Positions 1 through 64,000 of a DNA stretch of 64,000 nucleotides are shown one piece after another (position 1 is the stretch's first letter; every line of letters starts with the position of its first letter). The DNA lies in contig NZ_BONC01000007.1 of NCBI RefSeq assembly GCF_016862515.1, positions 62,001 through 126,000 of the forward strand, written 5' to 3'. The notes below the pieces were generated by a model. It saw nothing but the letters and a program-made list of their open reading frames with translations. It made no database searches and had not been told where the DNA came from. Both the position numbers and the translations under genes were made by a program. Origin of the DNA: Asanoa iriomotensis (GTDB lineage: Bacteria > Actinomycetota > Actinomycetes > Mycobacteriales > Micromonosporaceae).

Positions 1-1163
1 AGGACGCCGACGACAAGGAACAGCACGGCGAAGAAATCCAGCGACCAGTCGGCGATCCGGACCGCGATGGCCAGGGCCAGGCCGCGTTGCCGGTCGGCGA
101 CCCCCGCGGGTGGGTTGCGCAGCACGGTCGGCGCGGCGCCGGTCTCCGGGTCGGTCAGCGCGCGCCGCAGACCGTCGGTGACGGTGACGAAGCTGTAGCC
201 ACGGGCCTGCATCATCGGGATGAACCGATCGAGGGCCTGCACCGTCTGCGCGCGGTCGCCGCCCGAGTCGTGCAGCAGCACCACGGCGCCCTCGTCGCCG
301 TCGGGGATCATGTTGGCGACGATCTGGTCGACGCCGGGCCGGGCCCAGTCCTGGCTGTCCTTGTCGTTGACGACCGTGACGTAGCCGAGCGCGCCGGCCT
401 GGGTGATCAGCCGCCAGGCGGCGTCGTCGATGGCGTCGGCCTTCGACGAGTACGGGAAGCGCAACAGCGAGCTGCGCACGCCGGCGGCTTCGGCGAGGGC
501 GAGCTGGGTCTGCGAGTACTCCATCCGGCGGCGCCACTGGGGCAGCGTCGCGACGTCCGGGTGGGTGAACGTGTGCACGCCCAGCTCATGGCCCTTGTGG
601 ACGAGCTCGCTGGCCAGCTCCGGGGAGCGGACCACCTGCGAGCCGATCACGAAGAACGTTCCCTTGGCGCCGTAGCGGTCGAGCGTGGCCAGCACCCGCG
701 GTGTCCAGGTGGGGTCCGGGCCGTCGTCGAACGTGAGGGCGATGGTCTTCGCCGGGAGGCGGTAGGAGCGGGCTTCCTGTCCCGCCGGTGCGTTGATGAT
801 CGGCCCGCCGTCGATGATCTGATCCGGGACGATCGTGGTCTCGCCCGTCTCGCCCTGGTGGTCGGGGGTGAAGCGGGCGTTCGCGTACGCCTCGACGAGC
901 AGCAGGCTGACGAAGACGAAGACCAGGACGGCGGCGACCACCCACTTGGGTCGCGGCACGACCCGCCGAGCGGGCCGTCGTGGCGGTTCCTGATCCGTGG
1001 GTACGGTGCGCGGCGGTCGCGGCGGTGGTGGTGCGTCCAGCACGACCGTGGACGGCTCGTCGAACCCGGCGAGGGCGCGCTGGGCGGGTGCCGGGCCGGT
1101 GATCTTCATGCCGGCCGGGACGCTCGCCCGGCCGCTGACGGGCTCGCCGGTCGGTGCGCTCAT
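1..1163 (-). CDS. Polysaccharide deacetylase, probably fused to a glycosyltransferase (partial)
   Basis: The gene runs off the left edge, leaving 387 codons. An N-terminal cytoplasmic Pro-rich stretch is followed by a membrane segment near residues 65-85, then a NodB-type deacetylase domain with LTFDDGPD (metal-binding Asp pair), a THPD-type histidine motif and a later LLHDSGGDR block. The visible end starts another membrane segment (ADWSLDFFAVLFLVVG). In actinobacteria this arrangement usually continues into a family 2 glycosyltransferase, so a bifunctional deacetylase/glycosyltransferase acting on cell-surface polysaccharide is likely, but the second domain lies outside the window. The ATG overlaps the TGA of the upstream gene (ATGA), so the two are probably translationally coupled. 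Confidence 0.85.
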   Translation of the reverse strand, partial: MSAPTGEPVSGRASVPAGMKITGPAPAQRALAGFDEPSTVVLDAPPPPRPPRTVPTDQEPPRRPARRVVPRPKWVVAAVLVFVFVSLLLVEAYANARFTPDHQGETGETTIVPDQIIDGGPIINAPAGQEARSYRLPAKTIALTFDDGPDPTWTPRVLATLDRYGAKGTFFVIGSQVVRSPELASELVHKGHELGVHTFTHPDVATLPQWRRRMEYSQTQLALAEAAGVRSSLLRFPYSSKADAIDDAAWRLITQAGALGYVTVVNDKDSQDWARPGVDQIVANMIPDGDEGAVVLLHDSGGDRAQTVQALDRFIPMMQARGYSFVTVTDGLRRALTDPETGAAPTVLRNPPAGVADRQRGLALAIAVRIADWSLDFFAVLFLVVGV

Positions 1164-1954
1164 GCCGCGCCGGCGGCCGGTGTGGACGGATCAGGTGTCG
1201 GCGCCGGCACACCAGGCTCCGGGTCCGGGGTGGCGGTGCCGCCGCCGGTCGAGCCGCCGTCGCCACCGCCCGCCCCGGTGCCGCCAGTGTCGGTGCCACC
1301 GCCGTCGGAGGGTGCGCCGCTGCCGCCCGTCGCACCGCCACCGGTCTCGCCGCCTCCGGTGCCTCCGGTGCCTCCGGGGGGCTGGTCGGCCGACCCGCCG
1401 CCGCCGTTGCCGGGCTCGGGCCCGGCGGGCGGCTCGGTGGGTGGGTCGGTCGGCTGCGGGGTCGGTGTGCCCTCGGGCGGGCGCGTCGGCTCGCTGGTCA
1501 CCGGAGGTGGCGAGACCGGTTGGGTGCCCTTGGTCGGGCTCGGCGTCGGCTTGGCCGTCACCGCGATGGCCGAGGTGCGCAGCACGCTGGTGCCGGCCCG
1601 CACCGGTGCCGGCGGTAGGGGGGCCACGAACGGCCCCGGGCTCGGCGGACGGAACGAAGTCCGCTCGGGCGTCTGAGTCGGCGCCTCGTCGGCCTGCAGG
1701 GCGCGGTCGGGGAACGGCATCAGCGCGTGCGGCAGAGCGGGGCCGCCGGCGATGCTCACACCGACCAGCGCGGTGTAGCCGAGGCAGACGGCGCCGATTC
1801 CGTACGCGACAAAGCGCACCAGCCGCCGGCGGCGGCCGGTCTCGTCGACGAACACGGGCGCCGCCGCCTCTTGCCCGAGCATTACTCCAGGCGAGTCGAG
1901 CGGCTCCGCGGCACTGACGATTACCTCGGTTTCGGGTTCGTGGTCGGGAGTCAC
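1160..1954 (-). CDS. Pro/Gly/Thr-rich single-pass membrane protein, unknown function
   Basis: A 264-residue protein of unknown function. A charged N-terminus with a basic RRRRL stretch leads into one membrane segment (VAYGIGAVCLGYTALVGV). The remaining outer part is low-complexity Pro/Thr/Gly sequence, consistent with a wall-spanning linker. The GTG start is chosen because TACGCT lies 7 nt upstream, the leaderless pattern seen at several genes here; an in-frame ATG at 2059 would add 35 unlikely residues. It overlaps the deacetylase gene by 4 bp, so the two probably serve the same envelope process. No catalytic motif is visible. Confidence 0.6.
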   Translation of the reverse strand: MTPDHEPETEVIVSAAEPLDSPGVMLGQEAAAPVFVDETGRRRRLVRFVAYGIGAVCLGYTALVGVSIAGGPALPHALMPFPDRALQADEAPTQTPERTSFRPPSPGPFVAPLPPAPVRAGTSVLRTSAIAVTAKPTPSPTKGTQPVSPPPVTSEPTRPPEGTPTPQPTDPPTEPPAGPEPGNGGGGSADQPPGGTGGTGGGETGGGATGGSGAPSDGGGTDTGGTGAGGGDGGSTGGGTATPDPEPGVPAPTPDPSTPAAGAA

Positions 1955-1961
1955 GCCGGGA

Positions 1962-1967
1962 AGCGTA
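1962..1967 (-). promoter_or_regulatory. Putative -10 (TACGCT), leaderless start
   Basis: The TANNNT hexamer sits 7 nt before the GTG of the Pro-rich membrane protein. No -35 or ribosome binding site is visible. Confidence 0.35.
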
Positions 1968-2280
1968 AGGAGCACTCTCCGCAATCCGGAGACGCAGATC
2001 ACCCGGCGGGGTTCAACGGGCCAGCCGGGAAAAATGCCCGAACCGGCCGTCACCATCACAAGCTATCCACATGCGTGTCGCCGGCGACCCCGTGACCACC
2101 ACCCTGACCAGCGTTGACGTCGACCACTCGAATCGGTGACGGCCGACCGCCGCGAAGCGTGTTGTCCGGTACGCGACACTTGCCGCTCTTGTTCGGCGAT
2201 GCTCGCGTCGGGAATCCGACCATATTTTTGGACCACGTCACCCGTTGTGCGGGTGATCGCCGATCGTTAAGCTCTCATGT

Positions 2281-2340
2281 GCGCGCCCCTATCGCCCGCT
2301 TCCCCCGTGGCAGGCGATCGGGGCGCGCCCTTTCTTTCTT
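2281..2340 (+). ncRNA. Candidate small RNA or orphan intrinsic terminator with C-rich loop
   Basis: This lies in a gap of about 400 bp between two minus-strand genes (1955-2363). Arms 2281-2296 and 2313-2328 pair over 15 positions with one mismatch. The 16-nt loop carries CCCCC, and CCTTTCTTTCTT follows on the plus strand. No plus-strand gene ends here. TAAGCT at 2269-2274 with TTGTGC 18 nt further up is a possible promoter placing the transcript start near 2281. C-run loops recall the actinobacterial 6C RNA, but that match is from memory only. The rest of the gap shows no other feature. Confidence 0.4.
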
Positions 2341-2363
2341 GGTGAAAGATCACCGAAGAAATT

Positions 2364-3131
2364 TCACGCCATGCGTGCAGTTGGCGACGTTCCGTAGCGC
2401 TCGGCCATCATCGCCTTGAGCCCCGCCGGAAATCGCTCCTTCGACCGCAGATGCGCCGCCAACAGCGCGCGCTGTGCACCCGCGTCACCGGCGAACGCCG
2501 CGACCGACTCGGCCGGGTGCGTGTTCGCGACCGCGAGGATCGCGCCGGCCGCGCCCACCGCGCCCGCCATCAGCAGCAGCGCGCTCGACCCGACGTAGAC
2601 GGCGCGGTCCCAGACAGCCAACTCCTGCAGCAGGCGTTCGGCCGAACCGGTCGAGTCCTTCAGGCCCGCGATCGGCAGATCTGGCAGCGCGGCGACGGGA
2701 ACCTCGCCGCCGGCCGTACCCGGGAAGTGGTAGGCCAGCACCGGCGCGGCGCCGGCGGCCTTCGCCGCGGCGTCGAAGTAGGCGGTGAGGTCGCCGGGGC
2801 GCCGTGGGGGAGCGACGAGCACCGCGTCGGCACCGGCGCCGACCGCGGCCGCGATGCGGGCCGCCGCCGCACCCCGCCACGCGCCGCTGGCGCCGGTCAC
2901 CACGGGCACCGAGGCCGGCAGGGCGGTGCGGACCGCGGCGGTGAGGCCGGCCAACTCGGCGTCGGTGAGCGTGTCGGACTCGCCGGTGCTGCCACCCACG
3001 AGCACGGCTTGGACGCCCTCGCCGGCAAGTCGGGCCGCGTGTGCCGCGGTGGCGGGCGCGTCGACCGCGCCGTCGTCGTCGAACAGGGTCACCAGCGCCA
3101 CCGCGACGCCGGTCCACAGGGGCTCGGTCAC
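2364..3131 (-). CDS. Dihydrodipicolinate synthase-like aldolase/lyase (DapA family)
   Basis: A TIM-barrel protein of 255 residues, somewhat shorter than the usual 290. It shows the family layout: GGSTGES substrate loop, a YHFP tyrosine motif and GLKDSTG carrying the Schiff-base lysine. Relatives include dihydrodipicolinate synthase, N-acetylneuraminate lyase and KDG aldolase. The short length and lack of neighbouring lysine genes argue for a side-pathway lyase rather than the main DapA. The GTG at 3131 is preferred because TAGCGT lies 7 nt upstream; a GTG at 3140 is the alternative. The gene follows the mannosyltransferase gene after only 10 bp. Confidence 0.75.
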   Translation of the reverse strand: MTEPLWTGVAVALVTLFDDDGAVDAPATAAHAARLAGEGVQAVLVGGSTGESDTLTDAELAGLTAAVRTALPASVPVVTGASGAWRGAAAARIAAAVGAGADAVLVAPPRRPGDLTAYFDAAAKAAGAAPVLAYHFPGTAGGEVPVAALPDLPIAGLKDSTGSAERLLQELAVWDRAVYVGSSALLLMAGAVGAAGAILAVANTHPAESVAAFAGDAGAQRALLAAHLRSKERFPAGLKAMMAERYGTSPTARMA

Positions 3132-3138
3132 GAACCCC

Positions 3139-3144
3139 ACGCTA
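3139..3144 (-). promoter_or_regulatory. Putative -10 (TAGCGT), leaderless start
   Basis: The TANNNT hexamer is 7 nt before the GTG at 3131 and overlaps the stop codon of the upstream mannosyltransferase gene. Confidence 0.3.
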
Positions 3145-4818
3145 TATCCAGCGGGAGCCCAGCCACATGCGGTGTGACCAGTCCGCGTACGGCATGACGT
3201 CGCCGACGAAGACCTTGAAGAAATAGGCGAAACAGAGCACGAACAGCAGCAGGTACGCGCCCGCGACCACGCCGCCGATCAGCCGCCGGTCGGCCAGCTT
3301 GCGCGCGGTCTCGGGGCTCGGCGTGCCGGACGGTCTGGTCGCCGGGTACATGATCGCGCCGAGCACGTAGACCACCGCCAGCACCATGAACGGCAGTGCG
3401 GGCGCGGTGTAGAAGGAGAACATCGTGCGGCCGTTGTCGATCGCGTACCAGAACCACGGCGCCAGGCCGAAGAACACCATCAGCAGGATCGCGCCGGCCC
3501 GCCAGTCGCGCCGGGAGATGCCGAGCCAGACCAGCCCGGCCAGCGCCGGCAGGAACGACCACCACAGCACCGGCGTGCCGAGCAGCAGCACCTCGGAGGC
3601 GCAGGAGTCGGCGCCGCAGGTGCCGGTGTTGGACCAGTAGAACGCGACCGGGCGGCCGAGCAGCAGCCACTGCCAGGGCCACGACTGGTAGGTGTGCTTG
3701 GTGTCGAGGCCCTCGTGGAACTTGAAGGCCTCCTGGTGGTAGTGCAGGAGGTTGTGCAGCGCGCCGATGACCGGCGGCTCGGGCCGGCCGCTGTCGGCGA
3801 GCCAGTGCCGGTAGAACCCGTCGTCGGTGAGCAGCCATCCGCTCCAGCTCGCCACGTAGACGAGGAACGCGACCACCACGAACATGGCGATCCAGCCGAA
3901 CTCGTCGAGGAACGTGTCGCGGACGGGGTGCCGGGTGCCGACGGTGCGGCGGGCGCCGTATTCCCACCAGAGGATGAGGACCACGAACGCCGGCAGGAAG
4001 AACAGCGCGCTCCACTTGACCGAGACGGCGCAGCCGAACAGCACCGCGGCCGCGAGCCGCCACCAGGGGAACGCGAAGCCCAGCCGGCCGGCGCGGCCCA
4101 GGCGGGTCGGGTCGAGGCCGTTCTCCATGGCCGTCAGCCAGCGGCGCCGGCGGCTGTCGCGGTCGGCGACCAGCGCGGCGAACGCGCCGAGGATGAACAG
4201 CAGCAGGAAGATGTCGAGGATGGCGGTGCGGGACAGGACGAGGTGGAAGCCGTCGAGCGCGAGCAGCAGGCCGGCGGCGGCGCCGAGCACCGTCGAGCCG
4301 AACATCCGGCGGGCCACCCGCACCATGATCAGCACGGAGACGGTGCCGGCGACCGCGGCGGAGAAGCGCCAGCCCAGCTCCGGAGCGGCGGTCCACAGGT
4401 GACCGGCGGCGCTGACGTTGCCGTCGGCGTCCTGGTAGCCGAACATCCACTCGCCGACGGCGATCAGCCACTTGCCGAGCGGCGGGTGGACCACGTACGA
4501 GGCGACGTTGTCCTTGTAGTTCCATTCGACGCCCTTGCTCAGCAGGCCGTAGGCGTCCTTGGCGTAGTAGGTCTCGTCGAAGATCTTGCCAGGCGGGTTG
4601 GACAGCCCGACGAACCGCACCAGCGTGGCGACCGCGACGACGACGCCGGTGACCGCCCACGACCACGGGTCGCGGCGGGCGTCGAACGGCAGCAGCCGGC
4701 GCCGGACGCTGTCGGGGACCGCCTCGGTGCGGGCGGGTATGCCGGAGGGCAGCTCCGGTGCCGCGGCCTCGTCGGGCCTGGCCTCGGGGCTCGCTACGCT
4801 CGTCGCCGCCAGGGTCAC
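3142..4818 (-). CDS. Dolichyl-phosphate-mannose-protein mannosyltransferase (PMT family)
   Basis: A 558-residue polytopic membrane enzyme of the GT39 family. It transfers mannose from a polyprenyl phosphate carrier to Ser/Thr of secreted proteins. The first outer loop has the FDETYYAKDAYG acidic motif near residue 80 and HPPLGKWLI, both typical of PMTs. About eleven hydrophobic segments follow. The GTG start is supported by TACGAT 6 nt upstream. It is divergent from rsmI, an arrangement also known around the mycobacterial homologue Rv1002c. The N-terminal 45 residues are acidic and cytoplasmic. Confidence 0.92.
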   Translation of the reverse strand: MTLAATSVASPEARPDEAAAPELPSGIPARTEAVPDSVRRRLLPFDARRDPWSWAVTGVVVAVATLVRFVGLSNPPGKIFDETYYAKDAYGLLSKGVEWNYKDNVASYVVHPPLGKWLIAVGEWMFGYQDADGNVSAAGHLWTAAPELGWRFSAAVAGTVSVLIMVRVARRMFGSTVLGAAAGLLLALDGFHLVLSRTAILDIFLLLFILGAFAALVADRDSRRRRWLTAMENGLDPTRLGRAGRLGFAFPWWRLAAAVLFGCAVSVKWSALFFLPAFVVLILWWEYGARRTVGTRHPVRDTFLDEFGWIAMFVVVAFLVYVASWSGWLLTDDGFYRHWLADSGRPEPPVIGALHNLLHYHQEAFKFHEGLDTKHTYQSWPWQWLLLGRPVAFYWSNTGTCGADSCASEVLLLGTPVLWWSFLPALAGLVWLGISRRDWRAGAILLMVFFGLAPWFWYAIDNGRTMFSFYTAPALPFMVLAVVYVLGAIMYPATRPSGTPSPETARKLADRRLIGGVVAGAYLLLFVLCFAYFFKVFVGDVMPYADWSHRMWLGSRWI

Positions 4819-4824
4819 CCCGCG

Positions 4825-4830
4825 ATCGTA
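4825..4830 (-). promoter_or_regulatory. Putative -10 (TACGAT), leaderless start
   Basis: TANNNT hexamer 6 nt before the GTG of the protein mannosyltransferase gene. Confidence 0.4.
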
Positions 4831-4903
4831 GGCTGCCGGGACCGAATTGGGGGGTTCGGCAGGCAGGCTATGAGCGGACCGGTTGATTAGCAGGGGATGT
4901 GAA

Positions 4904-5752
4904 GTGTCCGAAGAGAGCCGGATCGGGCGATTGGTTCTGGTTGGTGCGCCGCTCGGCAACCCCGGTGACGCCTCCACGCGGATGCGCGACGCCCTGGCCG
5001 GGGCCGATGTGGTCGGCGCCGAGGACACCCGGCGGCTGACCCGGCTGGCGCGTGACCTCGGGATCACTGTGGGTGGTCGGATCGTCTCCTATTTCGAGGG
5101 CAACGAGGAGCGGCGTACGCCCGAACTCGTCGACGCCATGCGCGATGGCGCGCTGGTCGCCCTGGTCACCGACGGCGGCATGCCGAGCGTCTCCGACCCC
5201 GGCTACCGGCTGGTGCGCGCCGCGCTCGACGCCGGCCTGCCGGTCACCGCGGCGCCGGGCCCGAGCGCCGTGACCACCGCGCTGGCCCTCTCCGGCCTGC
5301 CCACCGACCGGTTCTGCTTCGAGGGCTTCCTGCCCCGCACGGGCGCCGCGCGGCGGTCCCGGCTCGCGGCCCTCGCCGCCGAGGAGCGCACGCTCGTCTT
5401 CTTCGAGGCGCCGCACCGGCTGGCCGCGATGCTCGCCGACCTGGCCGCGGCGTTCGGCGCCGACCGGCCGGCCGCGGTCTGCCGCGAGCTGACCAAGACC
5501 TACGAGGAGGTGGTCCGCCGGCCGCTGGGCGGGCTCGCCGGGTGGGCCGCCGACGGCGAGCCCAAGGGCGAGATCACGCTGGTGGTCGCCGGCGCGCCCC
5601 CGGTCGCGGCCGCCCGGCCGTCCGACGAGGCGTTGCGCGCCGAGGTCGCCGAGGCCGAGGCGGCGGGCAGCTCACGGCGCGACGCGATCGCCGCGGTGGC
5701 GGAGCGGCACGGTGTGCGCAGGCGCGAGGTCTACGCGATCGTGCATCAGTAG
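4904..5752 (+). CDS. rsmI: 16S rRNA (cytidine-1402 2'-O)-methyltransferase RsmI
   Basis: A 282-residue SAM-dependent methyltransferase of the tetrapyrrole-methylase fold that methylates C1402 of 16S rRNA. Family motifs are GAPLGNPGD at the N-terminus, AEDTRR, TDGGMPSVSDPG and PGPSAVTTALALSG, with a C-terminal helical region after EITLVV. The GTG start has AGGGG 7 nt upstream; a TTG at 4883 in frame is less well placed. The gene is convergent with the next gene, and the two overlap by 7 bp at their ends. Confidence 0.95.
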   Translation: MSEESRIGRLVLVGAPLGNPGDASTRMRDALAGADVVGAEDTRRLTRLARDLGITVGGRIVSYFEGNEERRTPELVDAMRDGALVALVTDGGMPSVSDPGYRLVRAALDAGLPVTAAPGPSAVTTALALSGLPTDRFCFEGFLPRTGAARRSRLAALAAEERTLVFFEAPHRLAAMLADLAAAFGADRPAAVCRELTKTYEEVVRRPLGGLAGWAADGEPKGEITLVVAGAPPVAAARPSDEALRAEVAEAEAAGSSRRDAIAAVAERHGVRRREVYAIVHQ

Positions 5753-6546
5753 GTAGCGGCGAGGAAACCCACCGTGACCAGCAGCGGGGCGGCCAGGCCG
5801 CAGACCGCGGCGGTGCGCCGGGCACGCCGGTCCTCCAGGCGCAGCGCGCCGGTCGCGAAGACGATGCCGAGGCCACAGAGCAGCACCAGCATGATGCCGA
5901 GCAGCCAGCGCAGCGTGTTGACGGTCCGGTTGTCGAGGTAGGCGGCACCGCTGCCGGCGTTGACCATCTGCGCCCGCACCTGGGTGCCCGGGGCCGTCTG
6001 TGTGCCGGGCACGCCGAGCACGCGTACCAACTCGGTGGTGTAACGCCCGTCCTCGGCGGTGAACGACCCGCGGCAGCGCTGGGTGACGCCGGCGCCGACG
6101 CAGCCGGCCACCGTCGCCGTGCCGGTGTCGCCGCGACCGACCGCGAGCCAGATCGGCTCGGCGGTGACCCAGGCGAAGAACGTGCCGCTGAGCGCGAGCA
6201 CGACCAGCATCGCGAGCGCGGCGCGGAGCTGGCGCGGCTTGCGCGGCCGGCGTGCCCGCGCGGCCGCGTGCCGGTTGGGCCGGGCGGCGGCGCGGCGCGC
6301 CCGGACGACCAGCCGGGCCGGCGACCAGGTCTCCCGGTCGACCTCCTCGGTCGCCCACAGGTCGTCGCCGACCGAGGTGCCCGGCGCGCGCGGCGCGGGC
6401 GGGGCCGCGTCGCGCAGGGTGTCGACCGCGAGGCCCACCGCTGGGCCGGCCGAGTCCCAGGGCCGGTCCGGCTCGTTGGCTGGTGCGGCGATGTCCGGCT
6501 CGCCGGCGGTCTCGGGTCGTTCGGGCGTCGCGCTCACAAATCTCAT
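5746..6546 (-). CDS. Membrane protein with three hydrophobic segments, unknown function
   Basis: A 266-residue protein. The first 125 residues are cytoplasmic, Pro/Ala-rich and then strongly basic (RARRAAARPNRHAAARARR). A membrane segment (LAMLVVLALSGTFFAWV) leads to an outer domain of about 90 residues containing two cysteines (GCVGAGVTQRCRG), which could form a disulfide. Two membrane segments then close the C-terminus (LLGIMLVLLCGLGIVF and AAVCGLAAPLLVTVGF). No family is recognised. It is divergent from metG and overlaps rsmI at its 3' end. Confidence 0.7.
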   Translation of the reverse strand: MRFVSATPERPETAGEPDIAAPANEPDRPWDSAGPAVGLAVDTLRDAAPPAPRAPGTSVGDDLWATEEVDRETWSPARLVVRARRAAARPNRHAAARARRPRKPRQLRAALAMLVVLALSGTFFAWVTAEPIWLAVGRGDTGTATVAGCVGAGVTQRCRGSFTAEDGRYTTELVRVLGVPGTQTAPGTQVRAQMVNAGSGAAYLDNRTVNTLRWLLGIMLVLLCGLGIVFATGALRLEDRRARRTAAVCGLAAPLLVTVGFLAATY

Positions 6547-6659
6547 TGGACAACGCCTCACGTCACCCTTCGTGCAGGTAAAGGGCGTGTCGTAGGATAA
6601 ATCCGGACAATGCCGGTCTGGGTGTGCGGGCTCGCTGGCCGCGCTCGTTCGCGGCTTAC

Positions 6660-6665
6660 TACCCT
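6660..6665 (+). promoter_or_regulatory. Putative -10 (TACCCT), leaderless metG start
   Basis: TANNNT hexamer 7 nt before the metG ATG. A second -10-like TAGGAT lies at 6593-6598, so two starts of transcription are possible. Confidence 0.35.
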
Positions 6666-6672
6666 TGCGGCC

Positions 6673-8469
6673 ATGAGTCACGTTCTCGCCGCGGTCGCCT
6701 GGCCCTACGCCAACGGCCCGCGTCACATCGGCCATGTTTCCGGCTTCGGCGTCCCCGCCGACGTGTTCAGCCGTTACATGCGCATGGCCGGGCACGACGT
6801 GCTCATGGTGTCGGGCACCGACGAACACGGCACGCCGATCCAGGTGCAGGCCGACAGCGAGGGGCTGACCCCGCGCGAGCTGGCCGACCGCTACAACCGG
6901 GTGATCGTCGAGGACCTGCACGGGCTCGGTCTCTCTTACGACCTGTTCACCCGCACCACGACGGGCAACCACTACCAGGTCGTGCAGGACCTGTTCGACG
7001 GGCTCTACCGCAACGGCTACATCATCGCGAAGACCACGCTCGGCGCGATCTCGCCGTCGACCGGGCGCACGCTGCCCGACCGCTACATCGAGGGCACGTG
7101 CCCGATCTGCGGGTACGGCAGCGCGCGCGGCGACCAGTGCGACAACTGCGGCAACCAGCTCGACCCCGAGCAGCTGATCAACCCGCGGTCCCGGATCAAC
7201 GGCGAGACGCCGGAGTTCGTGGAGACCGAGCACTTCTTCCTCGACCTGCCCGCGGTGGCCGAGGCGCTGGCCGCCTGGCTGGACACCCGCGAGGGCTGGC
7301 GCCCCAACGTGCTGCGGTTCTCCCGCAACCTGCTCGACGACCTGCAGCCCCGGGCGATCACCCGCGACCTGGAGTGGGGCGTGCCGATCCCGCTCGACGG
7401 CTGGCGCGACCGCTCCGACAAGCGGATCTACGTCTGGTTCGACGCGGTGATCGGCTACCTGTCCGCCTCGATCGAGTGGGCCCGCCGCTCCGGCGACCCG
7501 TCGGCCTGGAAGCGGTGGTGGTCGGCCGAGGGCGAGGGCAAGGACGCCGCCGCGTACTACTTCATGGGCAAGGACAACATCGTCTTCCACTCGGTGATCT
7601 GGCCCGCGATCCTGCTCGGCTACTCGGGCCAGGGCGCGCGCGGCGGCTCGCCGGGCGACCTGGGTGCGCTCAACCTGCCGACCGAGGTGGTATCCAGCGA
7701 GTTCCTGACCATGGAGGGGCGCAAGTTCTCGTCGTCCCGGCAGGTCGTCATCTACGTGCGGGACTTCCTCGAGCGGTACGACGCCGACGCGCTGCGCTAC
7801 TTCATCGCGGTCGCGGGGCCGGAGAGCCAGGACACCGACTTCACCTGGTCCGAGTTCCTCCGCCGCAACAACGACGAGCTGGTGGCCGGCTGGGGCAACC
7901 TGGTCAACCGGTCCGTCTCGATGGCGGCGAAGAACTTCGGGGAGATCCCGGCCGCCGGGCCGTTGACCGACGCGGACGAGGCCCTGCTGGCCGTGGCCAG
8001 GACCGGCTTCCGCACGGTCGGCGAGCTGATCGGGAAGCACCGGCAGAAGCAGGCGATCGGCGAGGCGATGCGGGTGGTCGCCGAGGCCAACAAATACCTC
8101 TCCGAGCAGGCGCCGTGGAAGCTCAAGGACGCGGCCGACAAGCCGCGGATGGGCACGATCCTGCACGTGGCGCTGCAGGTCGTCAGCGACGCCAACACGC
8201 TGCTGACGCCGTTCCTGCCGCACTCCGCGCAGAAGGTGCACGAGCTGCTCGGCGGCACCGGCGTGCACGCCCCGATGCCGAACATCGAAGAGGTGTCGGA
8301 CCTCGACGGCGGGCCGGCGTACCCGGTGCTGACCGGCGACTACACGGTCGGCGCGCGCTGGGAGTCGGTGCCGATCGAGGCCGGCCGCCCGCTGAAGGCA
8401 CCGAAGCCGGTGTTCCGCAAGCTGGAGCCGTCGATCGTGGACGAGGAACTGGCCCGCCTCGGCAACTAG
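6673..8469 (+). CDS. metG: Methionine-tRNA ligase
   Basis: A 598-residue class I aminoacyl-tRNA synthetase charging tRNA-Met. HIGH is at residues 18-21. A zinc knuckle with CPICG and CDNCGNQ lies near residue 143, and the KMSKS-equivalent is KFSSS near residue 353, a usual variant in MetG. The anticodon-binding helical domain follows; there is no C-terminal EMAP-like tRNA-binding domain. The ATG at 6673 begins the conserved [12 protein letters not shown] strand; an upstream in-frame ATG at 6610 would add 21 residues with no family support. No ribosome binding site is seen, consistent with a leaderless mRNA. Confidence 0.97.
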
Positions 8470-9740
8470 ATCTCGTAGCGGTTGTCGATCACCTGGCGGT
8501 CGGTGACCTCGCCGAGCGGCGCCCAGGTCTCGTAGACGCCGCGCTCGTAGCACTGGGCGCCCAGCCGGGCCACCGACTCCGGGTCGGGGCGGCACAGCCG
8601 CAGCCGGAGCCAGCCGGACTCCTGCCGGAGCACCAGGCAGGGCGCGTCGCGCCAGCGGCCGTACTCGTTGCGCCGGGCGAGGGTGTCCACCGGGTAGCGG
8701 GCCGCCCGGGTCATCGCCAGCACCCGGAACTCGCCCGGCGGGTCGGCGACCGCGACGACCTCCTCACCGCGGTACGTGCCGACCAGGTGCACCGCCGACT
8801 GCTGCTCGCCGATCTGCACGTACTCCTGGTCGGGTGAGATGCCCGGCAGCTCGGAGAGCAGGTCACGCCAGCGCGGGCCGGCCATCCGCAGCCAGCCGCG
8901 CTGCTCCGGCTGGAACGAGTAGAGGATCGCCTCGTCGCCGTCGGCGGTGTAGGCGACCAGGGTCGCGTTCGCCGGCATCGGCAGCTCGGTGAAGTTGCTG
9001 GTGACGAACTCGGGGATGACGTGCCGGCCGCTCGGCGCGAAGCCGGTGCCGAGCACGGGTGCCCCCATCCGGTCGTGCGCCGGCATCGTGACCAGGCCCG
9101 GATAGCGGTCGTACGCGGGCACGTCGAAGTCGGACGGGTCGACGGCGCGCCAGCGCAGCGCGAACGCGATGTCCTCGCGGTCCCGGCCGTTGTCGGCCTC
9201 TGTGCGCAGCAGCTGCAGGTCAGCCGGGGTGCGCAGGTGTGCGACGTCGTACTCCCGGTAGCAGAACCCGTGCGGCAGGCGGCCCCGCAGGTAGGCCGCG
9301 ACCTGGTTGGCCGAGAGGTGCTTGACCATCCGGGTGCCGCGCCGGATGTGCGCGCTGGACCGCACCCCGACCAGGATCGGGTCGCCGGCCGACGACGGGT
9401 TCTGGCTGCGGTTGTGCACCTCGCGCCAGCCGACCGCGCGGCTCAGCGGCAGCGTCAGCGGGTCGTCCGGCTCCTCGCGCCCGTCGTGGTGCGCTCGGTC
9501 CGCGTGGTGCGGGTCGGCCGGCCGGCCGTTGACCGCGGTCACCTCGGTGACGTGGGTGAACCGGTGGTACGGGTAGCGCGCACCCGGTCGCGGGTCGCGT
9601 TCGAAGCCGTCGTCCGGCTCGGCGCTGAACACCTCGTACGCGGCGCCCCGGGCGATCTCGACAGCCGGGTAGGTCGCGTCGCCGAGGGTGACGCGCAGAT
9701 CGGTGGCGGAAGTCGTGCGTTCCTGGGGGGTGACCTGCAC
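8466..9740 (-). CDS. Conserved hypothetical protein
   Basis: A 424-residue soluble protein with no signal peptide or membrane segment, not recognised. It is rich in Arg, Asp and Tyr and has a mixed alpha/beta composition without an obvious catalytic motif; its C-terminal third carries a Trp-rich region ([16 protein letters not shown]). The GTG at 9740 is chosen because TAAGGT lies 7 nt upstream; an ATG at 9776 is the alternative. Its stop codon shares the tetranucleotide CTAG with the metG stop, so the two convergent genes overlap by 4 bp. Confidence 0.7.
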
Positions 9741-9747
9741 CCGGCAG

Positions 9748-9753
9748 ACCTTA
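9748..9753 (-). promoter_or_regulatory. Putative -10 (TAAGGT), leaderless start
   Basis: TANNNT hexamer 7 nt before the GTG of the hypothetical gene. The palindrome AGTTCGTGAACT at 9781-9792 lies just upstream and could be an operator. Confidence 0.35.
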
Positions 9754-9849
9754 AGTGCGCCGCGTGAGCCAGCCATGAACAGTTCGTGAACTTCTCCGGC
9801 GCGGCGGTGCGCGATGCGTCACGCCGTCTATGTGTGATGCTGACCGGCG

Positions 9850-10743
9850 ATGACCGAGCAACCGAACGAGACGCGCCAGCAGCGGGCCGCCCGCCGCGTC
9901 GGTGAGTTCCCGCCGCCGCCCCTCCCGCTGGCGGTGCCGGTGGCCGACAGCCACACGCATATCGATATTACGGTAAGCGAGGCGGGCGGCGGTGGCCGCG
10001 ACGTGTTCGGGCCGGACCCGGTCTCCGGCGCGCTCGCCGCGGCGGCGAACGCGGGTGTCGACCGCGTCGTGCAGGTCGGCGTCGACGTCGCGTCGTCGCG
10101 CTGGGGCCTGGCCGTGGCCCGCGAGCACACCGCGGTGGTGGCGACCGTGGCGCTGCACCCCAACGAGGCGCCGCGCCTGCCCAACCTCGACGAGGCGCTG
10201 CGGATCATCGAGGGGCTGGCCGCGGACGATCGGGTGCGCGGCGTCGGCGAGACCGGTCTCGACACGTTCCGCACGGGCGAAGAGGGTCGGCCGGCACAGG
10301 AGGCCAGCTTCCGGGCGCACATCGCGATCGCGAAGCGCTACGGCAAGGCGCTGGTGATCCACGACCGGGACGCGCACGACGACGTGCTGCGGGTGCTCGA
10401 CGAGGAGGGCGCACCGGACACGGTCGTGCTGCACTGCTTCTCGGGCGACGCCGCGTTCGCCACGGAGTGCGTGCGCCGCGGCTATCTGCTGTCGTTCGCC
10501 GGCACGGTGACCTTCGGCAGCGCCACCGACCTGCGCGCGGCCGCCGTGGTCACCCCGGCGGAGCAGATGCTGGTGGAGACCGACGCGCCCTACCTGACCC
10601 CGATGCCGTACCGGGGACGCCCGAACGCGTCCTACCTGATCCCGCTGACGGTGCGCGCGCTGGCGGAGGCCAAGGGCACCGACGTCGACGAGCTCTGCAC
10701 GGCCATCTCGCGCGCGACGGAGCGCGCCTTCGGCCAGTGGTGA
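9850..10743 (+). CDS. tatD: TatD family metal-dependent hydrolase
   Basis: A 297-residue TIM-barrel metallohydrolase of the TatD/YcfH family, members of which are DNases. Metal ligands are visible in DSHTHID near residue 38, GETGLD, VIHDRDAHDD, LHCFSG and ETDAPYL. The N-terminal 30 residues are an added Pro-rich lead. It lies between metG and rsmA as in other actinobacteria. Confidence 0.93.
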   Translation: MTEQPNETRQQRAARRVGEFPPPPLPLAVPVADSHTHIDITVSEAGGGGRDVFGPDPVSGALAAAANAGVDRVVQVGVDVASSRWGLAVAREHTAVVATVALHPNEAPRLPNLDEALRIIEGLAADDRVRGVGETGLDTFRTGEEGRPAQEASFRAHIAIAKRYGKALVIHDRDAHDDVLRVLDEEGAPDTVVLHCFSGDAAFATECVRRGYLLSFAGTVTFGSATDLRAAAVVTPAEQMLVETDAPYLTPMPYRGRPNASYLIPLTVRALAEAKGTDVDELCTAISRATERAFGQW

Positions 10744-10746
10744 CCG

Positions 10747-11118
10747 CTAGCGGTCCGAGAGCACGGAGAGCACGTTGCCGGCGGGGTCGGTGAACCAGGC
10801 GATGTCCGGACCCTCGCCGCGCACGATGCCCTTCTCGTCGTGCGGCATGCCCTCGTAGCGCTCGAACGTGATGCCCCGGCTGGCCAGGTCGTCGACGGCG
10901 GAGTTTATGTCGGCGACGGGGAAGTTGAGGATCGTGAACGTGGCCGGCTGGTGGTTGGGCTTCGGATAGACGAGCACCTCGGCACCGGCCCCGATGTCGA
11001 TCAGGAGCATGCCGTTCTGCTCGGCGACGGGCAGGCCCAGCGTCTCGCCGTAGAACCGCTTCGCGGCCGGGATGTCATCGACGGAGAACCCGCTGAACGG
11101 CCGGGTTGGCTTGAACAT
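10747..11118 (-). CDS. VOC family (glyoxalase/bleomycin-resistance fold) protein
   Basis: A 123-residue single VOC domain with the paired beta-alpha-beta-beta-beta units: [20 protein letters not shown] in the first half and [18 protein letters not shown] in the second, ending in [15 protein letters not shown]. The substrate cannot be inferred; relatives act in glyoxal metabolism, dioxygenation or antibiotic binding. The ATG has GGGGG upstream. It sits on the opposite strand between tatD and rsmA, a position taken by an rpf-type gene in many actinobacteria. Confidence 0.85.
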
Positions 11119-11163
11119 ACCCCCGATCGTCACACGCTCCGGGCCGGCTCGCAGGCCTTCCTC

Positions 11164-11169
11164 TAGGCT
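11164..11169 (+). promoter_or_regulatory. Putative -10 (TAGGCT), leaderless rsmA start
   Basis: TANNNT hexamer 7 nt before the rsmA GTG; no ribosome binding site is present. Confidence 0.4.
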
Positions 11170-11176
11170 CGGCGCC

Positions 11177-12040
11177 GTGACCGAACTGCTGGGGCCCGCC
11201 GAGATCCGCGCGTTGGCGGGCCGGCTCGGGGTGGCGCCGACCAAGCGGCTCGGGCAGAACTTCGTGCACGACCCGAACACCGTGCGGCGGATCGTCGCGG
11301 CCGCCGAGTTGGCGCCCGGCGAGGTGGTCGTGGAGGTCGGGCCGGGGCTGGGCTCGCTGACCCTCGGGCTGCTCGCGGCGGGCGCCCAGGTGCACGCGGT
11401 CGAGATCGACCACGCGCTGGCCGGCGCGCTGGCCCAGACGGCGGCCGACCGTGGCGCGCCGGCCGGACAGCTCACCGTGCACGCGGCGGACGCGCTGCGG
11501 ATCACCGCCGGCGAGCTGCGGCCCGCGCCGACCGCGCTGGTCGCCAACCTGCCCTACAACGTGGCGGTGCCGGTGGTGCTGCACCTGCTGGCCGAGCTGC
11601 CCACGCTCGAACACGGGCTGGTCATGGTGCAGAAGGAGGTCGCCGACCGGCTGACCGCCGGGCCCGGCAGCAAGGTGTACGGCGTGCCGTCGGTCAAGCT
11701 GGCCTGGTACGCCGCCGCCCGCCCCGCCGGCCGGGTGCCGCCGAGCGTGTTCTGGCCCGTGCCCAACGTCGACTCGGGCCTCGTCGCGTTCACCAGACGT
11801 GAGCCGCCGCGGGCCGACGTACCCCGCGCGGATGTTTTCCGGGTCGTCGACGCGGCCTTCGCGCAGCGCCGCAAGACCTTGCGAGCCGCGCTGGCCGGCT
11901 GGGCCGGCGGCGCCGAGCGGGCCGCGCGGGTGCTGGTAGGGGCGGGTGTCGATCCCGGCGCCCGGGGCGAGGCGCTGCCCGTGGACGCGTTCGCCGACAT
12001 CGCGGCGGCGGCCAACGTGACCGCGACCGCCCCCGAGTAG
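11177..12040 (+). CDS. rsmA: 16S rRNA (adenine-1518/1519 N6)-dimethyltransferase
   Basis: A 287-residue KsgA/RsmA enzyme that dimethylates two adenines in helix 45 of 16S rRNA. It shows [12 protein letters not shown] near the N-terminus, SAM motif I ([10 protein letters not shown]) near residue 54, the acidic motif EIDHALA, and the catalytic NLPYN motif near residue 124. The C-terminal helical domain contains RRKTLRAAL. The GTG start is supported by family alignment and the -10-like hexamer. ispE follows closely. Confidence 0.96.
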
Positions 12041-12076
12041 GCTGACGCCGTGCTGAGCCGGGACATCATTCCGTGA
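12038..12076 (+). promoter_or_regulatory. Possible leaderless upstream mini-ORF coupled to ispE
   Basis: TAGGCT at 12038-12043 is followed after 6 nt by a GTG opening an 8-codon frame (VLSRDIIP) whose TGA at 12074-12076 overlaps the GTG of ispE. The layout would allow ribosomes to reinitiate on ispE, which has no clear ribosome binding site of its own. Confidence 0.3.
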
Positions 12077-13026
12077 CCGAAGCGTGGGAGCCGGAGGAAG
12101 AGGAGCGCCCTCGACTGGGCGCGTCCGGTCCGGTGAAGGTCAAGGTCCCCGCCAAGATCAACTTGCATCTGGGCGTCGGTCCCGCGCGCCCGGACGGCTA
12201 TCACGAGCTCAGCACCGTCTATCACGCGATCGCGCTGCACGACGAGCTGACCGCCCGGCGCGGTGACACGCTGACGCTGACCATGGAGGGTGTCGGCGCG
12301 GGCGAGCTGGCCCTCGACGACACCAACCTGGTGATCCGGGCGGCCCGCGCGCTCGCCCGGCACACCGGCGTCGCCGCGCACGCCCGGCTGCACCTGCGCA
12401 AGCAGATCCCGCTGGCGGCCGGCCTGGCCGGTGGCAGCGCCGACGCGGCCGCCGCGCTGGTCGCCTGCGACGCGCTGTGGGGCACCGGGATGACCCGCGA
12501 CGACCTCGCCGCGATCGCCGCCGAGATCGGCTCCGACGTGCCGTTCCTGGTGTACGGCGGCACCGCGCTCGGCACCGGCCGCGGCGAGACCGTCAGCCCG
12601 GTGCTGGCCCGCCCGACCACCTGGCACTGGGTGGTCGCGGTCGCCGACGGCGGCCTGGCCACCCCGGCGGTCTACGCGGAGCTCGACCGGCTCCGCGCGC
12701 TGCGCGCCGCACCGCCGGCCCTCGGCAGCACCGACGACCTGCTCGCGGCCCTGCGCCAGCGCGACCCGGAGGTGCTCGCCGGCGCCCTCGGCAACGACCT
12801 CCAGGCCGCCGCCCTCTCGCTGCGCCCGCAGCTCGCCGACGTGCTCAAGGCCGGCCGCGCCGCGGGCGCCCTGGCCGGCATCGTCTCGGGCTCGGGGCCG
12901 ACCTGCGTCTTCCTGGCCTACGACGCGTCCGAGGCCAACATGATCGCCAGCGCCCTGGAGTCGGCAGGTGTCTGCCGCGAGGCCCGCACCGCGACTGGGC
13001 CGGTAGCCGGCGCCCGAGTGGTCTAG
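12073..13026 (+). CDS. ispE: 4-diphosphocytidyl-2-C-methyl-D-erythritol kinase
   Basis: A 317-residue GHMP kinase of the MEP isoprenoid pathway, phosphorylating the 2-hydroxyl of CDP-methylerythritol. PAKINLHLGV with the catalytic lysine lies near residue 26, the ATP loop GLAGGSADAAAAL near residue 117, and the third motif SGSGPTCVF near residue 290. The first 20 residues are an acidic extension. It is followed after 5 bp by the ABC-F gene and lies downstream of rsmA, as in other actinobacteria. Confidence 0.96.
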   Translation: MTEAWEPEEEERPRLGASGPVKVKVPAKINLHLGVGPARPDGYHELSTVYHAIALHDELTARRGDTLTLTMEGVGAGELALDDTNLVIRAARALARHTGVAAHARLHLRKQIPLAAGLAGGSADAAAALVACDALWGTGMTRDDLAAIAAEIGSDVPFLVYGGTALGTGRGETVSPVLARPTTWHWVVAVADGGLATPAVYAELDRLRALRAAPPALGSTDDLLAALRQRDPEVLAGALGNDLQAAALSLRPQLADVLKAGRAAGALAGIVSGSGPTCVFLAYDASEANMIASALESAGVCREARTATGPVAGARVV

Positions 13027-13031
13027 GACCT

Positions 13032-14864
13032 ATGGCCAACATCGTCAACCTGGACCGCGTGTCCAAGGGCTACGGCGCGGCCGGGCCGCTGCTCACCGGC
13101 GTGTCCGCCGGGATCGACGACACCGACCGGATCGGCGTGGTGGGTCTCAACGGCGCAGGGAAGTCGACCTTGCTGCGGTTGATCACCAAGCAGGAGGAGC
13201 CGGACGAGGGTCGCGTGACGCTGCGCCGCGACCTGCGGGTGGCCGCGCTGCCGCAGTCGCTGTCGTTCGCGCCCGAGGTCACCGTGCGGGACGTGGTGAT
13301 CGGCACCGCCTGGCTGGCCGAGGACATGGGCGCCGAGCACGAGTGGGCCGGCGACGCCGGGGTCCGCGCGATCCTCGACGGCCTCGGCATGCCGCACCTC
13401 GGCCTCGAAGCGCCGGTCGGCCCGATGTCCGGCGGCGAACGGCGCCGGGTCGCGCTGGCCGCGCTGCTGGTGCGCCCGGCCGACCTGCTCGTGCTCGACG
13501 AGCCCACCAACCACCTCGACGTGGCCGGCGTCGACTGGCTGGCCCGGCACCTGCTCGGCCGCAAGGGCGCGCTCGTCGTGGTCACCCACGACCGGTGGTT
13601 CCTCGACGCGGTCTGCACGAGCACGTGGGAGGTCGCGGACCGGACCATCCGGGCGTACGAGGGCGGCTTCGCCGCATGGACGCTGGCCCGGGCGGAGCGG
13701 GAGCGGATCGCGGCGGCCACCGAGGCCCGGCGGCAGAACCTGCTCCGCAAGGAGATCGCCTGGCTGCGCCGCGGCCCGCCGGCCCGCACCTCGAAGCCGC
13801 GGTTCCGGATCGACGCGGCCAACGCCTTGATCGCCGACGTGCCGCCGCCGCGCGACACGCTTTCCCTGCAACGCCTGGCCACCGCGCGCCTCGGCAAGCA
13901 GGTGTACGACCTGGAGAACGTCTTCCTGACCGCCGGCGAGAAGCCGATCCTGGACGACCTGACCTGGCAGGTCGGCCCGGGCGACCGGGTCGCGATCCTG
14001 GGCGCGAACGGCGCCGGCAAGACCACGCTGCTGCGCCTGCTGGCCGGCCGGTCCACGCCGCACGCCGGGCGGTTCACGGTCGGCGCGACGGTCAAGCCCG
14101 CCTTCCTCTCGCAGGAGCTCGCCGAGCTGCCGGGCGACCTGCGGGTGCTGGAGGCGGTCGAGGAGGTGGCCCGCCGGGTCAACCTGGGCGGGCGGGAGCT
14201 GTCCGCGGCCCAGCTCGCCGAGGTGTTCGGCTTCGTCGACCGGCCCTCGGGCGGCGGCACCCGCACGTCGAGCCTGTGGACGCCGGTCAGCGACCTGTCC
14301 GGCGGCGAGCGGCGCCGGCTGCAGATGCTGCGGCTGCTCGCCGGCGAGCCCAACGTGCTGCTGCTCGACGAGCCGACCAACGACCTGGACACCGACACGC
14401 TGGCCTCGCTCGAGGACCTGCTGGACTCGTGGCCCGGCACGTTGATCGTGGCCTCGCACGACCGCTACCTGGTCGAACGGGTCACCGACGCGGTCTACGG
14501 CATGTTCGGCGACGGCCGGATGGTGCATTTGCCCGGCGGCGTCGACGAATACCTCTCCCGGGCCACCGGCAAGCCCGCGCCGGCCCCGGCTCCGGCCGCC
14601 GAGCCGACCGCTGCACCGGCCGCCGAGCGCGCCGGGATGTCGGCCGCCGAGGTCCGCGCCGCGCGCAAGGACCTGACCCGGCTGGAGCGGGCGGTCGGCC
14701 GGCTCGAGGAGCGCGAGGCGGCGCTGCACGACGCGCTGGCCACCAACGCCACCGACTACGCGAAGGTCGCCGAGCTCGACGGACAGCTCCGCGAGGTGCG
14801 CGCCGAGCGCGAGCGCGTCGAGGAGGAATGGCTCGCGCTGGCCGAGCAGGTGGACGCTTCGTAA
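13032..14864 (+). CDS. ABC-F family ribosome-associated ATPase
   Basis: A 610-residue soluble protein with two ABC cassettes and no membrane domain. The first cassette has GLNGAGKST near residue 39 and MSGGERRR near 132; the second has GANGAGKTT near 325 and LSGGERRR near 422. The linker between them is charged and a C-terminal coiled coil covers roughly residues 536-610. ABC-F proteins act on the ribosome E site; this resembles the housekeeping Uup/EttA side rather than a resistance protein, but the subfamily cannot be fixed by eye. It probably belongs to the ispE transcript. Confidence 0.92.
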   Translation: MANIVNLDRVSKGYGAAGPLLTGVSAGIDDTDRIGVVGLNGAGKSTLLRLITKQEEPDEGRVTLRRDLRVAALPQSLSFAPEVTVRDVVIGTAWLAEDMGAEHEWAGDAGVRAILDGLGMPHLGLEAPVGPMSGGERRRVALAALLVRPADLLVLDEPTNHLDVAGVDWLARHLLGRKGALVVVTHDRWFLDAVCTSTWEVADRTIRAYEGGFAAWTLARAERERIAAATEARRQNLLRKEIAWLRRGPPARTSKPRFRIDAANALIADVPPPRDTLSLQRLATARLGKQVYDLENVFLTAGEKPILDDLTWQVGPGDRVAILGANGAGKTTLLRLLAGRSTPHAGRFTVGATVKPAFLSQELAELPGDLRVLEAVEEVARRVNLGGRELSAAQLAEVFGFVDRPSGGGTRTSSLWTPVSDLSGGERRRLQMLRLLAGEPNVLLLDEPTNDLDTDTLASLEDLLDSWPGTLIVASHDRYLVERVTDAVYGMFGDGRMVHLPGGVDEYLSRATGKPAPAPAPAAEPTAAPAAERAGMSAAEVRAARKDLTRLERAVGRLEEREAALHDALATNATDYAKVAELDGQLREVRAERERVEEEWLALAEQVDAS

Positions 14865-14941
14865 CCCCGCGTGTCCGCGTCCCAGGCGGCTGGGCCACAA
14901 TCTCTTCCGACCGACGACATCGGCGCTGGAGGCAGACGAGC

Positions 14942-15394
14942 ATGCACAACCCCATCAACCACCCCGCGCGCGCGACCTACCGGGTGCTGGCCGGGCTGAT
15001 CGGGCTCTACCTCGTGGTCTTCGGCGGCATCGGCGCGGCCGTCACGGGCGGCGACGGCCTGTTCGCGCAGGTCGGCGGCAGCGTGCTCGGCCAGGGCACC
15101 AACCTCGCCAACTCGCTGCTGAGCATCGTGCTCGGTGCCGTGGTGCTGATCGGGACCGCGCTCGGCCGCAACATCGACGCCGCGGTCAACCGGGTCTTCT
15201 CGTACGTGCTGATGGCGATCGGGCTGGCCACGCTGGCCACGATCCGCACTGACGCCAACTACCTCAGCCACACGCTGGCGACCAGCATCGTGATCATGAT
15301 CCTGGGCCTGGGCCTGCTGCTCGCGGGCATGTACGGCCGGGTCGGCACCGACGAGGAGCACGACGCCTGGCAGCGGGCGCGTCTGGAGTTCTGA
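14942..15394 (+). CDS. DUF4383 domain membrane protein (first of tandem pair)
   Basis: A 150-residue protein with four membrane segments, beginning NPINHPARATYRVLAGLIG and ending with LGLLLAGMYGR. The family has unknown function and occurs in actinobacteria. GGAGG lies 9 nt before the ATG. The neighbouring gene at 15430 is a clear paralogue with the same start block, segment spacing and ending. Confidence 0.85.
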   Translation: MHNPINHPARATYRVLAGLIGLYLVVFGGIGAAVTGGDGLFAQVGGSVLGQGTNLANSLLSIVLGAVVLIGTALGRNIDAAVNRVFSYVLMAIGLATLATIRTDANYLSHTLATSIVIMILGLGLLLAGMYGRVGTDEEHDAWQRARLEF

Positions 15395-15429
15395 GCCCGG
15401 CGGTGCCCGGCTAGCCCCACAATTGGGGC

Positions 15430-15909
15430 ATGGCGCACTTTCCGCTCAACCACCCGCTCCGGCCCCTTTACCGGACGCTGGCCGGGCTCACGGGCACGTA
15501 CATCCTGATCTTCGGTTGCGTGGGTTTGACCAAGACGGTGGGCCAGACGCTGTTCGCGCGGGAGAGCACCTGGACGCTGGGCCTGCGCACCAACCTGGCG
15601 TTCGCCATCATCTCGGTGATCTGGGGCCTGATCGTGGTCGTCGCCAACCTGATCGGCGGCAACGTCGGCCACTACACCAACCTCGCCGGCGCCGCGGTCT
15701 TCATGGTCACCGGCATCTACATGGTCGCCTTCATGCAGACGCCGGCGAACTTCCTCAACTTCTCGGTCTCGACCGCGATCGTGTCCCTGATCTTCGGCGT
15801 GGTCCTGCTGCTGGCCGGCATGTACGACAAGACCGGCAGCCCCGAGTCCCAGCGCGCCGAACAGGTCTACAAGAGCACCTCGATCCCAAGGGGCGCACCG
15901 AGGCGTTAA
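15430..15909 (+). CDS. DUF4383 domain membrane protein (second of tandem pair)
   Basis: A 159-residue paralogue of the preceding protein, with FPLNHPLRPLYRTLAGLTG at the start, four membrane segments and VVLLLAGMYDKTG near the end. CACAAT lies 6 nt before the ATG, and GCCCCA-CAAT-TGGGGC at 15414-15429 could fold right up to it. Function unknown. Confidence 0.85.
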   Translation: MAHFPLNHPLRPLYRTLAGLTGTYILIFGCVGLTKTVGQTLFARESTWTLGLRTNLAFAIISVIWGLIVVVANLIGGNVGHYTNLAGAAVFMVTGIYMVAFMQTPANFLNFSVSTAIVSLIFGVVLLLAGMYDKTGSPESQRAEQVYKSTSIPRGAPRR

Positions 15910-15964
15910 CGGTCGCGGACCATGCCTCTGAGCCGCCTGGACCGACGGTCGGCGGAGATCAAAG

Positions 15965-16615
15965 TCAAGAGCGGTCGCGGACCACAAGCGCAGGTTTCGA
16001 GTCGAGGTGGGACAGGCCGTTCCAGGCCAGGTTGACCAGATGGCTGGCGACCACGTCCTTGCGCGGCTTGCGCACCTCGAGCCACCAGCGGCCGGTCAGC
16101 GCGACCATGCCCACCAGCGCCTGCGAGTAGAGCTCGGCCAGCTTCGGGTCGTACCCCCGCGTCTTGAACTCGGCACCCAGGATGTGCTCGGCCTGGTGCG
16201 CCAGGTCGTTGAGCACGCTGCTGAAGTTGCCGGTCGAGGACATCACCGGTGACTCGCGGACGAGCACCCGGAACCCGTCGGTCTCCTGCTCGATGTAGTC
16301 GAGCAGCGCCAGCGCGGCCTGCTCCAGCAGCTCACGCGGATGCCCCGCGGTGAGCGCGTTGTTGATCCGGTCGAGCAGGCTGCGCACCTCGCGGTCCACA
16401 ACGACCGCGTAGAGCCCCTCCTTGCCACCGAAGTGCTCGTACACCACGGGCTTGGAGACCTTCGCCCGGGCCGCCACCTCCTCGATCGAGGTGGCGTCGA
16501 AGCCACGCTCGGCGAAGAGCTGGCGGCCGATGGCGATGAGTTGCTCACGTCGTTGCGCCGCGGACATCCGGACTCGAGACCGGCCACCCCCGGGGCTGGT
16601 CGGGTCGGCTACCAC
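15965..16615 (-). CDS. TetR family transcriptional regulator
   Basis: A 216-residue regulator. The N-terminal helix-turn-helix spans about residues 20-65, with ATSIEEVAARAKVSKPVVYEHFGGKEGL. The ligand-binding half is helical and carries LTGRWWLEVRKP near residue 175. It lies 60 bp downstream of the desaturase gene on the same strand, so it may control that gene through the repeats at 17675-17711; in mycobacteria TetR-type repressors act on similar desaturases. The GTG start has CAGGAT 6 nt upstream. Confidence 0.9.
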   Translation of the reverse strand: MVADPTSPGGGRSRVRMSAAQRREQLIAIGRQLFAERGFDATSIEEVAARAKVSKPVVYEHFGGKEGLYAVVVDREVRSLLDRINNALTAGHPRELLEQAALALLDYIEQETDGFRVLVRESPVMSSTGNFSSVLNDLAHQAEHILGAEFKTRGYDPKLAELYSQALVGMVALTGRWWLEVRKPRKDVVASHLVNLAWNGLSHLDSKPALVVRDRS

Positions 16616-16675
16616 GCGTGCATCCTGCCAGCCGACCGGCGCGGGCCGCTGACCCGCACCGGGACGGTCATCAGA

Positions 16676-17644
16676 TCAGGCGTTCGTCTTGACGAGCTTG
16701 GCGGCGATCCGCTCGGGCTTCGGCCAGCGGACGTCGGACGCCCAGCCGAACTTCTCGAACAGCCAGATCGTCCGCGCCGAGATGTCGACCTGGCCCTTGA
16801 GCACGCCGTGTCGGGCGCAGGTCGGGTCGGCGTGGTGCAGGTTGTGCCAGCTCTCGCCGAAGGACAGGATCGCCAGCGGCCAGAAGTTGGCGGCCTTGTC
16901 GCCCTGGCGCACCTCGAACGGCCGCTCGCCGTAGACGTGGCAGACCGAGTTGATCGACCAGGTGACGTGGTGCAGCACCGCGATGCGGACCAGGCCGGCC
17001 CAGAAGAACGCGGTCAGCGCGCCCTGCCACGACCAGGTGACCAGGCCGCCGACCACCGCCGGCGCGAGCACCGAGATGACCACGAGCAGCGGGAAGAGCT
17101 TGTCGACGCGGCGGATGTCCTTGTCGGCGAGCAGGTCCGGCGTGAACCGCGTCCGGTTGGCCAGCTCGCGGGAGAACATCCAGCCCACGTGTGCGAAGAA
17201 CAGGCCCTTGGTCAGCCCCCAGACGCCACCCCCGAAGCGCCACGGGGAGTGCGGGTCGCCCTCCACGTCGGAGAACGCGTGGTGCCGCCGGTGGTCGGCG
17301 ACCCACTGGATCACATTGCCCTCGATCGCGAACGAGCCCGCCACCGCGAGGGTCACCCGCAGCCAGCGCTTCGCCTTGAACGAGCCGTGCGTGAAGTAGC
17401 GGTGGAAGCCCACCGTGATGCCGAGGCCCGACATGACGTACAGGACCAGCGCGATGGACGCGTCGGTCCACGACAACCAGCCGCCGACGGCAGCCACCGG
17501 GATGGCGGCCAACACCGCGAGGAACGGCACGACGACGAAGAACCAGAGCGCCACGAGTACGAAGAACGGCTGCTTGCCCTCGGTGAGCGGCTTGGGCCCG
17601 GATGGTGCTGTCGTCTGGTCGGGAGTCGCGGTGATGGTGGTCAT
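16676..17644 (-). CDS. Membrane acyl-CoA (stearoyl-type) fatty acid desaturase
   Basis: A 322-residue di-iron membrane desaturase that inserts a cis double bond in acyl-CoA. All three histidine boxes are present: HRYFTH near residue 80, HRRHH near 117 and HNLHH near 265. Four hydrophobic segments surround them. It resembles DesA3-type delta-9 desaturases. GCGAGG precedes the ATG. The upstream region has two inverted repeats that overlap the likely promoter, and a TetR gene follows. Confidence 0.94.
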   Translation of the reverse strand: MTTITATPDQTTAPSGPKPLTEGKQPFFVLVALWFFVVVPFLAVLAAIPVAAVGGWLSWTDASIALVLYVMSGLGITVGFHRYFTHGSFKAKRWLRVTLAVAGSFAIEGNVIQWVADHRRHHAFSDVEGDPHSPWRFGGGVWGLTKGLFFAHVGWMFSRELANRTRFTPDLLADKDIRRVDKLFPLLVVISVLAPAVVGGLVTWSWQGALTAFFWAGLVRIAVLHHVTWSINSVCHVYGERPFEVRQGDKAANFWPLAILSFGESWHNLHHADPTCARHGVLKGQVDISARTIWLFEKFGWASDVRWPKPERIAAKLVKTNA

Positions 17645-17674
17645 GGCACCTCGCAGGGGGTGGGGGTGATCAAA

Positions 17675-17711
17675 AAGTTACGCCTACGTCACCGTAACTT
17701 ACGGACCCGTA
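17675..17711. promoter_or_regulatory. Operator-like inverted repeats upstream of the desaturase gene
   Basis: AAGTTACG at 17675-17682 and CGTAACTT at 17693-17700 form perfect 8-bp arms around a 10-nt spacer. TACGG-AC-CCGTA follows at 17700-17711. Read toward the desaturase, the first arm also supplies TAACTT, a possible -10, so bound protein would block transcription. The TetR protein encoded just downstream is the obvious candidate. Confidence 0.5.
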
Positions 17712-17814
17712 GTTAGCACCTGGGAGCGCCTAGAATTTAGGTTGGGCTAACTCGACCGGGGGAACGGTCACCGTGTGTCCGAAGGACGCGACAAGCTAGG
17801 CTTACGCGGCCTAG

Positions 17815-17886
17815 TGGGACGTGGGGTAACGGCAGCCCGCCGGACTTTGAATCCGGAAGGTCCTGGTTCGAATCCAGGCGTCCCAG
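17815..17886 (+). tRNA. tRNA-Gln (anticodon TTG)
   Basis: The 72-nt cloverleaf has acceptor arms TGGGACG and CGTCCCA, anticodon stem CCGGA/TCCGG around loop CTTTGAA giving anticodon TTG, and T arm CCTGG-TTCGAAT-CCAGG. The discriminator is G, as expected for tRNA-Gln, and CCA is not encoded. A possible -10, TAGGCT, lies at 17797-17802. tRNA-Gln just before glmU is a familiar actinobacterial arrangement. Confidence 0.96.
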
Positions 17887-17924
17887 CGCAATCGAATCGG
17901 AGACCGTCCGACGGGAGCCCCCTC

Positions 17925-19406
17925 GTGACCGAAGCCCGCACTGTCGTCATCCTCGCCGCGGGTGAGGGAAAGCGGATGAAGTCGGCACTGTCGAAGATGC
18001 TCCATCCGCTGTTGGGCCGCACCCTGCTCGACCACGTGCTCACCGCGGCCACGCCGGTCGGCGCCGATCGCACGCTGGTCGTCGTCGGGCACGCCGCCGA
18101 CCAGGTCGAGGCACACCTCGCCGAGGTCGCGCCCGGCGCCACCCCGGTGCTGCAGGCCGAGCAGCACGGCACCGGCCACGCGGTGCGGATCGCCCTCGAC
18201 GCGGTGCCCGACGCGACCGGCACGGTGGTGGTGCTCAACGGCGACGTCCCGCTGCTGCGCGGCGAGACCGTCACGGCCCTGGTCGAGGCGCACGAGACCG
18301 CCGGCACCGCCGCGACCGTGCTCGCCGCCGAGGTGGCCGACCCGACCGGCCTCGGCCGGATCGTCCGCGACCAGTCCGGCGGGCTCGAGCGGATCGTCGA
18401 GCAGCGCGACGCGTCGCCCGCGGAGCGCGCGATCCGCGAGGTCAACGCCGGCATCTACGCGTTCGACGCCCGCCTGCTGCGCGCCGCGCTGGCGAAGCTG
18501 ACCACCGACAACGACCAGGGCGAGGAATACCTGACCGACGTCTTCGGGCTGCTGGCCGCGGCCGGCGAGCGCGTCGCGGTGCACGTCGCCGCCGACGCCG
18601 AGGAGACGCTCGGCTGCAACGACCGGGTCGAGCTGGCCGGGCTGCGGGTGCGGCTGCGGGACCGGATCAACCGTGAGCTGATGCGCTCCGGCGTCACGAT
18701 CCTCGACCCGGCGACGACCTGGATCGACGTGACCGCCACGGTCGAGCGGGACGCCGTGATCGACCAGAACACCCAGCTCCGCGGCGCGACCCGGGTCGGC
18801 CCGGGCGCCACCGTCGGCCCCGACACCACGCTGATCGACACGGTCGTCGAGGCCGGCGCCACGGTGCTGCGGGCGCACGCCGTCTCCAGCGAGATCGGCC
18901 CGGGCGCGAGCGTCGGGCCGTACGCGTACCTGCGCCCCGGCACCAAGCTCGGCGCGAAGTCCAAGATCGGCACGTTCGTCGAGGCCAAGAACTCCGAGAT
19001 CGGCGCCGGCTCCAAGGTGCCGCACCTGTCCTACGTCGGGGACGCGACGATCGGCGAGCACAGCAACATCGGCGCGGCGTCGGTGTTCGTCAACTACGAC
19101 GGCGTCAAGAAGCACCGCACGGTCATCGGCAACCACGCCCGCACCGGCTCCGACAACATGTTCGTCGCGCCGGTCGAGGTCGGCGATGGCGCCTACACGG
19201 GTGCTGGCACGGTGGTCCGCCGCGACGTTCCACCGGGCGCGTTGTCCGTTTCCGGCGGGCCCCAGCGGATCTTCGAGGGATGGGTCGAATCCCGACGTCC
19301 GGGCACAGCCGCGGCAGAAGCCGCCCGCGCGGCACGTGACCAACTGCACGAGACCGAAGAGGCTCATGCCGACGCCGACGCTCCGGGTGATACTTCAAGC
19401 GAGTAA
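17925..19406 (+). CDS. glmU: Bifunctional GlcN-1-P acetyltransferase / GlcNAc-1-P uridyltransferase
   Basis: A 493-residue enzyme making UDP-GlcNAc for cell wall synthesis. The N-terminal Rossmann pyrophosphorylase has [18 protein letters not shown] and LNGDVPLL. The C-terminal half is a left-handed beta-helix of hexapeptide repeats with the acetyltransferase motifs [18 protein letters not shown] and [10 protein letters not shown]. An acidic disordered tail follows. The GTG start is fixed by GGGAG 8 nt upstream and lies 38 nt after the tRNA. prs follows after 31 bp. Confidence 0.97.
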
Positions 19407-19437
19407 ACACCCGCCTAACTCACGGAGCGCCTCACCC

Positions 19438-20418
19438 ATGGGCAGCATCGTCGCCGAAAACCGCAAGAGCCTGATGCTCTTCTCCGGCCGGGGGTTCCCC
19501 GAGCTGGTCACCGAGATCGGCGAGGTGCTCGGCGTGGCGCCGACCCCGACCGACGCGTTCGAGTTCGCCAACGGCGAGATCTTCGTCCGCTACCGCGAGT
19601 CCGTCCGGGGTTCCGACGCGTTCGTCGTGCAGTCCGCCGGCGAGGGCGTCAACAAGTGGGTGATGGAGACCCTGATCATGGTCGACGCGCTCAAGCGCGG
19701 CTCGGCCAAGCGGATCACCGTCGTGCTGCCCTTCTACCCGTACGCCCGGCAGGACAAGAAGCACCGCGGCCGTGAGCCGATCTCGGCGCGGCTGGTCGCC
19801 GACCTGCTCAAGCAGGCGGGCGCCAACCGGATTCTCACCGTCGACCTGCACACCGCGCAGATCCAGGGCTTCTTCGACGGGCCGGTCGACCACCTGTTCG
19901 CGATGGACACGCTGGCCGGCTACGTCGAGCGCAAGTACGCGGGCCGCCCGATGACCGTGGTCGCACCGGACTCCGGCCGGGTGCGGGTCGCCGAGCGGTG
20001 GACCGACCGGCTGGGCGGCTGCCCGCTGGCGTTCATCCACAAGACCCGCGACCCGCTCAAGCCCAACCAGGTGGTCGCCAACCGGGTGGTCGGCGACGTC
20101 GAGGGCCGGGTCTGCCTGATCGTGGACGACATGATCGACACCGGCAGCACGATCTGCAAGGCGGCCGAGATCCTGCACGACAGCGGCGCGGCCGACGTCG
20201 TAGTCGCGGCGACCCACGCCCTGCTCTCCGACCCGGCCACCGAGCGGCTCAAGAACAGCCGGATCAGCGAGCTCGTGGTCACCAACACGCTGCCGCTGCC
20301 GCCGGAGAAGCGCCTCGACAAGATCACCTCGCTGTCGATCGCTCCGCTGCTGGCCCGGGCGATCCGCGAGGTCTTCGACGACGGGTCCGTAACCACCCTG
20401 TTCGGCGGGCTTAGCTAG
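19438..20418 (+). CDS. prs: Ribose-phosphate pyrophosphokinase
   Basis: A 326-residue PRPP synthetase, transferring pyrophosphate from ATP to ribose 5-phosphate for nucleotide, His and Trp synthesis and for arabinan precursor supply. FANGEIFVRY, PFYPYARQDKK with the flexible-loop residues, DLHTAQIQGFF and the PRPP-binding VDDMIDTGST are all present. GGAG lies upstream of the ATG. A three-armed hairpin terminator follows. Confidence 0.97.
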   Translation: MGSIVAENRKSLMLFSGRGFPELVTEIGEVLGVAPTPTDAFEFANGEIFVRYRESVRGSDAFVVQSAGEGVNKWVMETLIMVDALKRGSAKRITVVLPFYPYARQDKKHRGREPISARLVADLLKQAGANRILTVDLHTAQIQGFFDGPVDHLFAMDTLAGYVERKYAGRPMTVVAPDSGRVRVAERWTDRLGGCPLAFIHKTRDPLKPNQVVANRVVGDVEGRVCLIVDDMIDTGSTICKAAEILHDSGAADVVVAATHALLSDPATERLKNSRISELVVTNTLPLPPEKRLDKITSLSIAPLLARAIREVFDDGSVTTLFGGLS

Positions 20419-20426
20419 CACAGTGG

Positions 20427-20468
20427 CGGGTTGAGCTTTGGCTCAACCCGCCTTTCGGCGGGTTGAGC
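20427..20468 (+). terminator. Three-armed mutually exclusive hairpin after prs
   Basis: Arm A CGGGTTGAGC (20427-20436), arm B GCTCAACCCGCC (20441-20452) and arm C GGCGGGTTGAGC (20457-20468) allow either A:B (10 bp, TTTG loop) or B:C (12 bp, TTTC loop). No real T-tract follows, only CTAATTCGG. Confidence 0.75.
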
Positions 20469-20672
20469 TAATTCGGTCGCACCCGGCGGTAAGGTGCCCC
20501 GTCGGCTCGGGTAGAGTATTGAGGTTGCCACGGCGAGGGTGACCCAGCTGGTTCTCTACGCAGCTACGGGCGCCGTCATCGACGCGGTGTCCGGGCCAGC
20601 CCCGCGCGCCTCCTTCGCCCGGCACCGCCGCCGATTTGCACGCAGCCCAGACCAAGATCCAGGAGTTCTCCC

Positions 20673-21329
20673 GTGTCCGAGGTAAAGATCGCCGCCGAGC
20701 CCCGCACCGAGTTCGGCAAGGGTGGTGCCCGCCGCACACGCCGGGCCGGCCTGGTGCCCGCCGTGCTCTACGGCCACGGCGAGAAGCCCAAGCACATCGC
20801 GCTCCCCGCGCGCGAGTTCGCCGCCGCGATCCGCCACGGTGGCGCCAACCAGCTCTTCGCGATCGAGATCAGCGACGGCACCCAGGCCCTGGCCCTGCCG
20901 AAGGCGATCCAGCGCGACCCGGTCAAGGACACCTTCGAGCACATCGACCTGCTGCTCGTCCGCCGTGGCGAGAAGGTCACCGTCGCCGTCCCGGTGCAGC
21001 TGCTCGGCGACGCGGCGCCCGGCACGCTGGTCGTGCACGAGAGCGACACGCTGTCGGTCAGCGCCGACGCGACCCGCCTGCCCGACCACTTCGAGGTCTC
21101 GATCGAGGGCCTCGAGGCCGGCTCGAAGATCACCGCGGCCGACGTCCCGCTGCCGGACGGCACCGAGCTGGAAGCCGACCCCGAGACCACCATCGCCGTG
21201 ATCAGCGTCGCGCCGAGCGCCGAGGCGCTCGAGGGCGAGACCGCCGAGGGTGAGGCGGCCGAGGGCGAGGCGGCCGAGGGCGCGGTCGCCGAGGGCGCGA
21301 GCGAAGAGCAGCCCGCCGCCGCTCAGTAA
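20673..21329 (+). CDS. rplY: 50S ribosomal protein L25 (Ctc form)
   Basis: A 218-residue 5S rRNA-binding protein of the long Ctc type: L25 domain over residues 1-95 (EPRTEFGKGGARRTRRAG, VPAVLYGHG) followed by a beta C-terminal domain. The last 45 residues are an acidic AEGE repeat tail, encoded by near-identical 15-bp DNA repeats at about 21229-21305. GTG start with AGGAG upstream. A possible -10 TAGAGT lies at 20512-20517, giving a leader of about 150 nt. Confidence 0.95.
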   Translation: MSEVKIAAEPRTEFGKGGARRTRRAGLVPAVLYGHGEKPKHIALPAREFAAAIRHGGANQLFAIEISDGTQALALPKAIQRDPVKDTFEHIDLLLVRRGEKVTVAVPVQLLGDAAPGTLVVHESDTLSVSADATRLPDHFEVSIEGLEAGSKITAADVPLPDGTELEADPETTIAVISVAPSAEALEGETAEGEAAEGEAAEGAVAEGASEEQPAAAQ

Positions 21330-21351
21330 CAAATCTTGGTCTGCGCGCGCG

Positions 21352-21385
21352 AGACCCCTTCCGGCACACCGGGAGGGGTCTTTCG
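21352..21385 (+). terminator. Intrinsic terminator after rplY
   Basis: AGACCCCT-T-CCGG pairs with CCGG-G-AGGGGTCT around a CACA loop, followed by TTCG. Confidence 0.85.
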
Positions 21386-21410
21386 CTAACGAGTTGTGCG
21401 CGTCGGGAGA

Positions 21411-22007
21411 ATGAAGAGCGTGGAAGCGACAGCCCCATTTCTGGTGGTGGGTCTTGGCAACCCCGGCAAGGAGTACGCCAAGAACCGGCACAACGTGGGC
21501 TTCATGGTCGCCGACCTGATCGCCGACCGGATCGGCGCGAAGTTCGGCCGGCACCGCCGCGCGGTCGCCGACGTCGCCGAGGGGCGGCTCGGCTTCGGTG
21601 GGCCCCGGCTCGTCCTGGTCAAGCCGCTGACCTACATGAACCTCTCCGGTGGCCCGGCCGTCGCCCTGGCCCAGTTCTACAAGGTGCCGCCGGAGCAGAT
21701 CATCGCGGTGCACGACGAGCTCGACATTCCCTACGGGCAGGTCCGGGCCAAGGTCGGCGGCGGCGAGGGCGGCCACAACGGGTTGCGCTCGATGTCGAAG
21801 TCCCTGGGCACCAAGGACTACGCCCGCGTCCGGTTCGGCATCGGCCGTCCGCCGGGCCGGCAGGACCCCGCCGACTACGTGCTCAGCGACTTCTCCGCGA
21901 CCGAGCGCAAGGAGCTCGAGTTCCTGGTCGACCGGGCGGCGGACGTCGCCGAGGCCGTCGCGGGCCGGGGCATCGAATGGGCACAGAACGCCTATAACGG
22001 ATCCTGA
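21411..22007 (+). CDS. pth: Peptidyl-tRNA hydrolase
   Basis: A 198-residue enzyme that frees tRNA from dropped-off peptidyl-tRNA. The family pattern is GLGNPGKEY, NRHNVGFMV with the catalytic histidine, KPLTYMNLSG, HDELDIPYG and GGGEGGHNGLRS. The start is uncertain: the ATG at 21411 abuts GGGAGA, whereas the GTG at 21420 has it 10 nt upstream; both precede the conserved region. It follows rplY as in mycobacteria. Confidence 0.95.
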   Translation: MKSVEATAPFLVVGLGNPGKEYAKNRHNVGFMVADLIADRIGAKFGRHRRAVADVAEGRLGFGGPRLVLVKPLTYMNLSGGPAVALAQFYKVPPEQIIAVHDELDIPYGQVRAKVGGGEGGHNGLRSMSKSLGTKDYARVRFGIGRPPGRQDPADYVLSDFSATERKELEFLVDRAADVAEAVAGRGIEWAQNAYNGS

Positions 22008-22035
22008 TCAAGGGCGTATCGCCTGCCCGGTTTCT

Positions 22036-22064
22036 CCCGTTGTGTCTTAGGTGGCACAACCGGG
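22036..22064 (+). promoter_or_regulatory. Hairpin partly covering the sugar-transferase ribosome binding site
   Basis: CCCG-TTGTG at 22036-22044 pairs with CACAA-(C)-CGGG at 22055-22064. The 3' arm enters the GGGGAGG at 22062-22068. It may end pth transcripts or limit translation. Confidence 0.3.
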
Positions 22065-22073
22065 GAGGCGCGG

Positions 22074-23648
22074 GTGGAGCGAGGTCGGTTCGGTCCCGCG
22101 TCGGCCCGCGACCTCATGGAACGCGGCGTCGACGGCCGGGAGCGGGTCGCCGACCGGCACCCGGTGCGGGCCCGCACCAGGCCCCGCCGCGGCACCCCGA
22201 CACCCCGCCGCCCTCTGCTTCGCCGGGTCCCCGGCCGGCACGTCGCGCTGTCCCGGCGGGCTCCCTGGGAGTCGCGCTACCTGCGCACGCTGCTGCTCGC
22301 CGACCTGGCCGTCGGCGGAGCGGCCGGCGGGCTCGCCTTCGAGCTGCGCTTCGGCGACGGACTGACCGAGTACAACCGCGACTACCTGGTGCTCTCGGCG
22401 CTGCTGCCGGTCGCGCTGGTCGCCGCGCTCGGGCTGGCCCGGGCGTACGAGTCGCGGTTCCTGTTCGTCGGCACCGACGAGTACCAGCGGGTCATCCGGG
22501 CCGGCCTGGGCCTGATCGCCGGCGTCGCGATGGTCTCCTACGCGTTGGAGATCCAACTCGCCCGCTCGTACGTGCTGATCGCCCTGCCGGCCGCCACCTT
22601 CGCCACCGTCGGGGTCCGGTTCGCCCTGCGCAAGCGGCTGCACCGGGCCCGCAAGCGCGGCGACTGCCTGCGGCGGGTGATCGTGGTCGGGCACGAGCTC
22701 GCCGTCATCCACCTCGCCCGGCAGCTCCAGCGCGAGCGCTACCACGGGCTGGAGATCGTCGGCGCGTGCCTGCCGCCGCAGCACGACGGCGAGGTGGGTC
22801 TCCCGGTCTACGGCACGTTCGACGACGTCGCCGACGCCGTCGACGCGTCCGGCGCCGACACGGTCATCGTCCTGTCCTGCCCCGAGATCGACGGGCAGAC
22901 GCTGCGCCGGCTGGCCTGGCGGCTGGAGCGCGACGAGATCGACCTGATCCTGGCCAACGCGCTGATCGACGTGGCCGGCGACCGCACCACGATCCGGCCG
23001 GTCGACGGGCTGCCGATGCTGCACGTCGAGCATCCCCGGCTGGAGGGCGCGGCCCGGTTCGCGAAGGAGGTCGTCGACCGGCTCGGCGCGGCGGTGCTGG
23101 TCGCGCTGCTGTCACCCGTCCTGCTGGCGGTCGCCCTCTGCATCCGGCTCGACTCACCCGGCCCGGTACTCTTCCGGCAGGTTCGCACCGGTCGCGACGG
23201 CCGGGAGTTCCTGATCTACAAGTTCCGCAGCATGTACCTCGACGCGGAGGCGCGGCTGGCGGAGCTGCGACACCTCAACGAGCACGACGGCGTGCTCTTC
23301 AAGATCCGCAACGACCCGCGGATCACCCCCGTCGGGCGCCGGCTGCGCCGGTTCTCGCTCGACGAGCTGCCCCAGCTGTTCAACGTGCTGCTCGGGCAGA
23401 TGTCGCTGGTGGGACCGCGGCCGCCGCTGCCGCAGGAGGTGGCGCAGTATGCCGACGACGTGCGCCGCCGGCTCGCGGTCAAGCCCGGCATGACCGGGCT
23501 GTGGCAGGTGTCGGGCCGGTCCGACCTGCCGTGGGAGGAGGCGGTCCGGTTGGACCTGCGCTACGTGGAGAACTGGTCGCTCTCCCTGGACCTGGTGATC
23601 CTCATGCGCACCCTGGCCGCCGTCGTGCGCCCGAGCGGCGCCTACTGA
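22074..23648 (+). CDS. Exopolysaccharide-initiating polyprenyl glycosylphosphotransferase
   Basis: A 524-residue membrane enzyme that loads a sugar 1-phosphate onto polyprenyl phosphate, the first step of surface polysaccharide assembly. An unusual basic N-terminal extension of about 65 residues precedes four membrane segments, a Rossmann-like CoA-binding-type domain (RRVIVVGH near residue 202), a fifth membrane segment, and the bacterial sugar transferase domain with DSPGPVLFRQVRTG, FKIRNDPRITPVGR, DELPQLFNVL, SLVGPRPPLP and KPGMTGLWQVSGRS. GTG start with GGGGAGG upstream. No polymerase or flippase genes are adjacent. Confidence 0.93.
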   Translation: MERGRFGPASARDLMERGVDGRERVADRHPVRARTRPRRGTPTPRRPLLRRVPGRHVALSRRAPWESRYLRTLLLADLAVGGAAGGLAFELRFGDGLTEYNRDYLVLSALLPVALVAALGLARAYESRFLFVGTDEYQRVIRAGLGLIAGVAMVSYALEIQLARSYVLIALPAATFATVGVRFALRKRLHRARKRGDCLRRVIVVGHELAVIHLARQLQRERYHGLEIVGACLPPQHDGEVGLPVYGTFDDVADAVDASGADTVIVLSCPEIDGQTLRRLAWRLERDEIDLILANALIDVAGDRTTIRPVDGLPMLHVEHPRLEGAARFAKEVVDRLGAAVLVALLSPVLLAVALCIRLDSPGPVLFRQVRTGRDGREFLIYKFRSMYLDAEARLAELRHLNEHDGVLFKIRNDPRITPVGRRLRRFSLDELPQLFNVLLGQMSLVGPRPPLPQEVAQYADDVRRRLAVKPGMTGLWQVSGRSDLPWEEAVRLDLRYVENWSLSLDLVILMRTLAAVVRPSGAY

Positions 23649-23670
23649 CAGAACGAGGAGACACCCCCTC

Positions 23671-24459
23671 ATGACACCGCCGGTGATCGACGGCGCCTTC
23701 GCCCGCTGGCTCGCGGGGCGCGCCGGGGAGTTGCTGCTGCGTACCCGCGCCGAGGTCGGTTTCGCCGACCCGCACGCCCTGAAAGCGGCCGGTGACAAGC
23801 TGTCACACGAGCTGATGCGCACCGAACTGGCCCGCTGGCGGCCGGCCGACGCGGTGCTCTCCGAGGAGGACAAGGACGCGAAGGCGGCCGGCACCGACCG
23901 GCTCACCGCGGACCGCGTGTGGATCGTCGACCCGCTCGACGGCACCCGCGAGTTCTCCGAGGAAGGGCGCGACGACTGGGCGGTGCACGTGGCGCTCTGG
24001 GGCCGGCACGGCACGAGCCCGCACAAGCTGCTCGCCGGCGCGGTGGCGATCCCCGCACAGCACCGGACGATGGCCACCGACTTTCCGCCGGCGTACCCGC
24101 CGATGCGGTCCGTGTCGCGGCTGCGCCTGGCCGCGAGCCGCAGCCGCCCGCCCGCGTTCCTCGCCGACCTGGCCGCGGACCTGGACGCCGAGCTTGTCCC
24201 GATGGGCTCGGCCGGCGTGAAGATCGCCGCAGTGGTCGGCGGCGATGTCGACGCCTATGTGCACGCCGGTGGGCAGTACGAATGGGACTCCGCCGCGCCC
24301 GTGGCTGTGGCGACGGCCACCGGGCTGCACGCTTCCCGGATCGACGGTTCTGCGCTGAAATACAACGAGACCGATCCCCGGCTGCCTGATCTGGTGGTTT
24401 GCCGGAAGGATCTCGCACCACGGTTGCTCGCGGCGCTGCGGGCACACATCCCAGGGTAG
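23671..24459 (+). CDS. cysQ: 3'(2'),5'-bisphosphate nucleotidase CysQ
   Basis: A 262-residue lithium-sensitive inositol-monophosphatase-fold phosphatase that converts PAP (or PAPS) to AMP (or APS). Metal-binding motifs are SEED at about residue 70 and WIVDPLDGTREFSE near residue 85; the third is EWDSAAP near residue 209. GAGGAG precedes the ATG. It stands directly before cysD-cysN, so it probably clears the PAP by-product of their pathway. Confidence 0.92.
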   Translation: MTPPVIDGAFARWLAGRAGELLLRTRAEVGFADPHALKAAGDKLSHELMRTELARWRPADAVLSEEDKDAKAAGTDRLTADRVWIVDPLDGTREFSEEGRDDWAVHVALWGRHGTSPHKLLAGAVAIPAQHRTMATDFPPAYPPMRSVSRLRLAASRSRPPAFLADLAADLDAELVPMGSAGVKIAAVVGGDVDAYVHAGGQYEWDSAAPVAVATATGLHASRIDGSALKYNETDPRLPDLVVCRKDLAPRLLAALRAHIPG

Positions 24460-24512
24460 AGTCGCCGAGGAAAAACCCACCGACCGACTAGACAATTCGC
24501 TGAAGGGGTTCC

Positions 24513-25418
24513 ATGCCGCCGGCTTACCGGGTCTCCCACCTCGCGGCGCTCGAGGCGGAGAGCATCTTCGTGATGCGCGAGGTCGTCGCCGAGTTGGAGC
24601 GGCCCGTGCTGCTCTTCTCGGGCGGCAAGGACTCGATCGTCATGCTCCGGCTCGCCGAGAAGGCGTTCGCACCGGCGCGCATCCCGTTCCCGGTGATGCA
24701 CGTCGACACCGGCCACAACTTTCCCGAGGTCCTGAAATATCGGGACCGCCGGGTGGCCGAGCTGGGCCTGCAACTGGTGGTCGCCAGCGTGCCCGAGGCG
24801 ATCGAGTCGGGCCTCGTGGTCGAGCCGGGCGACGGCATGCGCAACCGGATCCAGACGCCGGTGCTGCTCGACGCGGTGGAGAAATACCGTTTCGACGCGC
24901 TGTTCGGCGGCGCCCGGCGTGACGAGGAGAAGGCCCGCGCCAAGGAGCGGGTGTTCAGCTTCCGCGACGAGTTCGGCCAGTGGGACCCCAAGAACCAGCG
25001 GCCCGAGCTGTGGTCGCTTTACAACGGCCGGCACCACGCGGGCGAGTCGATCCGGGTGTTCCCGCTGTCCAACTGGACCGAGCTGGACGTGTGGCACTAC
25101 ATCCAGCAGGAGCGGCTCGACCTGCCGTCGATCTACTACGCGCACGAGCGCCAGGTGCTCTCCCGCGACGGGATGCTCTACGCGGTCAACGAGTTCATCC
25201 AGCCGCGCGGCGCCGAGCAGCCGTTCACCGCCAAGGTGCGCTACCGCACCGTCGGTGACGCCTCGTGCACCGCCGCCGTGGAGTCCGCCGCCGACACCGT
25301 CGAAAAGGTGATCGACGAGGTCGCCGCGACCCGGATCACCGAGCGCGGCGCGACCCGCGGCGACGACCGGGTCAGCGAGGCGGCGATGGAAGACCGCAAG
25401 CGGGAAGGTTACTTCTGA
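24513..25418 (+). CDS. cysD: Sulfate adenylyltransferase subunit 2
   Basis: A 301-residue subunit that makes APS from sulfate and ATP together with CysN. The PP-loop motif LLFSGGKDS is near residue 32, HVDTGHNFPE near 68, and FGGARRDEEK near 131. GAAGGGG lies upstream of the ATG. The stop codon overlaps the ATG of cysN by one base (TGATG), so the subunits are translated in step. Confidence 0.97.
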   Translation: MPPAYRVSHLAALEAESIFVMREVVAELERPVLLFSGGKDSIVMLRLAEKAFAPARIPFPVMHVDTGHNFPEVLKYRDRRVAELGLQLVVASVPEAIESGLVVEPGDGMRNRIQTPVLLDAVEKYRFDALFGGARRDEEKARAKERVFSFRDEFGQWDPKNQRPELWSLYNGRHHAGESIRVFPLSNWTELDVWHYIQQERLDLPSIYYAHERQVLSRDGMLYAVNEFIQPRGAEQPFTAKVRYRTVGDASCTAAVESAADTVEKVIDEVAATRITERGATRGDDRVSEAAMEDRKREGYF

Positions 25419-26710
25419 TGTCGACGCCGACCCTGGCTGCCCCCGAGCAGCGCGCCATGGACCTGCTGCGGTTCGCCACCGCCGGCAGCGTCGACGACGG
25501 CAAGTCGACGCTGATCGGCCGGCTGCTCTACGACACCAAGTCGCTGTTCACCGACCAGCTCGCCGCCGTCGAGGCGGTCAGCGCGGCGCGCGGCGACGAA
25601 TACACCAACCTTGCGCTGCTCACCGACGGCCTGCGGGCCGAGCGGGAGCAGGGCATCACGATCGACGTGGCGTACCGCTACTTCGCGACGCCGCGGCGGA
25701 AGTTCATCATCGCGGACACGCCCGGGCACATCCAGTACACCCGCAACATGGTGACGGGTGCGTCCACCGCCGACCTCGCGCTGATCCTGGTGGATGCCCG
25801 CAAGGGCCTGGTCGAGCAGTCCCGCCGGCACGCGTTCCTCTGCTCGCTGCTGCGGGTGCCGCACCTCGTGCTCTGCGTCAACAAGATGGACCTCGTCGAC
25901 TGGTCGCAGGAGGTCTACGAGCGGATCGCCGACGAGTTCACCGCGTTCGCCGCCAAGCTCGAGGCGCCTGACCTCTCGGTCATCCCGATCTCGGCGCTCA
26001 AGGGCGACAACATCGCGACACGGTCCGAGAACATGCCGTGGTACGAGGGCCCGTCGCTGCTGCACCACCTCGAGCGCGTGCACATCGCTTCCGACCGCAA
26101 CCTGGTGGACGTGCGGTTCCCGGTGCAGTACGTGATCCGGCCGCAGTCGACGACCGTGACCGACTACCGCGGCTACGCGGGCCAGGTCGCGTCCGGCGTG
26201 CTCAAGCCGGGCGACGAGGTGATGGTGCTGCCGTCCGGGTTCACGAGCCGGATCGCCGCGATCGACACCGCCGACGGCCCGGTCGCCGAGGCGTTCCCGC
26301 CGATGTCGGTGACCGTCCGGCTCGAGGACGAGATCGACATCTCCCGCGGCGACCTGATCTGCCGGCCCAACAACGCGCCCGCGGTCGCCCAGGACATCGA
26401 GGCGATGGTCTGCTGGATGGACGAGACCAAGCCGCTGCGGGTGGGCGGGAAATACTCGCTCAAGCACACGACCCGGTCCGTCCGGGCGGTTGTCCGCGAC
26501 CTGCACTACCGGCTCGACGTCAACTCGCTGCACCGCGACGAGGAGGCGGGCGAGCTGAAGCTCAACGAGATCGGCCGGCTGCGCCTGCGCACCACGGCCC
26601 CGCTGCTCGCCGACGAATACCGCCGCAACCGCACCACGGGCGGGTTCATCCTGGTCGACGAGGCCAGCAACCGGACCGTCGCGGCCGGGATGATCGTCGA
26701 AGCGTCCTGA
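25418..26710 (+). CDS. cysN: Sulfate adenylyltransferase subunit 1 (GTPase)
   Basis: A 430-residue elongation-factor-like GTPase that powers APS formation by CysD. G1 GSVDDGKST is near residue 24, G3 DTPGH near 100 and G4 NKMD near 155; two beta-barrel domains follow. At this length it lacks the fused CysC (APS kinase) domain found in some actinobacterial proteins, and no cysC is seen nearby. It is convergent with galK, 6 bp apart. Confidence 0.97.
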   Translation: MSTPTLAAPEQRAMDLLRFATAGSVDDGKSTLIGRLLYDTKSLFTDQLAAVEAVSAARGDEYTNLALLTDGLRAEREQGITIDVAYRYFATPRRKFIIADTPGHIQYTRNMVTGASTADLALILVDARKGLVEQSRRHAFLCSLLRVPHLVLCVNKMDLVDWSQEVYERIADEFTAFAAKLEAPDLSVIPISALKGDNIATRSENMPWYEGPSLLHHLERVHIASDRNLVDVRFPVQYVIRPQSTTVTDYRGYAGQVASGVLKPGDEVMVLPSGFTSRIAAIDTADGPVAEAFPPMSVTVRLEDEIDISRGDLICRPNNAPAVAQDIEAMVCWMDETKPLRVGGKYSLKHTTRSVRAVVRDLHYRLDVNSLHRDEEAGELKLNEIGRLRLRTTAPLLADEYRRNRTTGGFILVDEASNRTVAAGMIVEAS

Positions 26711-26716
26711 CGCCGG

Positions 26717-27877
26717 TCACTCGATGCGTTCCGCACCGGCGCCGGGCCGCGCGGCGAACCAGGCGGGCGCGGTGAAGCCCCGGTCGGCGTAGGCGGCGCC
26801 GACCGCGGCGGCGACCCGCTCGGTCTCGGCCGCGTCGACCAGCGCGAGCACGCAACCGCCGAACCCGCCGCCGGTCATCCGGGCGCCGTACGCGCCCGCC
26901 GCCAGCGCGGTCGACACCGCGAGGTCGACCTCCGGCACGGTGATCTCGAAGTCGTCCCGCATCGAGGCGTGCGAGGCGGTCAGCAGCGGGCCGATCTCCC
27001 GCACCCGGCCCGCGCGTAGCAGGTCGACCGTGTCCAGCACCCGCTGGTTCTCGGTCACCACGTGCCTGACCCGCCGTCGCATGACGTCGTCCCGCAGCGA
27101 CGCCAGGGCCTTGTCGAGGTCGTCCACGTCCCGCAGCGCCGCGACACCCAGGAGCGCCGCCGCCTCTTCGCAGGCCCGGCGCCGGCTCGCGTACTCGCCG
27201 CCCGCATGCCGGTGCGGCGCGCGGGTGTCGACCACGAGCACCGCGAGCCCGGACCGGGCGACGTCGAACGGGATCTGCTCGATGGCCAGCGAGCGGCAGT
27301 CCAGGAAGAGCGCGTGCCCGGCCTCGGCGCGGATGGACGCCGACTGGTCCATGATTCCGCAGGGCATGCCGACGTAGTCGTTCTCGGCCCGCTGGGCCAG
27401 CGCCGGCCGGTCCTCGACGGGCAGCGCCAGGCCGCCCAGGTCGGCGAGCGCGGTCAGCACGGCCGACTCGAGCGCCGCCGACGACGAGAGCCCGGCGCCC
27501 GCCGGCACGTCGGAGGCGACGGCCAGGTCCGCGCCCGGCACCTCGTACCCCTTGGATCGCAGGGTCCACACCACGCCCGCGACGTAACCGGCCCAACCCT
27601 CGACCCGGCCCGGATCGTCGGCCTCCGCCGCGCCGAACTCGACCGTCTCGCCGGTCTGTTCCGACCACACCCGCCACCGCGGCTGCGTCACCGGCGTCGC
27701 GGCGACCACGACCCGGTGCGGCAGCGCGAAGGGCAGCACGAAACCGTCGTTGTAATCGGTGTGCTCACCGATGAGGTTGACGCGACCCGGTGCGGCCCAG
27801 AGCCCGGCGGGTTCGGCGCCGAACACGGATGCGAAACCCGCTGCCGAGCGGGAGGGGACGGAACTCATGGCCTGCAT
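26717..27877 (-). CDS. galK: Galactokinase
   Basis: A 386-residue GHMP kinase phosphorylating galactose at C1 in the Leloir pathway. The galactokinase signature GRVNLIGEHTDYNDG is near residue 32, the ATP loop PAGAGLSSSAALE near 125 and MTGGGFGGCV near 335. galT and galE are not in the window. An in-frame ATG at 27868 is an equally possible start. Confidence 0.95.
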   Translation of the reverse strand: MQAMSSVPSRSAAGFASVFGAEPAGLWAAPGRVNLIGEHTDYNDGFVLPFALPHRVVVAATPVTQPRWRVWSEQTGETVEFGAAEADDPGRVEGWAGYVAGVVWTLRSKGYEVPGADLAVASDVPAGAGLSSSAALESAVLTALADLGGLALPVEDRPALAQRAENDYVGMPCGIMDQSASIRAEAGHALFLDCRSLAIEQIPFDVARSGLAVLVVDTRAPHRHAGGEYASRRRACEEAAALLGVAALRDVDDLDKALASLRDDVMRRRVRHVVTENQRVLDTVDLLRAGRVREIGPLLTASHASMRDDFEITVPEVDLAVSTALAAGAYGARMTGGGFGGCVLALVDAAETERVAAAVGAAYADRGFTAPAWFAARPGAGAERIE

Positions 27878-27915
27878 CCCATCACAACCGCTCGGCGGGA
27901 AGAGCGCGACGTGTC

Positions 27916-27921
27916 TACGAT
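27916..27921 (+). promoter_or_regulatory. Putative -10 (TACGAT), leaderless start
   Basis: TANNNT hexamer 6 nt before the ATG of the CBS-domain gene. Confidence 0.4.
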
Positions 27922-27927
27922 CGCTGC

Positions 27928-28955
27928 ATGCAGGACCAACCCGGCACAGCCGGGCCCCGTCGGCGCGTTCCGACGGGGCGTCCCCAACGCAACCCCGGCC
28001 CGGTCGCCCGTCGCCTGGCCCGCCTCGTGGTGCGGACCGCCGACGGCCTGACCGCGGTGCTCGGTGCCGATCCGTCCGCCGGCCGCGAGCAGATCAGCGA
28101 GGCCGATCTGCGCGACCTGGTCGCCGCCAACACCCACCTGGACCCGGTCGAACGCCGGATCATCGACGAGGTGCTGGTCGCCCGCGACACCATGGTCCGC
28201 GAGGTGATGCGGCCCCGCACCGAGGTGACGTTCCTGTCCGCGCGGCAGACGCTGGCCCAGGTGGCCGACCGCGTCCGCGCGGAGACGCACACCCGCTATC
28301 CGGTGGTCGACGGCACCCACGACGACGTGGTCGGCTTCGTGCACCTGCGCGACCTGCTGATCCGCCCCGACGGCGACGGCCGGGTGACGATCGGCGAGCT
28401 GACCCGAGAGGTCAAGCGCATCCCGGCCAGCAAGCGCGTGCTGATCGCGCTGACCGAGATGCGCCGGGAGCGGCACCACCTGGCGGTGGTCGTCGACGAG
28501 TACGGCGGCACGGCGGGCATCGTCACCCTCGAGGACCTCATCGAAGAGGTCGTGGGGGAGATCCACGACGAGTACGACGTCGAGCCGGACCCGGTGCCGG
28601 GCCGCCCCGCCGACCTGGACGGGCGGCTGAACCTGGCCGACTTCGCGGAGCGCGCCGGCTTCGAGCTGCCGGAGGGCCCCTACGAGACGGTCGGCGGCTA
28701 CGTGATGGCGAGCCTCGGCCGGGTGCCGCGGACCGGCGACGAGGCCCGGGTGCCGGGCGCCGAACCTGACGAGGGCTGGGTGCTGCGGGTGCTGGAGCTG
28801 GACGGCCGCCGGGTGTCCCGGGTCGCCATCCGCGCGGCCGAGCCACCGCCACCTCCGCCGCCCGCCGCCGAGCCCGGCGCCCAGGTGATCGCCACGATCC
28901 AGATGCCGATCGCCCCGCGCCGCGAGTCGACGTCCGAGGCGGCCAGCCTCCGCGA

Positions 28956-28959
<4 letters not shown>
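27928..28959 (+). CDS. CorC/HlyC-type CBS-pair protein without membrane domain
   Basis: A 343-residue protein with a CBS pair at about residues 85-210 (VMRPRTEVTFL, HTRYPVVDG, VVVDEYGGTAGIVTLEDLIEEVVGEI) and a CorC_HlyC domain at about 228-300. The N-terminus lacks the DUF21/CNNM membrane region found in most such cation-transport proteins, so it is the soluble CorC form. The tail is Pro-rich. Its TAG shares CTAG with the stop of the convergent gene at 28956. Confidence 0.88.
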
Positions 28960-31842
<2,883 letters not shown>

Positions 31843-31848
31843 GGCCGG

Positions 31849-31875
31849 TCTTGCGGATCCGGGTGATCCGCAAGA
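31849..31875 (+). promoter_or_regulatory. 11-bp hairpin ending at the start codon of the BrkB-like gene
   Basis: TCTTGCGGATC (31849-31859) and GATCCGCAAGA (31865-31875) pair perfectly around CGGGT, and the ATG at 31876 follows immediately. No T-tract is present. Confidence 0.55.
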
Positions 31876-32859
31876 ATGACCAGTGTGAACCCACTCGCCC
31901 GGATCGAGGCCGGCATCAACCGGGGCCTCGACCGCGCGCGGGAGCGGTCCGGCGCGTTCGACCACTTCTACCGGGCCGCCGACCGGTTCGGCTTCGTGCT
32001 GGGCGGCCGGCTGGCCGCGGCCATCGCGTACTACGGCTTCTTCGCGATCTTCGCGTTCGCCCTGGTCGGCTACGCCGTCTTCGGCTTCGTGCTCAGCAAC
32101 GGCGGCGTCAACGAGGCGTTCGTCGACTTCCTCACGGCCAACCTGCCGTTCCTCGACATCAAGAACGTGGAGGACGCGGTCAGCGGCGTGCAGACCACCG
32201 GCCGCCCGATCGGCATCGTCGGCCTGATCGGCCTGGTCTTCACCGGGATCGGCTGGGTCGAGGCGATCCGCTCCTCGCAGCGCGCCGTGCACTTCCTGAA
32301 GCAGCAGCCCGGCAACCTCGTCGTCCGCCGGTTCGTGGACCTCGGCGTGCTGCTGATCGTGCTCGCCATGGTGATCATCTCGGTGGGCGCCGTCGACGGG
32401 CTGAGGACCCTGCTGACCTGGGCGATCGGTGGCGGCGGCACGTGGTTGATGGTGCTCACCTACGTGCTCACCGTGCTGGTCAACCTGGTGATCGCGTTCG
32501 CGTTGCTGTGTGCGATCCCGCGGATCCGGATGAGCCCGCGCCGCTTGGTGGTCCCGATGATCATGGTTGCCGGGGGTCTGACCATTCTCAACTCGGTCGG
32601 GCGGCTCTACGTCAACTGGGTTCGCGACAACGCCGCGTACGCCCTGGTAGGTCCGGTCGGTTTGTTGATCTATCTCTACCTGTACAACCAGATCCTTATC
32701 TGGGCCGCGGCCGTGGCCGCCACCGACACGCACGGCACGGTCCGGGACCTCGGCGCGCCGCCGGCCGAGCCGATGCCGCCGCACGGCCCTCCGCCCGTCG
32801 ATCATGAAGAAGAAGAGGACCCCGGTAACGGCAACCCCGAGGGCCACCACGGCGCATGA
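31876..32859 (+). CDS. YihY/BrkB-like inner membrane protein
   Basis: A 327-residue protein with six hydrophobic segments and the YihY/virulence factor BrkB pattern, including AIAYYGFFAIFAFAL near residue 52 and VGPVGLLIYLYLYNQILIWAAA near residue 262. The function of the family is unsettled; older claims of ribonuclease BN are not supported. The C-terminal 50 residues are acidic and Pro-rich. No ribosome binding site is available because a hairpin occupies the leader; a GTG at 31885 is an alternative start. Confidence 0.88.
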   Translation: MTSVNPLARIEAGINRGLDRARERSGAFDHFYRAADRFGFVLGGRLAAAIAYYGFFAIFAFALVGYAVFGFVLSNGGVNEAFVDFLTANLPFLDIKNVEDAVSGVQTTGRPIGIVGLIGLVFTGIGWVEAIRSSQRAVHFLKQQPGNLVVRRFVDLGVLLIVLAMVIISVGAVDGLRTLLTWAIGGGGTWLMVLTYVLTVLVNLVIAFALLCAIPRIRMSPRRLVVPMIMVAGGLTILNSVGRLYVNWVRDNAAYALVGPVGLLIYLYLYNQILIWAAAVAATDTHGTVRDLGAPPAEPMPPHGPPPVDHEEEEDPGNGNPEGHHGA

Positions 32860-32866
32860 TGGTCGG

Positions 32867-33313
32867 ATGGGTGCACTGGTGACCTTGCGGCTGCCCGACG
32901 ACTCGCCGCTGCACGCCCTGCCGTGGATCATCACGTTCGGGCCGATCGGTGACGACGAGGACTGGGAGCCGGTGGTGAGCGGCCCGTACGAACGGCCGCA
33001 CGCGCTCGCGCTCGCCCAGTCGGTGGTCGCCGACGAGGAGCTGATGGCCGTCGTGGAGCCGTGCATGCCGCACATCTCGGCCGAGGAGATCCGGGGCGAG
33101 ATCGAGGCGGCCCGGATCTCGGCGTTCCGCGTCGAGCGTCCCCCCGACGGCTCGCTCGACGACTTCGGTCTCGAGGAGGGTGAGGACATCGGCGAGACGT
33201 TCGGCGAGAACGACGCGGGCTACGCGGCTCCGCCGCCCACGCCGGACCAGGTGATGGCCGGCTGGGGCCGGATCGCCGCCAAGCTCACGGCGCCGAGGGC
33301 CGACAACCGCTGA
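32867..33313 (+). CDS. Small acidic hypothetical protein
   Basis: A 148-residue soluble acidic protein, not recognised. It begins MGALVTLRLPDDSPLHALPW, has a WEPVVSGPYERPHALALAQ segment and a disordered acidic C-terminal third. The ATG at 32867 is preferred over one at 32804, which would lie inside the BrkB-like gene; CATGAT sits 6 nt upstream. Its 7-bp spacing suggests cotranscription with the BrkB-like gene. A strong terminator follows. Confidence 0.75.
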   Translation: MGALVTLRLPDDSPLHALPWIITFGPIGDDEDWEPVVSGPYERPHALALAQSVVADEELMAVVEPCMPHISAEEIRGEIEAARISAFRVERPPDGSLDDFGLEEGEDIGETFGENDAGYAAPPPTPDQVMAGWGRIAAKLTAPRADNR

Positions 33314-33319
33314 CAAAAG

Positions 33320-33349
33320 GGTGCCCCGGCGTCGTCACGCCGGGGCACC
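33320..33349. terminator. 13-bp hairpin between convergent genes
   Basis: GGTGCCCCGGCGT pairs perfectly with ACGCCGGGGCACC around CGTC. It lies between the small hypothetical and the GH13 gene and can serve both strands. Confidence 0.8.
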
Positions 33350-33392
33350 GTACCCACCACACCCCCACCACAGGGGCCTCGTAGGTAACGCC

Positions 33393-35003
33393 TTACCCGG
33401 TGGTCGCCGGTTTCAACCATGCGGCCGCGTCGACCGGCAGGAAATCTCCCTCGACCGCGGCGGTGGACAGGATCGGCACGCCGTAGCGGCGCACCTCGAC
33501 GGGCCCGCTGCCGATGTTGACGACGCAGGTCAGGTCGCCGCGGCGGAACGCGAGGACGCCCGGCTCGGCCTCCAGCCAGACCAGCTCGGCGTCGGCCAGG
33601 GCCGGCTCGGCGCGGCGCAGTCGCAGCGCCGACCGGTAGAGCTCCAGCGTCGAACCGGGTTCGCCGGTCTGCGCGGCCACGGTGTGCGCGGCCCAGCCCG
33701 CCGGCGCCGGCAGCCAGGCACCGCCCGGGCCGAACCCGAACGGCGCGACCGCGCCGGACCAGGGCAGCGGCACCCGGCAGCCGTCCCGGCTCTCGCCGGT
33801 GCGCCGGAACGCCGGGTCCTGGCGCAGCTCGTCGGGCAGGTCGAGGACCTCGTCGAGGCCGAGCTCCTCACCCTGGTAGAGGTAGGCGACACCCGGCAGG
33901 GCCAGCATCAGCAGGGCCGCCGCCCGGGCCCGGCGCAGGCCGAGCGCGCCGCCGCCGTACCGCGTGACGTGCCGTGGCTTGTCATGGTTGGACAGCACCC
34001 AGGTGGTCGGCGCGCCGACCAGCCGGGCCTCGGCCAGCGCGGTGTCGATCACCTTGCGGAACGAGTCGACGTTCCAGGTCGCGTGCAGGAAGTCGAAGTT
34101 GAAGACCTGGTGCAGCTCGTCGGCGCCGACGTAGCGGGCCAGCCGGTCCGGCGTCGACGCCCACGCCTCGGCGACGGCCATCCGGTGACCGGGGTAGCTG
34201 TCGAAGATCTTGCGCCAGGAGCGATAGATCTCGTGTACGCCGTCCTGGTCGAAGTAGGGGAGCGTGGTGCCCTCCAGGAGCCGGCTCTGCCGCTGGTTGC
34301 GGCCGGTCTTGCTGCTGTAGCCGACGTCGGGCAGCCCGGGCGCCTTGATGTTGCCGTGCGCGACGTCGACCCGGAACCCGTCGACGCCGCGGTCGAGCCA
34401 GAACCGCAGGATGTCCTCGAACTCGGTGCGCACCTCGGGCAGCTCCCAGTTCAGGTCGGGCTGCTCCGGGTCGAAGATGTGCAGGTACCACTGGCCGTCC
34501 GGGACCCGGGTCCAGGCGTCGCCGCCGAAGATGGACTCCCAGTCGTTGGGCGGCTCGGCGCCGTCCGGTCCGCGGCCGTCGCGGAAGATGTAGCGCTCAC
34601 GCTCGGGCGAGCCGGGCGGCGCGGCGAGCGCCTCCTGGAACCAGCGGTGCGCGCTCGACGTGTGGTTGGGCACCACGTCGATGATCACGCGCAGGCCCAG
34701 GGTGTGCGCGTCGGCCGTCATCGCGTCGAAGTCGGCGAGGTCGCCGAACATCGGGTCGACCTCGCGGTAGTCGGTGACGTCGTAGCCGCCGTCGACCATG
34801 GGCGAGCGGTAGAAGGGCGTCAGCCAGATCGCGTCGACACCCAGGTCGCGGAGGTACGGCAGACGGTCGCGGACACCCGCGAGGTCACCGATGCCGTCGC
34901 CGTTCGCGTCGGCGAAGCTGCGCACGTAGACCTGGTAGACGACCGCGGTGCGCCACCAGCCTGCGCCCAAATTATCCGCATATGTCGACAGCTCAGTTGG
35001 CAC
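33393..35003 (-). CDS. GH13 alpha-glucosidase / oligo-1,6-glucosidase-type enzyme
   Basis: A 536-residue cytoplasmic glycoside hydrolase. The GH13 regions are VVPNH (region I), GFRVDVAHG with the nucleophile Asp, VAEAWAS with the acid/base Glu, and SNHDKPR with the third acid. The calcium-loop-like DANGDGIGDLAG and the start WWRTAVVYQVYVRSFAD are typical of alpha-1,4 or alpha-1,6 glucosidases. The exact substrate (maltose, isomaltose or trehalose) cannot be fixed. The GTG at 35003 is a choice from family length; a TTG at 35039 is also in frame. A LacI regulator lies upstream on the same strand. Confidence 0.92.
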   Translation of the reverse strand: MPTELSTYADNLGAGWWRTAVVYQVYVRSFADANGDGIGDLAGVRDRLPYLRDLGVDAIWLTPFYRSPMVDGGYDVTDYREVDPMFGDLADFDAMTADAHTLGLRVIIDVVPNHTSSAHRWFQEALAAPPGSPERERYIFRDGRGPDGAEPPNDWESIFGGDAWTRVPDGQWYLHIFDPEQPDLNWELPEVRTEFEDILRFWLDRGVDGFRVDVAHGNIKAPGLPDVGYSSKTGRNQRQSRLLEGTTLPYFDQDGVHEIYRSWRKIFDSYPGHRMAVAEAWASTPDRLARYVGADELHQVFNFDFLHATWNVDSFRKVIDTALAEARLVGAPTTWVLSNHDKPRHVTRYGGGALGLRRARAAALLMLALPGVAYLYQGEELGLDEVLDLPDELRQDPAFRRTGESRDGCRVPLPWSGAVAPFGFGPGGAWLPAPAGWAAHTVAAQTGEPGSTLELYRSALRLRRAEPALADAELVWLEAEPGVLAFRRGDLTCVVNIGSGPVEVRRYGVPILSTAAVEGDFLPVDAAAWLKPATTG

Positions 35004-35035
35004 CGCAGAAGCATGCCGGAAACAAGCCGGGGTCT

Positions 35036-35062
35036 GCAAGGACCCGACAGTCCTTGCGCAAG
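35036..35062. promoter_or_regulatory. LacI-type operator-like repeats before the GH13 gene
   Basis: GCAAGGAC (35036-35043) and GTCCTTGC (35050-35057) form an 8-bp inverted repeat, and CTTGCGCAAG (35053-35062) is a perfect palindrome overlapping it. The TTGC/GCAA half-sites match those near the lacI-type gene start. Confidence 0.5.
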
Positions 35063-35079
35063 CTTCGCACGGAGCGCGT

Positions 35080-36099
35080 TCAGTGCGTGTTGGCGATCGC
35101 CGTCGAAGATCGGACCACCAGTTCCGGGCGGAACAGGTACTCCGAACGGGGTGCGGGGTGGCCCTCGATCTCGTCGACCAGCGCGCGCACCGCGGCCACC
35201 GCCATCGCCTCGACCGGCTGGCGGACCGTGGTCAGCGGCGGGTCGGTGAACGCCATCAGCGGCGAGCCGTCGTAGCCGACCACCGAGACGTCGGCGGGCA
35301 CCCGCAGCCCGCGGCGGCGGGCGCAGCGGATCGCGCCCAGCGCCATCAGGTCCGAGCCGCAGACGATGCCGGTGACCCCGACGTCGAGCAGGCGGTGGGT
35401 GGCCGCCTCGCCGCCCTCGACGCCGAACAGCGACAGCGAGATCAACTCGTCCAGCGCCGCGTCGGCGAGGCCGAGGGTCGTCCGCATCGCCGTGCGGAAG
35501 CCGGCGATCCGGCGGCGCACGGGCAGGAACCGGTCCGGGCCGTTGACCAGGCCGATCCGCCGGTGCCCGAGGGCGGTGAGATAGGACACCGCCAGCTCGG
35601 CGGCGGCCTGCTCGTCGGGCGACACGAACGGCGCGGGCAGCCCCTCGACATAGCCGTTGACCAGCACGATCGGCAGTTGCCGGGCGACCAGCCGGCGATA
35701 GCGCTCGTGGTCGCCGGTGGCGTCGGCGTGCAGCCCGGACACGAACACGATGCCGCTGACCTGCCGGTCGAGCAGGATCTCGACGTACTCGTCCTCGGTC
35801 ACCCCGCCGGGGGTCTGCGTGCACAGCACCGGGGTGTAGCCGCGCTGCGCCAGCGCCGACTCGATCGTCTGCGCGAACTCCGGGAAGATCGGGTTGCCCA
35901 ACTCCGGCACGACCAGCCCGACCAGGCCCGCGCTGCGCTTGCGCAGCCGGCTGGGCCGCTCCAGACCGAGGGCGTCGAGGGCCGCGAGGACCGCTTCCCG
36001 GGTGTCGGGTGAGACGCCCGGCTTGTCGTTGAGCACCCGGGAGACGGTCGCCTCGCTGACCCGCGCCCGGAGCGCGACGTCGGACAGGCGAGCACGCAT
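35080..36099 (-). CDS. LacI family transcriptional regulator
   Basis: A 339-residue repressor with an N-terminal HTH (RLSDVALRARVSEATVSRVLND) and hinge (SRLRKRSAGLVGLVVPE), followed by a periplasmic-binding-protein-like sugar domain with VPADVSVVGYDG near the C-terminus. It precedes the GH13 gene and shares TTGC/GCAA repeats with it, so it likely represses glucoside use and itself. The ATG agrees with the family start. Confidence 0.94.
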   Translation of the reverse strand: MRARLSDVALRARVSEATVSRVLNDKPGVSPDTREAVLAALDALGLERPSRLRKRSAGLVGLVVPELGNPIFPEFAQTIESALAQRGYTPVLCTQTPGGVTEDEYVEILLDRQVSGIVFVSGLHADATGDHERYRRLVARQLPIVLVNGYVEGLPAPFVSPDEQAAAELAVSYLTALGHRRIGLVNGPDRFLPVRRRIAGFRTAMRTTLGLADAALDELISLSLFGVEGGEAATHRLLDVGVTGIVCGSDLMALGAIRCARRRGLRVPADVSVVGYDGSPLMAFTDPPLTTVRQPVEAMAVAAVRALVDEIEGHPAPRSEYLFRPELVVRSSTAIANTH

Positions 36100-36135
36100 G
36101 GTTGCACGATATCCGCTGGTCTTTCGCGTCTTTCC

Positions 36136-36157
36136 GCAAGCCCTTGCTATCAAGCAA
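36136..36157. promoter_or_regulatory. LacI-type operator-like repeats before the regulator gene
   Basis: GCAAGCCCTTGC (36136-36147) and TTGCTATCAAGCAA (36144-36157) are overlapping inverted repeats 37-58 bp before the regulator ATG, suggesting autoregulation. Confidence 0.45.
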
Positions 36158-36177
36158 CAAACTCGAAACAACCTCGC

Positions 36178-36765
36178 CTAGGGTACGAGCGCGCGCAGCC
36201 CCGCGGCGTAGGTCTTGGCGTCGGGCCCGGCCGCCAGGATGCGTTGCAGCGCGTAGCCGGGGACCATGCCGAACAGCACCGCGCCGATCGCCTCGACGTC
36301 GGCGTCCGCCGGGAGTTGTCCGGCGTCCCGGGCCCGGGTGGCGAGTTGCACGAAGTGGCCCCGCATGCGGTTGTAGGCGTTGCCGACGAACTCGGCCAGC
36401 ACCGGGTCGCGCATCGCCTCGGCCCAGACCTGGAGGGCGATCCGCAGCAGGCCGTCGGGGCCCGTCTCCCGGTCGACGAACGTGACCGCCCGCTCGACCG
36501 CCTCGGTGGGCGACAGCGGCGGCTCGTGCCGGGCCAGCCCCTCGAACATCGCCGAGGCGTCGCCGATCACCGACTCGGCGATCGCGGTGATGAGGTCGTT
36601 CTTGCTCTTGAAGTAGCGGTAGACCGCGCCGACCGAGAGCCCGGCCTCGGCGATCACGTCCTGCATCGACGTGTTGTGGAACCCGTCGCGCATGAAGCAC
36701 CGCCTGGCGGCGTCGAGGATCTGCTGGCGGCGGGCGGCGAGGTGGGCTTCGGAGACGCGTGGCAT
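36178..36765 (-). CDS. TetR family transcriptional regulator
   Basis: A 195-residue regulator with HTH residues in TSMQDVIAEAGLSVGAVYRYFKSKNDLI at about residues 30-57. The C-terminal part carries VFGM/VPGY-like helices typical of TetR_C domains. The ATG at 36765 has TACTAT 7 nt upstream, and the flanking operators place it as the likely repressor of itself and of the divergent membrane gene. Confidence 0.93.
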   Translation of the reverse strand: MPRVSEAHLAARRQQILDAARRCFMRDGFHNTSMQDVIAEAGLSVGAVYRYFKSKNDLITAIAESVIGDASAMFEGLARHEPPLSPTEAVERAVTFVDRETGPDGLLRIALQVWAEAMRDPVLAEFVGNAYNRMRGHFVQLATRARDAGQLPADADVEAIGAVLFGMVPGYALQRILAAGPDAKTYAAGLRALVP

Positions 36766-36772
36766 GGCACAC

Positions 36773-36778
36773 ATAGTA
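36773..36778 (-). promoter_or_regulatory. Putative -10 (TACTAT), leaderless TetR start
   Basis: TANNNT hexamer 7 nt before the ATG at 36765, directly next to the operator at 36783-36794. Confidence 0.45.
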
Positions 36779-36782
36779 AAAC

Positions 36783-36853
36783 GAACGCTCGTTCTTGACC
36801 GCCGACGATCGTCGATGGGATGCTGGGATCATAAAAAAGAACGAGCATTCGTT
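36783..36853. promoter_or_regulatory. Pair of TetR operators in a divergent promoter
   Basis: GAACG-CT-CGTTC lies at 36783-36794 by the tetR promoter and AACGA-GCAT-TCGTT at 36840-36853 just before the AAGGAG of the divergent gene. The half-sites are alike, so one protein could close both promoters. Confidence 0.65.
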
Positions 36854-36867
36854 TTAAGGAGATGGAC

Positions 36868-37845
36868 ATGCCTCGCCAGGGTCGCCCGCCGCTCCTGATC
36901 GCCGTCCTGATCGGGCTCGGCATCGTGGTCGTGCAGGCTCTGCTCGTACCCCTCTTCGCGGCACCCGCCGCCAACCTCGGCCCGCGCGACCTGCCCGTGG
37001 TGGTCGCCGGCCCGGCGCCCGCAGCCGACGCGCTCGCCGCGCGGCTCGAGCCCGATGCCTTCGCGGTCACCCGCGTGCCAGACGCGGCGGCCGCGGACGC
37101 GCTCCTGCGCGACAACCAGGCCTACGCGGCGTTCGTGCTGACCCCGACCGGGCCGGCCGTGCACACCGCCGGCGGCGCGAGCCCGACCGTCGCGCAACTC
37201 GTCAGCCAGGCCGCCGCCGGGATGAACGCTCCGGTCACCGACGTCGTGCCGGGCTCGCCCGACGACCCGCGCGGCGCCGGCTTCGCCGCCGGGTTCCTGC
37301 CGCTCGCCCTCACCGGGCTCGCCGCCGGCGCCGCGCTCGCGCTGCTGGTCCGGGCCCGCTGGGCCCGGTTCACCGGCGTGCTGGTCTTCGGAGTGGCCGG
37401 CGGCCTGGTCGGGTCGTTGGTGCTGCAGCAGTGGCTAGGCGTGCTGACCGGCGACTACCTGCTCAACGCCGCGGCGATCGGGCTCTTCGCGACGGCGGTC
37501 GCGGGCACCGTGGCCGGCCTGGGTGCGGCGCTCGGCCGGCCCGGCCTCGCGCTCGGCGCGCTGCTCGTGTTCGTCGTCGGCAACCCGATCTCGGCGGTCA
37601 GCGCGGCGCCGGAGCTCCTGCCGCAGCCGTGGGGCGCCATCGGCCAGTTCCTGCCGATCGGTGCCGGCGGCTCGCTGCTGCGGTCGACCGCGTTCTTCGA
37701 CGGCGCGGGCGGTGCCGGCCCGGCCTGGGTGCTGGGTGCGTACGCCGCGGTCGGACTCCTGCTCGCGCTGGTCGGCGGTGTCCGCAGGGCCGGCCGCGCC
37801 CAGGCGACCACGGTCGCCGACGACCGCGTGGCGGTCGCGGCCTGA
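36868..37845 (+). CDS. ABC-2/YhgE-like membrane protein
   Basis: A 325-residue membrane protein with one N-terminal segment (LIAVLIGLGIVVVQALLVPLF), an outer domain of about 110 residues, and about five further segments from residue 145 on. This fold pattern matches ABC-2-type or YhgE/Pip-like permeases, but no ATPase is nearby and the substrate is unknown. The ATG at 36868 has AAGGAG 6 nt upstream; the ATG at 36862 directly abuts it and is unlikely. Regulation by the divergent TetR is probable, as for efflux systems. Confidence 0.75.
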   Translation: MPRQGRPPLLIAVLIGLGIVVVQALLVPLFAAPAANLGPRDLPVVVAGPAPAADALAARLEPDAFAVTRVPDAAAADALLRDNQAYAAFVLTPTGPAVHTAGGASPTVAQLVSQAAAGMNAPVTDVVPGSPDDPRGAGFAAGFLPLALTGLAAGAALALLVRARWARFTGVLVFGVAGGLVGSLVLQQWLGVLTGDYLLNAAAIGLFATAVAGTVAGLGAALGRPGLALGALLVFVVGNPISAVSAAPELLPQPWGAIGQFLPIGAGGSLLRSTAFFDGAGGAGPAWVLGAYAAVGLLLALVGGVRRAGRAQATTVADDRVAVAA

Positions 37846-37860
37846 GCGACATCGGTTAAC

Positions 37861-37903
37861 AAGGGTCCCTTCCTATGCGGAAAGCGATTGGAAGGGGCCC
37901 TTC
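37861..37903 (+). terminator. Intrinsic terminator after the YhgE-like gene
   Basis: AAGGGTCCCTTCC (37861-37873) pairs with GGAAGGGGCCCTT (37890-37902) with one G-T pair and a 16-nt loop; TCCTTACTC follows. Confidence 0.7.
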
Positions 37904-37924
37904 CTTACTCGGCGGGCGATTTCG

Positions 37925-38007
37925 CGCAGGCACAAGTCACGCCTGCGTAACGGGCATCCAACAGTCGAGTCTGGATTTTCGTTCCACGCGTTTGCTGGGC
38001 GTACAGT
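37925..38007 (+). promoter_or_regulatory. Putative promoter and inverted repeat upstream of the BMP gene
   Basis: CGCAGGC (37925-37931) and GCCTGCG (37941-37947) form 7-bp arms around 9 nt. Downstream, TACAGT at 38002-38007 with TTCGTT 18 nt up could be the promoter of the nucleoside operon. A regulator is not identified. Confidence 0.35.
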
Positions 38008-38068
38008 CCTGCGCAACGTGAACTCACCGCGCAATCCCTTGCGGTGTGTAATGGGAAGGGAGACCGTC

Positions 38069-39163
38069 TTGCGCTCTGTGCGTGGGATGCGGATCGTTGC
38101 GATACTCGCGGTGGGTGGCCTTGCAGCGGGCCTTGCCGCGTGTGGTGACGCTCCGGAAAGCAGCAGCGGCACCGGCGACAGCAGCGCCGCGCCTGCCGCA
38201 GGCACTTATATGGCGTGCATGGTCACGGACATCGGTGGCATCGACGACCGGTCGTTCAACGCGTCGGCGTGGAAGGGTCTCCAGGAGGCCAAGGCCGCCA
38301 GCACCAAGCTGGCCGAGCCCAAGAACGTGTCGTCCAAGGCTGAGGCCGACTACGTGCCCAACCTGACGCAGTTCGCGCAGCAGGGTTGCAACTTCACCCT
38401 GGCTGTCGGCGGCCTGATGGGCGACGCGACCAAGCAGGTCGCGGCGGCCAACGCCGACAAGCAGTTCGCGATCGTCGACGCCTCGATTCCGGGCGCGACG
38501 AACGTGTACCCGATGCAGTTCGACACCGCGCAGGCCGCGTTCCTCGCCGGCTACCTCTCGGCGGGCTACTCGAAGAGCAAGAAGGTCGCCACCTACGGCG
38601 GCCTGAAGATTCCCCCGGTCACGATCTTCATGGACGGCTTCGCCGACGGCGTCGCCTACTGGAACCAGCAGAAGAGCGACAAGGTCCAGGTGCTCGGTTG
38701 GGACAAGGCCGCGCAGAACGGCTCGTTCGCCGAGAGCTTCACCGACCAGACCAAGGGCAAGGCTCTCTCGGACGGCTTCGTCGCGCAGGGCGCTGACGTG
38801 ATCATGCCGGTCGCGGGTGGCACGGGCCTCGGCACCGCCGCCAACGCGGGCAGCAAGTACGCGGTCGTCTGGGTGGACGTCGACGGTTGCGAGAGCGCCG
38901 AGCAGTACTGCTCGTCGTTCCTGACCACGGTCGTCAAGAACATCCCCGAGGCGGTCAAGGAGGCGGCCGTCAAGGGCGCCGACTCGACCAGCATGCTGAC
39001 CGGCTCGTACCTCGGCACGCTGGAGAACAACGGCGTCTCGATCGCGCCGTACCACGAGTTCGACAGCAAGGTCAGCGCCGAGCTCAAGGGCGAGGTCGAC
39101 AAGCTGAAGGCCGACATCATCTCGGGCGCCGTCAAGGTGACCTCTCCGGCCCAGCCGAAGTGA
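38069..39163 (+). CDS. BMP family nucleoside-binding lipoprotein
   Basis: A 364-residue substrate-binding lipoprotein of the basic membrane protein/PnrA type, which bind nucleosides. The signal peptide ends in the lipobox LAAC (near residue 27). [29 protein letters not shown] and FADGVAYWN are family motifs. The TTG at 38069 is chosen because GGAAGGGAG ends 6 nt upstream; ATG 38051 would place the binding site inside the gene. It heads the ABC transporter and salvage cluster. Confidence 0.93.
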
Positions 39164-39179
39164 GCTAGAAACCCGGCCG

Positions 39180-39213
39180 AACAGCCGGTCCCACCTAGGT
39201 GGGACCGGCTGTT
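39180..39213 (+). terminator. 16-bp hairpin between the BMP and ATPase genes
   Basis: AACAGCCGGTCCCACC and GGTGGGACCGGCTGTT pair perfectly around TA. There is no T-tract. As it lies inside a transporter operon, it may stabilise the lipoprotein mRNA or partly stop transcription. Confidence 0.65.
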
Positions 39214-39266
39214 CCCAGGCTCGGGCAGATCGTGAAGAATTTCCACACCGTCTGAAGGAGGTCACG

Positions 39267-40814
39267 CTGAGACTCGAACTGCGCGGCATCACCAAGCGCT
39301 TCGGCGACCTCGTGGCCAACGACGACATCAGCCTGACCGTCGAGCCCGGCGAGATCCATGCCCTGCTCGGCGAGAACGGCGCCGGCAAGTCGACGCTGAT
39401 GAACGTCCTCTACGGGCTGCTCCAGCCCGACGAGGGCGAGATCCTGGTCGACGACAAGCCGGTGCAGATCCGCGGTCCGCGCGACGCGATCGCGGCCGGC
39501 ATCGGCATGGTGCACCAGCACTTCATGCTCGTGCCGGTGTTCACCGTCGCCGAGAACGTGATGCTCGGCGCCGAGCAGACCACCGGCGGCCCGATCGGCT
39601 TCCTCGACCGGCGGCGCGCCCGCAAGCTGGTCCGCGAGGTGTCCGACCGCTACCGCCTCGCCGTCGACCCCGACCGCACCGTCGAGGACCTGCCGGTCGG
39701 CGTGCAGCAGCGCGTCGAGATCGTCAAGGCCCTGACCCGCGAGGTCGACCTGCTGATCCTCGACGAGCCCACGGCCGTGCTGACGCCGCAGGAGACCGAG
39801 GACCTGCTCGAGATCATGCGGACGCTCAAGGCGGCCGGCAAGTCGATCGTCTTCATCACGCACAAGCTCAAAGAGGTCAAGGCGATCGCCGACCGGATCA
39901 CCGTCATCCGCCGCGGCCGCACGGTCGGCACCGCTCCGCCCGACACCAGCGAGGAGGAGTTGGCCTCGCTCATGGTCGGTCGCTCCGTGCTGCTCCGGGT
40001 CGACAAGGGCGCGTCCGAGGCCGGCGCCGCCGTGCTCGACGTCGCGGGCTTCGCCGTCAACGACGACCGCGGCCACCGCGCGGTCGACGGCGTCGACCTG
40101 ACCGTCCGGGCCGGCGAGGTGCTCGGCATCGCGGGCGTCCAGGGCAACGGCCAGACCGAGCTGATCGAGGCGATCATGGGCCTGCGCCCGGTGGTCGCCG
40201 GCACCGCCACCCTCGACGGTCGCCCGATGCACGGCCTGTCGACCCGCGAGATCCTCCGCGCCGGCGTCGGCTACGTGCCCGAGGACCGCAGCGTCGACGG
40301 CCTCGTCAAGGACTTCACCGTCGCGGAGAACCTGGTCCTCGACATCTACAACACGGAGCCGTACGGCACCCGCTGGGTCGTCCGGCCCGAGGCGATCGCC
40401 GAGTCGGCCCGCGCCCGGATCGAGCAGTTCGACGTCCGCACCGACGCCTCCGGCCAGGCGACCGTGGGCACGCTCTCCGGCGGCAACCAGCAGAAGGTGA
40501 TCGTCGCCCGGGAGTTCTCCCGGCCGCTCAAGCTCTTCATCGCCGCCCAGCCGACCCGCGGTGTCGACGTCGGGTCGATCGAGTTCATCCACCGGCAGAT
40601 CGTCCACGAGCGCGGCGAGGGCACGGCGGTGCTGCTGGTCTCCAGCGAGCTCGACGAGGTGCTCGCGCTCGCCGACCGGGTCGCCGTGATGTACCGGGGC
40701 CGGGTGATCGCCGTGGTGTCGCCGGACACCCCGCGCGAGGAGATCGGTCTGCTGATGGCGGGCGTCACCACGGACGACCCCGCCACCGCGAGAACGGGCA
40801 GTGAAGATGACTGA
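39267..40814 (+). CDS. Nucleoside ABC transporter ATPase, apparent CTG start
   Basis: A 515-residue tandem ATPase of the BMP-linked transporter type. The first cassette has GENGAGKST and the Q-loop region [12 protein letters not shown]; the second has the degenerate P-loop GVQGNGQTE and signature LSGGNQQKV. No ATG, GTG or TTG lies upstream of GTG 39312 in frame. CTG at 39267 has GAAGGAGG 5 nt upstream and adds [14 protein letters not shown], the normal first strand. The gene overlaps the permease gene by 8 bp. Confidence 0.92.
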
Positions 40815-42099
40815 GCAGACGACGGCGTCCGCGGAGGACCTCGCCGCGGCCGGTGCCGACCAGCTGCCGCCGCCCAGGACCTTCGCCGGGCGGTTCCTCG
40901 CCTCGATGTGGACCGCCAACACGGTCACCGTGACGGTGCTCGCGGTGCTGCTGGCGCTGGTCATCGGCGGCATCCTGATCGCGATCTCCGACGAGGCCGT
41001 GCGGGCCACGTTCTCCTACTTCTTCAGCCGCCCGTCGGACTTCTTCACGCTGTCGTGGGACAAGGTCAGCGACGCGTACGCCCAGTTGTTCAAGGGTTCG
41101 ATCGTCGACCCGGCGACGGTGCAGGCGGCGGTCAACGGCACGGGGCCCTGGGAGCGGGTGTTCTTCCCGATCTCGGAGACGCTGACCTACGCGGCGCCGC
41201 TGGCGCTGACCGGTCTGGCGTTCGCAGTGGCGTTCCGGGGTGGCCTCTTCAACATCGGCGTGCAGGGCCAGGCGATCATGGGCGCGGTCGGCGCCGCCAT
41301 CGCCGGCTTCCTCCTGCCGCTGCCGGTCGGCATCCACCTGGTCGTGGCGCTGGTCTTCGGCGCGGCGTTCGGCGGCATGTACGGCTTCGTGCCCGGCTTC
41401 CTCAAGGCCCGCACCGGCGCGCACGAGGTCATCACGACCATCATGCTCAACTACGTCGCGCTGTTCTTCCTGGGCTGGTTGATCGTCCAGAAGGGCATCC
41501 AGGACCCGGAGCGCAGCGACGCGATCAGCAAGCCGGTCGACGACTCGGCGCAGCTGACCCACCTGCTCGGCTTCCTCGGCCCCAGCCTGCGGGTCAATCT
41601 CGGCATCGTGGTCGCGATCCTGGTCGTCGCCGCGATCGCCTGGCTGCTGCGCCGCTCGACGTTCGGCTTCGAGCTGCGCGCGGTCGGCCTCAACCCCGAG
41701 GCGTCGCGCACCGCCGGCATCGGCGTCGGGTCGACGTACGTGATGGTGATGACCGTCGCGGGCGCGCTGGCCGGCCTCGGCGGCGCGACCATCGTGCTGG
41801 GCACCGCGGTGAGCCTGACCGGCGCCGTGATCGGCGGCGTCGGCTTCGACGGCCTGCTGGTCGGCCTGCTCGGCCGGGCCAAACCGTGGGGCGTGTTCTT
41901 CGCGGCGCTGCTGTTCGGCGCGCTGTCCGCCGGCGGCAACCGCATGCAGTCGTTCTCCGGGATCTCGCTCGAGCTGGTCGGCGTGATCCAGGCGCTGATC
42001 GTGATCTTCGTCGCCGCGCCCGCGCTGGTGAAGACCGTGTTCCGGCTCCGGCCGGCCAAGGTCAGCGGGCTCGGCACCGGCATGTCCAAGGGATGGTGA
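40807..42099 (+). CDS. Nucleoside ABC transporter permease 1
   Basis: A 430-residue permease of the BPD_transp_2 (branched-chain amino acid/ribose) family. A cytoplasmic N-terminus of 35 residues, a first membrane segment and an outer loop of about 80 residues precede the core, which carries [26 protein letters not shown] and [17 protein letters not shown]. The ATG at 40807 overlaps the ATPase gene; a GTG at 40801 is possible. Confidence 0.93.
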
Positions 42100-42103
42100 G
42101 ACC

Positions 42104-43384
42104 GTGACCGCCAGCACCGTCGAGGCGGCCCAGTCGGTCGTCGAACCGGTCCGCTACTGGACCCGGCAGCGCAAGGTCGGTGTCGGCCTCGCGGCCGTCG
42201 GCGTCGTCGCGGCGCTGCTCTTCGGCTCGCTCGCCACGAGCCGCAAGGCCGAGTTCACGCTGGCCGAGACGATCAGCGGCAGCGCGGTCGGCATCGACGG
42301 CACCGTCGGCGCGGTCGTGTTCGGCGTGCTCGCCGCGCTGGCCGGCGCCGCGATGCTGGTCACCGCGCGGCGGTGGTTCGGCTGGCTGCTCGGTCTCGGC
42401 ATCGTCTCCGCGCTGATCTCGTTCCTCTGCTGGCAGCTCTCCCAGGCGCCGGACAACCTCAACACGATCCCGCTGGGCAGCGTCGCGCGCAGTTCGGTGA
42501 CGCTGGCCCTGCCGCTGATCCTCGGCGCGCTGGCCGGCGTGCTCTGCGAGCGGTCCGCGGTGATCAACGTGGCCATCGAGGGCCAGTTCCTGATGGGCGC
42601 GTTCGCCGCGGCGATGTTCACGACCCTGGCCGGCAGCGTCTGGGTCGGCATCCTGGCCGCCGGCGCCGGCGGTCTGATCATCGCGCTGCTGCTGGCGGTG
42701 CTGGCCATCCGCTTCCTGGTCGACCAGGTGGTGCTCGGCGTCGTGCTCAACGTCTTCGCGCTGGGCCTGACGGGCTTCCTCTACGAGCAGCTCATGGCCA
42801 AGGACCAGTCGAAGTACAACCAGCCCACCTTCGTGCCGGAGTGGGACATCCCGGGTCTGTCCAAGATCCCGCTGATCGGCCCGGCCCTGTTCAAGGGCAA
42901 CATCTTCCTGTACGGCGCGATCGTGCTGGTGATCCTGATCCACGTCGGGCTGTTCTACACGCGGTGGGGCCTGCGCACCCGGGCCGTCGGCGAGCACCCG
43001 GCCGCGGCCGACACGCTCGGCGTGAAGGTGCTCGCCCTGCGCTACCGCAACGTGCTGGTCGGCGGCCTGGTGGCCGGCTTCGGCGGCGCCTACTTCACGC
43101 TGCTGTCGACGACCAACTTCAACAAGAACATGACGTCCGGCCTGGGCTTCGTGGCCCTGGCAGCGTTGATCTTCGGTCGGTGGAGCCCGATCGGCTCGAT
43201 GCTGGCGGCGCTGTTCTTCGGCTTCTGCAGCGCGCTGGCGTTCAGCCTCGGCTCGATCAACAGCCCGATTCCCAGCCAGTTCCTGAACATGCTGCCGTAC
43301 ATCGCCACGATCATCGCGGTGGCGGGGCTGGTCGGCCGGGTCCGCGCGCCCGCCGCGGACGGAACGCCCTATATCAAGGGTTAG
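42104..43384 (+). CDS. Nucleoside ABC transporter permease 2
   Basis: A 426-residue permease of the same family and partner of the preceding one. Core motifs are ERSAVINVAIEGQFLMGAF, FLVDQVVLGVVLNVFALGL and RTRAVGEHPAAADTLGVKV. It has three membrane segments before the core, then about eight more. It starts 4 bp after permease 1. Confidence 0.93.
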   Translation: MTASTVEAAQSVVEPVRYWTRQRKVGVGLAAVGVVAALLFGSLATSRKAEFTLAETISGSAVGIDGTVGAVVFGVLAALAGAAMLVTARRWFGWLLGLGIVSALISFLCWQLSQAPDNLNTIPLGSVARSSVTLALPLILGALAGVLCERSAVINVAIEGQFLMGAFAAAMFTTLAGSVWVGILAAGAGGLIIALLLAVLAIRFLVDQVVLGVVLNVFALGLTGFLYEQLMAKDQSKYNQPTFVPEWDIPGLSKIPLIGPALFKGNIFLYGAIVLVILIHVGLFYTRWGLRTRAVGEHPAAADTLGVKVLALRYRNVLVGGLVAGFGGAYFTLLSTTNFNKNMTSGLGFVALAALIFGRWSPIGSMLAALFFGFCSALAFSLGSINSPIPSQFLNMLPYIATIIAVAGLVGRVRAPAADGTPYIKG

Positions 43385-43393
43385 GGTTCGGTC

Positions 43394-44086
43394 ATGGAGA
43401 TCGACTGGGTGGCGCTGCGGGCGGCCGCCGTCGAGGTGATGGGGCACGCGTACGCGCCGTACTCGGATTTTCCGGTCGGCGTCGCGGGGCTCGTCGACGA
43501 CGGGCGGATCGTGGTCGGCTGCAATGTGGAGAACGCGTCGTACGGCGTGACCCTGTGCGCCGAGTGCGGCATGGTCTCGGCCCTGCACGCCACGGGCGGC
43601 GGCCGGCTGGTCGCGGTCTCCTGCGTCGACGGTGCGGGCCAGCCGCTCATGCCCTGCGGCCGCTGCCGCCAGTTGCTGTTCGAGCACGGCGGGCCGGACT
43701 GCCTGGTCGAGGCCCTGCCCGAGCCGTTGCGCGTGGGCGACCTGCTGCCGCACGCGTTCGGTCCCGCCAACCTCGACCGCGGCCGGGCCGCGATCCCCGA
43801 GGTGCCGGAGCGGCTGGCCCGGTGGCGCGGTCGCGGCACGGTCTTCCTGCACCCCGACAGCGCCGGCGGCGCGCTGGTCTGGACCGGCTACTGGGAGCGG
43901 TCGGCCGGCGAGGGTGAGGAGACCGGCATCCTCGAGGAGGCGCCGACCTGGCCCGAGGCGCGCGACGGCATCAAGTGGGCCCGCGCCCGCACAGCCCGCA
44001 TCGTCGTCGTCGACGAGGCCGGGGACACCTGGTGGGCCGGCGAAGGTGAGCCGCCCGCCGAGATCGGGAAGCGGTGGGAGGCGTGA
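43394..44086 (+). CDS. cdd: Cytidine deaminase with an extra C-terminal domain
   Basis: A 230-residue protein. Residues 1-130 are a cytidine deaminase with CNVENASYG, CAEC (zinc Cys and catalytic Glu) and PCGRCRQ (two zinc Cys), converting cytidine to uridine. The usual enzyme stops near residue 130; about 95 further residues follow (FLHPDSAGGALVWTGYW, then WARARTARIVVVDEAGDTWW) that I do not recognise. The stop overlaps the GTG of the phosphorylase gene by 4 bp. Confidence 0.92.
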   Translation: MEIDWVALRAAAVEVMGHAYAPYSDFPVGVAGLVDDGRIVVGCNVENASYGVTLCAECGMVSALHATGGGRLVAVSCVDGAGQPLMPCGRCRQLLFEHGGPDCLVEALPEPLRVGDLLPHAFGPANLDRGRAAIPEVPERLARWRGRGTVFLHPDSAGGALVWTGYWERSAGEGEETGILEEAPTWPEARDGIKWARARTARIVVVDEAGDTWWAGEGEPPAEIGKRWEA

Positions 44087-45360
44087 CGTACGCCGCCGTA
44101 GACGTCATCCGTACGAAGCGCGACGGCGGGGTGCTCTCCGACGGCGCGATCGACTGGATGGTCGACGCCTACACCAAGGGCCTCGTGGCCGACGAGCAGA
44201 TGTCCGCGCTGGCGATGGCGATCCTGTTGCGCGGCATGACGCCCGCCGAGATCGCGCGCTGGACCGCCGCGATGATCGCCAGCGGCGAGCGGCTGGACCT
44301 CTCGGCGGTGGACCGGCCGACCGCCGACAAGCACAGCACCGGCGGCGTCGGTGACAAGATCACGCTGCCGCTCACCCCGCTGGTCGCCGCCTGCGGCGTC
44401 GCGGTGCCGCAGCTCTCCGGGCGCGGCCTCGGGCACACCGGCGGCACCCTCGACAAGCTCGAGTCGATTCCCGGCTGGCGCGCCCAGCTCGACAACGCCG
44501 AGTTCATCGCCCAACTGCGCGACGTCGGCGCGGTCATCTGCGCCGCCGGCGAGGGTCTGGCGCCCGCCGACCGCAAGCTGTACGCGCTGCGCGACGTCAC
44601 CGGCACGGTCGAGGCGATCCCGCTGATCGCCAGCTCGATCATGAGCAAGAAGATCGCCGAGGGGACCGGCGCGCTGGTGCTCGACGTCAAGGTCGGCTCG
44701 GGCGCGTTCATGAAGTCCCTCGACGACGCCCGCGAGCTGGCCCGGACCATGGTCGACCTCGGCATTGCGCACGGCGTGCGCACGGTCGCGCTGCTCACCG
44801 ACATGTCCACGCCGCTCGGCCTGGCGATCGGCAACGCCGTCGAGGTCGAGGAGTCCGTGGCCGTGCTGGCCGGCGGCGGCCCGCCCGACGTCGTCGAGCT
44901 GACGCTCGCGCTCGCGCGGGAGATGCTCGACGCGGCCGGCCGGCCCGACGCGGACCCGGCCGCCGCGCTCGCCGACGGGCGCGCGATGGACTCCTGGCGG
45001 GCGATGATCCGGGCGCAGGGCGGGGACCCCGACGCGGTTCTGCCCACGGCCCGGGAGACGCACACGGTCACCGCCGACGCGGACGGGTTCGTCACCTCGG
45101 TCGACGCGTACGCGATCGGCGTAGCCGCGTGGCGGCTCGGCGCGGGCCGGGCACGCAAGGAGGACCCGGTCTCGGCCGCGGCCGGCGTCGTGCTGCACCG
45201 GCGGCCCGGCGACCCGGTGCGAGCCGGCGATCCGCTCTACCAGCTGCGTACCGACGATCCCGCCCGGTTCGGCGCCGCGATCGAGGCCGCCGCCGGCGCC
45301 GTGTCCGTCGGCAGTGCGCCGCCGACCGTGGCGCCGCTGGTGATCGATCGGCTCGCCTGA
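44083..45360 (+). CDS. deoA: Thymidine phosphorylase
   Basis: A 425-residue pyrimidine nucleoside phosphorylase releasing thymine and deoxyribose 1-phosphate. The phosphate-binding motif KHSTGGVGDK is near residue 85, SGRGLGHTGGTLDKLE near 113 and SSIMSKKIAEG near 185, all family signatures. GGGAGGC precedes the GTG. With cdd it completes pyrimidine salvage behind the transporter. Confidence 0.96.
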   Translation: MTYAAVDVIRTKRDGGVLSDGAIDWMVDAYTKGLVADEQMSALAMAILLRGMTPAEIARWTAAMIASGERLDLSAVDRPTADKHSTGGVGDKITLPLTPLVAACGVAVPQLSGRGLGHTGGTLDKLESIPGWRAQLDNAEFIAQLRDVGAVICAAGEGLAPADRKLYALRDVTGTVEAIPLIASSIMSKKIAEGTGALVLDVKVGSGAFMKSLDDARELARTMVDLGIAHGVRTVALLTDMSTPLGLAIGNAVEVEESVAVLAGGGPPDVVELTLALAREMLDAAGRPDADPAAALADGRAMDSWRAMIRAQGGDPDAVLPTARETHTVTADADGFVTSVDAYAIGVAAWRLGAGRARKEDPVSAAAGVVLHRRPGDPVRAGDPLYQLRTDDPARFGAAIEAAAGAVSVGSAPPTVAPLVIDRLA

Positions 45361-45433
45361 CATTCCGCTGCGCGCTCGGAACGGCTATCCTCGCTGGCCA
45401 GGGGGATCACCGACGCTCAGAGGAACGAACGCC

Positions 45434-46114
45434 GTGTCCGTGTCTGCTCCCGACCCGCGGCCCATCCGCGCCGCCACCGTCGATGAGCTGCGCCGACTCA
45501 GGCTGCCGACGCCGCCGACCGGCTTCCCGCTGGTGTGGGAGCCCGGCGACGAGGTCGAGCTGCGCCCCACGGGCGACATCGAGGCCCGCACCGCGATCCT
45601 GCACCTGGTGCTGGCCCGGTGCTTCGGCATGCCACCACAGGCGGCGATGAGCTGGCTGCTCACCTCGCACCTGGTCGAGCTGGTCACGCCGCCGGAATGG
45701 CAGTTCGTGGTGGCGGAGCGGGGCGACCGCCGGTCCTTCGTGCTGCACCACGACGCCATCTTCGCGCTGGCCTGGCTGCTCGGCATGAGCAAGCACCTCG
45801 ATCCGACGGCGCCGACCGACGAGCGGTTGATGGAGGCGTTGCCGCACCTGCCGGAAGGCGAGACATTCCGGGCATGGCGGTCACGGATCCTCGCCGCGCC
45901 GCGGGATGCCGCCGAGGCCGCCGCGATGCTCGACTTCTACTACTGCCTCGACTGGAGCTATCTCGAGGCGGAGCGCCGGGGAATGAACCTGCCGGGCGTG
46001 ATCGACGCGAACGCGATCGGGCAGCGGCGGTGGGCCCTGGAGTGGGCGGTCGTGTTCCGCGGGCCCTACCACGACCCGCCGGGCGGCTGGGAAGAGGTCG
46101 ACCTCTCTACTTAG
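45434..46114 (+). CDS. DUF4272-like hypothetical protein
   Basis: A 226-residue soluble protein resembling the DUF4272 family: AIFALAWLLGMSKHL, FYYCLDWSYLEAER and IGQRRWALEWAV. Function unknown. It sits between deoA and the convergent rlmA-like gene, with which it overlaps by 8 bp. AGAGGA lies upstream of the GTG. Confidence 0.7.
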   Translation: MSVSAPDPRPIRAATVDELRRLRLPTPPTGFPLVWEPGDEVELRPTGDIEARTAILHLVLARCFGMPPQAAMSWLLTSHLVELVTPPEWQFVVAERGDRRSFVLHHDAIFALAWLLGMSKHLDPTAPTDERLMEALPHLPEGETFRAWRSRILAAPRDAAEAAAMLDFYYCLDWSYLEAERRGMNLPGVIDANAIGQRRWALEWAVVFRGPYHDPPGGWEEVDLST

Positions 46115-46925
46115 GTGAGTACTCGTCGAGGCGCACCGCGAGGGTGACGTCGAGTGGGGTGGGTAGGTCGATGGTGGCCGGTTCGCGGTGCCAGGCGCTC
46201 GGGCCCATGCCCACCACGGTGGCTATCTCCGCGCGGTCCAGCCGCATCGTGGCCCGCAGCGATTGACGGCGCGCGAGCGTGAAGTGGGCGTCGAGGCTGG
46301 CGGCCAGGCGCTCCTCCTTGGCCGGGTCGACGGAGAGCAGGCCCAGCGCCGCCACCAGTTCGGCCAGGTGGTCCGGCTCCGGTGTCACGACCAGGAGCCG
46401 GCCGTCGGCGCGCAGCACCCGGTGGAACTCGGCGCCGTTGCGCGGCGCGAACACGTCGAGCAGCACGGCGGTGTCGTGGTCGGCCAGCGGCAGCCGGCCC
46501 CAGGCGTCGGCGCGCACGGCGGCCGCCCGCTCGTGCGCGCGGGCCGCCCGGCGCAGCGCCGGCTTCGACGCGTCGACGACGAGACCGAGCAGCGCCGGGT
46601 TCCGGTCGAGCACGGCCGCCAGGTGCTGCCCGGTGCCGCCGCCGACGTCAACGGCGAGCCCGGTGGCCCCGGCCGCCGCATCGGCCAGCGCCGCCGAGAT
46701 GACGGCGTAGTGGCCCGCCGCGAGGAACTCCGCCCGCGCGGCGACCATCTCCGGTGTGTCACCCGTGTGTGGCGAGCGGCCGGCGCTCAGGTCCGCGTAC
46801 CCCTGCCGGGCAAGGTCGAAGCTGTGCCCGCGCGGACAGCGGAGAGCGCGTGACGGCGACCCGCCGGTTTCGAGTGTTTCGCGGCACACCGGACAACGCA
46901 GGTGCGCCACAACGTCGCGGTTCAT
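46107..46925 (-). CDS. RlmA-type 23S rRNA (guanine-N1)-methyltransferase
   Basis: A 272-residue methyltransferase with an N-terminal zinc-binding domain (LRCPVCRETL and RCPRGHSFDLARQGY) and a SAM-binding fold (AVDVGGGTGQHL near residue 92, LLDVFAPRN near 160). This layout matches RlmA I/II enzymes that methylate G745 or G748 of 23S rRNA; the actinobacterial TlrB resistance enzyme is a relative. Position 745 or 748 cannot be told by eye. Divergent from the adenosine deaminase gene. Confidence 0.88.
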   Translation of the reverse strand: MNRDVVAHLRCPVCRETLETGGSPSRALRCPRGHSFDLARQGYADLSAGRSPHTGDTPEMVAARAEFLAAGHYAVISAALADAAAGATGLAVDVGGGTGQHLAAVLDRNPALLGLVVDASKPALRRAARAHERAAAVRADAWGRLPLADHDTAVLLDVFAPRNGAEFHRVLRADGRLLVVTPEPDHLAELVAALGLLSVDPAKEERLAASLDAHFTLARRQSLRATMRLDRAEIATVVGMGPSAWHREPATIDLPTPLDVTLAVRLDEYSPK

Positions 46926-46939
46926 CCATCCTCAGCCAC

Positions 46940-46945
46940 TAGGGT
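46940..46945 (+). promoter_or_regulatory. Putative -10 (TAGGGT), leaderless adenosine deaminase start
   Basis: TANNNT hexamer 6 nt before the ATG at 46952. Confidence 0.4.
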
Positions 46946-46951
46946 CTTTCC

Positions 46952-48025
46952 ATGGTCGCAATCGGCATGGAAGAAATCGTCAAGGCACCCAAGGCGCTGC
47001 TGCACGACCACCTCGACGGCGGGTTGCGACCGGCGACCATCGTCGAGCTGGCGGCCGAGGTCGACCACACCCTGCCCACCACCGACGCCGGCGAGCTCGG
47101 GCAGTGGTTCGTCGAGTCGGCCGACTCCGGCTCGCTCGAACGTTACCTGGAGACTTTCGACCACACCGTCGCGGTGATGCAGACCGCCGCGGCGCTGCAC
47201 CGGGTCGCCGCCGAGTGCGCGCTCGACCTGGCCGCCGACGGCGTGGTCTACGCGGAGGTCCGCTTCGCGCCCGAGCAGCACCTGGAGCGCGGCCTGACGC
47301 TCGACGGCGTGGTCGAGGCGGTGCTGAGCGGGTTCGCCGCCGGCAGCGAGCAGGCGGCGGCCAACGGTCAGCAGATCCGGGTCGGCACCCTGTTGACCGC
47401 CATGCGGCACGCGGCGAGGTCGACGGAGATCGCCGAGCTGGCGGTCCGCTACCGCGACACCGGCGTGGTCGGCTTCGACATCGCCGGCGCCGAGGCCGGC
47501 TTCCCGCCCACCCGCCACCTCGACGCGTTCGAATACCTCCAGCGCGAGAACTTCCACTTCACCATCCACGCCGGCGAGGCGTTCGGGCTGCCGTCGATCT
47601 GGCAGGCGATCCAGTGGTGCGGCGCCGACCGCCTCGGGCACGGCGTGCGGCTGGTCGACGACATCACGCCCGGCGGGCAGCCGGTGCTCGGCCGGCTGTC
47701 GGCGTACGTGCGCGACAAGCGGATCCCGCTCGAGCTGTGCCCGTCGTCCAACGTGCAGACGGGCGCGGCGCCGTCGATCGAGCGGCACCCCATCGGGCTG
47801 CTCCGCGATCTGCGCTTCCGCGTGACCGTCAACACCGACAACCGGTTGATGAGCGGCACATCGATGTCGCGCGAGATGGCGCTGCTCGTCGACGCGTTCG
47901 GTTACGGGTGGGCCGAACTCCAGTGGTTCACCATCAACGCGATGAAGAGCGCGTTCATCCCGTTCGACGAACGGCTCACCATCATCAATGAGGTGATCAA
48001 GCCCGCGTACGCCAAATTGGCGTGA
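46952..48025 (+). CDS. add: Adenosine deaminase
   Basis: A 357-residue zinc hydrolase converting (deoxy)adenosine to inosine. Zinc ligands are in HDHLDGG near residue 19, [10 protein letters not shown] near 206 with the catalytic Glu downstream of the third His, and [10 protein letters not shown] near 297. It closes the nucleoside salvage region, though from its own promoter. An ATG at 46967 is also in frame. Confidence 0.95.
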
Positions 48026-48120
48026 CGACGGTCTTCGCCACGCGCGTAATCCGGCGAATCGGAAGTCCAATCCAGACTTAACGGGTCTTTCCGATGGGCC
48101 GTTCGGACTAATCAATGGTG

Positions 48121-48180
48121 CACTTCCCCTATAAGGGGCATTGCCGCACGAGCGCCGCGGCTCGTGCGCCACGGAAGTGG
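48121..48180 (+). promoter_or_regulatory. Folded leader-like element upstream of the conservon
   Basis: In the gap 48026-48401, GCACGAGC and GCTCGTGC (48146-48153, 48160-48167) form an 8-bp stem, CCCCT-ATA-AGGGG lies at 48126-48138, and CACTTCC/GGAAGTG (48121-48127, 48173-48179) could close an outer stem. The rest of the gap shows nothing recognisable. Confidence 0.35.
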
Positions 48181-48401
48181 TACGGGCCGACGGAGATCGA
48201 TACTCACCTAGGGTGACGCCAGCCAAACGCCGTGCTGACAAACTGTCTGACTATCGCATCGGTACGGCGATGACGCACAGGGTGGGCTTTCTCTTTGGCG
48301 GGCGGACGTGATGGAATGCCGGGGGTCCGACCCGCCCGGGTCGGTCGATCGGCGGTGCCCGTGCGCAATTTTCTGACGGCGCCGAACCGGAGGGCGGTGA
48401 C

Positions 48402-51400
48402 GTGAGCAAGCGGCCGAAGACGGCGAATTCCTTCATGTCGCGTCTCCGCCGGCCAGCCGGCCGGCTTCGTGATCTGCCGATCTGGTCGAAGCTCGGCCTC
48501 ATCATGATCGTGCCGACCCTGGCGACGATCGTGGTTGGCACCAACGGCCTGATCGATCACATCGAGACGTCGGAGAACGCGGACCAGGCACGCGACCTCG
48601 CTGTTGTGGTGGAGGCGTCCGGGGATCTCGTCCAGAACCTGCAGAACGAGCGTTCCGCGGCGGCGCTGCTGCTCGGTGCCGATTCGACGGCGGACAAGCA
48701 GAAATACCGCACCGGCTTCGACAGCGCCCAACAGGCCGTCGAGCGCGTGGTCAACAACTACGCGACCCAGCGGGCATCCCTCAACGGCCTGCCGCCGAAC
48801 TTCGTCTCGACGCTCAACCAGATCGACGCCGGCCTCCAGGGCCTGCCGGGCGTGCGCAGCCAGGTGACGGGCGACAAGTTCGCCTTCACCGACGCGGCCA
48901 ACGCCTACAACGCTCTGGTCGACAACCTGCTCACCCTCCGCGACGGCGCCGCCCAGCTGGCCGCCAACACGTCGCTGAGCGAGCGGATGCGCGCCGTCGC
49001 GGCCGTCGCCCGGCAGAAGGAGTTCCTCTCGCAGGAGCGCCTCGTCGTGCTGCAGTCCTACAGCGCCGACGGGCGGATGAACCAGAACCTCAAGAAGGAG
49101 TTCATCGCCTCGCAGACCGGCCAGGTGCAGGCGAACGAGACGTTCATCGCCGTCGCCACCGTGCCCGAGCGCGAGCAGTACAACCAGACCGTCGCGGGTT
49201 CCGACCTGCGGTCGTCCACGTCGTACGCCGGCTGGATCACCGGCAGCATGCCGGCCGACGGCGCGCTGGCCGGCGCGCCGTTCACGCGTGACGCGTGGGA
49301 CAGTGCGCTGCTCGGCCACAGCCGGTTGATCCGCAGCGTCGAGCGGCGGTTCGACAACACGGTCGTCGACACCGCCACCACCCTGCGCGACGACGTGCAG
49401 CGCCAGGTCCTCATCGAGACCGGCCTGCTGCTGGCCATGCTCCTGCTGGCCATCCTGTTCGCGTGGTTGGTCGCCCGGTCGATGGCCCGGTCGCTGCGCG
49501 AGCTGCGGCACGGCGCGCTGGCGGTCGCGCAGTACGGCCTACCGCAAGCCGTGTCCAGGCTGCGTGACCCGGCGCTGTCCACGCAGATGTCACCGGCCCA
49601 ACTGGCCAACCAGATCGCCGAGCCGCTGCCCGTCCGCAGCAAGGACGAGTTCGGCCAGGTGACCGAGGCGTTCAACGCGGTCCACCTGGAAGCCGTCCGC
49701 ACCGCGGCCGAGCAGGCCGCCCTGCGTGCCTCGGTCGCGACGATGTTCGTCAACCTCGCCCGCCGTTCGCAGATCCTGGTCGACCGGCTCATCGGTCACC
49801 TCGACCGGCTGGAGCGCGGCGAGGAAGACCCGGACCGCCTGGCCGAGCTGTTCCAGCTCGACCACCTGGCCACCCGGATGCGCCGCAACGACGAAAACCT
49901 CCTGGTGCTCGCGGGTGCCGACTCGACCCGTATCCAGCGGGAGCCGGCCGCCCTGATCGACGTGCTGCGTGCCGCGCAGTCCGAGGTCGAGCACTACACC
50001 CGCATCGAGTTCGGCGTGATCGACCGCGACATCGAGGTGGCCGCGCACGCGGTCAACGACCTCGTGCACCTGGTCGCCGAGCTGTTCGACAACGCGACCG
50101 CCTTCTCGCCGCCCGACTCGCACGTCATGGTCGAGGCACGGCTGGTGGGCGACCGCGCAGTGCTCTACGTCGAGGACCGCGGCATCGGCATCACGCCCGA
50201 CCAGCTCAACGACCTCAACGAGCGGCTCGCCACGCCACCGATGGTCGACGTGGCCGTCTCCCGGATGATGGGCCTGGTCGTGGTCGCGCGGCTGGCCGCG
50301 CGGCACGGCGTCAAGGTCGAGCTGCGCCCCGCCGCCGACCGTGGCACGGTCGCCGACGTCGCCCTGCCTCCCTCGGTCCTGGTGCCCCGGGCACTGGCCG
50401 GGCGCGGGCCGCAGGTCGGCACGGCGTTCGAGGTGCCGGTCCAGCAGCAGGCGCCGGCCCAGGTCGCCCGGTCGTTCGGCGCGCCGCTGGCGCTGGAGAG
50501 CGGCCCGGTGTCCCGGTCCGACCGCGACTTCGCCGGTGCGGGCTCGGGTGGCGGTCTCGCCAGCGCGTTCGGCGGCCGGCCCGGCGACGGGCCGCCCAAC
50601 GGGTCCGGCGGGTTCGGCAACGGATCCAACGGCAACGGCAACGGGAGCCGCTCCGGCGCCGCGATGCCGGCCTGGTCCGACCTCACCGGCGCCGGCCCGC
50701 AGAGCGGTGGTGGCCTCGGTGACGCGTTCGGCTCGCGCCGCCGCGACGAGTCGCTGCCGCAGCGCCGCTCGACCGACGACTGGGCGATGGAGGGTGAGGT
50801 CACGGCCGGCCCGCAGTCGCCGTCGATCCCGCGCCAGACGCCTCGCGATGCCGGCACACCGTTCTCGGCGCCGCCGATGATCTCGGTGCCGCCGGTCATC
50901 TCGGTGCCACCGTCGACGCCCGGTGCCGCGGCCTCGCCGCGCCAGCCCGAGCCGTGGGAGCTGGGTGGCGGTCCCACACTGCCGCCGAGCGCGCCGGCGG
51001 GCCCGCCGATCGCCATGCCCGACAGCCCGGTCGTTCCGGGCCGGTCGGGTGGTCTGCCGGGTCGGGTGCCGGAGCAGCAGCCGGACAGCCAGCGCATCCC
51101 GCTGAGCCAGCCGCAGGCGGCCGCTGCGCCGCCGATGGCGGCACCGCCGGCCTCCGCACCGCCGCAGGCCAGCCCGGCGCACTATGGGCTGTCCGGTGCC
51201 GGCATGGGTGGGCCGCTCGGTGGCGCACCCGCGGGTGGCCAGGCACCGCCGGCGTGGCCGCCGGTCGCGGCCGAGCCGCAGCCGGTCGCCGAGCACGCCG
51301 GTGCCGGCTTCGACCTGACCGCCGAGCTGCCCCGGGTCGAGCGCCCGGCAGCAGCACAGCAGCAACCAGCCGTCCCGCCGATCATCCCGGCCACCAACAA

Positions 51401-52139
51401 GGCCCGGTTCGCCGACGAGACGATGGAACTGCCGATCTTCCGCGAGCTGGAGTCGGCGTGGTTCCGCACCCGCCGGGACGCGGCGGAGGAGAGCTCGCTC
51501 ACCCCGGCCTCGGCGCCGAGCACCGCGGCGGCTGCCCCCGCAGCCAGCGCGGCGCCGTCGACCGCCGACGCGCGGGTGGGCGGTGGAGCCACCGCGGCAC
51601 CGACGGAGCAGTTCGTCACCGTCGAGGCCAGCCAGCGGCTCACCAGCTCGCCGCAGTCGCGGACGATGCCCGCGACGGGCAGCCCGGTCGGTGGCGGCGC
51701 GCCCGCGAGCGGCCTGCCTTCGCGGCCGGTCCCGACGGGGCCCGCACCGCAACAGCGTCCGAGCGGCCTGAGCGACGGCAACGGAAACGGTGCCGCCCGC
51801 CGGTCCGATCCGGAGTCCTGGGCGACCGCCGCGGACGACGGGTGGCGGGCAGCCTCCGCCATGTCGGAGATGCAAGTGAACGAAACCACGCAGGCCGGCC
51901 TGCCCAAGCGGGTTCCGATGGCGCAGCTCGTGCCGGGCGGGGTCGACAAGGCGGCCTCCTCGGTGCAGAAGCGCACGCCGGAAGCGGTCCGCGGACTGCT
52001 CTCGGCCTACCACCGAGGTGTGCAGCGCGGTCGCACCCAGCCCAAGGACGAAACTTCGGATACGACTCCGGCCGGGCAGCCCTCCCAAGCTGGCCACGGT
52101 CCGGGTGCCGGGAGCGGTCAGAAGGAGCACGAACGATGA
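48402..52139 (+). CDS. Conservon sensor ATPase (CvnA-type histidine-kinase-like protein)
   Basis: A 1245-residue membrane sensor. Membrane segments lie near residues 28-50 and 340-362, enclosing an outer NIT-type (nitrate/nitrite sensing) helical domain, followed by HAMP, a helical dimer region ([16 protein letters not shown] near 487) and a HATPase with [13 protein letters not shown] near 560 and DRGIGI. No phosphoacceptor His of the classical H-box is evident. Residues from about 670 on are a long Pro/Gly-rich linker ending in a conserved tail (DDGWRAA near 1146, [14 protein letters not shown] near 1166, YHRGVQRGR near 1203). It heads the four-gene conservon; GGAGGG precedes the GTG. Confidence 0.94.
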
Positions 52140-52540
52140 CAACGACGCAAGATCTCGGCTGGCTACTCGCCAACTTCGCCGACCGCGTGCCGGGTGTCGC
52201 GCACGCGATCGCCGTCTCCGCCGACGGTCTGCTCCTCGCTTCGTCGCGGGACCTGCCGCGTGATCGGGCCGACCAGTTGGCCGCGATCTCGTCCGGTCTG
52301 GTCAGCCTGACCCAGGGCGCGGCGCGCTGCTTCGAAGGCGGTGCGGTGCTGCAGAACGTCGTCGAGATGGACAACGGATTCCTGTTCCTGATGTCGATCT
52401 CGGACGGCTCCTCGTTCGCGGTTCTGGCGGCCCGCTCGTGCGACGTCGGCCAGGTCGGTTACGAGATGGCGTTGCTGGTCGACCGGGTCGGTGAGGCACT
52501 GACTCCGGCGCCGCGCACCGCCGCGGGCATGCTCGGCTAG
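52136..52540 (+). CDS. Roadblock/LC7 domain protein (CvnB)
   Basis: A 134-residue single Roadblock/LC7 domain: [31 protein letters not shown], and [20 protein letters not shown]. In conservons this small protein joins the sensor and the GTPase and probably acts on nucleotide exchange or hydrolysis. Its ATG overlaps the kinase stop (ATGA); GAAGGAG is upstream. Confidence 0.95.
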
Positions 52541-52634
52541 TCGTTCCAAAGACGGCGCACCACAACAACACAAAGACGCGACGGGTCCCGATCGATCGGG
52601 CCGTGCGGCACGGATGCGAAGGAGGTGAGCGGCG

Positions 52635-53012
52635 ATGACCGACCGGGACGAGCCAACCGGCGCGCTGGTGCGGCCGTACGCCGTCACCCGCGGACGCACC
52701 CGGCCCCGGCTCGAGATCGCCCTCGAGGCACTCGTCGAGACAACGGTCCGCGGCCGCACAGCCAACTCGACCAAGGGTGGGCACGGCCGCGAGCACCAAT
52801 ACATCGCCGCGTTGTGCGACGGCCGGTTGCAGTCGCTCGCGGAGATCGCGGCCCGGATGCAGCTCCCACTGGGTGTTGCCCGGGTCCTGATCGCCGACAT
52901 GGCCGCCGACGGACTCGTCGCGGTCTACGAACCGACCTCACTGGAAGACACGAACGATGCGGTGGGCACTGAACTGCTGGAGAGGGTGCTGAGTGGACTT
53001 CGCAGGCTCTGA
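52635..53012 (+). CDS. DUF742 protein (CvnC)
   Basis: A 125-residue DUF742 protein with RPYAVTRGRTRP near the N-terminus and a winged-helix-like middle (LQSLAEIAARMQLPLGVARVLIADM). GAAGGAGG precedes the ATG. Its 3' end overlaps the GTPase gene by 20 bp. Confidence 0.94.
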   Translation: MTDRDEPTGALVRPYAVTRGRTRPRLEIALEALVETTVRGRTANSTKGGHGREHQYIAALCDGRLQSLAEIAARMQLPLGVARVLIADMAADGLVAVYEPTSLEDTNDAVGTELLERVLSGLRRL

Positions 53013-53601
53013 CGTGACGCACCGCCCGAGCGCTGGCCGTGTGACGTCGGCGAAGATTGTCATCGCCGGTGGGTTCGGCGTCGGCAAGACCACGCTGGTC
53101 GGGTCGGTGTCGGAGATCACGCCGCTGACCACCGAGGCCATCATGACCTCGGCCGGCGTCGGCGTCGACGACACCCGGCAGGTGCCGGGCAAGACGACCA
53201 CGACCGTCGCGATGGACTTTGGCCGCATCACGATCGATCGTGACCTGATCCTTTACCTGTTCGGCACACCTGGCCAGACGCGGTTCTGGTTCATGTGGGA
53301 CGAGTTGGTCCGAGGCGCGATCGGGGCGATCGTGCTGGTCGACACGCGCCGACTAGCCGACTGCTTCGCCGCGATCGACTTCTTCGAGCATCGCCGCCTG
53401 CCGTACCTGGTGGCGATCAACTGCTTCGACGGGGTCCAGTACCACGACCCGCAGGACGTTCGCGATGCCCTCGCGATCTCCAGCGACGTGCCGGTCGTGG
53501 CCTGTGACGCCCGCAACCGCGACTCCACCAAGCACGTGCTGATCAGCCTCGTCGAGTACGTGCTGAGCATGCGCCGGTCCCGCGCGGTCGCCCCCGCCTG
53601 A
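52993..53601 (+). CDS. Ras-like GTP-binding protein (CvnD)
   Basis: A 202-residue small GTPase, the effector of the conservon. G1 is GGFGVGKTT near residue 27, the switch region DDTRQVPGKTTTTVAMDFG near 57, G3 FGTPGQTRFWFMW near 90 and G4 NCFD near 138 instead of NKxD, a variant usual in this family. No lipidation motif is seen. GTG start inside the DUF742 gene. Confidence 0.95.
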   Translation: MDFAGSDVTHRPSAGRVTSAKIVIAGGFGVGKTTLVGSVSEITPLTTEAIMTSAGVGVDDTRQVPGKTTTTVAMDFGRITIDRDLILYLFGTPGQTRFWFMWDELVRGAIGAIVLVDTRRLADCFAAIDFFEHRRLPYLVAINCFDGVQYHDPQDVRDALAISSDVPVVACDARNRDSTKHVLISLVEYVLSMRRSRAVAPA

Positions 53602-53643
53602 CGGCGGGCGACCGGGGGTCCGGCACACCCACCCACAGCAGCG

Positions 53644-53680
53644 AGAAGCCCCACCGCCTCGGCGGTGGGGCTTCTTTCGT
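53644..53680. terminator. Intrinsic terminator after the conservon
   Basis: AGAAGCCCCACCGCC (53644-53658) and GGCGGTGGGGCTTCT (53661-53675) pair over 15 bp, with TTCG after it. It separates the conservon from the convergent lipoprotein gene. Confidence 0.9.
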
Positions 53681-53691
53681 GCGGGGACCGC

Positions 53692-54897
53692 TCAGCTGAT
53701 GCGGATCCAGGCCGAGCCGTTGACCTGGAAGACGGCCAGCGAGTCGGCGGTCATGCCGCCGTGCTTGATCGGCTGGAAGTCGTACGAGCCGGCGATGCCC
53801 TCGGTGATCAGGTTTTCCAGGTAGACCCGGACGCGGCCGCGGTCGACGCTGCGACCCAGGCGCGCCGCGTTGGCGATCAGCCGCACGGCGTCGGAACTGT
53901 AGGGCGCGAAGCCCCGGAACGCGCCGTGCTTCTGGATGTAGCGGTAGATGAAGTCGCGTCGGTCCAGGTCGGCCATCGTCGTGTCGGTCAACGACATGCC
54001 GGCCAGCGACGCGGGGTGGATGGCGTACGCCTTGTCCACGGCGTTCAGGTTGTCGCCCGCCAACGTGTCGTCGGCGACCGCGCCCGGGTCGAAGATGAGT
54101 TGATCGCCGAAGCTGCGCCCCCGCACCGCCTGGGCCGCCGCCCCGGTGTCGGGCGCCTGCGCCCAGATGATGATCGCGTCCGGCTTCGCGTCGACCACTC
54201 TCTGCGCGGCCGCGTTGAAGTTGCTGCCGGTTGCCGGGAGCTGGGCGTCGGCGACGAGGGCGCCGCCGAGCGCCTTGCGCAGCGCGGCGATGCCGGCCTT
54301 CCCGTAGGCACCGCCGGAGTAGAGGACGCCCAGCTTGCGCAGGTTCTGCCCGCTCGCCAGGTCGGCCATCATCCGCGCGATGTCTTCGGCGTTGGGCTGG
54401 AGCTTGTAGATGTAGGTGCGCTGCGCCAGCGGCGTGACAAGGCCGTCGGCGGAGCCGAGCGAGATGAACGGCACCTGCTCGGTCTGCGCGACCTTGAGCA
54501 TCTCCAGCGAGGTCTCCGCCATGATGCCGCCCATCAGCGCGTGGACGCCCTCTTTGCCGACGAGCTCGGTCGCCTGCTGTGCGGCGGTCTCGGGCCGGCT
54601 GCCGTTGTCGCGGTAGATCATCTTGATCCGGCGCCGCAGGTTGCCGACCGGCACGCCCTCTTCGTTGAGCGTGTCGACGGTGATCCGCAGGGCGCGCTCC
54701 TGCAGGACGCCGTGCGCCGCGCCGGGGCCGGTAAGCTCCAGGCTCGCGCCAATGATGAGCTCCTCGGAGCCCCGCGTCGTCGGGCCCGGGCTGTTGCTCT
54801 CGTCGGCACCGCAGGCGGCGGTGAACAGTGTCCCGGCGGCTGCCACAAGGACGCCACGCCGGGTCATCTGGGTCCGGCCGATCGCCGGCTTCGCCAT
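53692..54897 (-). CDS. Branched-chain amino acid-type substrate-binding lipoprotein
   Basis: A 401-residue periplasmic-binding protein of the LivJ/type 1 class. The signal has a twin-arginine run (TRRGVLVAAAG) and lipobox TAAC near residue 27. SLELTGPGAAHG, GKEGVHALMGGIMAE and AIIIWAQAPDTGAAAQ are family features. No permease or ATPase gene is adjacent, so it may serve a distant transporter or act as a sensor part. The ATG at 54897 is chosen to place the signal; an upstream start would spoil it. It follows the IS110-like gene by 108 bp. Confidence 0.88.
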   Translation of the reverse strand: MAKPAIGRTQMTRRGVLVAAAGTLFTAACGADESNSPGPTTRGSEELIIGASLELTGPGAAHGVLQERALRITVDTLNEEGVPVGNLRRRIKMIYRDNGSRPETAAQQATELVGKEGVHALMGGIMAETSLEMLKVAQTEQVPFISLGSADGLVTPLAQRTYIYKLQPNAEDIARMMADLASGQNLRKLGVLYSGGAYGKAGIAALRKALGGALVADAQLPATGSNFNAAAQRVVDAKPDAIIIWAQAPDTGAAAQAVRGRSFGDQLIFDPGAVADDTLAGDNLNAVDKAYAIHPASLAGMSLTDTTMADLDRRDFIYRYIQKHGAFRGFAPYSSDAVRLIANAARLGRSVDRGRVRVYLENLITEGIAGSYDFQPIKHGGMTADSLAVFQVNGSAWIRIS

Positions 54898-55005
54898 CTG
54901 GTGCCGCCTCTCCACAGCCCGGCGACGCCCGTCGCCAGATACCACGCGGGTATGCTCCCGGGCCCGCAGGCCCGCCGTCAAATCGCGGTCATACCCGTCC
55001 GGGTG

Positions 55006-57690
55006 TCACGTCCTGGCCGACCGGTATTCGTATTCCTGGCTCTCGTCGCGTCCACCGTGGTCACGGCTGAAGTCCCAGCCACCGGCGGCCTCGCGACCCG
55101 GGCGACCGCCCACCGCGTAGCCGCCGATCTCCTGACCGCGGCGCCAGCCGCGGAAGTAGCCGGTGGTGTGCGCCGCGATGCTCGCGGCGTCGCGGACGAT
55201 CCGCAGTGGCCGTTCCTCGCGCAGCGGCGAGCCCGGCACCAGGTTGGCCTGCGGCACGCGGCGGGGCAGGCCGGACTGCGTCTCCAGGCCGATGGACGGC
55301 GAGGAGGCCTTCTCGGCCGCGCGCCAGCCGTTGTCGGCGACCGACGACCAGGCGAGGTCCTCTTCCTCCTCCGGTTGGCCGGTGAACCACGCGGACCGGG
55401 CCGCCGCGAAGATCAGCAGGTCGCCGTCGCCCTCGTCGGAGACCGGCGGCGCGCTGATGCCGATGGGCAGCTGGTGGCTGCCGGTGTCGCTCGGGTTCTC
55501 CACCAGGCGCAGCGGCGGAGCCTCGTAGCGCGCGGCGTGGTCGGGCCGCTCGGCACGGCTGCGTGAGCGGGTCTCCCGGGGGCCGTCGTCGCGCAGCGCG
55601 CGGTCGGCCAGCGGCGGCGGCTCGACCAGGCGCAGGATGGGCGGCTCCGGCGGCATGTCGTCGGCCAGCCACGGCGGGGTGACGCGGTCGTCGCCGACCG
55701 GCGAGTAGGTCGGCCGGTCGAGCTCGCTCGGCGGCAGCTCGCCCAGGTCGGGGAAGCGCGGCTCGCCGTTGGCCCGCTCGTCGGAGGTGTTGTCGACCAG
55801 CGGCCAGTTGGCCCGTGCGCCGGGCTCGGGCCGCGGTGCGGGCACCGGGACGCTCAGGTCGGTGGCCTGGAACCCGGTGACCGGCGGCTCGGGCGGCGGG
55901 CTCGCGGCCGGGCGGCCGTTGACCCGGGGCGGGATCACGGTCGGGCGCTTGCGCTCGGCGCGTGCCGAGTTGATCGCCGCGTTGGTCAGCGTGGCCCGGA
56001 ACGGCTCGCCGGCCTCGGCGGGCGGGATCGTCGGCCGCTGCGCGGGGATCGGGGTGATGCCCGGCGGCGGGGGCGGCACGGAGACCGGCCGGTTGGCCGG
56101 GCTGCTGGAGACCGGGCGGCCGGGCAACGGCGTCGCGGACGCGGCCGGTGCCGCCGGGGCCGGTGCCGCCGGCGGCTGCAGCGTGGCCGGCTTCGGCGGC
56201 TCTGGCATGCGTGGCGGCTCGGGATTGCGCGGCTGCTCGTAGCGGCTGGTCCCGTCGAAGCCGGTCGACCAGGCGTGGCCGGGGCTGCGCGACGGCATCG
56301 GCGTGCCGCCGGCGGGCGTCGGCGCGTTGAGGGCGGCCGGCGAGATCGGTGTGGACGCCGGCGGCTCGGTCGAACGGGCCGGCTCCGCGGCGCGGCTCGC
56401 GGCGCGGGACTCGGACCGGGTCGGGGTGCGCTGCTCCGTCGCGCGCGCGGCGGAGCGGGACGCGGCCGGAACCCGTGGCGCGTTGGGCGGCCGCACCGGG
56501 TTGCCGGGCCGTTGCGGCTCGGACGGGCGGGGCGGCTCGGCGAACGGCGCGGTGGACGTCGTGGACAGCGGCGTGGGCGCGGTCGGCGGCGGCGCCACCG
56601 GCGCCGGAGCGACCGGCGGGGTGGTCAGCGCGCGCGGTGTGGTGCTCGCCGCGGCCGGCTCCGGGCGGTGCCGGCGGCCGCTGCGGTCGGGCAGGGGCAG
56701 CGGCAGCGCGTGCAGCCCGGCCGGCGTGGTCGTCGTCTCGGTCTCGGTCTCGGCCTCGGGCTCCGCGGCGCGCCGCATGGGCCGGCGCGGCACGGCGGTG
56801 ACCGGGGTCGTGCGGGCGGCCAGCGTGGCCACCAGGGCCGCGCAGCCCTCGTCGCAGGAGCGCACCGCGGCGACGGCCTGGCGCACGGCGTCGGCCGACG
56901 GGCCGGCGAGCGCCTTGTTGACGGTGCCGCGGCGCGGTGTCTCGGCGATGGCGACCCGCAGCGCGGTGATCGCGTCGCGGACGGTCGCCTCGTCGCCGAC
57001 GCCCGCCGTGGTCAGCCGCTTGGCGACCGCCTCGGCGGCCGGCGGCAGGTCACGGCCGCGGGCGACCGCACCGGAGACCATGCCGGGCTCGGGCAACGCG
57101 TCGAGGACCGCGAGGGTCAACGGCTCGGCCGGGTCGGAGTAGGCGCGCAGAGCGGCCGGGTAGAGCTCGCGCAGCACCTCGCGCAGCGTGGCGGCGGCGG
57201 AGTGGCGGCCACCGGCCAGCGCGGAGTGGGCCGCCAGGATCGGCCGGTAGGGCGCGAGGTCGCGGGGCACCGGCAGGCCGACGGCGAAGATGGCACCCGC
57301 CTGCAGGGCGCGCGCGAGCCCGACCGCGCGGCGCTCGGCCGCCGGGGACTCCATCTCCTCAAGGGACTCGTCGTCGGCGAACCGCTCGGCGAAGTCGTCG
57401 ACCGCGTCGTCGTCGGCGATGGCCAGGGGCCGGCCGGCGGCGGACAGTAAGGACGTCACCTGGTGGTCGTCGCTGTCGGCGGCGATCGCGGCCGAACCTG
57501 GGCCGTTGGCCCGTTCGGCGAGCAGCGCGCCGAGCTCGGCGTAACCCGCTGGGTCGTCGGTGATCTCGCACACGTCGAGCAACCGCCCGGCGTCGTCGAC
57601 AACGGCAGCCGTCAGACCTGTGCCGGCAGTCGCCGGCCGACCCGTCGGTTCCGCTGATGCGAGACCGCAGTACACCCGCACGAGCGCCAC
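55006..57690 (-). CDS. IS110-transposase-like protein, apparently inactive, with Pro-rich linker and conservon-kinase-type tail
   Basis: An 894-residue protein. Residues 1-280 resemble an IS110-type transposase N-terminal domain: VRVYCGLASAE, the spaced DDAGRLLDV strand, a GLARALQAG helix and LREVLRELYPAAL near 175 followed by LAVLDALPEPG. The expected acids are missing or replaced (CGLA where GID is usual; SPAAERRA where KxDxxDA is usual). Residues 280-690 are Pro-rich. The C-terminus (from about 770) repeats the kinase tail: SAWF, DNGWRAA, GLPRRVPQANLVPG and YFRGWRRG. GTG start with GGGGAGGAGG 10 nt upstream. Function unknown. Confidence 0.75.
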   Translation of the reverse strand: MALVRVYCGLASAEPTGRPATAGTGLTAAVVDDAGRLLDVCEITDDPAGYAELGALLAERANGPGSAAIAADSDDHQVTSLLSAAGRPLAIADDDAVDDFAERFADDESLEEMESPAAERRAVGLARALQAGAIFAVGLPVPRDLAPYRPILAAHSALAGGRHSAAATLREVLRELYPAALRAYSDPAEPLTLAVLDALPEPGMVSGAVARGRDLPPAAEAVAKRLTTAGVGDEATVRDAITALRVAIAETPRRGTVNKALAGPSADAVRQAVAAVRSCDEGCAALVATLAARTTPVTAVPRRPMRRAAEPEAETETETTTTPAGLHALPLPLPDRSGRRHRPEPAAASTTPRALTTPPVAPAPVAPPPTAPTPLSTTSTAPFAEPPRPSEPQRPGNPVRPPNAPRVPAASRSAARATEQRTPTRSESRAASRAAEPARSTEPPASTPISPAALNAPTPAGGTPMPSRSPGHAWSTGFDGTSRYEQPRNPEPPRMPEPPKPATLQPPAAPAPAAPAASATPLPGRPVSSSPANRPVSVPPPPPGITPIPAQRPTIPPAEAGEPFRATLTNAAINSARAERKRPTVIPPRVNGRPAASPPPEPPVTGFQATDLSVPVPAPRPEPGARANWPLVDNTSDERANGEPRFPDLGELPPSELDRPTYSPVGDDRVTPPWLADDMPPEPPILRLVEPPPLADRALRDDGPRETRSRSRAERPDHAARYEAPPLRLVENPSDTGSHQLPIGISAPPVSDEGDGDLLIFAAARSAWFTGQPEEEEDLAWSSVADNGWRAAEKASSPSIGLETQSGLPRRVPQANLVPGSPLREERPLRIVRDAASIAAHTTGYFRGWRRGQEIGGYAVGGRPGREAAGGWDFSRDHGGRDESQEYEYRSART

Positions 57691-57752
57691 GGTGTCGTCC
57701 TCCTCCCCGGGCACATCTCGTGTGCCAAGGACTGATGGTCCCTGGTTAGGGG

Positions 57753-58823
57753 TCAGTCGCGCCAGTCCACAGCGGCAGAGATCTTGCCGATAATCGTGCG
57801 CCAGCCCAAACTTGCCGTTTGTGCCCCGATTTTCCGGAGTCGTCGCTTGGCCATGAAGCCGCCGATCCCGCCGCCGACCACGCCACGCAGCGCCTCGTCG
57901 AGGTCGTCGAGGCTGTTGCCGGGTGACAGCATGTCGAGCACCGAGGGCAGCCGCAACGCGTACGCCAGATCCCGCGCGACCTCGCCCGCCTCGATGATCA
58001 GCGGCGGGTCCCAGCTGTCGTGGCCGCCGCGCAGGTTCTCCACCACGAGGTCGAGCTCGTAGGAGTCCTCGTCGAGCGGAGCGACGTTGACCGGCTCGAT
58101 CCGCTCGGCCAGCGTGGCCCAGGTGTCGACCTGCGCGAGGTCGTGCGGCGCGCCCGAACGGATGAAGCTGACCAGGCCCTCGGCGCTGCGGAACAGGAGC
58201 AGCTTGCCGCGGTGCGTGAGGAAGACGGGGACCTCCTCGGCCGCTTCCTCTTCCTCTTCTTCTTCCTCTGCCTCGTCGGCGTCCGCCTCGTCCGCGGGCT
58301 CCTCGGCCTCGTCGCGGTCGGCGTCCTCGTCGTCCTCGTCGTCGTCCGCGCCGGCGCGGGCCTTGCGGCGCTCCTCGCGACCGGCCGCTTCGGACTGCTC
58401 GGCGAGTTCCTCGTCGGTGAAGAGGTCGGCGTCCTCGTCCTCCGCCTCGCGGGCGCGGGCGGCGAACAGGTCGTCGTCCTCGCGGTCGGAGGTGTCGGTG
58501 GGAGTCAGCTCATTGGACAGCCGGTATGCGCGAAGCGTGAACCCGGTGCCAGCGGGGAGCGCGACCTCGACCGGGTCGATCCGCAGCTCCTCCCAGAAGG
58601 CGCGCTGGTCGGCCGGGTCGACACCGGACTCGTCGTCGGAGTCGGTGTCCGGGTCGTCGTCGGAGGCCGCCTCGGCCGACTCCGCCGCCGCGGTCGCCTC
58701 AGCGGGCTCAGCCGCCTCAGCAGGCTCGGCTGCCTCGGCACCGGTCGTGGTCTCTTCGACCTCGGCCGCGGGCTCGTCCGAGGACGGCGACTTGGCCTTG
58801 GACCGGTTGGACTGGCGCGCCAC
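57753..58823 (-). CDS. Highly acidic actinobacterial protein of unknown function
   Basis: A 356-residue protein, about a third of it Asp/Glu in long runs (residues 15-75 and 150-205). Folded parts are AFWEELRIDPVEVALPAGTG near residue 80 and the C-terminal third (VFLTHRGKLLLFRSAEGL, then LPSVLDMLSPGNSLDDLDEA). Homologues are sometimes labelled primosomal or primase proteins, but no primase motif is present. The GTG has GGAGG 5 nt upstream. It is followed after 62 bp by the IS110-like gene, so the two are probably cotranscribed. Confidence 0.75.
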   Translation of the reverse strand: MARQSNRSKAKSPSSDEPAAEVEETTTGAEAAEPAEAAEPAEATAAAESAEAASDDDPDTDSDDESGVDPADQRAFWEELRIDPVEVALPAGTGFTLRAYRLSNELTPTDTSDREDDDLFAARAREAEDEDADLFTDEELAEQSEAAGREERRKARAGADDDEDDEDADRDEAEEPADEADADEAEEEEEEEEAAEEVPVFLTHRGKLLLFRSAEGLVSFIRSGAPHDLAQVDTWATLAERIEPVNVAPLDEDSYELDLVVENLRGGHDSWDPPLIIEAGEVARDLAYALRLPSVLDMLSPGNSLDDLDEALRGVVGGGIGGFMAKRRLRKIGAQTASLGWRTIIGKISAAVDWRD

Positions 58824-58866
58824 GCTGACCTCCGGGAGTGGTGTGTTTGGTGACCTCGCGCACGAA

Positions 58867-58958
58867 CACACTAGTGTGCGCCTGCGCCCGGCATCGACCG
58901 CACCCCGGGGGTGTGGGTTCCTGGCGTCGCGGGATCCTCACTAGTAGTCTTCCTACTT
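58867..58958. promoter_or_regulatory. Divergent promoter region with palindrome and PadR-type repeat
   Basis: CACACTAGTGTG at 58867-58878 is a perfect 12-bp palindrome. AGTAG-TCTTC-CTACT ends just before the padR ATG and covers TAGTCT, a possible -10, which fits autorepression by PadR. Confidence 0.4.
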
Positions 58959-59282
58959 ATGAAGGCGCAGGCGCTGCACGGGCATCTGGACGCGCTGCTG
59001 CTGTCGGTGCTCGAGGGCGGTCCGCTGCACGGTTACGCGGTCATCGAGGCGCTCAAGGCCCGCAGCGGCGGCTCGCTCAACCTGCCGACGGGCACGGTCT
59101 ATCCGGCGTTGCGCCGGCTCGAGCGGGCCGGTTTCGTCGACAGCACCTGGAGCACGGTCAACGGCCGCGAGCGGCGCACCTACGAGCTGACCAACTCGGG
59201 ACGCCGCGCGCTGGCCGGCGAGCGGGCCGACTGGACCGAGTTCAGCTCGACCGTCGGCCGTTTCCTCGGCGCGGAGTCATAG
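58959..59282 (+). CDS. PadR family transcriptional regulator
   Basis: A 107-residue winged-helix regulator: LHGHLDALLLSVLEGGPLHGYAVIEAL, then LPTGTVYPALRRLERAGFV and GRERRTYELTNSGRRAL. It has the short C-terminal dimer helix of the small PadR class. The convergent neighbour at 59297 is a membrane protein of the type often paired with such regulators. Confidence 0.94.
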   Translation: MKAQALHGHLDALLLSVLEGGPLHGYAVIEALKARSGGSLNLPTGTVYPALRRLERAGFVDSTWSTVNGRERRTYELTNSGRRALAGERADWTEFSSTVGRFLGAES

Positions 59283-59296
59283 GCCACCGGGAACGC

Positions 59297-60010
59297 TCAG
59301 GCCCGGGCCTCGCTCGGCTCCGGCCCGCCGCCTCGCGACAGAACCGCCACCCGCGTGGCTCCGAGTCCGGTGGCCGCCGCGCGGCCGATCCAGACGGCCG
59401 CGGCCGTCATCGCGATCCCGCCCACGATCATCGGGGGCCAGGTCCGCGCGGCCTCCCACATGCCGGCGGACCACCCGTAGAGCGCCATCCCGCTCGCCGC
59501 CTGCACGACGAGCACGCCGACCAGGGTGAGCTGCGCCCGGCGCAGGAGCCGCGGCGACACCGGGTGGCCGCGGCGGGTGGCCAGCCACAGCGACACGCTG
59601 CCCAGCAGGGCAGCCGCGATCGCCACCAGGCCCAGCCAGTCGACGCCCGCGGAGAGCACCAGGTAGCCCAGCGGCGGCTGCGGACCGGTCCACGGTGCGC
59701 CCTGCCACATGAGGTCACCGCAGACGGCCGAGACTGCGAAGACCAAAAGCACCCGGAGCACCAGCACCCGGGAGGCCGAGGCGGCCAGCTCCGCCTGGAA
59801 CGCCGGCGCCACCTCGTCGACGGCGCCGAACTCGTCGACCGCCTGGCGCGCGGCCACGGCCGGCGGCCGGCCGGCGTCGCACAGGTCGCGGACCGCGTCG
59901 TCGAGCCCGTCGCGGGCCTCGGTCAGCATCCGCCGCTTGAGCCCGCGGGGCCCGGACAGCGCGCGGTCGAGCCGCTGGATGTGCTGGTCGACGAGGCTGG
60001 CCGCGGGCAT
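59297..60010 (-). CDS. Membrane protein with N-terminal HAAS-like domain
   Basis: A 237-residue protein. The first 75 residues form a helical domain (RLDRALSGPRGLKRRMLTEA, then ARQAVDEFGAVDEVAPAFQ) like the HAAS/permease-prefix domains paired with PadR regulators, and four membrane segments follow. It probably senses or relays a membrane signal to PadR; the ligand is unknown. Confidence 0.82.
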   Translation of the reverse strand: MPAASLVDQHIQRLDRALSGPRGLKRRMLTEARDGLDDAVRDLCDAGRPPAVAARQAVDEFGAVDEVAPAFQAELAASASRVLVLRVLLVFAVSAVCGDLMWQGAPWTGPQPPLGYLVLSAGVDWLGLVAIAAALLGSVSLWLATRRGHPVSPRLLRRAQLTLVGVLVVQAASGMALYGWSAGMWEAARTWPPMIVGGIAMTAAAVWIGRAAATGLGATRVAVLSRGGGPEPSEARA

Positions 60011-60045
60011 GCCTACACCCTGCCATCCAGCCACCCCGGGAAACC

Positions 60046-61749
60046 TCAGGTGCCGGCCCCTAAGGACAGGTAGCCGCGCTCGTCTGATTCCTGGGTCTGC
60101 CACTGGTCGCGGTACCAGCCTGGACGGGCGACCAGGTCCGTGTGGCGGCCGCGGTCGAGCACCCGGCCCGCGTCGAGCACCAGGATCTCGTCGAACTCGG
60201 CGAGACCCCGCAGCCGGTGGGTGACCAGGACGAGCGCGCCGGGTGTGGCGGCCACCACGGAGGCCAGCACGGCGTCCGCGGCGCCCGGGTCGAGTCCCTC
60301 GGTCGGCTCGTCGAGCACGAGCACCTCGGGGCGTAGCAGCAGAGCCCGGGCCAGCAGCAGCCGTTGGCGCTGACCGCCGGAGAGCTGGCCGCCGTCCTCG
60401 CCGACCTCGGTGTCCCAGCCGGCGGGCTGGTCGTGCACCCAGTCGAGGAAGCCGGCCGGCCCGGCCGCGGCCGCCAGTTCCTCGTCGGTGGCGTCCGGGC
60501 GGGCCAGCAGCAGGTTGTCGCGGACCGGGGCGTGGAAGACGTGCGCGTCGGCGAACAGGCCGCCCACCCGGTGCGGGTCGCCGGCGCCGGTGACCTGGCC
60601 GGCGTCCGGCGCGACCGTGCCGGCCAGCACCGCGAGCAGCGTGCTCTTGCCGGCGCCGCTCGGGCCGACCACCGCGACCTTCCGGCCGGGCGGCAGCCGC
60701 AGCGTGACGCCGTCGAGCGCGGGCGCGGCACCCGCCCGGTAGGTGACCGACACGTGGTCGAGACCGGGCTCGCCGGCCGCGGGTGCCGGCTCCCGCGCAG
60801 GCTCGGCGTCGGTGAGCAGCGCCGCGACCCGGGCCAGGGCCGTGTCGAGCTGCGTGCGCTGCCGGGCCGCGCCGACCAGCGCCAGCGCCGACTCGACGGC
60901 CGCGATGGTGCCGACCGCCAACACGCCGACCAGGGTGCCCGAGGTGCCGGCGCGCAGCGCGGTCAGCACGACCACGGCCGCCGTGGCACCGGCGAGCAGC
61001 ACGCCGGCTCCGTCGACGGCCCAGCCCACGAGACCCAGGCGGCGTTCCAGCCGGGCCAGTTCGGCGGCCCGGCCGGCGGCCTTGGCGAGCGTGGCGTCGG
61101 TGGCGCCGAACGCGGCCAGGTCGGCCGCGCCGGCGGTCAGGTCGATCGCGTCGACCGCGAGCGCACCGCGCAGCGGCGCCACCCGGGCCGCCGTGCGCCG
61201 GGTCAGCGCCGAGGCCAGCGCGGGCAGCACGACGCCGGCGAGCAGCAGGCCGAGGGCCAGCGGCAGCGCGGCCGGCGGGCTGATCGCCGCGGCGCCGGCC
61301 ACCGCCAGCACCGCGACGAGCCCGGCGGCGGCGCCGGGCACGAGCACCCGCAGCAGCAGGTCCTGCACGGCGTCGACATCGGACACCAGCCGGCTGAGCG
61401 CGTCGCCGGAGCGGTCCGTCGCCCGGGCGGGGCGGTCGGCGAGCGTCGCGAAGATCCGCGCGCGTACCTCCGTGATGATCCGCAGAACGGCGTCGTGGCC
61501 GGCCAGGCGTTCGGTGTAGCGCAGCACGCCGCGGGCGATGGCCAGCGTGCGGACCGCCACGATGGCCACGGTCAGCGCGGCGACCGGCGGTTGCCCGGCG
61601 GCGGTGATCAGCAGCCAGGTCGCGGTCGCCATCAGCGCCAGCCCGGCCAGCTCGGTGCCGGCGGCCAGCAGCCCGGCGCCGACCAGCCGGCCGAGCCAGG
61701 GGCGGGCGACCCGCAGGACGGTGCGTTCGGCAGCGGTCACGTCAGCCAC
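60046..61749 (-). CDS. cydC: Thiol reductant ABC exporter subunit CydC
   Basis: A 567-residue fused permease-ATPase half-transporter exporting cysteine or glutathione-type thiols for cytochrome bd assembly. Six membrane segments over residues 15-280, then GPSGAGKST near 375, LSGGQRQRLLLARALL near 470 and VLVLDEPTEGLD. The start overlaps the cydD end by 8 bp; a GTG at 61740 is also possible. Confidence 0.93.
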   Translation of the reverse strand: MADVTAAERTVLRVARPWLGRLVGAGLLAAGTELAGLALMATATWLLITAAGQPPVAALTVAIVAVRTLAIARGVLRYTERLAGHDAVLRIITEVRARIFATLADRPARATDRSGDALSRLVSDVDAVQDLLLRVLVPGAAAGLVAVLAVAGAAAISPPAALPLALGLLLAGVVLPALASALTRRTAARVAPLRGALAVDAIDLTAGAADLAAFGATDATLAKAAGRAAELARLERRLGLVGWAVDGAGVLLAGATAAVVVLTALRAGTSGTLVGVLAVGTIAAVESALALVGAARQRTQLDTALARVAALLTDAEPAREPAPAAGEPGLDHVSVTYRAGAAPALDGVTLRLPPGRKVAVVGPSGAGKSTLLAVLAGTVAPDAGQVTGAGDPHRVGGLFADAHVFHAPVRDNLLLARPDATDEELAAAAGPAGFLDWVHDQPAGWDTEVGEDGGQLSGGQRQRLLLARALLLRPEVLVLDEPTEGLDPGAADAVLASVVAATPGALVLVTHRLRGLAEFDEILVLDAGRVLDRGRHTDLVARPGWYRDQWQTQESDERGYLSLGAGT

Positions 61750-63409
61750 CGACCCCGGTCGGCACGGGCCGCGCCAGCTCGGTCACCACGCCGTCGTCGA
61801 CCCGCAGCACCCGGTCGGCGACCGCGAGCAGGGCCGGCCGGTGTGCGACGAAGACGCCTGTGCGCCCGGCGAGCAGGCGCAGCGTCGCCTCGACCACGGC
61901 GCCCTCGGAGGCGGCGTCGAGCCGGGCGGTGGGTTCGTCGAGGAGCACGAGCGTCGCGTGTTCGCGGAGGAACGCGCGGGCCAGCGCGATCCGTTGCCGT
62001 TGTCCGCTGGACAGCCCGTAACCCCGCTCGCCGAGCATGGTCTCCCAGCCCTCGGGCAGGGCCTCGATCACCTCGTCGAGCGCCGCGGCCGACGCCGCCT
62101 TGTCGAGGTCGGTGTCGGCCGGCGCGCCGAGGCGGACGTTGTCGGCGACGGTGCCGGCGAACAGGTGGGCGCGCTGCGGCACCCAGGCGACCTCGCGGCG
62201 CCAGGCGGCGAGGTCGGCGGTGGCCAGGTCGACGCCGGAGACCCGCACCTGGCCGGCGGTCGGCGCGACGAAGCCGAGCAGGAGGGCGAGCAGCGTGCTC
62301 TTGCCGGCGCCGGACGGGCCGACGATCGCGACCCGCTCGCCGGGCTGGATGGTCAGGGACACATCGCGCAAGGCCGTCGTCCGGTCGTAGGCGACCGTCA
62401 CGCCGGACAGGACGATCGGCCCGGGCCGCGGGACCGCCGTGCCACCGGCCGCAGCCGCCGTGTCCGGCAGCGCCGAGAGCGCCTCGTCGAGGGCGGTCAG
62501 CCCCTCGAGGCTCGCGTGGAACTTGGTGCCGGCGGCCCGCAGCGGGAGGTACGCCTCCGGCGTCAGCAGCAGCACCAGCAATGCCACCTGCAGCGTGATC
62601 CCGCCGGAGAGCAGGCGCAGCCCGACCGGCACCGCGACCAGCGCCACGGAGATCGTCGCCACGAGCTCCAGCACGAGCGCCGACAGGAACGCGATCCGCA
62701 ACGTCTTCATCGTGGCCGCGCGGTGCGCGTCGGCCATCCGGCGCACCACGTCGACCTGGGCCCGGGCCCGACCGAACGAGCGCAGCGTCGGCAGCCCGCT
62801 CAGCATGTCGAGGAAGTGGCCGCCGAGCCGGGACAGCCGCCGCCACTGTCGCTCGGTGGCCGCCTGGGCCTGCCAGCCGACCAGCGCGCCGAAGATCGGG
62901 ATCAGCGGGATGGTCACCGCGACGATGACCGCGGAGGTCCAGTCGGCGAAGACCAGCCGGGACAGCACCGCGATCGGGATGGTGACGCCGAGCACGAGCT
63001 GAGGCAGGTAGCCGGTGAAGTACGCGTCGAGCCCGTCGAGCCCCCGGCCGGCCAGCGTGGCCAGCGAGCCGCCGCGCTGCCCGGCGAGCCAGGCGGGGTC
63101 GCGCCGGGTGACCGAGCCGAGCAGCTCGACCCGGAGCGCCTCCTTGACCGCGGCGGCGCTCCACGCGGTGACCGCGCCCTGCGCCCAGGCCAGCCCGGCG
63201 CGCGCCGCCACGAGGGCGACGAACAGGCCGAGCCCGGTGCGGTCGAGGCGGCCGCCGGCGGCCGCGGTGAGCACCGACGCGAGCGCGGTGGCCTGCAGCA
63301 CGACCACGACCGCGGTCGCCGTGCCGGTCAACCCGAGCACGGCGAAGCGGCGCCGGGTGGCAGGCACCCGGCGCATCAGCCGCGGGTCGAACGGTCGTCG
63401 GCGGCTCAC
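61742..63409 (-). CDS. cydD: Thiol reductant ABC exporter subunit CydD
   Basis: A 555-residue half-transporter that pairs with CydC. Six membrane segments, GPSGAGKST near residue 360 and LSSGQRQRIALARAFL near 460, followed by VLLDEPTARLD. The GTG at 63409 overlaps the cydB stop (GTGA), indicating coupling. The cydB-D-C order fits a cytochrome bd operon whose cydA should lie beyond the right edge. Confidence 0.93.
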   Translation of the reverse strand: MSRRRPFDPRLMRRVPATRRRFAVLGLTGTATAVVVVLQATALASVLTAAAGGRLDRTGLGLFVALVAARAGLAWAQGAVTAWSAAAVKEALRVELLGSVTRRDPAWLAGQRGGSLATLAGRGLDGLDAYFTGYLPQLVLGVTIPIAVLSRLVFADWTSAVIVAVTIPLIPIFGALVGWQAQAATERQWRRLSRLGGHFLDMLSGLPTLRSFGRARAQVDVVRRMADAHRAATMKTLRIAFLSALVLELVATISVALVAVPVGLRLLSGGITLQVALLVLLLTPEAYLPLRAAGTKFHASLEGLTALDEALSALPDTAAAAGGTAVPRPGPIVLSGVTVAYDRTTALRDVSLTIQPGERVAIVGPSGAGKSTLLALLLGFVAPTAGQVRVSGVDLATADLAAWRREVAWVPQRAHLFAGTVADNVRLGAPADTDLDKAASAAALDEVIEALPEGWETMLGERGYGLSSGQRQRIALARAFLREHATLVLLDEPTARLDAASEGAVVEATLRLLAGRTGVFVAHRPALLAVADRVLRVDDGVVTELARPVPTGVGG

Positions 63410-64000
63410 CAGTAAACCGGCGCCTTTCCGTCGACCCGGCCACGGAACACCCACCAGCACATCGCTTGGAAGCCTATAAGCACCGGAACGAACGGGACGG
63501 CCACCCAGCTGAGAAGCCGCAACGTCGATGGTGCCGCCGCGGCTTGCGGCACGGTCAGCGTCGCGGCCGGGTCGACCGTCGACACCAGCGCCGCCGGGTA
63601 GCGGCCGAGGCCGACCACCAGGACGGTCGCGACGAGCGCGAGAGAGCTGGCGGCGAACGCCCAGCCCGGGCGGCGGGCGGCGAACACCCGGGCCGCGAGC
63701 AGGGCCGACACCAGGAGCGCCAGGGGCGCGAGGGCCCGCCCGGTGACGGCGGCGCGGACGTCCTCGGACAGCAGGCCGAGCAGCGTGGCGAGGGCCACAG
63801 CGCCGAGTGCGACCGGCACGAGCCGCCGCACCAACCCGGCCCGGCGTGGGTCGACGGGCATGCGCAGGACCAGGAACGTGGCGCCGTGCAGTGCGACCAG
63901 GCTCACCAGTGTGATCGCGGTCGCGGCGACGAACGGCGTGGCCAGGTGGGCGATGCCGGCGACGTGCCCGTCCGCGTCCAGCGGGAGGCCCTGGAGCAGG
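63406..64000 (-). CDS. cydB: Cytochrome d ubiquinol oxidase subunit II, partial
   Basis: The C-terminal 197 codons of a membrane protein cut by the right edge. It has several membrane segments, with LGRYPAALVSTVDPAATLT and VPFVPVLIGFQAMCWWVFRGRV at the end, as in CydB. It is the quinol oxidase subunit of the low-oxygen terminal oxidase. Confidence 0.9.
   Translation of the reverse strand, partial: LLQGLPLDADGHVAGIAHLATPFVAATAITLVSLVALHGATFLVLRMPVDPRRAGLVRRLVPVALGAVALATLLGLLSEDVRAAVTGRALAPLALLVSALLAARVFAARRPGWAFAASSLALVATVLVVGLGRYPAALVSTVDPAATLTVPQAAAAPSTLRLLSWVAVPFVPVLIGFQAMCWWVFRGRVDGKAPVYW

What the first reader, a model, noticed from the sequence alone, without database searches (positions are those of the whole stretch)
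48402..57690. Conservon kinase and a facing orphan protein share the same C-terminal tail
The sensor at 48402 and the 894-residue protein at 55006 end in the same ordered blocks: SAWF, then D(D/N)GWRAA, then GLP(K/R)RVP-x-A(Q/N)LVPG, then Y-x-RG-x-x-RG. Both place them after a long Pro-rich linker. GLP-RVP-type tails are known from conservon kinases. Finding one on a protein with an entirely different N-terminus suggests that a common partner binds the tail, or that the orphan competes with or scaffolds the kinase. This would be a fifth component of the signalling set.
Basis: partly seen in the sequence, partly recalled or inferred. Interest (0 to 1): 0.82.

Follow-up and report, generated by a model that had tools for sequence, protein, structure and literature searches.

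The report
Retired transposase carrying signalling kinase's tail
A protein beside a bacterial G-protein signalling operon looks like a disarmed relative of jumping-gene enzymes that has gained the tail of the operon's sensor kinase, which suggests that it plugs into that signalling system.

Summary
Confirmed: the conservon kinase CvnA (48402-52139) and the facing 894-residue protein (55006-57690, minus) end in the same module (blastp E 4e-11). The tail belongs to CvnA kinases generally: 27 of 29 other tail genes fetched from the same order sit in front of cvnB as CvnA does. The new point is the orphan's front: a decayed IS110-family transposase. The window copy is far below Pfam's cut-off, but one relative passes it, profile comparison gives 97.6% probability, Foldseek's first four hits (none below E 1e-3) are IS110 recombinases, and 14 of 14 weak hits re-examined (of 26 listed) are IS110 genes. 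The first catalytic Asp is lost in 20 of 20 orphans. The N-domain occurs once in each of 21 family genomes and in none of 139 others at that level. All 75 of 80 scanned loci that reach it face a conservon; 5 contigs end before. In four genomes of two other genera the orphan has its own roadblock gene directly behind it. Most likely the tail docks on the roadblock protein (inferred), making this a conservon accessory protein of a new kind. No binding or function was tested.

The parts
48402..52139 (+). CvnA conservon sensor kinase, 1245 aa (NIT, HAMP, HATPase_c)
   Evidence: Pfam over cut-off
51429..51464 (+). kinase tail, first block [12 protein letters not shown]
   Evidence: similar block in relatives
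51834..52034 (+). kinase tail, blocks DDGWRAA ... [14 protein letters not shown] ... YHRGVQRGR
52136..52540 (+). cvnB, roadblock/LC7 protein; its ATG overlaps the kinase stop (ATGA)
   Evidence: Robl_LC7 E 2.4e-21; junction
52635..53012 (+). cvnC, DUF742
52993..53601 (+). cvnD, small GTPase (ATP_bind_1)
53692..54981 (-). Peripla_BP_6 binding protein; optional neighbour (detected in 16 of 80 loci)
55006..57690 (-). tail-bearing orphan, 894 aa from GTG 57690
57073..57690 (-). orphan N-domain homologous to IS110 transposases; catalytic residues mostly lost
56794..57072 (-). helical extension of the N-domain; the hhalign match stops before it
55420..56793 (-). long Pro-rich linker
   Evidence: sequence
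55132..55419 (-). orphan tail LLIFAAARSAWF ... DNGWRAA ... GLPRRVPQANLVPG ... YFRGWRRGQ

Best explanation
The orphan is an accessory protein of the conservon (actinobacterial G-protein system). An IS110-family transposase lost its active site and its C-terminal serine domain and was joined, through a Pro-rich linker, to the CvnA C-terminal tail (homology and losses are shown by sequence; the order of events is inferred). The tail is a short, largely disordered docking module. Its likely partner is the roadblock protein CvnB (inferred from gene order). Wearing the same tail, the orphan joins the CvnB-CvnD complex, or competes with the kinase for it, and brings the former transposase domain as a nucleic-acid-binding or dimerising output arm (inferred).
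For: Tail homology E 4e-11. Both tails present and convergent in 73 of 80 loci; the other 7 contigs end before the kinase tail, two of them (L057, L068) after cvnD. IS110 origin: PF01548 in 6 of 19 N-domains below cut-off, best E 0.0044, and over cut-off in the orphan relative L161, 39 bits against 29. Foldseek: first 4 of 350,542 chains are IS110 recombinases, E 3.4e-3 to 1e-2, prob 0.84-0.91, the next hit at 0.22. A profile with no IS110 in it finds IS110 ORF L157 at 7.6e-12 and L172 at 3.4e-8. hhalign against 17 IS110 frames: 97.6%, columns 3-206. 14 of 14 re-examined weak N-domain hits (26 listed) are IS110 genes. First catalytic Asp replaced in 20 of 20 orphans. Roadblock as partner: next gene on the same strand in 48 of 51 tail-bearing frames, including three kinases with cvnB but no detected cvnC or cvnD (L101, L102, L147) and four orphans with a dedicated roadblock (L134, L136, L137, L139; Robl_LC7 over cut-off in the two tested), which form one clade, 100/100. 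Published: CvnA9, B9, C9 and D9 interact in bacterial two-hybrid tests (Komatsu 2006, as told in passages of PMC8510531).
Confidence: 0.5

Rival explanations
1. The tail is a localisation or clustering signal without a fixed conservon partner; the orphan is simply placed where the kinase is.
For: Tail predicted largely disordered with two helices. It also occurs on a LysR regulator and on a 126-aa protein with no conservon nearby in G022.
Against: A roadblock gene follows 48 of 51 tail genes read, including the non-kinase ones of g30 and g31. 23 invariant columns in 45 selected family tails of both proteins.
Confidence: 0.25
2. The orphan competes with the kinase: a tail-bearing decoy that occupies CvnB and damps signalling, the N-domain serving only to dimerise.
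For: Same tail, front without the catalytic residues, facing the operon in 75 of 75 scanned loci that reach it, one copy per family genome sampled.
Against: In g30 and g31 the orphan has its own roadblock, a clade far from CvnB (branch 1.79), which a pure decoy would not need. The N-domain is kept at 62-91% identity to the window's among the 42 selected family loci.
Confidence: 0.2
3. Gene order only: old synteny in Micromonosporaceae, the tail being a relic of a past duplication without present function.
For: Neighbouring genes (adenosine deaminase, the acidic gene 57753-58871) are syntenic too. Strong N-domain hits occur in one family only of the order sample.
Against: The orphan tail is kept at 73-94% over 95 residues in the best 80 loci. 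In some loci up to about 7 kb of other DNA lies between orphan and conservon, yet both tails are kept.
Confidence: 0.05

Closest known systems
Conservon / actinobacterial G-protein system (CvnA-D) with accessory CvnE (P450) or CvnF (GAF)
   Same: The orphan sits beside a complete cvnA-D set, is single in each family genome sampled and shares the CvnA tail.
   Different: CvnE/CvnF lie four genes from cvnA and go with kinases lacking the NIT sensor (PMC13343842, passage of section 5, sections 6 and 15); here the kinase has NIT, the gene is convergent, and no P450 or GAF match was found.
IS110-family transposases (IS621, ISCro4)
   Same: N-domain homology by profile, fold ranking, and Pfam over cut-off in one relative.
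   Different: Catalytic residues mostly lost, no Transposase_20 match, Pro-rich linker and CvnA tail instead, one copy per family genome sampled.
MglA/MglB-type G-protein systems with roadblock GAPs
   Same: CvnB is called an MglB-type roadblock protein, and its homologue MfpD a GAP (PMC13343842, section 3).
   Different: No tail-bearing non-kinase partner is described in the sections and passages I read.

Membership tests
Conservon (AGPS) | CvnA kinase, roadblock CvnB, DUF742 CvnC and GTPase CvnD in order | tested here: met
   Pfam
CvnA C-terminal tail module | ordered blocks SxWF, DxGWxAA, GLPxRxP...LVPG, RG..RG at the C-end | tested here: met
   both proteins
IS110 transposase | DEDD_Tnp_IS110 domain (PF01548) over cut-off | tested here: not met
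   window protein 13.4 bits against 29; the relative L161 has 39 bits and passes
IS110 transposase | acidic DEDD tetrad | tested here: not met
   position 1 A/T in 20 of 20; position 2 D in 20 of 20; position 3 A in 18, G 1, D 1; position 4 R in 16, I 1, D 3; window: A, D, A, R
IS110 transposase | C-terminal Transposase_20 domain with catalytic Ser | tested here: not met
   no Transposase_20 match in the whole window protein at E <= 5; the alignment held only the first 315 residues
IS110 transposase | RuvC-like fold | tested here: inconclusive
IS110 transposase | mobile element ends and bridge RNA | not tested
   no search for ends or RNA was made
CvnE/CvnF accessory protein | P450 or GAF domain, beside a NIT-less CvnA | tested here: not met
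   no such Pfam match in the orphan; the partner kinase has NIT

The most novel reading that the evidence does not exclude
The CvnA tail is a portable docking tag that wires DNA-binding proteins into conservon signalling. The orphan, a retired IS110-type recombinase, is the missing nucleic-acid-binding output of this conservon, and the LysR-tail fusion in G022 is a second wiring of the same kind.
Probability: 0.25. Interest if true: 0.88.

Novelty: new variant of a known kind. Interest (0 to 1): 0.72.

Why it matters
How conservons pass their signal on is open: the 2026 CvnF8 paper still draws an unknown effector downstream of CvnD8 (PMC13343842, passage of section 12). A family-wide protein that wears the kinase's tail, and in two genera has its own roadblock protein, names a testable partner and a testable output arm. 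It also points to a conserved C-terminal module of CvnA; of the two papers I opened, one only notes unstructured terminal regions in CvnA8 and neither contains 'C-terminal' in its main text. It would also be a kept, catalytically disarmed relative of the IS110 recombinases inside a signalling system.

Tried and rejected
Tail unique to this pair: rejected; 27 of 29 other tail genes fetched lie in front of cvnB, and 41 of 118 genomes of the class sample have a tail match. Orphan as an ordinary IS110 element: rejected; catalytic residues mostly lost, no Transposase_20 match, one strong N-domain copy per family genome sampled. A second roadblock in the family loci: none found; of 81 sources (80 loci and the window) 72 have one roadblock frame, two (L031, L080) have one split over two frames, 7 have none because the contig ends. 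PDB sequence search with the N-domain profile: best E 0.39. PHROGs: best E 0.071. NCBIfam: no family for the orphan. Literature: searches for conservon, IS110+domesticated, IS110+roadblock, CvnB+CvnA, conservon+transposase, IS110+fusion+histidine kinase+Micromonospora, IS110+exapted listed nothing that by title or start of abstract describes this protein. Opened: PMC13343842 (abstract, outline, sections 3, 6, 15, passages) and PMC8510531 (passages) only; subscription papers, Komatsu 2006 among them, were not seen.

Biases: the 80 loci are the best 80 of 203 from one scan with the orphan's own tail, so they are orphans by design. The 20 regions were picked by me from the capped listing, mostly for looking unusual, so 48 of 51 is not a random sample. 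L109 and L144 are contig-end fragments; L144 showed no cvnB. Kinase identity of unfetched hits is unknown, except two regions fetched later (L210, L211: three tail genes, each with cvnB, cvnC and cvnD). In one search the L136 stretch was out of frame; correct coordinates were used. Some IS110 frames are damaged (one row looks out of frame in part).

Full report
Observation. The kinase at 48402-52139 and the orphan at 55006-57690 share the ordered blocks SAWF, D-x-GWRAA, GLP-x-RVP-x-A-x-LVPG and Y-x-RG-x-x-RG. blastp gives E 4e-11 over 74 residues; the real tail score is 139 and the best of 2000 shuffles 73. Pfam calls NIT, HAMP and HATPase_c in the kinase and Robl_LC7, DUF742 and ATP_bind_1 in the next three genes: a full conservon. 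The orphan has no Pfam or NCBIfam match over cut-off.

The tail. Searching 41 genomes of the order with the orphan tail found it in 20, at 37 places. Eight of the 37 are the window's pair and three like pairs in family genomes; I fetched the other 29. 27 of the 29 lie in front of cvnB; 26 of these have clear CvnA similarity and one (L109) is a 113-aa fragment at a contig end; 25 of the 27 also have cvnC, cvnD or both. With a wider profile 70 of 160 order genomes and 41 of 118 class genomes have a match. So the tail is a CvnA module, though many genomes lack it. Two kinases carry two copies (L126, L128). AlphaFold on the orphan tail gives two helices in a largely disordered chain, mean pLDDT 55.3. 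The two exceptions among the 29 come from one genome, G022: L108, a LysR regulator (HTH_1 and LysR_substrate over cut-off) with a long Pro-rich stretch and the tail, and L129, a 126-aa protein that is little more than the tail. No conservon gene was found in the 12 kb around either.

The orphan elsewhere. One scan of genome contigs with the orphan tail gave 203 relatives; the best 80 were kept, and their genus names are Micromonosporaceae as I recall that family. All 80 carry the orphan tail motif. 73 reach the kinase C-terminus and all 73 have the tail on the kinase too, convergent with the orphan. Of the 7 that end earlier, two (L057, L068) reach cvnD and five end before the conservon. In some loci up to about 7 kb of other DNA lies between. 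In the order sample of 160 genomes, a profile of the N-domain core hits exactly one strong place (E < 1e-30) in each of 21 family genomes and none in the 139 others. In 19 of the 21 the tail hit lies in a frame of the same length; in G084 and G112 the two hits lie on different contigs.

The roadblock link. In g30 and g31 (four genomes) the orphan is shorter (frames of 513-561 aa), has the same N-domain at 30-32% identity and the tail, and is followed directly by a roadblock gene (L134, L136, L137, L139; Robl_LC7 over cut-off in L134 and L136, the two tested). In G157 this pair lies about 176 kb from the conservon and in G105 on another contig; in G119 and G070 it faces the conservon. Those roadblocks form one clade apart from the other roadblocks in the tree (100/100). 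Of 51 tail-bearing frames in regions L101-L129 and L134-L153, 48 have a roadblock as the next gene on the same strand; the exceptions are L108, L129 and L144. Three kinases (L101, L102, L147; one clade in the roadblock tree) have a roadblock but no detected cvnC or cvnD. Hence the inference that the tail's partner is the roadblock protein. cvnA and cvnB overlap by ATGA or nearly so in 72 of 72 junctions read, which would let the tail meet nascent CvnB.

How it may work. Shown: tail homology, IS110 ancestry by sequence, mostly lost active site, one copy in each family genome sampled, conservon and roadblock neighbourhood. Inferred: docking to CvnB, recruitment to the GTPase complex, output role. 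From the literature: CvnB homologue MfpD is a GAP and CvnC homologue MfpC a likely GEF (PMC13343842, section 3), while the earlier cvn8 paper guessed that CvnB8 acts as a GEF (PMC8510531, passage). Known accessory proteins are CvnE (P450) and CvnF (GAF), found with NIT-less kinases (sections 6, 15). The window's kinase has a NIT domain, so this accessory is of another kind. The two non-kinase carriers with a recognisable front, the orphan and the LysR fusion, both have fronts of nucleic-acid-binding ancestry, so I lean to an output arm over a pure decoy, but the evidence does not decide.

Verdict.

Noticed in passing
window 53692-54981; L103, L104, L105, L145: A Peripla_BP_6 binding protein lies between orphan and conservon here and a similar one is detected in 16 of 80 loci; a similar one also lies beside a second conservon in other family genomes. 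It might present a ligand to the kinase's sensor.
   Followed up: partly
L108:2954-6226: LysR-family regulator fused through a Pro-rich stretch to a CvnA tail, no conservon gene in 12 kb.
   Followed up: partly
L129:5892-6272: 126-aa protein consisting mostly of the CvnA tail, same genome as L108.
   Followed up: no
L101, L102, L147: Kinase plus roadblock pairs without detected cvnC or cvnD; their roadblocks form one clade, 100/100.
   Followed up: partly
L120, L121: Conservons with order A-B-C-D-B-C, a second roadblock and DUF742 pair.
   Followed up: no
L126, L128: CvnA kinases with two copies of the tail module in one protein.
   Followed up: no
L031, L080: The cvnB match is split over two reading frames in these two loci; sequencing error or real break not examined.
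   Followed up: no
window 57753-58871: Acidic protein without a Pfam match, detected beside the orphan in many family loci and in g30/g31.
   Followed up: no
L008:1441-3180 (G000:C84): Second conservon kinase of the own genome with a divergent GLP tail and a cvnB.
   Followed up: no
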